In this document: positions 1 through 39,498 of the stretch, one piece after another
How positions within the stretch are numbered: position 1 is the stretch's first letter
Layout: each line of letters starts with the position of its first letter
Assembly: GCA_028748685.1 (NCBI GenBank)
Contig: JAJRDU010000141.1
Span: 1-39,498, forward strand
Direction: 5' to 3'
DNA length: 39,498 bases
Origin: Methylococcaceae bacterium
Lineage (GTDB): Bacteria; Pseudomonadota; Gammaproteobacteria; Methylococcales; Methylomonadaceae
Notes under the pieces: generated by a model
Databases searched by the model: none
What the model was told of the DNA's origin: nothing
Seen by the model: the letters and a program-made list of their open reading frames with translations, nothing else
Translations under genes and position numbers: made by a program

Positions 1-455
1 TTGCTGATGATTTTCGAGTTTTCGACGATTCGACTTTATCACTTTTGAACAGGCTCATTTTTCTTTTTTGGCCATTCGAGCCAATAATTCCACTCAGTTT
101 AGCGAGTTTTGCAAGTTCCTCTTATTGATTGGGAATTATGGGGATGAGAAACCATGAATTCGGAAAAACCGCCGAATGGCAATATTACCTCGGCGATAGA
201 ACTTGGCCAAACTGTGGCTACTCGTAGAAAATTTCAATCCTTCACCCAATCGATCTGGCCGGACTAGGATAAACCAGTAAGCGTTTACCATCGGCCTGAA
301 AAACGGCAAGGGCACTTTGCCATTCGACAAAGCCCGCATATCCTGAATATACTCAGTCTTGATGTCCTGATCCTGGGCCGCAACCGATGAAATGCGTGTC
401 GCGTAGGGCATTACCCGCTCAGACCAAAACAGGTTCAAGGATTAGACTGATAAAC
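1..455. other. left-edge region without a confident gene
   Basis: This AT-rich stretch precedes the large helicase gene. The first 135 bases contain no convincing gene on either strand. A minus-strand open frame (136-438) is listed separately with low confidence. I see no clear promoter, terminator hairpin or RNA gene. The start of an upstream transcription unit may lie outside the window. Confidence 0.5.
136..438 (-). CDS. possible small hypothetical protein (doubtful)
   Basis: An open frame of 100 codons begins at TTG 438, or at ATG 411 if the better start codon is used. It runs divergently from the helicase gene. I do not recognise the product. The C-terminal half is basic and aromatic-rich, with no transmembrane segment, signal peptide or metal motif. 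No good ribosome site precedes either start. Its 5' end lies only 18 bases from the helicase start. It could be a real small gene, a decayed fragment of something larger, or a chance frame. Nothing in the sequence decides between these. Confidence 0.2.
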   Translation of the reverse strand: MNLFWSERVMPYATRISSVAAQDQDIKTEYIQDMRALSNGKVPLPFFRPMVNAYWFILVRPDRLGEGLKFSTSSHSLAKFYRRGNIAIRRFFRIHGFSSP

Positions 456-3400
456 ATGACACTTGAAAGAACCCGCGCCAAGTGCCTTTGCATCGATATC
501 GAAACCTCCCGTCAGGATAGCTTGAAGCTGCGGGAAATCGGTGCGTATCGGCCGGATACCGATGCCCGCTTGCGCGTATCTGGCAAAGCGGCCGATCTGC
601 TCAATAAACTGGATCAAATCAGTGAAGGAGCGACCTTTGTGTTGGGGCATAACGTGATTGCCTTCGACCAGCCAGCCTTGTCGCTATTGCATCCGGCTCT
701 GGCCCTGCATCGCTTGCCGATGGTGGATACGCTGGAACTGTCGCCGGTGGCGTTTCCGCAAAATCCTTATCACCGGCTGGTCAAGGATTACAAACTCTGC
801 ACGACCACCCGTAACGATCCGGTCCGCGATGCCGAGTTGGCTTACGAATTGTTTCTGGATCAGCGGGCGGCCTTGATCCAGCGAGTCGCCGAGCATCCCG
901 ATGAAGCGCTATGCCTGCATTTTTTACTGGCGCCGGAAAACGGCAAGGGCGTGGCGAATTTCTTTGCCACCTTGCGAGCCGCGTTGCGTCCGACCATGAG
1001 CGAAGTGCAAGCGGCCTGGCGGCGGGCTTCCGACGGCAAGGTGTGCCGCGCCGGACAACAAATCGTAAATGACTATTTTCCCGATCCGGAATGGCACAAG
1101 CCGCTAGCCTACGTGCTGGCCTGGCTGCGGGTGGCGGGCGGCAATTCGGTGTTGCCGCCCTGGGTGAGTTTGTCGTTCCCAAAAACTCGGGAGCTGATCG
1201 CGATCTTGCGCGATGTACCCTGCGGCGATGCCGATTGCGATTGGTGCCGGGAACAGCACGATCTGCTGCAATTGTTGCCGCGCTATTTCCCTGGTATTAG
1301 TCAGTTCAGGCCGTCACCGACCACTGACGACGGCAAGTCCTTGCAGCAAGTCATTGTAGAACACGGCTTTGCCGGTACGCCGACCCTAGCGATTCTACCG
1401 ACCGGCGGCGGCAAGTCCTTGTGTTATCAATTGCCGGCGCTGGCCCGCTTCTACCGCAACGGCAGCCTTACGGTGATTATTTCGCCGCTGCAATCCCTGA
1501 TGAAGGATCAGGTCGATAATCTGGAAGCGCGCGGCATCACCTGCGCCGGTTATATCAACAGTCTGCTGAATCCGCTGGAGCGGCGGGTGATGCTGGATAA
1601 GTTGCGGCTGGGCGATCTGGGTTTGATCTTTGTCGCGCCGGAACAATTTAGAAGCAGCGCTTTTGCCAATGCGTTGGCACACCGGGAAATCGGCGCCTGG
1701 ATATTCGACGAGGCGCATTGCCTGTCGAAATGGGGTCACGATTTTCGCCCGGACTACTTATATGTGTCGCGATTTATCAAGGCCCGGCAAAAGGACAAGC
1801 CGTCTCCGGTGTTCTGTTTTACCGCCACCGCCAAACCGGACGTGGTGCAAGACATAGGCGAGCATTTTCGCAAGCGCCTGAGCATTACGCTGGCGTGTTT
1901 GACCGGCGGCGTCAGCCGCGAGAATCTGCTGTACGAAGTGCATGCGGTGCCGGCTCAAGCCAAATATCCGGAAGTGCTGCGCTTGCTGGAGCACAGCTTG
2001 CGCGACGAGGGCGGCGCCATCGTGTTCTGCGCCCGGCAGAAAACCGTGGAGGAAACGGCCGAATTTTTGAAACAGGCGGGCCTGGATTGCGGCTATTTTC
2101 ACGGCGGCATGCAGCCCGAGCAAAAACGCCAGGTGCAGGAAGCCTTCATCGCCGGCGAGTTGCGGGTGATCGCCGCCACCAATGCCTTCGGCATGGGCGT
2201 GGACAAGGCCGACGTACGGCTGGTGATTCATCTGGATACGCCGGGCTCGCTGGAAAATTATTTGCAGGAAGCCGGCCGGGCCGGTCGTGATCAATACCCC
2301 GCGCGCTGCGTGTTGCTGTATGACGATGTCGATCTGGACGTGCAGTTCCGGCTGCTGCGTAATTCGCGACTGACGCAACACGATATTTACGCGATTTTAA
2401 AAGCTTTACGCAGCATCGAGCGCAAAGACCGCAGCGAAGGTTCGGTGGTGGTCACCAGCGGTGAAATCCTGCTGGAAATTCCGGACAAGCACGGCATCGA
2501 TCCGGACGCCGCCGATGCCGACACCAAGGTCCGCATCGCGGTGGCCTGGTTGGAAGAAGCGCGTTTGCTGGAGCGGCAGGAAAATCATACCCGCGTGTTT
2601 CCTGGCAGTTTGCAGGTTGCCAGTATCGATGAAGCCAGGGTCTTGCTGCAAAAAAAGCTGGGGCCGAATGCCGACATCGAACCTTACATCGCGTTGTTGT
2701 CGCAATTTTTTTACAGCGAAGACGACGAAGGCATCAGTACCGACGACTTGATGCTGGCCACCGGCCGCAATTCCCACGAAGTGCAGCAAATGTTGCGCGA
2801 GCTGGACCGCTTTAAACTGGTCTCCAACGATACCGAAATCGGCGTGACGCTGTACCGCGATCCCGACACGGTGGATAGGCTGGAAGACTTGCGCAAGTTG
2901 GAAGACGCGTTGATCGCCAGCCTGCGGGAGGCGGCGCCGGATGCCGATCAAGAGCAATGGCAAATCCTGAATGTGCGGCGCTTGTGCGATACCTTGCGCC
3001 GCGATGCCTGTGTCGATCTGACGCCGGACAAATTGACGCGCTTGATGAAATCGTTTGCCGAAGCCTTCGGTGACGGCAGCAGCCAGCGCGGGTTTTTCGC
3101 GTTGCGCCCGTTCGGCCAGGATAACCGCTATCTTAAATTGCTGCGGAGCTGGCAGTCGATTGAGGACATCCGCCACAAACGCATGCGGCTGGCTCAGGCC
3201 TTGGTGAATTTTTTTATAGTTCATCGCCAAGGCAACAATCTGCTGGTTACCTGCAAGCAAGGCGACTTGGAAGCGGCCTTGCAAGCCGATCTGACCCTGC
3301 AGGATCTGGATGTGCGCGACTGGAATGTGGCCTTGGCGGCGGCGCTGCTTTATCTGGATAGCAACGAAGTTTTACATCTGGCGCGCGGCAAGGCGGTGTT

Positions 3401-5597
3401 CCGCGCGGCGATGAGCATCCAGCTCAATGCCGAGGCTAGGCGCCGGCAATTCAAAAAATCCGATTACGCCGAACTGGCCTTGCATTACAAGGATAAGATC
3501 ATCCAGGTGCATGTGATGGCGGAATATGCCCGTTTGGCGCTGGGCAAGATTCAAGCGGCGATGGCGTTTATCGTCGATTACTTCGGCATGGACAGGCAAG
3601 AATTCGTGCGCCGCTACTTCGCCGGCCGCCAGGATATCCTGGAAATGGCTGCCACCGAAGCCGCGCACCGGCGCATCCTCACCGACCTGCAAAATCCCGA
3701 ACAACAAGCCATCGTCGCCGCGCCGCCCGAAGGCAGTCAGTTGGTGTTGGCTGGTCCCGGTTCCGGCAAGACCAAGGTCATCGTGCATAGGGTGGCCTGG
3801 TTGCTGCGGGAATGCATGGTGTTGCCGGAAGACATCATGGTGCTGAGCTATAATCGCTCGGCGGCCATCGAAATCCGCAAGCGTTTGTGGGCCTTGATCG
3901 GTGCCGACGCAGCCGGTGTGACGGTGCAAACCCTGCACGGTTTGGCGATGCGTTTGACCGGCACCAGTTATGCGGTGGCCGCCGAGCACGGCGAACAAGT
4001 CGATTTTTCCGCCGTTATCAAAAACGCCACCAATCTCTTGAAACAAGCGGAGCAGGGCGATGACGTTGGTCCGGGCATACAACGCGACCGCTTGCTGTCG
4101 GGCTTGCGCTTTCTACTGGTCGACGAATATCAGGACCTCAATGCCGAGCATTACGAGTTGATCAGCGCCTTGGCCGGGCGGTCGATCAACAGCGAGGAAG
4201 ATAAACTGTACTTGCTGGCGGTGGGCGATGACGATCAAAACATTTACGCCTTTGGTGGCGCGAACGTTCGCTTCATCAAACAGTTCGCCGATGACTATCA
4301 GGCCAAGACCTATTACCTGGTCGAAAACTACCGCTCCACGGCGCATATTATTCATTGCGCAAATCGCGTGGTAGCGTTGGCGCGGGAACGGATGAAAACC
4401 GAGCAGACCATCCAAATCAATTACGCCCGCCGCGATGCACCGGATGGCGGCGAATTTGCCGAACTGGATAGTTTGACTCAGGGCAGGGTGCATATCCTGG
4501 AAACGCCGGTGCGGCTCTATGGCGAAGTCGAGGTGGCGTTGGCCGAACTGATCCGTTTGAATCGGTTGGCAAACTCAGGCCAAATCAGCTATTGGGGCCG
4601 TTTCGCGGTGATCGCCAGGCATTGGGAAACGCTGGAGCCGATGGCGGCCTTGTGCCGGCTGAAGAGTATTCCGGTGCGTTTGATGCGTGATGACTATTTG
4701 TTGGATTTGCATGCCACGCGGGAAGGCTATGGCTTGCTTTCACTACTGAACAAGCAACGGCGAACGGCTCGCAAGCCACGGGTGTTGCTACGTTGGGGTT
4801 CATTATCGCGCTGGTTCAAAAGTCGCTACCGCCATAACTTGGACGACCTGATCGAACACCCGTACCAGGCCATGCTGGCGCAATTCATCATTGCCATCGA
4901 GTCCACCACGCCGGGTCCTCAGCACGTGGTCAGTAACGTCGTCGAAGCGCTTTACGAATTCGGTTCCGGCAGCCAGTCCGGTGAAAACGATAGCCGGCAT
5001 GCACCGTTGTTGTTATTGACGGCGCATAGAGCCAAGGGGCTGGAGTTTGATCATGTCCTGATCCTGGATGGCGGCGGTTGGCAGCAAGCCTTTGACGAGG
5101 AGCGGCGCCTGTACTACGTGGCGATGACCCGTGCCCGTAAAACTTTGACCTTGAGCGCCAGACGGGGCGGGCGCCATAGTTTCGTCCGCGACTGCGAAGA
5201 CCTTTGTCTTAAATCACAACCTAAAACCAGCAACGAATTTCAACAGCTAGGCCTACGCACTTGGGTGGCTAATTCCGCGCAAGTCGTGCTGTCATGGCCC
5301 GGATACTTCGCTGCGGATAAAGCTATTCATCGGGCAATTGCGCAGCTCGATGTTGGTAGTGAATTGATATTGCGTGCCAGGAGTGACGGGCAAACCGGCT
5401 GGGAGCTGGCTGATAAATTCGGCGTGGCGGTCACGCGGATGTCACTGGCCTTTGTAGCGCCGGAAGGCGAAATCATTAAAGTGAGAGTAGCGGCTATTCA
5501 CGCGCGGCAAAAGAAGTCTAGGGATTTGGACGCGCTGAGGTGCGAACATTGGGAAGTGGTTTTGCCGGAAATTTTATATCTGCCGGGAAACAGTTAG
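456..5597 (+). CDS. exonuclease-RecQ-UvrD fusion helicase
   Basis: A 1713-aa protein combines three nucleic-acid engines. Residues 1-160 form a DnaQ-like (DEDD) 3'-5' exonuclease: DIET at 14-17, HNVIAFD at 65-71 and Asp125 within NDPVRDAELAYELF. Residues about 256-268 carry C-x4-C-x2-C-x3-H, a possible zinc knuckle. A RecQ-type SF2 helicase follows: Walker A PTGGGKS with Lys320, DEAH at 418-421 and QEAGRAGRD at 604-612. Residues about 630-1070 match no domain I recognise. A UvrD/PcrA-type SF1 helicase completes the protein: AGPGSGKTK at 1099-1107, DEYQD at 1223-1227, GDDDQNIYAFGG, ENYRS, TAHRAKGLEFDHV and YVAMTRAR. The longer frame opens at 387, but ATG 456 puts the exonuclease motif at the usual distance from the N terminus. 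Ordinary RecQ is about 600 aa. The likely role is DNA repair, replication-fork processing or phage restriction. The substrate is unknown. Its 3' end overlaps the convergent nucleotidyltransferase gene by 24 bp. Confidence 0.9.
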   Translation: MTLERTRAKCLCIDIETSRQDSLKLREIGAYRPDTDARLRVSGKAADLLNKLDQISEGATFVLGHNVIAFDQPALSLLHPALALHRLPMVDTLELSPVAFPQNPYHRLVKDYKLCTTTRNDPVRDAELAYELFLDQRAALIQRVAEHPDEALCLHFLLAPENGKGVANFFATLRAALRPTMSEVQAAWRRASDGKVCRAGQQIVNDYFPDPEWHKPLAYVLAWLRVAGGNSVLPPWVSLSFPKTRELIAILRDVPCGDADCDWCREQHDLLQLLPRYFPGISQFRPSPTTDDGKSLQQVIVEHGFAGTPTLAILPTGGGKSLCYQLPALARFYRNGSLTVIISPLQSLMKDQVDNLEARGITCAGYINSLLNPLERRVMLDKLRLGDLGLIFVAPEQFRSSAFANALAHREIGAWIFDEAHCLSKWGHDFRPDYLYVSRFIKARQKDKPSPVFCFTATAKPDVVQDIGEHFRKRLSITLACLTGGVSRENLLYEVHAVPAQAKYPEVLRLLEHSLRDEGGAIVFCARQKTVEETAEFLKQAGLDCGYFHGGMQPEQKRQVQEAFIAGELRVIAATNAFGMGVDKADVRLVIHLDTPGSLENYLQEAGRAGRDQYPARCVLLYDDVDLDVQFRLLRNSRLTQHDIYAILKALRSIERKDRSEGSVVVTSGEILLEIPDKHGIDPDAADADTKVRIAVAWLEEARLLERQENHTRVFPGSLQVASIDEARVLLQKKLGPNADIEPYIALLSQFFYSEDDEGISTDDLMLATGRNSHEVQQMLRELDRFKLVSNDTEIGVTLYRDPDTVDRLEDLRKLEDALIASLREAAPDADQEQWQILNVRRLCDTLRRDACVDLTPDKLTRLMKSFAEAFGDGSSQRGFFALRPFGQDNRYLKLLRSWQSIEDIRHKRMRLAQALVNFFIVHRQGNNLLVTCKQGDLEAALQADLTLQDLDVRDWNVALAAALLYLDSNEVLHLARGKAVFRAAMSIQLNAEARRRQFKKSDYAELALHYKDKIIQVHVMAEYARLALGKIQAAMAFIVDYFGMDRQEFVRRYFAGRQDILEMAATEAAHRRILTDLQNPEQQAIVAAPPEGSQLVLAGPGSGKTKVIVHRVAWLLRECMVLPEDIMVLSYNRSAAIEIRKRLWALIGADAAGVTVQTLHGLAMRLTGTSYAVAAEHGEQVDFSAVIKNATNLLKQAEQGDDVGPGIQRDRLLSGLRFLLVDEYQDLNAEHYELISALAGRSINSEEDKLYLLAVGDDDQNIYAFGGANVRFIKQFADDYQAKTYYLVENYRSTAHIIHCANRVVALARERMKTEQTIQINYARRDAPDGGEFAELDSLTQGRVHILETPVRLYGEVEVALAELIRLNRLANSGQISYWGRFAVIARHWETLEPMAALCRLKSIPVRLMRDDYLLDLHATREGYGLLSLLNKQRRTARKPRVLLRWGSLSRWFKSRYRHNLDDLIEHPYQAMLAQFIIAIESTTPGPQHVVSNVVEALYEFGSGSQSGENDSRHAPLLLLTAHRAKGLEFDHVLILDGGGWQQAFDEERRLYYVAMTRARKTLTLSARRGGRHSFVRDCEDLCLKSQPKTSNEFQQLGLRTWVANSAQVVLSWPGYFAADKAIHRAIAQLDVGSELILRARSDGQTGWELADKFGVAVTRMSLAFVAPEGEIIKVRVAAIHARQKKSRDLDALRCEHWEVVLPEILYLPGNS

Positions 5598-6176
5598 CGT
5601 TTCCAAATCTCCCGCACTGTCGATATCCAACGCCGCTTCCGGTAACGCTATTTTCAAAAGACTTTCGTCGAATTTCATTAACAGCTTCTTGGCACCCCGG
5701 TCACCCTCAAGATTCAGCAGTTCCCCGAAAAACTCGGTCGGAAACACTGCCGGCACACCGGCGCCGTCCCGGTAATAGCTGGCGACGATACGGCTTGGCT
5801 CGTTTTGCCAGCCGTTTAGCAAGGTCCGAATTTGTTCCGCGCCAATCAACGGTTGATCGCATAACAGGATCACTGCTGAGTTGGCCGAAGCCGGTAAAGC
5901 CCGGATACCGGCGCGAATCGAAGATGCGATTCCTTCCTGCCAGTGTGGATTGACGATTACGCTGGCGCCATTCAGATTGATGGAGGCTTGAATAGCTTCG
6001 GCATGGGCTCCCAGCACCACGACACAACGTTCCTGTAACAATGACCTGGCATTCAGAACCGCATGTTCCAGCAGCGTGCGGTTTTCCCAAACCAGCAATT
6101 GCTTGGGGCTGCCCATGCGAGTGGAGGCGCCGGCGGCCAGAATGACGGCGTAGACGTTATCGAGGGAGGCAGTCAT
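5574..6176 (-). CDS. MobA/MocA-type nucleotidyltransferase for molybdenum cofactor
   Basis: A 200-aa protein of the MobA-like NTP-transferase family. The N-terminal nucleotide-binding signature VILAAGASTRMGSPKQLL and the LLCDQPLI metal-site segment are both present. Family members such as MocA transfer CMP to molybdopterin to give the cytosine dinucleotide cofactor used by xanthine-dehydrogenase-family hydroxylases. Its place directly behind xdhC and the hydroxylase subunits supports that role over GMP transfer. An upstream GTG (6188) is possible, but ATG 6176 has an AGGGGA site about 13 bases ahead, whereas the GTG nearly abuts that site. The start lies inside the 3' end of xdhC (20-bp overlap), which suggests translational coupling. 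The stop overlaps the convergent helicase gene. Confidence 0.85.
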   Translation of the reverse strand: MTASLDNVYAVILAAGASTRMGSPKQLLVWENRTLLEHAVLNARSLLQERCVVVLGAHAEAIQASINLNGASVIVNPHWQEGIASSIRAGIRALPASANSAVILLCDQPLIGAEQIRTLLNGWQNEPSRIVASYYRDGAGVPAVFPTEFFGELLNLEGDRGAKKLLMKFDESLLKIALPEAALDIDSAGDLETLTVSRQI

Positions 6177-7266
6177 GTAAATAGACACTTCCCCTAGGGC
6201 TTAGTTGTCCGCCGCTACGGTCTTTCAGTTCGGCATGAATGCCGGCCATGATGGACAAGGCGATTTCCTCCGGTGTTTCAGCACCTATGTCCAGGCCGAC
6301 CGGGCCGTAAGTCCGCTCGCGAAGACGCTCACCGACGTTTTCCAGGCTTTGCAGCAAACGTTCCCCGCGATGGGCCGGCCCCAACAGGCCGACAAACGGT
6401 ATCGTCGAATCGGCGAGCGCCGCCAGAAACCGCCGGTCATGATCAATATTGTGGGTCATCAAAACCGCGGCGCTAAAGTGGTTCAAATTCAGGTGACGGC
6501 CTAGCGTCTCCGGCCGCAGATGCAGCAATAGGTCGGCTTGCGGAAAACGCGTTTCGTTGAGATAAGCGGGGCGATGATCGGCGATGCTGACTCTCCATCC
6601 CAGCGCCTTGGCACATTGCGCCAGCGGCATGGCATCGTCGCCGGCACCGAGAATCAATAATTGTGATGACGGCTGAATCGGATCGTAAAAGGCTTTGATG
6701 GTCTGGCCGCCGATCGCATGTGCTTCGAGGCGCGGTTTCCCTCGATGCGTCGTTTGCTGATTCGTTGCGCCAAAAGGAAAAGATGACAGTTGCCTGTCTT
6801 CGATGCTGGAAGCCGGTAGAAACAGGCTATGGGCCACCGGGAAATCGGGATGATCCGATTCGCAAATAGTGACCAGAAGCCCTTCCTGATGAGCTTCGCC
6901 GGCATCGGCGATGATATTCAGCGGGCTGAAATCGTCCGCTGCGGTTAACAGTTGCAGGAATATCCTCACCGCGCCGTTGCAGCCCAGCCCCAAACCCCAG
7001 ACTTCGTCGTCGGGCGAGCGCATATCGTAAAACACCGTCTTGGCGGCGCCGGTTTCGAACACCGACCTCGCATGTTCGACCAAGTCCCCCTCGAAACAAC
7101 CGCCACCCAACAGGCCGTTCAATTCGCCGCCACGGGCGATCAACATCCTAGCACCGGCTTTTTGGTAAGTCGAGCCCGCAGTTTCGACGATGGTTGCCAA
7201 TACGAACGGCTCGTTTTGTCCTTGTAGTTGCCGGTAGGCGGCTATCAAGCGGTTGATTTTAGACAC
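6157..7266 (-). CDS. xdhC: XdhC/CoxI family molybdenum-enzyme maturation factor
   Basis: A 369-aa protein of the XdhC/CoxI family. The family binds molybdenum cofactor, promotes its sulfuration and inserts it into xanthine-dehydrogenase-type enzymes in the cytoplasm. The N-terminal XdhC domain shows GLLGGGCFEGDLVEHA and WGLGLGCNGAVRI, two conserved glycine/cysteine segments. The C-terminal half has a Rossmann-type LLILGAGDDAMPLAQCAK. The GTG start at 7266 follows a GGAG site at ideal distance and lies two bases from the stop of the large-subunit gene. This fits its role as the dedicated maturation factor of the hydroxylase encoded just upstream. The name CoxI is used for homologues in carbon monoxide dehydrogenase clusters. 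No CO dehydrogenase genes are seen here. Confidence 0.9.
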   Translation of the reverse strand: MSKINRLIAAYRQLQGQNEPFVLATIVETAGSTYQKAGARMLIARGGELNGLLGGGCFEGDLVEHARSVFETGAAKTVFYDMRSPDDEVWGLGLGCNGAVRIFLQLLTAADDFSPLNIIADAGEAHQEGLLVTICESDHPDFPVAHSLFLPASSIEDRQLSSFPFGATNQQTTHRGKPRLEAHAIGGQTIKAFYDPIQPSSQLLILGAGDDAMPLAQCAKALGWRVSIADHRPAYLNETRFPQADLLLHLRPETLGRHLNLNHFSAAVLMTHNIDHDRRFLAALADSTIPFVGLLGPAHRGERLLQSLENVGERLRERTYGPVGLDIGAETPEEIALSIMAGIHAELKDRSGGQLSPRGSVYLHDCLPR

Positions 7267-7267
7267 G

Positions 7268-9520
7268 CTAACTCCAACTCAAATCGGTACGCGATAACGG
7301 CAATTGTCGCACCCTTTTACCCGTTGCGGCGAATATCGCGTTACAGACCGCTGGCGCCAGCGGCGGTAGGGCCGGCTCGCCGAGGCCCGTCACCGGAAAA
7401 TCGGTTTTCAGAAAATGCACGTCGATCTTGGTCGGCGCATCGGCGATGCGTATCATCGGATAATCGCCGAAATTGCTTTGCACGATGCGGCCCTTGTCGA
7501 TATCCAGCTCCTGAAACATCAGCGCGCCGAGGCCGTCAATCACCGAACCCTGAACCTGGTTTTCCGCGCCGCTGAGATTGACGATTTGCGCGCCGATGTC
7601 GGTCGACACCACGACCCTGTCCACCTTGACCTTGCCTTCCTTCGACACCGTCACTTCCGCCACCTGGGCAATATAGCCACGATGACTAAAATGAAAGGCG
7701 ATGCCCTGGCCCTGGCCACGCGGGAAAGTCTTTTTGCCCCATTCGGCTTTTTCGGCGACATGGTTCAACACGTGTTTCATACGGTTGACGTCGTAAGGAA
7801 TTCCCTGTTCGCCGGTGCCAGGTAAAAAGCCCTTGTCGCCCAGGATTTCCAGTCGAAATGCCAGCGGATCGCGGCCGGCGGCGTGAGCCAGTTCGTCGAT
7901 GAAACTGTGAAATACCCAGGCCAGCACGTTGCTGCGCGGCGCCCGCCACGGCCCCATCGGAATGCCGCATTCCAATGGAGTTTGTTCAATCTTGCAATTG
8001 GGCACCCAGCGGCCCGGAAACTCGTCGCCGGACAAGTTGGCCCCACTACCCAATTCCAGATTGGCCTTACCATCCTTGAAAACCGAGTGAGAGAAGGTCA
8101 CGAAATGGTTGTGCCAGGCCGTCAGTTTTCCAATGCTATCAATCCCTCCGCGCAGGTAATGGAAACCGCCGGCGCGAAACTGGTCGTGCTGCAAATCGTC
8201 CTCGCGGGTCCAGGTCAACTTGACCGGACCCTTGACTCGTTGGGCAATAGCCGCCGCCTCGATGATGTAATCCGGGATCAATCGCCTGCCGAATCCGCCG
8301 CCGCTACGGGTAATATGCAACGTGATCTTATCCTTGGGAATGCCCAACACCTCGGTGACGATCTTTTGGCCGGCTTCAGGGTTCTGGGTCGGCGCCCAGA
8401 TTTCGATGCCGCCGTCCTTGAACCAGGCCGTGGCGTTTTGCGGCTCGATGCTGGCGTGGGAAATAAAAGGGTAGCGATAAGTCGCTTCCACTGTTTTGGC
8501 CGCACCTGCCAACGCGGTTTCGACATCGCCGTCGTTACGCAACACTTCGCCGCCGGCTTGTTTGAACAATGTCTCGGCCTTGGCGGCAAAGCCCGCCCAA
8601 CTTTGCTCGGCAACCTTGCCTTCGTCCCAGACCACTTTGAGCCGTTTACGCGCGCTGAAGGCCGCCCAGGTCGAATCGGCGACGATCGCCACGCCGGGCA
8701 GCAAGCCTTTCAGATTGGCGGTGCCGTCTATCACGAACGCATTGCGGACGCCGGGCAGGGCTTTGACTTCCTCGAGATTAGCGCTAATCACCTTGCCGGC
8801 AAAGGCGGGCGATTTGACGTAGGTCGCATACAGCAAACCCGGTAATTGCACATCGATGCCAAACAGGGGCTTGCCGGTGACGATGCCCGGATTGTCGACG
8901 CCGCCGATGCGGGTGCCCAACAACTTAAACTCGAGCGGGTTTTTCAAGCGCACCGCATCGGCGGGCGGAACCGCCAGCTTGGCTGCTGTGGGGACCAGTT
9001 TTCCGTACTCCAACTTGCGGCCGCTGGCCGGATGATGCACGGCGCTGTCCTGGGCCACCAACTCTTCGGCCGGCAGTTTCCAGGTCAGCGCGGCGGCCTG
9101 AATCAACATGGTCCGCGCGGTGGCGCCCAGTTTATGAAACTCTTCGTAATTGGTCGGCGTCGAGCGTGAGCCTCCGGCGCTTTGGCTGCCGTAAATCGGG
9201 TCAAGGTCGCCTTGTACGATCTCGACATCTCGCCAGTTGACTTCCAATTCCTCGGCGATGATCATGGGCAGCGAAGTCTTGATTCCCTGGCCGATCTCCG
9301 GCTGTTTGCTGATCAATGTGACTTTACCGTCAGGAGCGATGCGGATAAAGGCGTTGGGTCTGAATTCGTTGGCATTCAAGGTAGAGGAAGGTTTGGAAAC
9401 CAGTTTTTCGGCACTGTTGGCGGCATTGAAATAAACCCCCAGTACCAGGCCGCCGCCGGCTAATGCCGACGTGCGTAGAAAGTCGCGGCGAGCGGGATTG
9501 ATGGGCGTATCGACGCTCAT
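7268..9520 (-). CDS. iorB: molybdopterin-binding large subunit, isoquinoline 1-oxidoreductase beta type
   Basis: A 750-aa molybdenum hydroxylase catalytic subunit of the xanthine-dehydrogenase/aldehyde-oxidase superfamily, closest in layout to single-chain IorB. It begins with a twin-arginine signal ([14 protein letters not shown] from residue 11), so the folded enzyme is probably exported to the periplasm. Conserved segments include RSGGGFGRR in the middle and [18 protein letters not shown] near the C terminus, where the Glu fits the catalytic base of the family. The frame stays open upstream to 9919, but that extension lies inside iorA in another frame. ATG 9520 has a strong AAGGAGG site and overlaps the iorA stop as ATGA. 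Family members hydroxylate N-heterocycles or oxidise aldehydes. The substrate here cannot be read from sequence. Confidence 0.88.
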
Positions 9521-9990
9521 AGGGCCTCCTTGTTGGCAATTTCGGCGGCACGATGAATGCCGGCGCGTATCCGCAAATAAGTGCCGCAACGGCACAGATG
9601 GCCGTCCAGCGCCTTGTCGATTTCCTGGTCGGACGGCTGCGGCGATTTTTTCAACAACGCGGCGGCGGTCATGATCTGCCCGGCCTGGCAATAACCGCAT
9701 TGCGGCACATCCAGTTCCTGCCAGGCTTTTTGCACGGGATGATCGCCGTTGGCGGCCAAACCTTCTATCGTGGTGATTTTGGCGGCGCCGATACCGGAAA
9801 CAGTGGTCACGCAAGCGCGAGTCGGCACACCGTTCAGATGCACGGTACAGGCGCCGCACTGGCCGATGCCGCAGCCGAATTTGGTACCGGCCAGATGCAA
9901 ATGGTCGCGCAACACCCATAACAAGGGGGTGTCGTCGGCGACGTCTACCGTTTTCGACTCGCCGTTAACGTTGAGTGTGTATTTGCTCAT
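9517..9990 (-). CDS. iorA: (2Fe-2S) small subunit, isoquinoline 1-oxidoreductase alpha type
   Basis: A 157-aa iron-sulfur subunit that passes electrons from the molybdenum site of IorB. The plant-type ferredoxin cluster ligands are Cys40, Cys45, Cys48 and Cys60 ([12 protein letters not shown]). The second cluster is formed by Cys98, Cys101, Cys133 and Cys135 (CGYC and CRCG). This is the usual arrangement for the XDH-family small subunit. It has no signal peptide, so it is presumably exported bound to the Tat-targeted IorB. ATG 9990 follows an AGGAG site. It is the first gene of the four-gene minus-strand operon and overlaps iorB by four bases (ATGA). No FAD subunit is present, so the electron acceptor is probably a cytochrome or quinone route rather than NAD. 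Confidence 0.9.
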
Positions 9991-10380
9991 GATGCGTGGA
10001 TGCTCCTGGAGTAATAATTTTTTTTGCGCAGACCCTGGCGGTAATCGCGAACCCTCGCCGGATTATGCAGAATTCGTACCGATCAAGTTTTTCGCGCCAC
10101 AAGCAAGGTTACTGGCCAACCGCGTCCCACAATCTGTTGCTACGTCAACAACATGTGTCCGAAAGCTGTTGGAATTTCAGCAGAACGTGGCGGACCGGGC
10201 CCGCTCCACGGCGGAGCTGAAACAATCGCTTTAAGTTTTTGGGCGAGCCGGGGTAGGATTCGTGCCTATAAAAGATGCTACCGAGCGAAAAAAGGAAGGC
10301 ATTTTGCGCCTTGCGCCGATTCCATGGCCAGCCTTTTTTGCAGCTTGCCGAGACCAAAGACTCTCTGGAGACAATTCATC
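9991..10380. promoter_or_regulatory. divergent intergenic region between iorA and chrA
   Basis: This 390-bp gap separates divergent genes and should hold promoters for both. Visible structures are a GCTCC/GGAGC hairpin near 10204-10218 and an AAGGC/GCCTT hairpin near 10297-10313. A longer GGTAG...CTACC pairing lies near 10252-10282, spanning a TATAAA. A frame in phase with chrA is open back to 10153, but it has no ribosome site and resembles no protein. I could not match the region to a known riboswitch. Confidence 0.4.
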
Positions 10381-11739
10381 ATGAAACCCGCTTTGGCTAA
10401 AACCCTACCTCCGCCAGTCCCCAGTTTCCGACAGGCTTTTGCATTCTGGTTCAAACTGGGTTTCATCAGCTTCGGCGGGCCCGCGGGACAAATCGCCATC
10501 ATGCATCAGGAGTTGGTGGAAAAGCGGCGTTGGCTCTCGGAGCAGCGCTTCCTGCATGCCCTGAATTACTGCATGTTGCTGCCCGGACCGGAAGCGCAAC
10601 AGTTGGCCACCTACATTGGCTGGCTGATGCATCGCAGTTGGGGCGGTATCGTGGCGGGCGGCCTGTTTGTTCTACCGTCGTTGTTAATCCTGATAGCGTT
10701 GAGCTGGATTTACGTGGCCTACGGTCATATCACGGCAATTGCCGGCGTCCTCTATGGCATCAAACCGGCGGTAACCGCCATCGTGATCTTCGCGGTGTAC
10801 CGAATCGGTTCAAGGGCGCTGAAAAACTGGCTGCTATGGACGATGGCGGCTTTAGCTTTCCTGGCTATTTTTCTGCTCGACATGCCCTTTCCGATGATTG
10901 TGTTCGTAGCCGCTATCCTCGGTGCCATGGGCGGCAAACTCGCGCCGCAAAAATTCGAGGTTGGCGGGCATGGCGCAACCCAAAAAAGCTTCGGACCTTC
11001 GATCATCGACGACGATACGCCGACGCCAAGTCATGCCCGCTTCACGTGGATAGGCTTGTCGAAGGTGATTCTGATCGGTCTGATCCTGTGGGGCGGAGCC
11101 ATCGGTTTCCTCTGCGCCCGGTATGGCTGGGACGGTGCGCTAACTCAGATGGGATGGTTCTTCACCAAGGCGGCTCTACTCACTTTTGGTGGCGCTTATG
11201 CGGTATTGCCTTACGTTTATCAGGGCGCGGTTACGCATTTTCACTGGCTGACGCCATCGCAGATGATCGATGGTTTGGCTTTGGGAGAAACCACGCCGGG
11301 TCCGTTGATCATGGTGGTGACCTTTGTTGGCTTCGTCGCCGGATGGGCAAAGGAAATCTTCGGTCCCGATCGGCTGTTTCTGGCTGGAGCGGTCGCCGCA
11401 ACGGTGGTGACCTACTTTACCTTTCTGCCCAGTTTTCTTTTCATCCTGGCCGGTGGTCCATTAGTGGAATCGACGCACGGCAATCTGAAATTCACCGCTC
11501 CTCTGACCGGTATTACCGCAGCCGTGGTCGGCGTCATTCTGAATCTGGCCGTGTTCTTCGCCTGGCATGTGTTTTGGCCGCAAGGTTTCGCGGGGAGTTT
11601 CGATGCCGTTTCCGCAATCATCAGCCTGTGCGCCTTTTTGGCGCTGATGCGTTACAAAGTGGGGGTAATCCCGGTAATCGCCGCGTGCGGCGGCACCGGC
11701 CTATTATTTAGTTTCATCAAAATCTGGCTTGTCCAGTAA
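10381..11739 (+). CDS. chrA: chromate transporter, long-chain CHR family
   Basis: A 452-aa inner-membrane protein with two homologous CHR halves. The N-terminal half has FISFGGPAGQIAIM and LLPGPEAQQLATYIGW. The C-terminal half repeats the pattern as LLTFGGAYAVLPYV and LGETTPGPLIMVVTFVGF. About ten to twelve hydrophobic segments are spread over the length, which fits the bidomain ChrA proteins that export chromate and give resistance. ATG 10381 is preceded by GGAG about 12 bases upstream and starts the protein at the usual distance from the first FGGP motif. It stands alone, divergent from iorA. No chrB or reductase gene is adjacent, so regulation is not visible. Confidence 0.9.
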   Translation: MKPALAKTLPPPVPSFRQAFAFWFKLGFISFGGPAGQIAIMHQELVEKRRWLSEQRFLHALNYCMLLPGPEAQQLATYIGWLMHRSWGGIVAGGLFVLPSLLILIALSWIYVAYGHITAIAGVLYGIKPAVTAIVIFAVYRIGSRALKNWLLWTMAALAFLAIFLLDMPFPMIVFVAAILGAMGGKLAPQKFEVGGHGATQKSFGPSIIDDDTPTPSHARFTWIGLSKVILIGLILWGGAIGFLCARYGWDGALTQMGWFFTKAALLTFGGAYAVLPYVYQGAVTHFHWLTPSQMIDGLALGETTPGPLIMVVTFVGFVAGWAKEIFGPDRLFLAGAVAATVVTYFTFLPSFLFILAGGPLVESTHGNLKFTAPLTGITAAVVGVILNLAVFFAWHVFWPQGFAGSFDAVSAIISLCAFLALMRYKVGVIPVIAACGGTGLLFSFIKIWLVQ

Positions 11740-12141
11740 GAAGTTACAGCATGAAGTCCAAGCATTAATTTCAAGTTTTAGCATTATTTTCAGGTATTTA
11801 CCAAATACTTCCGCCAACGCCAAGAATCAGGGAAACGAAATGCTTGCGAAATGAAAATTTTAGTGGGAGCAAAATGTTGCTCCGGCAGCACCGTTGCTGC
11901 TTCCCTGCTGATGAGGCAGCAGATATGGATATCACCGGCCCCGGTTATCGAATCCGGTAGTTATCGAAATAATACCCAGCCCGACACTCTCCACACGCTA
12001 ATCCAGCAACGCGCCGTGACTAAAAATCATCGGCGGCATGAAATTTGCTGACAATAGCATAGCCATGACGCAGCAAACCATACCGCTAAACATCCGACGC
12101 ATTCGCCAGCGCCCGTAAACCACACAGAATCATTTCCCCTA
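11740..12141. other. intergenic region with two hairpins upstream of an RND permease gene
   Basis: A 402-bp gap. A perfect hairpin with a 7-bp stem and 4-base loop occupies 11866-11883. A second stem pairs GCTGCTTC with GAGGCAGC just after it, near 11898-11922. Neither is followed by a T run. An open frame at 11851-12051 overlaps both hairpins, lacks a ribosome site and looks like no protein, so I do not call it. The permease start at 12142 has no clear Shine-Dalgarno sequence. The structured leader may be part of its mRNA. Confidence 0.4.
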
Positions 12142-15100
12142 ATGTGGATCGTACAAATTGCCCTCCGCCGCCCCTATACCTTCATCGTGGCGGCCCTGTT
12201 GATTCTATTGTCGTCGCCCTATGTGCTGCGCAAAATGCCGACCGATATTTTTCCAACTATCGATATTCCGGTGGTAGCCATGCTCTGGCAGTACAACGGC
12301 ATGACGGCCAAGGAAATCGCCGACCGGCTGACCGGATCGGTCGAGCGTTCGATGGCGCTGATCGACGGCATCGAGCATAGCGAATCGCTGTCTTATGGCG
12401 GCGCGGCGGTGATCAAGGTGTTTTTCCATCCCGGCACCGACATCCGCACCGCCATCGCTCAGGTGATGTCCAGCAGCAACTCGGTCTACCGCTCCTTGCC
12501 GACCAACGTCGCGCCGCCTCAGGTTATTCAATATTCGGCGTCCGATCTGCCACTGGTGCAGCTTGGCATCTCCAGCAGCGTGGTGCCGGAAACCGATGTC
12601 AACGACTATACCAACAACATCGTCCGCAGCATCCTGCAATCGAAAAGCGGCGTGGCTCAGACCAATCCCTTCGGCTCCAAGAGCCGGCAGATCACCGTCG
12701 ATGTCGACCCGATGGCCCTGCTGGCCCGCGACCTGACACCCAGCGATTTGTCGAATGCGCTGGGTGCGCAAAATCTGATACTGCCGACCGGCACCATCAA
12801 GATCGGCAGTAACGAATACGATGTGACCTTGAACGGCGCCGTGGCCGCGATTTCCAAGTTGGGCGACATTCCAGTGCGTACCGAAAACGGCGCCACCACG
12901 CTGATCCGAGATGTGGCCAATGTCCGCGACGGCTCGGCGCCGCAGACCACCATCGCCCGCCAGAACGGCGAACGCGGCATTCTGACCTCCATATTCAAGA
13001 TCGGCCGCATATCGACACTGGAGGTCGTCGAGCACGTCAAACAATCCATTCCTAAGATGTTGGAGCAGATGCCGGAAGGCATCAACATGCGCTTGATGTT
13101 CGACCAGTCGCTGTTCGTCCGCGCCGCGATCGGCAACGTGCTGCACGAGGGCCTGATCGCCGCAGGACTGACTGCGGCGATGATCTTGCTGTTTCTGGGT
13201 AACTGGCGCACCACCTGCATCATCGCGGTGTCGATTCCGCTGGCGATTCTTTGTTCTTTGATCGTGCTGTACCTGCTCGGTGAAACTATCAACCTGATGA
13301 CCATGGGCGGCCTGGCACTGGCGATCGGCATATTGGTCGACGACGCCACGGTCGAGATCGAGAACATCGAGCGGCAAATGTTGCTGGGCAAGAAGCCGCA
13401 CCAGGCCATATTGGACGGCGCGGCGGAAATCGCGATGCCGGCCTTCATTTCGACGCTGTGCATCTGCATCGTCTTCGTGCCGATGTTTTTCCTGACCGGC
13501 GTCGCCAAGAGCCTGTTCGTGCCCATGGCAGAGGCGGTGGTGTTCGCGATGCTGGCTTCCTATGTCTTGTCGCGGACGTTGGTGCCGACGCTGGTGATGT
13601 ACGTGATGAAAGACCACCATGGCCGAACCGACGCGCCGCCCGGCAACGCCGTGGCGCGCGGCTTCAAGGGTTTGCACTTGGCTTTCGATCGTGGCTTCGA
13701 GGCGTTTCGCAGCCATTACGTCGTGCTGGCCATCCATCTGTTGAACCACAAACTGCGCTACGGCGTGGGCATTCTGGGCTTCTGCCTGCTGTCCATGGGC
13801 CTGGTGCCGCTGCTGGGTCAAGACCTATTTCCGGCCGTCGATGCCGGCCAGATTAGGCTGCACGTCCGCGCCCCCTCCGGCACCCGCATAGAGGAAATGC
13901 CCAAGCAAATCGACGAAGTAGAAGCTGTAATCAAACAGCGTATCCCCGAAGAGGAAATCAGCGACCTAATCGACATCATCGGCGGCCCTTACAGCACCCG
14001 CAACACGCTGTTCGGCAACTCCGGCACGGTGGAAACCGCCGATACCGAGATCATGATTTCGCTGCGTCCAGGCCAACATGCGCCCAGCAACGATTACATC
14101 AAGGCCTTGCGCGCCGAATTGCCGGGCCGTTTTCCGAATCTGGAATTCTTTTTCCAGCCCGCCGATCAGGTCAGCCAGACCCTGAATTTCGGCGTGCCGG
14201 CGCCCATCGATGTGCAGTTCATCGGCGGTAAGCCGGAAGAAGTTCAGCCACAGGTGCGCGCCTTCCAAAACCGTCTCAGGCAAGTCCCCGGCATCGTCGA
14301 CGCCCATATCCATCAACGCACCAACCGGCCGGCGCTGGAGCTGGAGATGAACCGCCAGCAATTGCAACAGCTCGGCTTGTCGGCCCGCGACCTGGCTCAG
14401 AACCTGCTGCTGACCCTGAGCGGCAGCATGCAGACTTCACCATCCTACTGGCTGAATCCGGCCAACGGCAATACCGTCAACATCGGCGTGATGGGCAATC
14501 CCTTGGACTTGGACAGCCTGGAAGCGCTACTGCGCACGCCGGTCGGCGGCGCCAACAACGGCCAGTCGCAGTTGCTGGGCAACCTGGTGACCGTGAAACG
14601 CACGGCATCGCCGGTGGCTGTCTCCCATTACAACTCGAATAACGTCTTCAATATTTACGCCAGTGTCGAAGGCCGCGACCTCGGTTCGGTCAGCCGCGAC
14701 ATCGACGCACTGGTCGCCGAAAGCAGGGGCGCGCTGCCGCGCGGCGTCGAACTGACGGTGCGCGGCCAGATCGAGACGCTTAACAGCTCCTTCGTCGGCT
14801 TGTCTTCAGGGCTGGTCGTCGCCATCGTCTTGCTCTATTTGCTGCTGGTGGTGAACTTTCAATCCTGGCTCGATCCTCTGATCATCGTCAGTGCGCTACC
14901 GGCGGCGCTGGCCGGCATCGCCTGGACTCTGTTTCTGACCGGCACCACGCTGAGCATTCCGGCTTTGACCGGCAGCATCATGGCGATGGGCGTGGTAACC
15001 GCCAACAGCATCCTGCTGGTGTCGTTCGCCCGTACCCGTTTGAGCGCCGGCGTACCTCCGACCACGGCCGCGCTGGAAGCCGCATCGACCCGTTTGCGGC

Positions 15101-15321
15101 CGGTGTTGATGACGGCCTTCGCGATGATAGTCGGCATGCTGCCGATGGCGCTGGGCTGGGGGGAGGGCGCCGAGCAGAACGCGCCGCTGGGCCGTGCGGT
15201 GATCGGCGGCCTGACTTTCGCGACGATCTCCACCCTGCTGTTCGTACCTATCGTCTTTGCCGGCGCACATCGCTGGCAGGATCAACGCCATTCCAACCGA
15301 GCATTTTTTGTAACCGAATAA
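12142..15321 (+). CDS. RND efflux permease (AcrB/MdtB superfamily)
   Basis: A 1059-aa inner-membrane proton-driven exporter. The first transmembrane helix (residues 11-29) is followed by a periplasmic porter domain, then by a block of helices that includes GILVDDATVEIENIE. Asp400 and Asp401 there match the proton-relay pair of AcrB. The second half repeats the plan with its own large periplasmic loop, then LALRxx-like helical blocks and TGSIMAMGVVTANSILL. Full family length suggests an intact pump. The adaptor gene follows after 7 bp, the reverse of the common adaptor-permease order. No outer-membrane channel gene is linked, so it may borrow a TolC/OprM partner such as the one encoded at 31577. 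The substrate is unknown. The ORF start has no good ribosome site. Confidence 0.9.
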   Translation: MWIVQIALRRPYTFIVAALLILLSSPYVLRKMPTDIFPTIDIPVVAMLWQYNGMTAKEIADRLTGSVERSMALIDGIEHSESLSYGGAAVIKVFFHPGTDIRTAIAQVMSSSNSVYRSLPTNVAPPQVIQYSASDLPLVQLGISSSVVPETDVNDYTNNIVRSILQSKSGVAQTNPFGSKSRQITVDVDPMALLARDLTPSDLSNALGAQNLILPTGTIKIGSNEYDVTLNGAVAAISKLGDIPVRTENGATTLIRDVANVRDGSAPQTTIARQNGERGILTSIFKIGRISTLEVVEHVKQSIPKMLEQMPEGINMRLMFDQSLFVRAAIGNVLHEGLIAAGLTAAMILLFLGNWRTTCIIAVSIPLAILCSLIVLYLLGETINLMTMGGLALAIGILVDDATVEIENIERQMLLGKKPHQAILDGAAEIAMPAFISTLCICIVFVPMFFLTGVAKSLFVPMAEAVVFAMLASYVLSRTLVPTLVMYVMKDHHGRTDAPPGNAVARGFKGLHLAFDRGFEAFRSHYVVLAIHLLNHKLRYGVGILGFCLLSMGLVPLLGQDLFPAVDAGQIRLHVRAPSGTRIEEMPKQIDEVEAVIKQRIPEEEISDLIDIIGGPYSTRNTLFGNSGTVETADTEIMISLRPGQHAPSNDYIKALRAELPGRFPNLEFFFQPADQVSQTLNFGVPAPIDVQFIGGKPEEVQPQVRAFQNRLRQVPGIVDAHIHQRTNRPALELEMNRQQLQQLGLSARDLAQNLLLTLSGSMQTSPSYWLNPANGNTVNIGVMGNPLDLDSLEALLRTPVGGANNGQSQLLGNLVTVKRTASPVAVSHYNSNNVFNIYASVEGRDLGSVSRDIDALVAESRGALPRGVELTVRGQIETLNSSFVGLSSGLVVAIVLLYLLLVVNFQSWLDPLIIVSALPAALAGIAWTLFLTGTTLSIPALTGSIMAMGVVTANSILLVSFARTRLSAGVPPTTAALEAASTRLRPVLMTAFAMIVGMLPMALGWGEGAEQNAPLGRAVIGGLTFATISTLLFVPIVFAGAHRWQDQRHSNRAFFVTE

Positions 15322-15328
15322 GACCGAC

Positions 15329-16540
15329 ATGACTCACTATCCTCATCCTCCCTTTGCCTTATCGTCCGTCACTCATCCGCAGCGCACACTGCTCGTCGTC
15401 AAGCGCAGCGGATTGGCGTTGTTAAGCCTGTTATTGATTGCTGGAGGCGTTAGGTTGGCGATCAAACAAAGCGAGGCTAAGAGTTTGCAACAGAGTACCA
15501 TGACCAGCTTGACGCGCAGCGTCATCGCCGCACACTCCCGGCCTGGCGAAACCTCGCGCAAGATCGTGCTGCCGGCCAGCCTGCGCGGCAACACCGAGAC
15601 GCAGATCCATGCGCGCAGCAACGGTTATCTGAAAGCCTGGCACAAGACCATAGGCGATCAGGTCAAGAAAGGCGATTTGTTAGCCGAAATCGATGTCCCC
15701 GAGTTGGAACACGAACTGGCGCAGGGGCGGGCTGCGCTGGCGCAGGTCCAGGCAAGGCTGGAACTGGCACGTTCGACATTGCAGCGCTGGACGGTTTTGA
15801 ACGGCACCGATGGCGCCATTCAACAGGAATTCGACGAGAAGCGTAGCGCCTTTCTGCAAGCGGAAGCCGATCTGGCCGCAGCTCAAGCCAACGTCAGACG
15901 CCTGGAGAACATCGAAGGCTACCGGCGCATCGTCGCGCCATTCTCCGGTGTCATCACCCGTCGAGCAGTCGATGTCGGCAGCCTGATCACGGCCGGCAGT
16001 CAGGAGTTGTTCGCACTGACGCAAACCGACCCACTGCGCCTGACCGTCTGGGTGCCGCAAGCTTACGCGGACGAGGTTAAGGCCGGGCAGGAAGTGGCAA
16101 TACGTCTGGTCGACAGTCAAAACAAACCGCACGTCGCCCATGTTGAACATGTCGCCGGCGCGCTGGACCCAGTCAATCGCTCGCGGCAAGTCGACATCAC
16201 GCTTCCCAATGCCGACGGCAAACTGTTGCCCGGCTCCTATGTAGAGATCGCTATCAACATCACCGGCCAAACCAACCCGTTGTTGGTGCCGGCCAACGTG
16301 CTGGTGGTTGATAGTGAGGGAACGCATGTCGTAACTGTCGATGGCGAAAACCGTATCGAGTTTCGGCCGGTCAAGCTGGGCCGGGACTTTGGCCGGGAAG
16401 TGGAGATACTAGAAGGCATCGCCGCCGCCGATGTGCTGGTGGCCAGCCCGTCGGATTTATTGGTGGAAGGCGAAACGGTGACGATGGTGGAGGCTAAGCA
16501 GAAGCCGGTCGCCAAGGAAAAGAGTCCGTCCAAATCATAA
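15329..16540 (+). CDS. RND efflux periplasmic adaptor (membrane fusion protein)
   Basis: A 403-aa HlyD/AcrA-type adaptor that would bridge the permease encoded 7 bp upstream to an outer-membrane channel. A single N-terminal hydrophobic segment (about residues 27-45) anchors or exports it. The lipoyl half-motif [19 protein letters not shown] is followed by an Ala/Gln-rich coiled-coil hairpin (about 125-195), the second half-motif IVAPFSGVITRRAVDVGSLI, then beta-barrel and membrane-proximal segments. No lipobox is seen. The tail is Lys/Pro/Ser-rich. Co-transcription with the permease is very likely. A terminator-like hairpin follows the stop. Confidence 0.88.
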   Translation: MTHYPHPPFALSSVTHPQRTLLVVKRSGLALLSLLLIAGGVRLAIKQSEAKSLQQSTMTSLTRSVIAAHSRPGETSRKIVLPASLRGNTETQIHARSNGYLKAWHKTIGDQVKKGDLLAEIDVPELEHELAQGRAALAQVQARLELARSTLQRWTVLNGTDGAIQQEFDEKRSAFLQAEADLAAAQANVRRLENIEGYRRIVAPFSGVITRRAVDVGSLITAGSQELFALTQTDPLRLTVWVPQAYADEVKAGQEVAIRLVDSQNKPHVAHVEHVAGALDPVNRSRQVDITLPNADGKLLPGSYVEIAINITGQTNPLLVPANVLVVDSEGTHVVTVDGENRIEFRPVKLGRDFGREVEILEGIAAADVLVASPSDLLVEGETVTMVEAKQKPVAKEKSPSKS

Positions 16541-16559
16541 ACAGCGTGCAACTAATCTG

Positions 16560-16582
16560 GCCGATTTCGGTCGGCTTGTTTT
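16560..16582 (+). terminator. rho-independent terminator after the RND adaptor gene
   Basis: A 5-bp GCCGA/TCGGC stem with a six-base loop is followed directly by TTGTTTT. It lies 20 bp past the adaptor stop. The short stem makes it weak, but the T-rich tail and position fit termination of the two-gene efflux operon. Confidence 0.5.
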
Positions 16583-16735
16583 GAGCCTGGTCGCCCATAT
16601 CGATCCACCATACTGACCAGCTCAAATTTTACCGCCTGCTAAAACGTTACTTCCCTTCTAATCGGTATTAGTGTTTGTCTAAACTTAGCGGGTAATATTC
16701 AAATGTTAGTCAATAACCAATAACAAGGAACTCTT

Positions 16736-17164
16736 ATGGAACGTCGTGATTTTATACGTTTAAGCGTAGCCGGCGCTGGCGCCAGCCTGATTGTCCCAGC
16801 CATTGCTCGGGCGGAAGCCGATAAACCGGTAACGCCGCCCGGCGATGTTTTTTATACCAAGGACGCCCCCGGCCGCTGGGCCGGCAAAGAGGCGACCCAT
16901 TTGCCCAGCATAGAAGTCAGCAAGACGGATGGCGGCGTCAGCGTAAAAGTCCTCACCGCTCACGAGATGAAAGGCTATGAGCATTACATCGTCAAACATG
17001 TGCTGCTGGATAAAAACTACAAATTCATTGATGAACATTTGTTCAACCCAACCAAGGACAGTGCGCCCATTTCGACCTTCACCCTGAAAAATTACACCGG
17101 CACCGTGTACGCGCTGAGCCTTTGTAACAAGCACGACCTTTGGGTGAATAGCGCCGAGGTGTAA
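16736..17164 (+). CDS. Tat-exported superoxide-reductase-like (SORL) protein
   Basis: A 142-aa protein with a twin-arginine leader (ERRDFIRLSVAGAG) and a probable cleavage site near residue 26, so the mature protein is periplasmic. The rest resembles the desulfoferrodoxin/superoxide reductase iron domain. Candidate ligands are His55 (with Glu52 nearby), His76, His83 and the C-terminal CNKH (Cys130, His133), matching the His4-Cys iron centre. The pair His76/His83 is spaced one residue wider than the six-residue step usual in classical SOR. Family members reduce superoxide to hydrogen peroxide. The rubredoxin-like domain of desulfoferrodoxin is absent. An AAGGA site precedes ATG 16736. It is monocistronic and convergent with glgX. 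Confidence 0.78.
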   Translation: MERRDFIRLSVAGAGASLIVPAIARAEADKPVTPPGDVFYTKDAPGRWAGKEATHLPSIEVSKTDGGVSVKVLTAHEMKGYEHYIVKHVLLDKNYKFIDEHLFNPTKDSAPISTFTLKNYTGTVYALSLCNKHDLWVNSAEV

Positions 17165-17172
17165 CCGCTTTG

Positions 17173-17210
17173 AAATGGCGATTGCAACCCTGTAATCGCC
17201 TTTCCATTTC
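17173..17210. terminator. bidirectional-type hairpin between the SORL gene and glgX
   Basis: GGCGATT (17177-17183) pairs with AATCGCC (17194-17200), and AAATGG/CCATTT extends the stem across a small bulge. It lies just past the SORL stop and between convergent genes. There is only a weak T-rich tail on either strand, so termination strength is uncertain. Confidence 0.5.
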
Positions 17211-17275
17211 GGCGGCTTGGGTTTTAAGTAAAAGCTATTGGGCAATTTGATGGGTTCTGGCGGGTTTCGAGAGTC

Positions 17276-19339
17276 CTAAATCTTGGCCAGCAACATCGCG
17301 ATGGACCTGGACTGAGCGTAATATCTATGTCCCTTTATCCCAACGGCGCATTCCGCTTCGACGCAATCTTCCGGAGACGGTAAAGCCGTGTCGATAACCC
17401 GTGCCCAGCTCAATCGGGATTTCTGAAACCGTTCGGGAAGCTCAAATTCCAGAGGCTCCCAATAACTGTTGAAGATGAAATAGATCACATACGGGCGCTG
17501 TAGCTTGGCGATCAGAATAGCCAGACTGTGCGAGTCCTCACCCCAATCCGGTTGATTTAGTTTGGTACCGTGATATTCGATATGCAGTTGCTGAAAAAAC
17601 AGGTTGAGCGTGGCCGACGATTCCTTCCAGGTATATAACAAGCCGCGCAGGTGTATCAGCAGCTTGACGAAGCGATGGATGTCGGCGTGTTTGTCCAGCA
17701 GCGACCAGTCGAACCAGCTGAGTTCGCTGTCCTGGCAATAAGCGTTGTTATTGCCCAATTGCGTGCGGCAGGCTTCGTCGCCCATGGCTAGCATCGGTGT
17801 GCCTGCGGACATTAAGGTCAGGGTCAGAAAATTTTTGATTTGGCGCCGCCGCAATGCGTTGATACTAGGGTCGTCCGTAGGTCCTTCCACGCCGCAGTTC
17901 CAGCTGTAGTTGTTGTCGCAGCCATCGCGGTTGTATTCGCGGTTGGCTTCGTTGCGTTTGGCGTTGTAAGACACGAGATCATTCAGCGTGAAACCGTCGT
18001 GACAGGTGATGAAATTGACGCTGGTTTCCGGATCGCGCCGTTGATCGGCGTATAGGTCCGGACTGGCGAACAAGCGGTTGGGCAATTTGGCTATGCTGCC
18101 TGGGTCTGCGCGCAGAAACGAACGGATGTCGTCGCGGAACTGGCCGTTCCACTCTTTCCAGAAATCGCCGATGAAACTGCCGACCTGATACAGGCCCGCC
18201 GCATCCCAGGCTTCGGCGATCAGTTTGCTACCCGACAACACCGGATCGGTTTCGATGTCCCATAGAATCGGCGGATTGGGAAACGGCCGTCCCTCTTCGT
18301 CACGCGACAGGATGGACGCCAAATCGAAGCGGAAACCGTCCACGTGCATTTCGGTAACCCAGTAACGCAGGCTGTCCAGGATCAAGCGCCGAACCACCGA
18401 GTGATTGGCTTTCAGTGTGTTGCCGGTGCCGGCGTAATTGGTATAAGTGCCGTTTTGCGGATCGAGGATGTAATAGACATCGTTGGCCAAGCCCTTGAAA
18501 CAGAACATGGGGCCTCTTTGGTCGCCTTCGGCGGTATGGTTGAACACCACGTCGAGAATAACTTCGATGCCGGCACGGTGTAGGGCTTTGACCATGTCCC
18601 GGAATTCCGCGATCGTACCCAATGGCGAGGGATCGGAACTGTAGCCGCTGTGCGGGGCGAAAAACGTCACGGGCGAATAGCCCCAGTAATTGGCCAGACC
18701 CGGCGGCGAGTCTTGTGGATCGAATTGAAAGACCGGCAACAGTTCCACGGCCGTGACGCCCAGATCTTTCAGATAGGGGATTTTTTCGATGACGCCGGCG
18801 TAAGTGCCTCGCTTGTGTTCGGTCACGCCGGATTGTGGGTGCCGGGTAAAGCCGCGCACATGCATCTCGTAGATCACCGTGCCTCGAAACGGCTTCCTGA
18901 GCGGCATGTCGCCTTCCCAGTTGTAGCCGCGATAATCGACCACCACGCTCTTCATCGCCGAACCCAGATTGGCTCCAGGCCGGCAGGCGGCCTTCCGATC
19001 ATAATTCGGACCGATCGCAAGGCCGCGAGCATAAGGATCCAGCAACAGTTTGTCGGGATCGAAGCGTAAACCGTGTTCCGGGCTGCAAGGTCCGTTGACT
19101 CGATAGCCGTATAATTGCCCGGCCTTCACATCGGGGGCGTAAATATGCCAGTAATGGAAGGTGCGGTTACGCAAAGGGTCAAGTGGAATCACACGGCTGG
19201 GCTGGTCGTGATCGATGTCGTCAAACATCAGTAACTCCACGGACGTGGCGTTTTTGGCGTAAACGCTGAAATTGGCGCCGCCTGGGCGCAAGGTAGAGCC
19301 TAAAGGGAAAGAACTTCCGGATGCAATCTTGCTGTTCAT
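17276..19339 (-). CDS. glgX: glycogen debranching enzyme (GlgX, isoamylase type)
   Basis: A 687-aa glycoside hydrolase family 13 enzyme that removes alpha-1,6 branches during glycogen breakdown in the cytoplasm. Residues about 10-110 form the N-terminal CBM48-like domain (FPLGSTLRPGGANFSVYA). The catalytic barrel shows VILDVVFNHT (260-269), DGFRFDLAS with nucleophile Asp339, EAWD with acid/base Glu376, and FITCHDG with His447 and Asp448. Length and motif order are normal for GlgX. ATG 19339 is taken because the CBM48 start lies directly behind it. No other glycogen genes are adjacent, so it stands alone here. GlgX and TreX are closely related, and substrate preference cannot be told apart from sequence alone. 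Confidence 0.93.
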   Translation of the reverse strand: MNSKIASGSSFPLGSTLRPGGANFSVYAKNATSVELLMFDDIDHDQPSRVIPLDPLRNRTFHYWHIYAPDVKAGQLYGYRVNGPCSPEHGLRFDPDKLLLDPYARGLAIGPNYDRKAACRPGANLGSAMKSVVVDYRGYNWEGDMPLRKPFRGTVIYEMHVRGFTRHPQSGVTEHKRGTYAGVIEKIPYLKDLGVTAVELLPVFQFDPQDSPPGLANYWGYSPVTFFAPHSGYSSDPSPLGTIAEFRDMVKALHRAGIEVILDVVFNHTAEGDQRGPMFCFKGLANDVYYILDPQNGTYTNYAGTGNTLKANHSVVRRLILDSLRYWVTEMHVDGFRFDLASILSRDEEGRPFPNPPILWDIETDPVLSGSKLIAEAWDAAGLYQVGSFIGDFWKEWNGQFRDDIRSFLRADPGSIAKLPNRLFASPDLYADQRRDPETSVNFITCHDGFTLNDLVSYNAKRNEANREYNRDGCDNNYSWNCGVEGPTDDPSINALRRRQIKNFLTLTLMSAGTPMLAMGDEACRTQLGNNNAYCQDSELSWFDWSLLDKHADIHRFVKLLIHLRGLLYTWKESSATLNLFFQQLHIEYHGTKLNQPDWGEDSHSLAILIAKLQRPYVIYFIFNSYWEPLEFELPERFQKSRLSWARVIDTALPSPEDCVEAECAVGIKGHRYYAQSRSIAMLLAKI

Positions 19340-19811
19340 GGCTGCGATTCCTCAACAAAATGGCGAAACAATCAAAACACCTTAAGTCACCCGATTCAAG
19401 ATTGATCCGGGGATACTTAAGTCCTAACGCTCCAAAATCGACTTTTTCTTATAACACAGTGGCTAACAGGAGCAAGCCGAATTCTGGCAATCAACATCGA
19501 CCACAAATAAATGAAGCCCGTAACAAGGACATTCCGTATGAAACCTGCTTGAAACAAGCCTTTTGACAACAGTATCCAAAAGATCGCTACTGCCCCTACA
19601 GGCGCACTCGATCAACAAATTCTGCTGAATTATCAGCACAAATCCGGCCGGCACACGCCAGGAGTCGAAGCCCGCCAAGCCATGCCCAGCTTGCTACGGC
19701 GGCAACTCACAGGCTCATAATCCTAAATAATTGCCTTCTGGCGCATGTCTTGCAACACAACGGTCTGGTTCTTGATTTACTTCCACCATCTACAAAACCC
19801 AAGGAGGTTTC
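19340..19811. other. divergent intergenic region between glgX and the MBL-fold lipoprotein gene
   Basis: A 472-bp gap that should carry promoters for both flanking genes. A TTGACA hexamer sits at 19563-19568, but the position 17 bp downstream is a poor -10. Two short frames (19321-19566 plus, 19463-19678 minus) look like no protein. I see no convincing hairpin, RNA gene or repeat. Confidence 0.4.
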
Positions 19812-21269
19812 ATGCGTAGATCGATACACACAGGCATCAGTCTGGCGGCCGTAATGACGGCGGCCGGCTGCAGTTTGCTATCACCGCAAGGCCTAGAGTC
19901 GGCGAGCGAGGCTTCGGGCGCGGCCAACATCAAATCCATAGAATTTTCCGGCACCGGACGCTGGTATCAGTTTGGCCAGGCGCCGAATCCTGACTTGCCA
20001 TGGCCGCCGTTCGAGCTGAAAAACTATACCGCCGACATTAATTACGAGACCGCGAGCAGCAGGGTGCGGATTGCCCGCAGCCAGATCGTTGAACCGGGAC
20101 GCAACCGTCCGGCGCCGGTTGAGCAAAAGGTGGATCAATACGTTAGCGGTAAAACCGCCTGGAACGTGGCTACTGGCGGCAATGCCGCGGCAACCGCGCA
20201 ACCGGCCGCGGTTGAGGAACGCGCCGCGGAAATCTGGGCAAGCCCGCAGGGTTTTTTGAAAGCGGCAATAGCCAACAAAGCCCATTCGAAATCCGTCGAT
20301 GGCGGCACCGAAGTGACCTTCCGTCTCGGCGACAAATACAACTATATCGGAACCATCAACGCCAACAATCAACTGGAACGGGTGCAAACCTGGATAGACA
20401 ATCCGGTACTGGGCGATACGCTGGTTGAAACCAAATATAGCGATTACAAGGATTTCGGCGGCGTGCAGTTTCCAGGCCATATCGTCCGCAACCAAGGTGG
20501 CTTTCCGGTACTGGACATCCAGGTTTCCGCCGTCAAGGCCAATCCGGCCGTAAATATCGCCGTGCCACAAGAAGCCGCCAAAGCGCCTGTCGTTACCGTG
20601 GTCTGCACCAAACTGGCGGATGGCGTCTTCTATCTGACTGGCGGCACTCATCACAGCGTCGCCATCGATCAGAAAGACCATATCGTGCTGGTCGAAGCGC
20701 CGCAGAATGAACAGCGTTCAGAGGCTGTGATCGCCAAGCTGAAGACGGTGATTCCCAACAAACCGATCAAGTACCTGATCAACACCCATGCCCACTTCGA
20801 TCATTCGGGCGGCTTACGCACCTTTGTCGACGAGGGTTCGACCATTGTCACCCATAATCCGAACCAGGCATATTATGAAAAAGCCTGGATCAAGCCGCAC
20901 ACCCTCAATCCGGATCGCTTGGCCAATTCGAAGAAAGCCGCGAAGTTCGAAAGCTTTAGTGGCAAGCGTGTGCTGACTGATGGCAAGCGCAATATCGAGA
21001 TTCACTCCATTGCCGGAAACAGCCATAACGACGCCTTCGTGCTGGTCTATCTGCCCAATGAAAAAATCCTGGTGAAAGCCGACGCCTATACGCCTGCGGC
21101 GGCAGGTGCTCCGGCCCCGACCTCGATCAACCCCTATACGGTCAATCTTTATGAGAATATCCAGAAGCTGAAGCTGGATGTCGGACAGATTGCGGCCTTG
21201 CACGGACCGCGCGTGGTGACGCTGGCCGATTTGCGTGCAGCCATTGGTCAAACAACAGCCGCGAAATAA
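19812..21269 (+). CDS. MBL-fold metallohydrolase lipoprotein with N-terminal extension
   Basis: A 485-aa protein. The leader ends in a lipobox (TAAGC, Cys20), so it is probably a lipid-anchored envelope protein. Residues about 35-255 form a beta-rich extension I do not recognise, with aromatic and Gly-rich segments. Residues about 260-470 form a metallo-beta-lactamase fold with a full di-metal set: His326, His328, Asp330 and His331 (THAHFDHSGG), His405 (GNSHND), Asp424 (KADAYTP) and His464 (ALHGP). The reaction is unknown; the fold covers lactonases, glyoxalases, sulfur-transfer hydrolases and lactamases. A strong AAGGAGG lies ahead of ATG 19812. It is monocistronic, with a hairpin 43 bp past the stop. 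Confidence 0.85.
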   Translation: MRRSIHTGISLAAVMTAAGCSLLSPQGLESASEASGAANIKSIEFSGTGRWYQFGQAPNPDLPWPPFELKNYTADINYETASSRVRIARSQIVEPGRNRPAPVEQKVDQYVSGKTAWNVATGGNAAATAQPAAVEERAAEIWASPQGFLKAAIANKAHSKSVDGGTEVTFRLGDKYNYIGTINANNQLERVQTWIDNPVLGDTLVETKYSDYKDFGGVQFPGHIVRNQGGFPVLDIQVSAVKANPAVNIAVPQEAAKAPVVTVVCTKLADGVFYLTGGTHHSVAIDQKDHIVLVEAPQNEQRSEAVIAKLKTVIPNKPIKYLINTHAHFDHSGGLRTFVDEGSTIVTHNPNQAYYEKAWIKPHTLNPDRLANSKKAAKFESFSGKRVLTDGKRNIEIHSIAGNSHNDAFVLVYLPNEKILVKADAYTPAAAGAPAPTSINPYTVNLYENIQKLKLDVGQIAALHGPRVVTLADLRAAIGQTTAAK

Positions 21270-21572
21270 GACTACCCGACCGGAATTATCGGAAATCCCG
21301 CACCGAAATCGCCAGCTTCGCGCTGCTCATGAGAATCGCGAAGCTGGATAATTAGGAACGCAGTCCGATAAGGACCGGTTGCCGAGCTGCCAGGAAAGCC
21401 CTGCGCGTTACGAGCTGTAATGTGGCGGAGATCGGCCAATTGGCGACATTCAAGATTTGAAATGTATGGCTGCGAGATCACGGCTAGCTGCCATTCAGTG
21501 ACAAAGCTCAGCTGTGGCGCCGTATACTTAGCCAGCTCACTCTTTCTTTCCAAGGTGCGATGACCAACTCAT
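21270..21572. other. convergent intergenic region with a strong hairpin
   Basis: A 303-bp gap between two convergent genes. Apart from the hairpin at 21312-21347 I see nothing in it. A 93-codon minus frame (21272-21553) has no ribosome site or recognisable content. Confidence 0.4.
21312..21347. terminator. 11-bp perfect inverted repeat, probable terminator
   Basis: CCAGCTTCGCG (21312-21322) and CGCGAAGCTGG (21337-21347) form a perfect 11-bp stem with a 14-base loop. It begins 43 bp after the stop of the MBL-fold gene. The sequence after it, ATAATTAGG, is A/T-rich but has no long T run. It may terminate the lipoprotein transcript. Confidence 0.5.
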
Positions 21573-22862
21573 CTACATATTTGGATCCCATTGATCTACA
21601 GCTATTGCTGTACATTCAGCGACGAGCAGATCGAGTACTGACTCGATCTTACTAACGTCATACACACCTTCGGCCAAAGTTACAGAAGTTTGCTTCAAGA
21701 ATTCCTTGCTATAGGACTCCTTGTATTCGAGCGCCCCCTGATAGGTGTCTAAGCTTTTTTTGTAGTTGGTCCAGAGCACTTTAGCTGGTGGGTGGCCGCC
21801 GACCTTGAGGTCGAGATAGCACTCAATTGCCGCCGCGCGCCGGTTTATATCCGAGTCGCGGAGTCCCTCGGGTCCTTGCGCCGGAAATTGGCGGAATTCC
21901 TCGAGCTCGGGCAACATGATCCCACGCATGTTCGCTGGCATAGTGAGCGTAGACAGACGCTGATGGGCGTCGAGCCCCTCAGCGTCATTGTCAAATACAA
22001 AAATCACCTGGTTCTGGACGTCTATCTTAGTGAGCCCTTCAGCGAACTTAACTAGGCTGCCTGTACCCGAAAATGGATGGCTTTCGCTAACGTCGATGAA
22101 GCGAAAAAAATCCGCGATCCCAGGCCGCAGCAGCGCGAGCGCATGTTTTAAGATATGGACGTCCGAGCTGCCTTCGGTAGCGATCAGGAATGTCTCGGTT
22201 CGCCGGGCGTGAGGCACGAACTCCCTCTCTGTCGCCCACCCAGCCTCCACCAACGGCCCATATTGCCAAACAACAGGAGCGTCCTCGTTCGCCTCCGCCA
22301 AGACGCGCAGGACCGAATACGGGTGAATGATACCTACCAACCCGCCGAAAAAGCTTCGCTCCGAATATGCGTCGTTGTCATAAGAACGGTAGGCGGGAAT
22401 TCGCTCAAACTGCATTCCATCAAATCGCCCTCGGATCATCTTTTCGCTTGCGCTGTCCGTACCCAAGATAAAGGTGTCGTCGAGACTATCGAGCGGGTGT
22501 GAGGTAACAAATTTGCAAAACTCCGCAAAGCTCATCAGGTCAGGAATGGGCTCATCATCTTGAAAAGACTGCCTCTCATCTAGCCAGCCTTTCGCGACGG
22601 CATCATATTCTCGGCGGACGCGTTCCAGATTGAAGCCTAGCAGTTCGAGGCGCGGAGCTACATGCTTAAGCGGACGTATGAAAGCCATCTCGGAAAGAGT
22701 TGGGTCTTCACCATTCTCTCGATACCAATCGTAGTTGAGCTGGTTGCTTTCTATCGCTTTTCGATCTTTTTCCTGAAAAATAGAGCCATGATCAATTCCA
22801 CGATGGTTCTTGCTGTACGTGACCGATACCCCGGCCACATCGAGCGTGATTTCTGTACCCAC
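21573..22862 (-). CDS. HEPN/Toprim-type protein, putative defence gene
   Basis: A 429-aa protein. The N terminus (LDVAGVSVTYSKN, then GSIFQEKDR) resembles the HEPN/Toprim-associated N-terminal domain. Residues about 225-310 form a Toprim fold: Glu230 in FLIATEGSSD and Asp291-Asn-Asp293 in FVFDNDAEG, the acidic metal-binding set of topoisomerase/primase and OLD-type nucleases. The last 100 residues are charged and helical. The open frame extends to 23045, but GTG 22862 has an AGGGG site six bases ahead and begins exactly at the conserved domain start, so I choose it. HEPN and Toprim proteins are repeatedly linked to bacterial conflict systems. The activity here is inferred. It stands alone with no partner, flanked by dyad sequences. 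An OLD-like nuclease is the main alternative. Confidence 0.75.
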   Translation of the reverse strand: MGTEITLDVAGVSVTYSKNHRGIDHGSIFQEKDRKAIESNQLNYDWYRENGEDPTLSEMAFIRPLKHVAPRLELLGFNLERVRREYDAVAKGWLDERQSFQDDEPIPDLMSFAEFCKFVTSHPLDSLDDTFILGTDSASEKMIRGRFDGMQFERIPAYRSYDNDAYSERSFFGGLVGIIHPYSVLRVLAEANEDAPVVWQYGPLVEAGWATEREFVPHARRTETFLIATEGSSDVHILKHALALLRPGIADFFRFIDVSESHPFSGTGSLVKFAEGLTKIDVQNQVIFVFDNDAEGLDAHQRLSTLTMPANMRGIMLPELEEFRQFPAQGPEGLRDSDINRRAAAIECYLDLKVGGHPPAKVLWTNYKKSLDTYQGALEYKESYSKEFLKQTSVTLAEGVYDVSKIESVLDLLVAECTAIAVDQWDPNM

Positions 22863-23332
22863 GTTTTCCCCTGTCCGTAAATAGAAGGCCTCAGCTGCGC
22901 CGCCCATACTCCAGTGGATGGCGGCTGAAATAATGACCGGTAATAGCCTGATCGCCGCCATTGAATCAGTTCGTGCGACAGACCGCAACGGGTCGAATTC
23001 ACACTGCAAAAATCCGACTAAAATCCTGCCAATGCCAGAATTCACTTCGTTCTACGCAACCAATCAATAACCGCTTAGAGCCAAGCTTCAACTAACACGT
23101 TTCTCAACACCATTCTCTTACCCCGTCAAACTCTCCGCGAACTGTTGTCCAGGCAACAGTGCTCGGACAGGTGTTGCTGTCTCCGGTGCAATGTATGGCG
23201 ACCTCGAAAAGAAAACACCAGAAAATACAAAAACATATCTTCTGGCATAAAGCCTGCTTATTCAAATTCAAATTTGAATTTCCAATTTCAATTACGCCGA
23301 TCAACCCAAAAGCTTCTTAAAGCCACGGAAAC
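22863..23332. other. divergent intergenic region between the HEPN/Toprim gene and tetR
   Basis: A 470-bp gap. The in-frame upstream extension of the HEPN/Toprim gene (22863-23045) lacks a ribosome site and resembles no protein. The half near the regulator gene is AT-rich and contains the 18-bp palindrome at 23264-23281. Short frames at 23104-23304 and 23145-23336 are not credible genes. Confidence 0.4.
23264..23281. promoter_or_regulatory. 18-bp perfect palindrome, candidate TetR-family operator
   Basis: The sequence AAATTCAAATTTGAATTT is identical to its reverse complement. Its centre lies 60 bp before the start of the TetR-family gene that heads the mdtABC-type operon. TetR-family repressors usually bind such dyads next to their own promoter, so autoregulation and control of the pump are the natural reading. 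This is inferred from position and symmetry only. Confidence 0.6.
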
Positions 23333-23977
23333 ATGACCGACCTGAAAACCAAGTCCGAGCATACCCGAAACCGGCTGCTGACCGCCGCCAGCCGCATTTT
23401 TGCCGAAAAAGGTTTTCAGGAAGCGACGATAGCGGAGATCTGCGAGCAGGCAAAAACCAATATCGCCTCGGTCAATTATCATTTCCGCGACAAGGAAACC
23501 CTGTATCTGGAATCCTGGCGGTTTGCATTCAACCGGGAACTGCACAGGCATCCGCCCGACGGCGGGGTAGGTGGCGATACGCCGGCCGAACAACGGTTGG
23601 CGGCGCGAATCAAATCGCTGATAAACCGCGTGGCCGACGACCATTCTTATTCGTTCGCGATCATCCACAAGGAAATGGCCCAGCCGACCCGACTGCTGAC
23701 GGACATCCTGGAAAAGGAAATCAATCCGCAACGCTTGCAAATGTTCGGTTTGCTGAAAGAGTGTCTGGGACAAACGGCCAGCGATCAGCAGATTCAATAC
23801 TGCCACGCCAGCATCATGGGTCAATGTTTTCAGCTGTTGCGCCTAAGGCAAATGCAAACCGCTCGGCCACCTCGTAGCCATCCCAGCGACTTGAGCGATA
23901 TTCAGGCCTTTGCCGAACACGTCGTGCAATTTTCACTGGCCGGCATTCAGGCCCTTCGCTCTCAAACCCTAAATTAA
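23333..23977 (+). CDS. TetR/AcrR family regulator (CerR/CecR-like)
   Basis: A 214-aa regulator. The N-terminal helix-turn-helix spans about residues 10-58 (TRNRLLTAASRIFAEKGF, then EICEQAKTNIASVNYHF). The C-terminal ligand domain resembles the CerR/YbiH (CecR) group, with FAIIHKEMAQPTRLL. It opens a run of five same-strand genes, followed 9 bp later by the adaptor gene, so it probably represses the whole efflux operon and itself. A perfect palindrome lies upstream. The ribosome site is weak (ACGGA). CecR of Escherichia coli also controls drug-efflux genes. The inducing compound is unknown. Confidence 0.88.
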   Translation: MTDLKTKSEHTRNRLLTAASRIFAEKGFQEATIAEICEQAKTNIASVNYHFRDKETLYLESWRFAFNRELHRHPPDGGVGGDTPAEQRLAARIKSLINRVADDHSYSFAIIHKEMAQPTRLLTDILEKEINPQRLQMFGLLKECLGQTASDQQIQYCHASIMGQCFQLLRLRQMQTARPPRSHPSDLSDIQAFAEHVVQFSLAGIQALRSQTLN

Positions 23978-23986
23978 CAGACATTC

Positions 23987-25264
23987 ATGAGTCAAGACAA
24001 ACGCCACGAATTAGCTCAACCCGGCGGCAGGCGCAGCGCTTTTGTGTTACCCGGTTCCTTGCTGGTGCTGGCCATTGCCGCCACCGGTTTTTATTTCCAA
24101 AATTCTTCTGCGGCGCCGGACGGTAAGAACCAAGCGGGCAACGGCCGTCAGGGCCGCCATCATGACGATGAAGACAGGCCGGCGGTCGTGGCGATTGAAA
24201 CCGCCGGCAAGACCGACTTCCCGGTGTATCTGAATGGCTTGGGCACGGTCACCGCATTGCGAACCGTCACCGTCAAGCCCAGGGTGGACGGCGAACTGGT
24301 GAAAGTGGCATTCGGTGAAGGCCAAATGGTCAAGGAAGGCGATTTGTTGGCGGAAATCGACCCACGCCCGTTTCAAATCCAGTTGCAGCAAGCGGAAGGG
24401 CAGTTGTTGCGCGACGAAGCCTTGTTGAACAATGCCGAAATCGATCACGGCCGTTACAAGACCTTGCTGGAGCAGGATTCGATAGCCGCTCAACAAACCG
24501 CGACCCAGGAAGCGCAGGTCAAACAATATCGCGGTAATGTCGAGATCGATAAGGCTCAGGTCGATAACGCCAGACTGCAGCTCGGCTATTCCAAATTGAC
24601 CGCGCCGATTGCAGGGCGCGTCGGCTTGCGGCAGGTCGACCAGGGCAATATCGTTCATGGCAACGATGTTAACGGCGTCGTGGTAATTACCCAACTGCAG
24701 CCGATCAGCGTGGTGTTCACGCTGCCTGAAGACAAGGTGCAAGCGGTCGTACAACGCCGTAACTCAAACCAGGCCGTCAACGTGACGGCCTACGACCGGG
24801 CCGGCAAGACCAAACTGGCCGAAGGCAGACTGCTGGCGATAGACAACCAGATCGACCCGACCACCGGTACGCTGAAACTGAAGGCGCAGTTCGACAATCG
24901 CGAAAACACCCTGTTCGCCAATCAATTCGTCAACATCAAGATGCATCTGGATACCTTGTCGGCGGTGACGCAGGTGTCCAGCGCCGCGATTCAACATGAC
25001 ACCCAGGGCGCCTTCGTTTATGTAGTCGACCCTGAAAAAACCGTGCAAATCCGCCGCGTCACGCTCGGACCGACCGAAGGTGACAAGGTGGCGGTGCTGG
25101 AGCATCTCGCCGCCGGCGAAACCGTGGTGGTGGAAGGTACTGACCAACTGCGCGAAGGCGGCCAGGTCGATGTTGCCGAAAAAGACGGCCAGGCCGTTGC
25201 CGCCAGTCCTGATGTACTGAACAAAACCGACGGCAATCCGCGTAAACGCGCACGGCGTTCCTGA
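23987..25264 (+). CDS. mdtA: MdtA-type RND periplasmic adaptor
   Basis: A 425-aa membrane fusion protein that links a MdtBC-type permease pair to an outer-membrane channel. It has one N-terminal hydrophobic segment (about residues 18-38) and a His/Asp-rich stretch after it ([10 protein letters not shown]-like). The lipoyl half-motif is [20 protein letters not shown] coiled-coil hairpin spans about 125-190, and the second half-motif is [20 protein letters not shown]. Beta-barrel and membrane-proximal domains follow, with a basic C-terminal tail. Length and order match MdtA. It lies 9 bp after tetR and 2 bp before the first permease gene, so it belongs to the same transcript. Confidence 0.9.
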
Positions 25265-25266
25265 AC

Positions 25267-28200
25267 ATGACCACTTCCAACCCTAATTCGTCGGCCTTCA
25301 ATCCGTCGCGTCCGTTCATCCTGCGCCCGGTCGCGACCTCGTTGCTGATGGTGGCGCTGTTGCTGGTCGGCATGCTGGCTTACCGGCTGTTGCCGGTTTC
25401 GGCGCTGCCGCAGGTCGATTATCCAACCATCCAGGTGGTAACACTATATCCCGGTGCCAGCCCGGAGGTAATGACCTCGGTGGTGACCGCGCCGCTGGAA
25501 CGCCAGTTCGGCCAAATGCCGGGGCTCACGCAGATGTCGTCGACCAGTTCCGGTGGCGCCTCGGTGATTACGCTGCAATTTAGCCTGAATCTCGATCTGG
25601 ACGTCGCCGAACAGACCGTGCAGGCGGCCATCAATGCCGCGACCAACTTCCTGCCTAGCGATCTGCCGCAAGCGCCGATTTACAGCAAGGTCAATCCGGC
25701 CGATACGCCTATCATGACGCTGGCGATCAGCGCCAAGTCAATGCCACTGTTCAAGGTTGAAGACCTGGTCGATACCCGGCTGGCGCAGAAAATCGCTCAA
25801 TTACCTGGCGTCGGCATGGTTGGCATCAGCGGCGGCCAGCGCCCGGCGGTGCGGATACAGGCCAACCACAAGGCGCTGGCGGCTTACGGCATCAGCCTGG
25901 AAGACGTGCGTGCCGCCATCGCTGCCGCCAATGTTAATCAACCCAAGGGCATGTTCAACGGCCCTATGCGCTCGGCCATCATCGACAGCAACGACCAATT
26001 GCGATCGGCGGCGGAATACCGCGACCTGGTGGTGGCCTACCGCAACGGCGCGCCTGTCAAACTATCCGAGGTGGCCGAGGTGGTGGACGGCGCCGAAAAC
26101 GTCCGGCTGGCGGCCTGGGCGGATGACAAGGCGGCGGTGATCGTCAACATCCAGCGCCAGCCCGGCGCCAACGTTATCGAGGTGGTCGACCGCATCAAGG
26201 AACTGCTGCCCAAGTTGCAGGCTGCACTGCCGCAAGGCGTCGAAGTCACGCCGCTGACCGATCGCACAGTCACTATCCGCGCCTCGGTACATGATGTGCA
26301 GTTCGAGTTGCTGCTAGCAGTGGCCTTGGTGGTGATGGTGATTTTCCTGTTTCTGCGTAACGTGCCGGCTACCATCATTCCCGGCATCGCGGTGCCTCTA
26401 TCCCTGGTCGGTACCTTTGCGGTGATGTATCTGGCCGATTTCAGCATCAACAATCTAACGCTGATGGCACTGACCATCGCCACCGGTTTCGTGGTCGACG
26501 ACGCCATCGTGGTGATCGAAAACATCAGCCGTTACATCGAACGCGGCGAATCGCCGTTGAAAGCCGCCTTGAAAGGTTCGGAGCAGATCGGCTTTACCAT
26601 TATCTCGCTGACCTTTTCGCTGGTGGCGGTGCTGATTCCGCTGCTGTTCATGAGCGATGTGGTCGGCCGGCTATTTCGCGAGTTCGCCATCACGCTGGCG
26701 GTGGCGATTTTGATTTCCGCCATCGTCTCGCTGACGCTGACGCCGATGATGTGCGCCAAGCTGCTGCGCGGCTCGTCAAATGTCGACCATTCCGCCCCCC
26801 CACTTTCTACTCCCCACTCTCCAATCCCAAACACCTGGTTCGACAAACTGATCGCCGGCTACGGCCGCACGCTGGAATGGGTGTTGCGCCGGCAAGGTTT
26901 GACCATGGCCGTGTTCTTCGCCACCGTGGCGCTGACGGTGGCGTTGTATGTATTCATCCCCAAGGGCTTTTTCCCGATTCAGGACACCGGCATCATCCAG
27001 GGCATTTCCGAGGCGCCGCAAAATGTGTCGTTCGAGGCCATGGCCGAGCATCAGCAGAAGTTGGCAAAAATCATTTTGGAAGACCCGGCGGTAGACAATC
27101 TATCGTCGTTCATCGGCGTCGACGGCATCAATACCACGCCCAACGCCGGCCGTTTCCTAATTAACCTCAAGCCCCAAGCCGATCGTAAGATCAATGTCGG
27201 CGAAGTCATCGCCCGGCTTAAGCCTAAGCTGAACGAACTCGCCGGCGTGACGCTGTATTTGCAGCCGGTTCAGGATCTGACCATGGAAAACCGGGTCAGC
27301 CGTACCCAATACCAGTTTACTTTGGAAAGCGCCGACATCGAGGAATTGAACAACTGGACGCACAAATTGGTTGACGAACTTTCGGGTGAGCCGGAGTTTG
27401 CCGACGTCGCCAGCGACGTGCAGGATCAGGGCCGGCAGGTTTACGTCAACATCGACCGCAGCACCGCCAGCCGGCTCGGAGTGACGACCGCTGCGGTGGA
27501 CAACGCGCTTTACAGCGCCTACGGTCAACGGCTGGTATCGACCATATTCACTCAGTCCAACCAGTACCGGGTGGTGTTGGAGGTCGATCCGGAAGCCCAA
27601 AACAGTCCGGAAGCGCTCAACGATTTGCGGATTCCGTCCAGCAACGGCACCCAGGTGCCGTTGTCGGCCATCGCCGAACTGTCGGAACGGCCGACGCCGC
27701 TGTCCATCAATCATCTCGACCAGTTTCCGGTGGCGACCTTGTCCTTCAATCTGGCTGAGGGCTATGCGCTGGGCAACGCGGTGGACGCCATCGAACGCGC
27801 CAAACAACAGATAGGCCTGCCGCTGAGTGTCCGCACCAGCTACCAGGGCGCGGCACTGGCTTTCAAGGCCTCGCTGGATAATACCCTTTGGCTGATCCTG
27901 GCTGCCATCGTCACCGTCTACATCGTGCTGGGCGTGCTGTATGAGAGCTATATTCACCCCGTCACCATTCTTTCCACACTGCCGTCCGCCGGTGTCGGTG
28001 CCTTGCTTGCGCTGATTTTGTCCGGCGGCGACTTAGGCATCATCGGCATCATCGGCATCATTCTGCTGATTGGTATCGTCAAGAAGAACGCGATCATGAT
28101 GATAGACTTCGCGCTGGAAGCCGAACGTAAACAAGGATTGCCGCCGGGAGAAGCGATTTTTCAGGCATGCCTGCTGCGCTTCCGGCCGATTCTGATGACC

Positions 28201-28431
28201 ACGCTGGCGGCCTTGCTGGGTGCGTTGCCCTTGATGCTGGGTAGTGGTGTTGGCTCCGAGCTTCGTCATCCCTTGGGGATCACAATGGTCGGCGGTTTGC
28301 TGCTCAGCCAGCTGTTGACCCTGTACACCACGCCGGTGATTTATTTGTGGATGGACAGTTTGGCCCGAAGAACTTCGGCCTGGCTCAAGCCTAACCCGCA
28401 GGAATCCATCGAGAACGACGGGAACTTGTGA
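25267..28431 (+). CDS. mdtB: MdtB-type RND permease subunit
   Basis: A 1054-aa inner-membrane RND transporter. It begins with the MdtB-like [19 protein letters not shown]. The proton-relay helix is [20 protein letters not shown], containing the Asp-Asp pair. The end carries the [20 protein letters not shown] block typical of MdtB and MdtC. In Escherichia coli MdtB and MdtC assemble as a heterotrimer, and a second homologous permease follows here in the same order. An odd Pro/Ser-rich segment ([13 protein letters not shown]) lies in the central cytoplasmic linker, encoded by a C-rich tract at 26790-26830. The start is 2 bp after the adaptor stop. The stop overlaps the next start as TGATG. Confidence 0.92.
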
Positions 28432-31400
28432 TGAATATTTCGGCGCTGTTTATTCACCGGCCGGTGGCGACCACGCTGCTGACCATCGCCATCGGCTTGA
28501 TCGGTGCCTTGGCCTTCCTGAATCTGCCGGTATCGTCGTTGCCGCAGGTGGATTTTCCGACCGTTAATGTCCAGGCGCAATTGCCCGGCGCCAGTGCGGA
28601 AACCATGGCCGCCACGGTCGCCACGCCGCTGGAACGGGCCTTGGGACGCATCGCCGGCGTTACCGAAATGACCTCCAGCAGCTCGCTGGGCTCTACGCAA
28701 ATTACGCTGCAATTCGATCTGGATAGAGACATCAACGGCGCCTGCCGCGATGTGCAGGCGGCGATCAATGCCGCCGCCAGCCTCTTGCCTAGCAACATGC
28801 CCAACCGCCCGACGTACCGGCGCGACAATCCGGCCGACTCGCCGATCCTGATCCTGGCGCTGACTTCGGATAGTCTGGGCCGTGGCCAGATGTACGATGT
28901 CGCTTCGACGGTTTTGGCGCAGAAAATCTCGCAATTGCCCGGCATCGGCCAGGTGCAGATAGGTGGCGCGGCACTGCCGGCGGTGCGGGTGGAATTGAAC
29001 CCCAACGCCTTGAGCCAATACGGCATCGGCCTGGAAGACGTCAGAAACACCATCACCCAGACCAACATCACTCGGCCCAAGGGCGTGCTGGAAAATGGCG
29101 GTCAACGCTGGCAGATTCAGGCCAACGACCAGGCCCGCAAGGCCGAGGATTATCTACCGCTGATTGTCAGCTATCGCAACGGTGCCCCGGTGCGCATCGC
29201 CGATCTCGGCGAAGCGGTGGATTCGGTGGAAGACTTGCGCAATACCGGTCTGAAAAACGGCAAACCGGCGGTACTGTTGATCCTGCGCAAACAACCCTTG
29301 GCCAACGTGATTCAGACCGTCGATCAGGTACAGGCCATGTTGCCGCAACTGCGCGCCGCCATTCCCAGCGGTGTCGAACTATCCGTGGTCGTCGACCGGT
29401 CGTTGACCATTCGGGCCTCGATCAAGGAAGTCGAACACAGCTTGTTGATCGCCGTCGGTCTGGTGATTCTGGTGGTGTTGCTGTTTTTGCGCGATCTGCG
29501 TTCGACGCTGGTTCCGATCATCGCGGTGCCGGCTTCGCTTCTTGGCGCCTGCGCGGCGATGTATTTCTTCAACTTCAGCCTGAACAACCTGACCCTGATG
29601 GCGCTAAGCATCGCCACCGGTTTCGTGGTCGACGACGCCATCGTGGTCGTGGAAAACACCAGTCGCCACATCGAAAAAGGCGTGAAGCCGTTCAAGGCCG
29701 CGCTGTTGGCGGCCAGGGAAGTCGGTTTTACCGTGCTGGCGATGAGCGTGTCGCTGGTGGCGGTGTTTTTGCCGATCTTGTTGATGGGCGGCGTGGTCGG
29801 TCGCTTGTTCCGGGAGTTCGCGGTGACCTTGTCGTCTGCGGTATTGGTGTCGCTAGTGATTTCGCTGACTGCTACGCCCATGCTCAGTGCGCGCTGGCTG
29901 GGAAAGGAAAGCGATGCGGAGCATGGGCGTATTTATTTGGGCATAGGCAGGGCTTTTGATCGGATTCAGAGTCTTTACGAGCGCAGTTTGCGCTGGGCAT
30001 TGCGCCACGGACGGATCATGCTAGTGATTCTGCTCGCCACCATCGGCCTGAATTTTTATCTGTATGCCGTGATCGACAAAGGTTTTTTTCCGACTCAGGA
30101 CGGCGGCCGCCTGCTCGGCGAGGTGCAAACCGATCAGGGCACTTCGTTCTGGGCCTTGCAGAAGAAGTTTTACGAATTTACCGAATTGTTGCGGCAGGAC
30201 CCGGCAGTCGCCAATGTCGCCGGCTTTGGCGGCGCCGGCACCGGCACCAACAGCGCCAGGGTTTTCGTGGTGTTGAAACCGCACGACGAACGCGATCCCA
30301 TCGAACAGGTGATGGATCGTTTGCAGGATAAGGTCAAGCGTATTCCCGGCGCCGGCCTACACATGTTTCCAGCCCAGGAGCTGCGTATCGGCGGCCGGCC
30401 CTCGTTCGGTTCCTACGACTATGCGCTGCAATCCGACGATCTTGGCTTGCTGCGGGAATGGACGCCGAAAGTTCAGGCGGCGCTGTCCAAATTGCCGGAA
30501 CTCAGCGACGTCAGCTCCAACCAGCAGGAAAAGGGCCAGCAGATCGGCTTGGTGGTCGACCGCGACATGGCGGTGCGTTACGGTGTGACACAGGCGATGA
30601 TAGACGCCAGCCTCAACGACGCCTTTGGACAGCGCCAGGTTTCGGTGATCTACAACCCTCTTAACCAGTACCGGGTGGTGATGGAACTGGCGCCCGAGTA
30701 TTGGCAAAGCCCGGAAGCCCTGAATCAGGTTCATATCAGCGTCCCCAGTAGCCGTATGCCAAATGGCGAACAACAATCCGCCCGCCAGGTGCCGTTATCG
30801 GCGCTGGCTAGTTTCGCGCCGACCAATACGCCGCTGTCCGTCAACCACCAGGGCCAGTTCGCCGCCACCTCGCTGTCGTTTAATCTTAAGCCTGGTACTT
30901 CGCTGTCGACGGCGACGCGTTTGATCGAACAAACCATGCGCGACGCTGGCGTGCCGAATGCGATACAAGGCAGCTTTCAAGGTTCGGCCAAGGCTTTTCA
31001 GGAATCGCTGCGCAACCAACCCTGGTTGCTGCTCGCCGCCTTGCTTAGCATTTACATCGTGCTGGGCATGCTTTATGAAAGTCTGGTGCATCCCTTGACC
31101 ATCCTCTCCACCTTGCCTTCGGCCGGCGTCGGCGCGCTGCTGGCCCTGATGGTGTGCGGCACCGAATTCAGCATCATCGCGGTGATCGGCGTGATTTTGC
31201 TGATCGGCATCGTCAAGAAAAACGCCATCATGATGATAGATTTTGCCTTGCAGGCTGAACGTGAGTTGGGCCTGGATTCACGCGAAGCGATCTTTCAAGC
31301 CTGTCTGCTGCGTTTTCGGCCGATCATGATGACCACGCTGGCCGCGCTATTTGGCGCGCTGCCCTTGGCGCTGGGCAGCGGTTACGGCGCGGAACTGCGC

Positions 31401-31559
31401 CAGCCGCTGGGTATCGCCATCATCGGCGGCTTGATCTTCAGCCAGATGCTGACGCTGTATACTACCCCGGTGGTGTATCTTTACCTGGATCGTTTCCGGC
31501 TCTGGTTACACGGCCGGTTTTTTAACCGTGCCGCGTACCAAGCTGGCAACCCCGTTTAA
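28431..31559 (+). CDS. mdtC: MdtC-type RND permease subunit
   Basis: A 1042-aa inner-membrane RND transporter homologous to the preceding permease and of normal MdtC length. It starts [20 protein letters not shown]. The relay helix reads [20 protein letters not shown], and [20 protein letters not shown] recurs near the end. GTG 28428 lies in frame one codon earlier, but ATG 28431 shares its A with the TGA of mdtB, a classic coupled arrangement, and has GGGAA upstream. With MdtB it should form the drug/proton antiporter. Known MdtABC substrates include novobiocin and bile salts; what this one exports is not shown by sequence. Confidence 0.92.
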   Translation: MNISALFIHRPVATTLLTIAIGLIGALAFLNLPVSSLPQVDFPTVNVQAQLPGASAETMAATVATPLERALGRIAGVTEMTSSSSLGSTQITLQFDLDRDINGACRDVQAAINAAASLLPSNMPNRPTYRRDNPADSPILILALTSDSLGRGQMYDVASTVLAQKISQLPGIGQVQIGGAALPAVRVELNPNALSQYGIGLEDVRNTITQTNITRPKGVLENGGQRWQIQANDQARKAEDYLPLIVSYRNGAPVRIADLGEAVDSVEDLRNTGLKNGKPAVLLILRKQPLANVIQTVDQVQAMLPQLRAAIPSGVELSVVVDRSLTIRASIKEVEHSLLIAVGLVILVVLLFLRDLRSTLVPIIAVPASLLGACAAMYFFNFSLNNLTLMALSIATGFVVDDAIVVVENTSRHIEKGVKPFKAALLAAREVGFTVLAMSVSLVAVFLPILLMGGVVGRLFREFAVTLSSAVLVSLVISLTATPMLSARWLGKESDAEHGRIYLGIGRAFDRIQSLYERSLRWALRHGRIMLVILLATIGLNFYLYAVIDKGFFPTQDGGRLLGEVQTDQGTSFWALQKKFYEFTELLRQDPAVANVAGFGGAGTGTNSARVFVVLKPHDERDPIEQVMDRLQDKVKRIPGAGLHMFPAQELRIGGRPSFGSYDYALQSDDLGLLREWTPKVQAALSKLPELSDVSSNQQEKGQQIGLVVDRDMAVRYGVTQAMIDASLNDAFGQRQVSVIYNPLNQYRVVMELAPEYWQSPEALNQVHISVPSSRMPNGEQQSARQVPLSALASFAPTNTPLSVNHQGQFAATSLSFNLKPGTSLSTATRLIEQTMRDAGVPNAIQGSFQGSAKAFQESLRNQPWLLLAALLSIYIVLGMLYESLVHPLTILSTLPSAGVGALLALMVCGTEFSIIAVIGVILLIGIVKKNAIMMIDFALQAERELGLDSREAIFQACLLRFRPIMMTTLAALFGALPLALGSGYGAELRQPLGIAIIGGLIFSQMLTLYTTPVVYLYLDRFRLWLHGRFFNRAAYQAGNPV

Positions 31560-31576
31560 CTGTTTCCGAGATTTGC

Positions 31577-33058
31577 ATGAGTTTTCGCATTACCCGTCCT
31601 CTGATTTATACGCTGTTAACCGCACAACTGACCGGCTGCATGGTCGGACCGGATTATGTTCGCCCCGAAGCAAACGTGTCCGCCGAGTTCAAGGAAGTCA
31701 AAGGCTGGAAACAGGCTCAGCCCAGAGATAGCGGCTTGCCGGGCAAATGGTGGGAAATCTTCAACGACGCCCGGCTCAACCAGCTGGAGGAGCAGGTCGC
31801 CGCCGCCAATCAATCCATCATTCAGGCCGAGGCGCAATACCGCCAGGCCCAGCATCTGGTGCAATCCGCCCAGTCGTCCTTGCTGCCTGTGGCCACGCTG
31901 ACCGGCACCTTCAACCGCTTCAAGGCAGCCACCGGCCAAAGCGTCGCGGTGGCGGGGGTGCGGAATCTGTTCGGCCAGGCGGTCAATGTCGCCTGGGAAC
32001 CGGATTTATGGGGCAGCGTTCGCCGCCAAGTCGAAGCCAACACCGACAATGCCCAGGCCAGCGCCGCCACCTTGCATGCCTTGGTTCTGTCCAGCCAGGC
32101 GGCCTTGGCCGACAATTATTTTCAATTGAAAGTGCTGGACGCGCAAAAGGCGCTGTTCGACGAAACCGTGGCCGCTTACGATAAAACCCTGGAAATCACC
32201 AAGAACCGGTATAACGTCGGCGTGGTTGCCAAGGCCGATGTGGTGCAAGCCGAAACCCAGCTGGAAACTGTGCGCGCCCAGGCCATCAATCTGGGTGTAC
32301 AGCGCGCCAAGCTGGAACATGCGATTGCGGTATTGATAGGTAAAACACCGGCGGAACTGAGTCTGGCGCCGACGCCGTTGGATGTGCAAGCGCCGGGGAT
32401 TCCGGTCAGCCTGCCATCGGAATTGCTGGAACGCCGCCCCGACATCGCCGCCGCCGAACGTAAGATCGCCGCCGCCAATGCTCAGATCGGCGTGGCCAAG
32501 GCGGCTTATTACCCGACCTTGAATCTGGCGGCGACCAACGGTTTTCAGTCCACCACCGCCGATACGCTGTTCACGATGGCGCGCCGCTACTGGGCGCTGG
32601 GACCGGCCGGCCTGGCGCTGACGCTGTTCGACGGCGGCGCGAAGAACGCCCAGTACAAACAGAATATTGATGCGTACGACGCCAGCGTCGCCGCCTATCG
32701 ACAAACCGTGCTGACCGGTTTTCAGGAAGTGGAGGACAATCTGGCCGCGTTGCGCATCCTGGAAGAGGAAAAACAGGTGCAGGACAAAGCTGTCGCCGCC
32801 GCCGATCAGGCGCTGGCCCTGACCAACAACCAGTACCGGGCCGGCACCGTCAGCTACATCAATGTGATGACCGCCCAGACTGCCGCCTTGTCAAACCGCC
32901 AAACCGCCGTGCAACTACAAGGCCAGCAGCTCAGCGCATCGGTGCTGTTGGTAAAAGCCCTGGGTGGCGGCTGGAACGAAACCCTGTTGCCCAGCGAAGA
33001 GCAGGCCGGCGGCGAGCGGAAATGGACGGATTATTTGATTTTGCCGTTGGTTGAGTAG
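31577..33058 (+). CDS. outer-membrane efflux channel, OprM/NodT family lipoprotein
   Basis: A 493-aa TolC-superfamily channel. The leader ends with the lipobox LTGC, and CMVGPDYVRPE is the standard start of mature OprM/NodT lipoproteins. Two OEP repeats follow, each built of long Ala/Gln-rich helices. The second begins near PSELLERRPDIAAAERKI, a strongly conserved signature of the family. It completes the adaptor-permease-permease-channel set 17 bp after mdtC, so the operon encodes a whole tripartite pump. Escherichia coli mdtABC lacks its own channel gene and uses TolC. The first RND pump of this window has no channel and might share this one. Confidence 0.92.
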   Translation: MSFRITRPLIYTLLTAQLTGCMVGPDYVRPEANVSAEFKEVKGWKQAQPRDSGLPGKWWEIFNDARLNQLEEQVAAANQSIIQAEAQYRQAQHLVQSAQSSLLPVATLTGTFNRFKAATGQSVAVAGVRNLFGQAVNVAWEPDLWGSVRRQVEANTDNAQASAATLHALVLSSQAALADNYFQLKVLDAQKALFDETVAAYDKTLEITKNRYNVGVVAKADVVQAETQLETVRAQAINLGVQRAKLEHAIAVLIGKTPAELSLAPTPLDVQAPGIPVSLPSELLERRPDIAAAERKIAAANAQIGVAKAAYYPTLNLAATNGFQSTTADTLFTMARRYWALGPAGLALTLFDGGAKNAQYKQNIDAYDASVAAYRQTVLTGFQEVEDNLAALRILEEEKQVQDKAVAAADQALALTNNQYRAGTVSYINVMTAQTAALSNRQTAVQLQGQQLSASVLLVKALGGGWNETLLPSEEQAGGERKWTDYLILPLVE

Positions 33059-33239
33059 TGGCTTGGTGGAAACCTCGTCTGACGAGGCTGGCGAAGTATT
33101 GCTGACGTTTTACAACTACATTGATCCGGAAATTCATTGCTCAACAGATTTGTTTGCGAATCGAAAGTTAGCCACGGGTGCGATTCAAACTGAGGCGGTC
33201 ATTCAAGCGGCTTTCTTCGCTCGATTAATGAGGGTAAAC

Positions 33240-33256
33240 CCCCGGCTAAGCCGGGG
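33240..33256 (+). terminator. GC-rich hairpin downstream of the efflux operon
   Basis: CCCCGGC and GCCGGGG pair around a TAA loop, and the flanks TAAA and TTTA extend the symmetry. It lies about 180 bp past the channel stop. There is no real T run, so it may act as an mRNA 3' stabiliser or a weak terminator. Confidence 0.4.
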
Positions 33257-33406
33257 AGATTTAACTCCATAGCTGTCCCATTGCCGGTTAACCCGATTCA
33301 GGCGTAAGGCCGTAAAGGGCAATAACCAGCGGGTATTGCGCCGTATTCCTGTTCGCAGCGTATTATTCAAGTTCATATAAATTCCCGTTATGTTCTGCCT
33401 AGCCGC

Positions 33407-33430
33407 GTAGGCGCATTAGCGTAATGCGCC
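33407..33430. repeat. REP-like palindrome with GTAG head
   Basis: GTAG (33407-33410) overlaps a perfect 9-bp stem, GGCGCATTA/TAATGCGCC, with a GCG loop. REP elements linked to TnpA-REP (RAYT) proteins have this GTAG-plus-hairpin form. It matches the layout of the pair at 37787-37880. No RAYT gene is in the window. Confidence 0.5.
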
Positions 33431-33468
33431 GAATGGTATTGATGGGTGTAAGCTTGTAAGCTCACGGC

Positions 33469-33900
33469 TTATTCCTCCGGCCGATCCCGAATCAACCTCT
33501 TGCCGAGGCTGACGACGTCGTCCTGGACGTAGCCGAGTTTGCGGTAAAACTCTAGCGCTTCCAGATTGCCGGTGCGCACCTGTAGATTCAGCTTCGGACA
33601 GCCGCGTTCCTTCAGCAAGCGTTCCGCTTCCTCCATCAACTTCCGCCCCAGCGACAAACGCCGTTTGCCGGGGGCGACGGCCAGATAATTGACCCAGCCG
33701 CGATGGCCATCGAAGCCGGCCATCGCGCAGGCGATGATTTTTTGTTCTTCATCGACGCCGACTAGAAACAGTTCCGGCTGTACAGTAAGTTTACGCTCGA
33801 TGTCCAGGTTCGGATCGTTCCAGGGACGCAGCAGGCCGGATTCATCCCAAAGCGCGATCACGGCGTCCCGGTCTTCGCTTTGATAGGGGCGGATTTTCAT
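33469..33900 (-). CDS. ypeA: GNAT acetyltransferase, YpeA type
   Basis: A 143-aa GCN5-related N-acetyltransferase that closely follows Escherichia coli YpeA in length and segments: LLRPWNDPNLDIERK, AMAGFDGHRGWVNYLAV, RGCPKLNLQVRTGN and VVSLGKRLI. The acetyl-CoA loop is represented by PGKRRLSLGRKLM, in which the usual Gly-x-Gly is replaced, as RLSLGRKL. The acceptor substrate is unknown; YpeA itself is poorly characterised. ATG 33900 lies one base after the stop of the tautomerase-family gene, so it is the last gene of a three-gene minus-strand operon. Confidence 0.88.
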   Translation of the reverse strand: MKIRPYQSEDRDAVIALWDESGLLRPWNDPNLDIERKLTVQPELFLVGVDEEQKIIACAMAGFDGHRGWVNYLAVAPGKRRLSLGRKLMEEAERLLKERGCPKLNLQVRTGNLEALEFYRKLGYVQDDVVSLGKRLIRDRPEE

Positions 33901-33901
33901 C

Positions 33902-34291
33902 TCAGACGTCTATTTTGTAGTTCAGTCGAATCTCGTCGCCGTGCATGCCGCGAAAGCCCCAGTTTTCCGCTGGGCTTTCCTGGATGCAGATTTCGATGTC
34001 CTGATGGGCAATGCCGATCTGGTCGCGGATGTTGTCGAACAACAGGCGGATCAGTTTCTTTTTGGCTTCAATGCTACGGCCCGAGATCAGGCCGATTTCG
34101 ATGATGGTGTAGGCGTCGGTTCTGCCTTCCGGGTAAAAGAAATCGGCCTTGTCCAGGGCAAAAAAACGGTGGGCGCGTTTGTCGGCCGGAAATTGCAGGG
34201 CCTCCATCACGCACGCATGAATCGTGTCCGACAATCGTTCTCGGATAGGCTGCAAGTGTTCCTTAATCCCGTAAATCTTGATTTGCGCCAT
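33902..34291 (-). CDS. tautomerase-family protein
   Basis: A 129-aa protein that resembles the Tautomerase_2 group of the 4-oxalocrotonate tautomerase superfamily, with YTIIEIGLISGRSIEAKKKL and the C-terminal SPAENWGFRGMHGDE. The frame opens at 34375, but ATG 34291 has an AGGAG site six bases upstream, and the extension is not protein-like. Superfamily members use an N-terminal proline as catalytic base. Here the start is Met-Ala-Gln, so classical Pro1 chemistry is not possible and the activity is open. It overlaps the HhH protein gene by 29 bp and abuts ypeA. Confidence 0.8.
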   Translation of the reverse strand: MAQIKIYGIKEHLQPIRERLSDTIHACVMEALQFPADKRAHRFFALDKADFFYPEGRTDAYTIIEIGLISGRSIEAKKKLIRLLFDNIRDQIGIAHQDIEICIQESPAENWGFRGMHGDEIRLNYKIDV

Positions 34292-34601
34292 GCGCCGCTC
34301 CTGCTTGGGTTTTGTTTCGCCGGTAATAGCGTTTGCGTTCTTCGGTAAACGCCCACCACGGCCGCGGTTCGCCACCGTTCATGAAATCGACCACCGACAT
34401 GAAGACGTCGATCATGCACGGGTCGTGGCGGCTGCCGGTGGTTCGGCAAAGTTGGTCGTAAAGTTCGAAAGGATCGCGGCCGATTAGTTGATCGGGCTTG
34501 GTTATGCCGATCAGCCGCAAATCCCCGGCGCAGGCCTTGCCGACGTTCGGCAGGTCTTCGAGTTTGACGGTGCGCTTTCTGTCGACTTTTTGCGGATGCA
34601 T
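34263..34601 (-). CDS. helix-hairpin-helix protein, Cdd1 (pathogenicity locus) family
   Basis: A 112-aa protein with an N-terminal helix-hairpin-helix (LEDLPNVGKACAGDLRLIGI, then LIGRDPFELYDQLC), continuing with DPCMIDVFMSVVDFMNGG and PWWAFTEERKRYY, the pattern of Cdd1-like proteins. The name comes from a pathogenicity-locus gene, but the function is unknown. HhH motifs often bind DNA backbone without sequence preference. It is the first gene of the minus-strand trio, starts at ATG 34601, and ends inside the 5' end of the tautomerase-family gene, which points to translational coupling. Confidence 0.8.
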   Translation of the reverse strand: MHPQKVDRKRTVKLEDLPNVGKACAGDLRLIGITKPDQLIGRDPFELYDQLCRTTGSRHDPCMIDVFMSVVDFMNGGEPRPWWAFTEERKRYYRRNKTQAGAAHGANQDLRD

Positions 34602-34779
34602 GGGTGGTTGATAGGCGATATGGCCGGATTATAGCCTATCAATCTTGGGTGTGATAACTTGTGAAAAGGACTACGGGAATTCGCCATTTTTTTCGGCAAA
34701 AAACTTGATGCAAGACTCGGGCAAGTGAGAGGATTTTATTGTTTCTTAATAAGATATTATTAATCAATATTATGCTGTA

Positions 34780-34807
34780 TTGTAAATAAATTATAACGCT
34801 TTATAGT
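34780..34807 (+). promoter_or_regulatory. predicted sigma-70 promoter for the small membrane protein gene
   Basis: TTGTAA (34780-34785) and TATAGT (34802-34807) are separated by 16 bp, with four and five matches to the consensus boxes. The sequence upstream, from about 34735, is strongly A/T-rich, like an UP region. The start codon at 34851 lies about 36 bp past the expected transcription start. Confidence 0.55.
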
Positions 34808-34850
34808 AAGCCGCACTCACTAACCGACTGAAATCAGTCTAGGCGGCAAA

Positions 34851-35042
34851 ATGAACAAACCCATCAAGCTCTACGGTAAGTTCCTTATAGGTCTTTCACT
34901 TCTTGCCGGTCTGTTTGGCATCCTTCCGGCCGAATTCGTTGTTGCCGTTCTTTTGTTTGGCGCGGTGACCTATGGTGGTGTGTTGATGATCAGGTTGGCA
35001 ACGTCTTACGACTTAAAAACCAAAAGAATCAACAAGACCTAG
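34851..35042 (+). CDS. small two-helix membrane protein, unknown function
   Basis: A 63-aa protein with two hydrophobic segments (about residues 10-27 and 29-48) and a basic tail ending KTKRINKT. I do not recognise a family. AGGCGG lies seven bases ahead of ATG 34851, and a good promoter is placed upstream, so it is probably expressed. It precedes the sensor-kinase gene by 132 bp on the same strand. A link to the two-component system is possible but not shown. Confidence 0.6.
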   Translation: MNKPIKLYGKFLIGLSLLAGLFGILPAEFVVAVLLFGAVTYGGVLMIRLATSYDLKTKRINKT

Positions 35043-35174
35043 GCTGGTCGACCGTTCGACGAGCCGGGATGGATTCCGGTTGCCGTAAAGGTCGGCATAA
35101 AAAAAGAATTTTTCCTATGGCTGACGGGGAGCCAGGAGGGCGATAATGGCTTAGTTTAGCTACTACCATATGCC

Positions 35175-36581
35175 ATGAGCCTCCGTTATCAGATCATTTT
35201 TCGTATTCTGTTGTCCGCCTTGTGTATTTTGGTGCTGGGTGGGGCAATGGCGATTTGGCAGGCGCGCAAAGCGGTTGAGAAGGAAGTGGATTCTTCGGTG
35301 CATCTGGCCTTGCAGTTGATTACGCTAGGCGTCGCCGATGGGCCGGTGTTTCAGAAGACCGACGATTTGTCGCGCTTCAGCGCCTTGCAACAAACCCGGC
35401 ACCTGAGCATGCAGTTGCAAAAACCGGACGGAGAAAGGATACACTTCGCCGGCGAGAGCCAGCCCAGTCATCCGGAGGAAATGCCGCCCGCTTGGTTCAT
35501 CCGCTGGGTGAAGGGCGATTATCCCCAGGTGGAGCATCAGCTTAAAACCCGCGATGGCCAACTCCTGACGCTAATCATTCAGCCCCAGCCGCTGGACGAA
35601 ATCACCGAGGTTTGGCAAGAAAGCGTGGCTTTTTTCGCCTCGATTTCCTTGCTGACCCTGCTGACCTTTCTGGCGGTAAATCTGGTGTTCAACAAATCCT
35701 TGAAGTCCATCGCCGTTATCGTCGAAGCCTTACGGATCATCGAAACCGGCCGTTACCGGCAACAATTGCCGACGTTTTCGACCCAGGAGTTCGACAGTAT
35801 CGCCAAGGCCATCAATCACATGACCGTCGAGCTGGAAAAAGCCCAGCAGGAAAACCGGGCCTTGACCCAGCATTCGCTGGCGATACAGGAAGAGGAGCGG
35901 CAGCGGCTGTCGCAGGAGTTGCACGACGAATTCGGCCAGTCGCTGACCGCCATCAAGGTGATGGCCGTGACGGCCGCGAAACGACAAGCCGATGCCCGCG
36001 AGATCGCCGATCAACGGGATTGTGAGAAGTGCGGCGAAATGTCTGGCACCATCACCGCTTCTATTGTCGAAATTTGTGATCATCTGATGCTGGTGGTGCG
36101 CTCGATGATGCAGCAACTGCATCCCTTGGTATTGACCGAACTGGGCCTGAAGGCCACGCTGGAAGAAATGGTCAATCATTGGTCGGAACGCAATCCCGAT
36201 CTGGATTTGACGATAGCCTGCGGCGACGAGGTGGACGATCTGGATAAGACCGTGACCATCCAGGTGTTCAGGGTGATTCAGGAATGTCTGACCAACGTCT
36301 TGCGCCATGCCCACGCCCGGCGGGTGAGCATCGCGCTGGAGAGTTTGAATCAGCCGCAACCTATGTTGCAACTCCAGGTACGGGACGACGGACAGGGCTG
36401 CGATCTTAAAACGATCAGTCGGGGTTTCGGCTTGCTGGGTATCAAGGAGCGCGTCAAATCCCTGGACGGAGAACTCAGTATCCAGTCGCAACCCGGAGCG
36501 GGCATGACGATTACCGCGCGGATTCCACTGCGCGGCGCGGAATCCGTCGTCGCATTTCAGCCATCCATGGCGGGCGTATGA
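35175..36581 (+). CDS. moxY: MoxY-like sensor histidine kinase
   Basis: A 468-aa inner-membrane kinase. Helices at about 9-27 and 150-172 bracket a periplasmic sensor of the LapD/MoxY N-terminal type. A HAMP-like linker (about 172-225) leads to a HisKA_3 box, EEERQRLSQELHDEFGQSLT, with phospho-acceptor His250. The ATPase domain shows the N box QECLTNVLRHAHA (369-381), RDDGQGCD (403-410) and GFGLLGIKERV. Between the H and N boxes lies an unusual CEKC (Cys283, Cys286), a possible redox or metal switch. MoxY of Paracoccus controls methanol oxidation; that role here is only inferred. ATG 35175 follows an in-frame stop closely and has no good ribosome site. The stop overlaps the regulator start as ATGA. 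Confidence 0.85.
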   Translation: MSLRYQIIFRILLSALCILVLGGAMAIWQARKAVEKEVDSSVHLALQLITLGVADGPVFQKTDDLSRFSALQQTRHLSMQLQKPDGERIHFAGESQPSHPEEMPPAWFIRWVKGDYPQVEHQLKTRDGQLLTLIIQPQPLDEITEVWQESVAFFASISLLTLLTFLAVNLVFNKSLKSIAVIVEALRIIETGRYRQQLPTFSTQEFDSIAKAINHMTVELEKAQQENRALTQHSLAIQEEERQRLSQELHDEFGQSLTAIKVMAVTAAKRQADAREIADQRDCEKCGEMSGTITASIVEICDHLMLVVRSMMQQLHPLVLTELGLKATLEEMVNHWSERNPDLDLTIACGDEVDDLDKTVTIQVFRVIQECLTNVLRHAHARRVSIALESLNQPQPMLQLQVRDDGQGCDLKTISRGFGLLGIKERVKSLDGELSIQSQPGAGMTITARIPLRGAESVVAFQPSMAGV

Positions 36582-37222
36582 AAGACAAAATCAAGATTAT
36601 CCTGGTCGATGACCATGCCGTGGTGCGTGCCGGTTTCAGGATGCTGTTGGCCGCCGGCGACAGTATCGAAGTAATTGGCGAGGCCGAGCGCGGCGAACAG
36701 GCGATACAGCTGTATCAGGAATTGCGGCCCGATATGTTGGTGATGGATTTGTCCATGCCGGGCATAGGCGGCTTGGAAACCATACGCCGCATCGTTCAAC
36801 GCGATGCCGATGCCCGGATCCTTGTGTTCAGCGTCCATCACGAGCAGGTTTACGTGAGCCGCGCGCTCAATGCTGGTGCCCAGGGCTACATCACCAAAAA
36901 CAGCGCGCCGGAAATTCTGTCGGCGGCGATCGAGGCAATCATGCGAGGGCAATGTTATGTGGAGCGGGGGTTGGTCAAGCTGGCTGGCGAAGAGGATGAG
37001 CATAGCGATCACCAGACAATTATTGCCGAGTTTTCACCGCGCGAATTCGATGTGTTCGGTTTGCTGGCGCAAGGACTGACGGTACACAAGATCGCCGATC
37101 AGCTATGCCTGGGGCATAAGACCGTTGCAAACTATGCGACGCAAATCAAGAAAAAGTTACAGGTGGATACGACGACCGAATTGGCGCATATCGCGGTGAA
37201 TTTGGGGATGACGACGAAATGA
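36578..37222 (+). CDS. moxX: LuxR/NarL-family response regulator (MoxX-like)
   Basis: A 214-aa response regulator. The receiver domain has the acidic pair Asp11-Asp12, phospho-acceptor Asp57 (VMDLSMPG) and Lys107 (YITKNS). The C-terminal LuxR-type helix-turn-helix spans about 148-205: FSPREFDVFGLLAQGLTVH, then IADQLCLGHKTVANYATQIK. It overlaps the kinase gene by four bases, so the two form one signalling pair. Kinases with HisKA_3 commonly pair with this regulator class. The DNA targets are unknown. Control of methanol or C1 metabolism is a guess from the MoxYX likeness. Confidence 0.88.
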   Translation: MKDKIKIILVDDHAVVRAGFRMLLAAGDSIEVIGEAERGEQAIQLYQELRPDMLVMDLSMPGIGGLETIRRIVQRDADARILVFSVHHEQVYVSRALNAGAQGYITKNSAPEILSAAIEAIMRGQCYVERGLVKLAGEEDEHSDHQTIIAEFSPREFDVFGLLAQGLTVHKIADQLCLGHKTVANYATQIKKKLQVDTTTELAHIAVNLGMTTK

Positions 37223-37288
37223 GGCTGAATGTTTCTAACGAAAAAGCTCGGCGATTTCGCGGGGATTTATAGCAAGAGGAATTTGAAT

Positions 37289-37323
37289 GCCGCCCGCAAC
37301 ACCGTTGGATGGTTGCGGGCGGC
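37289..37323 (-). terminator. 12-bp perfect hairpin between moxX and the cold-shock gene
   Basis: A perfect 12-bp stem (37289-37300 with 37312-37323) closes an 11-base loop. It lies 9 bp past the cold-shock stop on the minus strand and between convergent genes. Read in that direction it is followed by ATTCAAATTCCTC, only a modest T-rich tail. It is likely to serve the cold-shock transcript. Confidence 0.65.
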
Positions 37324-37332
37324 GTATCAGCC

Positions 37333-37548
37333 TTAGATGATGGTGACTTCTTCGGCTTGCGGGCCTTTAGGGCCACGGCCCAGTTTGAACTGGACGTGTT
37401 GGCCTTCATCCAGCGTTTTGTAGCTGTTGTTGGGGTTCAGAATGTTTTTGAAATGTACGAAAACATCGGGGCCTTGTTTTTGTTCGATAAAGCCAAAGCC
37501 TTTGTCAGCATTAAACCATTTAACAACGCCAGTAGTTAGAGTAGACAT
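37333..37548 (-). CDS. cold-shock protein, CspA family
   Basis: A 71-aa single cold-shock domain, a five-stranded barrel that binds single-stranded RNA or DNA and melts mRNA structure. RNP1 is KGFGFIE and RNP2 is VFVHF; the opening [15 protein letters not shown] is standard. Length matches CspA homologues. ATG 37548 is preceded by AGGA. The gene has about 370 bp of non-coding DNA upstream, compatible with the long structured 5' leader usual for these mRNAs. Which paralogue it is cannot be decided. Confidence 0.95.
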
Positions 37549-37920
37549 AGTAAGTCCTATAAAAAATTTAGATAAAAAGCCTTAAATCGATAAGGCGGGT
37601 AACGCTGGTAAATGTGGAAATTACTGAATGAAGAACAGGACGAAGAACTGCAAAAGAGACGTCGAATTGGTAAACAAAGGTAAATCGTATTTTCTAGCTG
37701 GAGCCTATTGTAAGCGGATTGGAGCGGTTGTCAATTTTTAATTTCCGCCGCGATGATATTTGCGTTTTTCTTGTCTCGATCTGGCTGTAGGGTCGAATTT
37801 ACTTGTGTCCTTGAGGGTATTCGACCTTTAAGGCCACAGTGCGAATGACTCGTAAGAGTGCGTAGCGAATTCGCACCTACAGTTCTTAGCTCAACGGCAT
37901 AAGGTTACATCCCGCGTATT
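37549..37920. other. intergenic region upstream of the cold-shock gene
   Basis: A 372-bp gap. The part next to the cold-shock gene is A/T-rich and should include its promoter and leader. The far part contains the inverted pair of REP-like elements at 37787-37880. No gene is visible. Confidence 0.5.
37787..37880. repeat. inverted pair of REP-like elements (BIME-like)
   Basis: The left unit begins GTAG (37787) with arms GGTCGAAT (37791-37798) and ATTCGACC (37819-37826). The right unit, in opposite orientation, ends CTAC (37877-37880) with arms GTGCGAAT (37839-37846) and ATTCGCAC (37869-37876). Two outward GTAG heads flanking a spacer match bacterial interspersed mosaic elements. Confidence 0.6.
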
Positions 37921-38568
37921 CTATAGAGTGGCCGATTTTTCAAAGCCTATCCCCAGCCCGCCCAAGCCGCAATAACCCATGGGATTCTTGGCTAGATACT
38001 GCTGATGCTCGTCCTCGGCGTAATAAAACGTTGGGGCAGGGCGAATTTCCGTGGTGATCTCCGGCAAACCGGCGCCATGCAATTGCGCCTGATATTGCTG
38101 GCGGCTGGATTCCGCGGCCACAGCTTGATCGTCTTTAAAGGTATAAATCGCCGAACGGTATTGAGTGCCGACATCGTTACCCTGACGCATGCCCTGAGTC
38201 GGATTGTGCGCTTCCCAGAATACCGCCAGCAAATCTTGGTAAGTAACCAGGGCCGGATCGAAAATCACCAGTACCACCTCGGCATGGCCGGTCATGCCGG
38301 TGCAGAGTTCCTGATAGGTCGGGTTAGGCGTAAAGCCGCCGGCATAACCAACTGCGGTGCTGAATACTCCAGATTGCTGCCAGAATTTGCGTTCCGCGCC
38401 CCAGAAACAGCCCATGCCGAACAGCGCTTGCTCGAGATGTGCCGGAAAAGGCGGCACAATAGGGTTGCCGGTCACGAAATGCTGCTTCGAGGTCACCATG
38501 GCTTGTTGCCTTCCTAGCAGGGCTTGGGCGGTGGTTGGCAGGGCGGTTTTTTTAAATAGAAAACTCAT
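37921..38568 (-). CDS. msrA: peptide methionine sulfoxide reductase MsrA
   Basis: A 215-aa enzyme that reduces methionine-S-sulfoxide in proteins. The active site is GCFWGAE with catalytic Cys54. The resolving cysteine lies in the C-terminal [10 protein letters not shown]. Other conserved blocks are [20 protein letters not shown] and [13 protein letters not shown]. Length is as in Escherichia coli MsrA. There is no obvious signal peptide, so it is cytoplasmic. ATG 38568 lies 77 bp from the divergent hslO start, so the two repair genes share a short promoter region. Confidence 0.95.
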
Positions 38569-38607
38569 AAGCGGTGATCGGAAGTCGAATGATGCGGTTG
38601 GGCGGAT

Positions 38608-38613
38608 TATAAT
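38608..38613 (+). promoter_or_regulatory. -10 box in the msrA-hslO divergent promoter region
   Basis: A perfect TATAAT lies 33 bp before the hslO start. The 77-bp spacer must serve both genes. No good -35 box stands at the right distance (TCGAAT only), so activation by a regulator is possible. Confidence 0.4.
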
Positions 38614-38645
38614 CGTCTCCCCGCTTGAGACTAGCCTTAAAAAAC

Positions 38646-39498
38646 ATGAAACAACAAGATTGCCTGAGACGCTTTTTATTTGAAGAACACGGAGTGCGCG
38701 GCGAATGGGTGCGCCTGCGGGACAGCTGGCAGCAGGCCAAACAGCATCAGGTTCTGGTCAACGACGCCGTCGATTCGCAATTGGGACAGGCGCTGGCCGC
38801 CGTGGTGCTGCTTTCCGCCACCATCAAATTCAAGGGCGCGATGATCATGCAGATTCAGGGTAGCGGTGAACTGACCGCCTTGGTGGCCCAATCCAGCAAC
38901 GACCGCAAGATCAGAGGGCTGGTCCGTAGCGAAGCCAACGTCTCCGGTGCCAACTTGAGAGAGATGGTGGGCGAGGGCGGTCGTTTGGTGCTGACCGTGG
39001 AATCGGACAATGCCGAACCTTATCAGGGCATCGTCGGCGTCGCCGAAAATACCTTGGCCGAGGTGCTGAAAACCTATTTCACCCAATCCGAACAACTCGA
39101 CACCTGTCTATGGCTGTTCGCCAATAAGACCCATGCGGCCGGCCTGTTCATTCAGGAATTGCCCAGCGAAAAAAAGGATAAAAACGACTGGCGGCGTATC
39201 GAAATGCTGGCCAACACCGTCACCGCTGACGAGCTTCTGACCTTGGACTGCGAGGAGTTGTTGTATCGCCTATTCAACGAAGAAAAGGTCATAATCTATG
39301 AGCCTGAAGTGGTGGAATTCAAATGCAACTGCTCCAGACAAAAAATCGGCGGCACTTTATCGGCAATGGGTAGGTCCGAGCTTGAGGCTATCCTGAAGGA
39401 GCGCGACGACATCGAAGTCGATTGCCAGTTCTGCGGGGCCCAATACCGCTTCGACAAGGTCGACGTGGAAAACCTGCTGAGCAATGCGCTCGGCCCTG
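38646..39498 (+). CDS. hslO: Hsp33 redox-regulated chaperone (cut by window end)
   Basis: A frame open from ATG 38646 to the right edge, 284 codons without a stop. It encodes Hsp33, a cytoplasmic chaperone switched on by oxidation of a zinc-bound cysteine centre. The N-terminal substrate domain is normal ([20 protein letters not shown], then [16 protein letters not shown]). The C-terminal redox switch shows both cysteine pairs, CNC in FKCNCSRQK and CQFC in [11 protein letters not shown]. Only the last few residues are missing, judging from the usual length of about 290. It is divergent from msrA, which repairs the same type of damage. Confidence 0.95.

Follow-up and report, generated by a model that had tools for sequence, protein, structure and literature searches.

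What does a single polypeptide do that joins two helicase motors of different superfamilies behind an exonuclease-like domain? The question is raised by the gene at the start of a 39,498-nucleotide stretch from a Methylococcaceae bacterium (contig JAJRDU010000141.1), which as a whole is called the window here. A single open frame spans 387/456-5597 on the forward strand and yields 1713 amino acids from the ATG at 456. The close relatives listed start at about this ATG; from the ATG at 387, the protein would be 23 residues longer. Conservation is given for a family alignment of 75 rows, composed of the window protein and 74 dereplicated homologues. Near-identical rows and the locus L001, which is the window, were left out of it, together with nine partial matches, of which seven were focal copies that are cut or split and two were relatives with a single motor. 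The following features were assigned:

456..5597, forward: coding sequence, 1713 aa (open frame; start backed by homologues; domain matches and models)
456..893, forward: DEDD-exonuclease-fold domain, residues 1-146 (family profile, hhalign, weak RNase_T match, secondary structure of the model)
495..503, forward: Exo I motif D14-x-E16 (each residue in 73/75 rows)
648..668, forward: Exo II motif H65-N66....D71 (73, 73 and 74 of 75 rows)
813..830, forward: Exo III motif N120-x-P-x-x-D125 (N120, P122 and D125 each in 74/75 rows)
894..1304, forward: all-helical linker, residues 147-283, with C197, C256, C261 and C264 (alignment, model)
1305..2375, forward: RecQ SF2 motor, residues 284-640 (Pfam, NCBIfam, model)
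1395..1418, forward: RecQ Walker A LPTGGGKS, residues 314-321 (T316, G317, G319 and K320 in 75/75 rows)
2376..3680, forward: middle region, residues 641-1075, repeated helices and strand pairs followed by a helical neck (model)
3681..5240, forward: UvrD SF1 motor, residues 1076-1595 (Pfam, model)
3750..3773, forward: UvrD Walker A AGPGSGKT, residues 1099-1106 (A1099, G1100, P1101, G1102, G1104 and K1105 in 75/75 rows)
5358..5582, forward: C-terminal five-strand domain, residues 1635-1709 (model)

Along the chain, the exonuclease-fold domain is followed by the four-cysteine helical linker, the RecQ motor, a winged-helix-like array, the UvrD motor and the C-terminal five-strand domain. The earlier note on this DNA had claimed a RecQ SF2 and a UvrD SF1 motor in one frame with all Walker residues intact, and both statements were borne out. 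In the Pfam search of the 1713-aa protein, the RecQ part was matched by DEAD (residues 296-466, E 5e-26) and Helicase_C (507-612, 4e-24) and the UvrD part by UvrD-helicase (from residue 1080, 8e-41) and UvrD_C (1513-1569, 2e-16). The profile check of each segment proposed in that note therefore succeeded for the two motors, while RNase_T/DEDD stayed below the Pfam thresholds in the window protein. The ATPase residues K320, D418 and E419 of RecQ and K1105, D1223 and E1224 of UvrD were invariant in 75/75 rows, as were the motif VI arginines R608 and R611, and R1559 was present in 73/75. Accordingly, the RecQ part showed the helicase motifs and fold of its family, and UvrD motifs and a UvrD fold were found by Pfam, the alignment and the structure search of the model. 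The comparison with NCBIfam cut-offs sets the fusion apart from bacterial RecQ and from UvrD/PcrA/Rep. While the RecQ family model TIGR00614 was passed (292.9 vs 219.8 bits), the RecQ equivalog TIGR01389 was not reached (332.5 vs 640.2 bits), and the scores for the uvrD/pcrA/rep equivalogs lay far under their cut-offs (169.2 of 965, 158.2 of 1144.45, 157.1 of 911.2 and 147.3 of 951.45 bits). These scores indicate motors of the RecQ and UvrD families that are not the housekeeping enzymes.

A scan of genome contigs gave 79 loci from the best 80 of 143 relatives, including Methylomonas, Pseudomonas, Thauera, Nitrosomonas, Desulfoluna and Kiritimatiellales. Since the architecture is kept in groups as far apart as Gammaproteobacteria, Desulfobacteria and Kiritimatiellia, and also on plasmids of cyanobacteria and Deinococcus, chance can be ruled out for the fusion. 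Compared to the close relative L029, dN/dS was 0.093 overall and 0.068-0.102 by domain, and three further pairs showed 0.058-0.084 overall, with synonymous sites saturated in places. Judged by these ratios, the fusion gene is under purifying selection. It is a new combination of known kinds of parts, for which no description was found in the open-licence PMC literature (subscription papers and preprint servers lie outside this scope).

Three more distant proteins were observed beside the family. On a plasmid of Rhodobacter sp. CZR27 (L118:7042-14443), three consecutive genes encode a protein bearing a weak cold-shock domain, a small protein and a distant RecQ-UvrD protein of 1774 aa, which lacks both the exonuclease motifs and the four cysteines. 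The second and third genes share 4 bases, and the set may represent a multi-gene variant in its own right. A Sphaerotilus plasmid (L113:9809-11863) carries, in metabolic context, a 684-aa stand-alone UvrD-type helicase which matches fusion residues 1059-1707 at 35%, the C-terminal domain included, and may be a relative of whatever gave rise to the UvrD half. A 1788-aa frame from another family of the order (G047:C50:4250-7549) matches RecQ (310-705) and UvrD (1072-1357) at 30-34% and is perhaps a distant family member.

For the N-terminal domain, the earlier note had claimed DEDD exonuclease motifs, and this holds for the four acids only. A profile of 41 N-termini matched solved DEDD exonucleases with a best E of 6.9e-5, among them DinG (8zef, 0.0043) and Cas2-DEDDh (0.038), and a weak Pfam match to RNase_T was obtained for 11/41 family members (best 0.0072). 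Profile-profile comparison by hhalign with three RNase_T-family (DEDDh) proteins of the window's own genome gave a probability of 91.7 and an E of 7.9e-7; the same comparison for two other regions of the fusion protein showed short alignments in the portion of the output examined. The order of strands and helices in the predicted model is that of the DEDD exonuclease fold. D14, E16, D71 and D125 are jointly kept in 73/75 rows, 72 of them with N120 and one with alanine. The exceptions are L118, in which the exonuclease motifs other than the asparagine are gone, and L096, which is truncated where its contig ends.

The fifth catalytic position is different. The general base of DEDD enzymes is a histidine in the DEDDh type and a tyrosine in the DEDDy type. 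In the 75-row alignment, no histidine occurs five residues before the last aspartate, where residue 120 is asparagine in 74 rows and alanine in one (L078), and no tyrosine occurs four residues before it, position 121 being D/S/N/G in 40/21/13/1 rows. The hhalign alignment likewise places the histidine of HGALLDA in the host DEDDh protein on N120 of NDPVRDA. No paper on asparagine in DEDD enzymes was found in open-licence PMC. Since asparagine occupies this position in 74/75 rows, nuclease activity cannot be assumed. The dN/dS of 0.086 for this domain compared to L029 indicates at the same time that it is not a decaying remnant. Altogether, the alignment supports a DEDD fold with its metal ligands and leaves nuclease activity doubtful.

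These observations bear on a reading in which the exonuclease domain has little or no catalytic activity and serves as a 3'-end sensor gating the two motors, so that the protein purely unwinds or translocates. The asparagine in place of histidine, together with the four acids and the family-specific H106, K110 and P122, would suit a binding site kept by selection. However, all four metal-binding acids are kept, as an active two-metal enzyme requires, and the family may use another base, since H106, K110 and Y112 are near-invariant. We regard such a sensor, which is compatible with our main reading given below, as quite possible without favouring it.

Between this domain and RecQ, residues 147-283 are helical in the predicted model. 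C197, C256, C261 and C264 are all present in 70/75 rows, and the other five rows never show the full set (none in L115, L116, L118 and L120, one in L112). Since the four cysteines vanish as a set, they probably form a metal site holding either zinc or an Fe-S cluster, two options that sequence does not distinguish.

The region of about 440 residues between the motors had been described in the earlier note as matching no known domain. Pfam indeed gives no significant match for residues 641-1075, but in the model the region looks like tandem winged helices, and a DtxR-type winged-helix match (E 0.0028) lies at about residues 745-824. The alignments for the structure models comprised the window and genome-contig loci only, without L118 (56/74 and 55/73 rows eligible). 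A profile of the C-terminal domain found no credible solved relative, and the match lists of the structure searches were filled by the motors.

The same note had proposed a self-contained RecBCD- or WRN-like machine. The likeness to WRN stands as far as the domain order is concerned, since Pfam, hhalign and the model agree on an N-terminal exonuclease fold followed by RecQ in one chain. In WRN, the exonuclease is of the DEDDy type, and RQC and HRDC come after the motor. The fusion differs by the asparagine at the general-base position, the four-cysteine helical region between exonuclease and motor, and the UvrD motor after RecQ; an HRDC match was absent from the window protein in Pfam at E 0.1, a search that distant versions could escape. 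In the structure search, the first model matched best the helicase cores of BLM, RECQL5, Deinococcus RecQ and WRN, with 33-35% identity to the E. coli and Deinococcus RecQ cores across the residues aligned. Together with the domain order, this would fit a bacterial WRN-like accessory enzyme of replication-fork or recombination repair. Such an enzyme would remodel forks that have stalled, trim 3' ends and travel on mobile DNA because it aids the replication of its carrier. The separate RecQ-type (C236) and UvrD-type (C267) matches in the window's genome, and likewise in the relatives listed, speak against such a repair enzyme, on which the genomic context discussed below also bears.

RecBCD likeness is doubtful. 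In contrast to RecBCD/AddAB, the fusion is one polypeptide with one motor of SF2, and no constant partner gene was found among the clustered neighbours of 99 focal loci (flanks of 1.5-10 kb). Helicases of the RecQ and the UvrD family move 3'-5', and two motors of like polarity cannot travel on the opposite strands of a duplex while heading for one end of it. This polarity casts doubt on a bipolar RecBCD-like machine, and Pfam found no RecB-type PD-(D/E)XK nuclease in the fusion, although divergent versions could escape it.

DinG resembles the fusion in that a DEDD exonuclease is joined to an SF2 helicase, and it is not known to carry an SF1 motor. The DinG motor is described as XPD-like, which differs from the RecQ of the fusion, and B. 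subtilis DinG is described as degrading linear single-stranded DNA 3'-5' (PMC12525004). Among known defence systems, the helicase cores of Gabija GajB, PsyrT and DpdF match the fusion with one motor each. Within the best 25 of 87 rows of PADLOC 2.0, neither these nor others showed the architecture of the fusion, and no full-length match to a system protein occurred, the matches covering helicase cores only.

The distribution of the gene is uneven. With full-length relatives taken at E up to 1e-150, the gene is present in 9/369 genomes of the class and 23/37 of the genus, the window's own genome being counted in both. The genus holds two lineages of the fusion gene, about 43% identical and apart in the tree (FastTree, no bootstrap). 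The window's lineage occupies eight different sites: the window, G017, beside gatB (nine genomes), G002/G012, G007, G005/L051, G026 and G015. For the other lineage, the left flank (rpe side) is common to three genomes, while the right flanks differ. gatB itself is present in 37/37 genus genomes. Ten other genomes read lack the fusion gene over 20 kb on the corresponding flank of gatB, as does the window's own genome over the 7.2 kb available there. Copies in G036, G030, G362 and G012 carry an in-frame stop or a split frame, which, if these are not sequencing errors, indicates that the gene is dispensable. That homologues might always sit in housekeeping repair loci, a possibility raised at the outset, does not apply, since the sites vary and include plasmids. 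Altogether, these genomic data support the view that the fusion gene is accessory, mobile and patchy, and a distribution that varies by site in this way is not what a fork-repair enzyme would suggest.

Since 21 of 72,556 plasmid records match at a coverage of at least 80%, a plasmid or conjugation helper has to be considered, which would convert incoming single-stranded DNA or resolve plasmid replication intermediates. Among the 14 records read, which name the gene by RecQ- or UvrD-type names only, two are typed conjugative (Nostoc pC052_A and Scytonema plasmid1) and two mobilizable. However, the remaining 10/14 are typed non-mobilizable (L113 and L117 not being intact fusions), and in the finished relatives the copies are found on contigs of 1.5-5.5 Mb. 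We consider such a helper improbable. Two copies, on Aliarcobacter pACIB and Deinococcus p96k, adjoin plasmid partition or replication genes, which would also be in line with a repair enzyme assisting its carrier. Of 104 phage records matched, none reached 80% coverage, and 15 rows listed match the RecQ part. In E. coli, megablast with the DNA of the Pseudocitrobacter copy found nothing, distant relatives being beyond its reach.

The neighbourhoods were compared for a link to defence. The proposed survey of homologues revealed defence genes at some loci, but 60/69 loci were without marker genes and no neighbour was constant, the biggest non-focal cluster occurring at 15/99 loci and the next ones, in loci of the own genus, at 14 and 11. 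At the gatB site, the block behind the fusion gene varies in its type I restriction genes: G011 and G013 share a type of HsdR, G025 has a second, still distantly similar type, and G023 lacks HsdR. HSDR_N was found within about 10 kb in 8/33 genomes (G031, G006, G017, G013, G011, G028, G036 and G025) compared to a chance expectation of about 0.8, estimated from 140 matches in these 33 genomes, with the eight cases representing only about three independent arrangements and broken contigs hiding some distances. Furthermore, HsdM and HsdR lie downstream of the fusion gene in L080, and the Mokosh genes MkoA and MkoB (L065), the Zac gene ZacC (L057) and PDC-S36 (L084) near it; clusters homologous to MkoA/MkoB are common to L057 and L100.

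Marker genes were present at 9/69 loci (1.09 Mb of flank) compared to 1/20 control regions (0.40 Mb), the markers having been picked from the focal loci and some of the 69 loci having short flanks. In PADLOC, 134 neighbours of 39 loci (from 234 eligible at 69 loci) hit 228 models and 126 control genes hit 46, a count that is inflated by redundant methylase models and that compares a wider test set with controls from 19 of 20 random regions in the window's genus and family only. The neighbour counts cover 25 families matched by most members, and the counts of member proteins are lower bounds. Among the same neighbours, Pfam matches ranged from restriction, HipA, Fic and integrase families to ones that are clearly metabolic. 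The excess of defence markers near the fusion gene is therefore weak, and a defence role is plausible as far as gene context can tell. For fork repair, the restriction-modification neighbours at some loci are unfavourable, as is the occurrence of the LexA-box consensus CTGT-N8-ACAG in only 1/102 upstream regions (350 bp). Weighing both sides, we regard an accessory repair enzyme as possible and rather unlikely.

In the window, the contig ends upstream of the fusion gene, and the downstream flank, as scanned to 23977, is metabolic (XdhC, molybdenum hydroxylase, chromate transporter, RND pump). The reverse-strand gene at 21573-23045 encodes 490 aa, in which Pfam recognised HEPN_Toprim_N (E 9e-79) and PADLOC gave no match at 1e-5; it is possibly a defence gene among otherwise metabolic neighbours. 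An isoamylase-type gene (17276-19339, reverse strand) has a homologue right behind the fusion gene of the other lineage in G009 (L135:13266-15326), and this proximity to both lineages may be a coincidence. In most genomes with the gatB site, two genes (L128:4910-7081 and equivalents) lie upstream of the fusion gene, encoding 390 aa (MCP-signal, HAMP and a weak ZorA match) and 326 aa (NIT-like). This pair is located between the fusion gene and the restriction genes where the latter are present.

Altogether, our main reading, to which we assign a probability of roughly 45%, is a stand-alone, horizontally moving accessory DNA-processing machine whose main benefit, judged from its context, would be the clearing or blocking of foreign replicating DNA alongside restriction-modification. 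Each motor would engage single-stranded DNA and move 3'-5', the two acting either one behind the other on a single strand or on separate arms of branched DNA. Instead of tracking both strands of a duplex in the manner of RecBCD, they would pull apart branched or ended DNA such as a fork, a D-loop, or a recombination or plasmid/phage replication intermediate. Such a substrate is favoured by the putative winged helices between the motors and the 3'-end-handling domain in front, and would be formed by replicating plasmids, phages and stalled forks. The winged helices would hold the duplex, while the N-terminal domain would engage the 3' end and either trim it with its altered (Asn) active site or sense it, and the four cysteines may hold a metal.

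A bolder version appears unlikely to us, namely a widespread undescribed single-gene immune machine of RecQ and UvrD helicases that dismantles phage and plasmid replication intermediates without a partner protein, under the control of the four-cysteine metal site and with an Asn-type DEDD site as a further kind beside DEDDh and DEDDy. The Asn-type site itself poses a biochemical question, which is whether a DEDD fold can cut without its histidine or tyrosine. For the family, the finding means that two-motor helicases with an exonuclease-like domain have been kept across several phyla while bearing plain RecQ- or UvrD-type names, as in the plasmid records. Should the fusion turn out to target foreign DNA, a single gene would make up the whole system, and its one polypeptide would depend on two motors from separate superfamilies.
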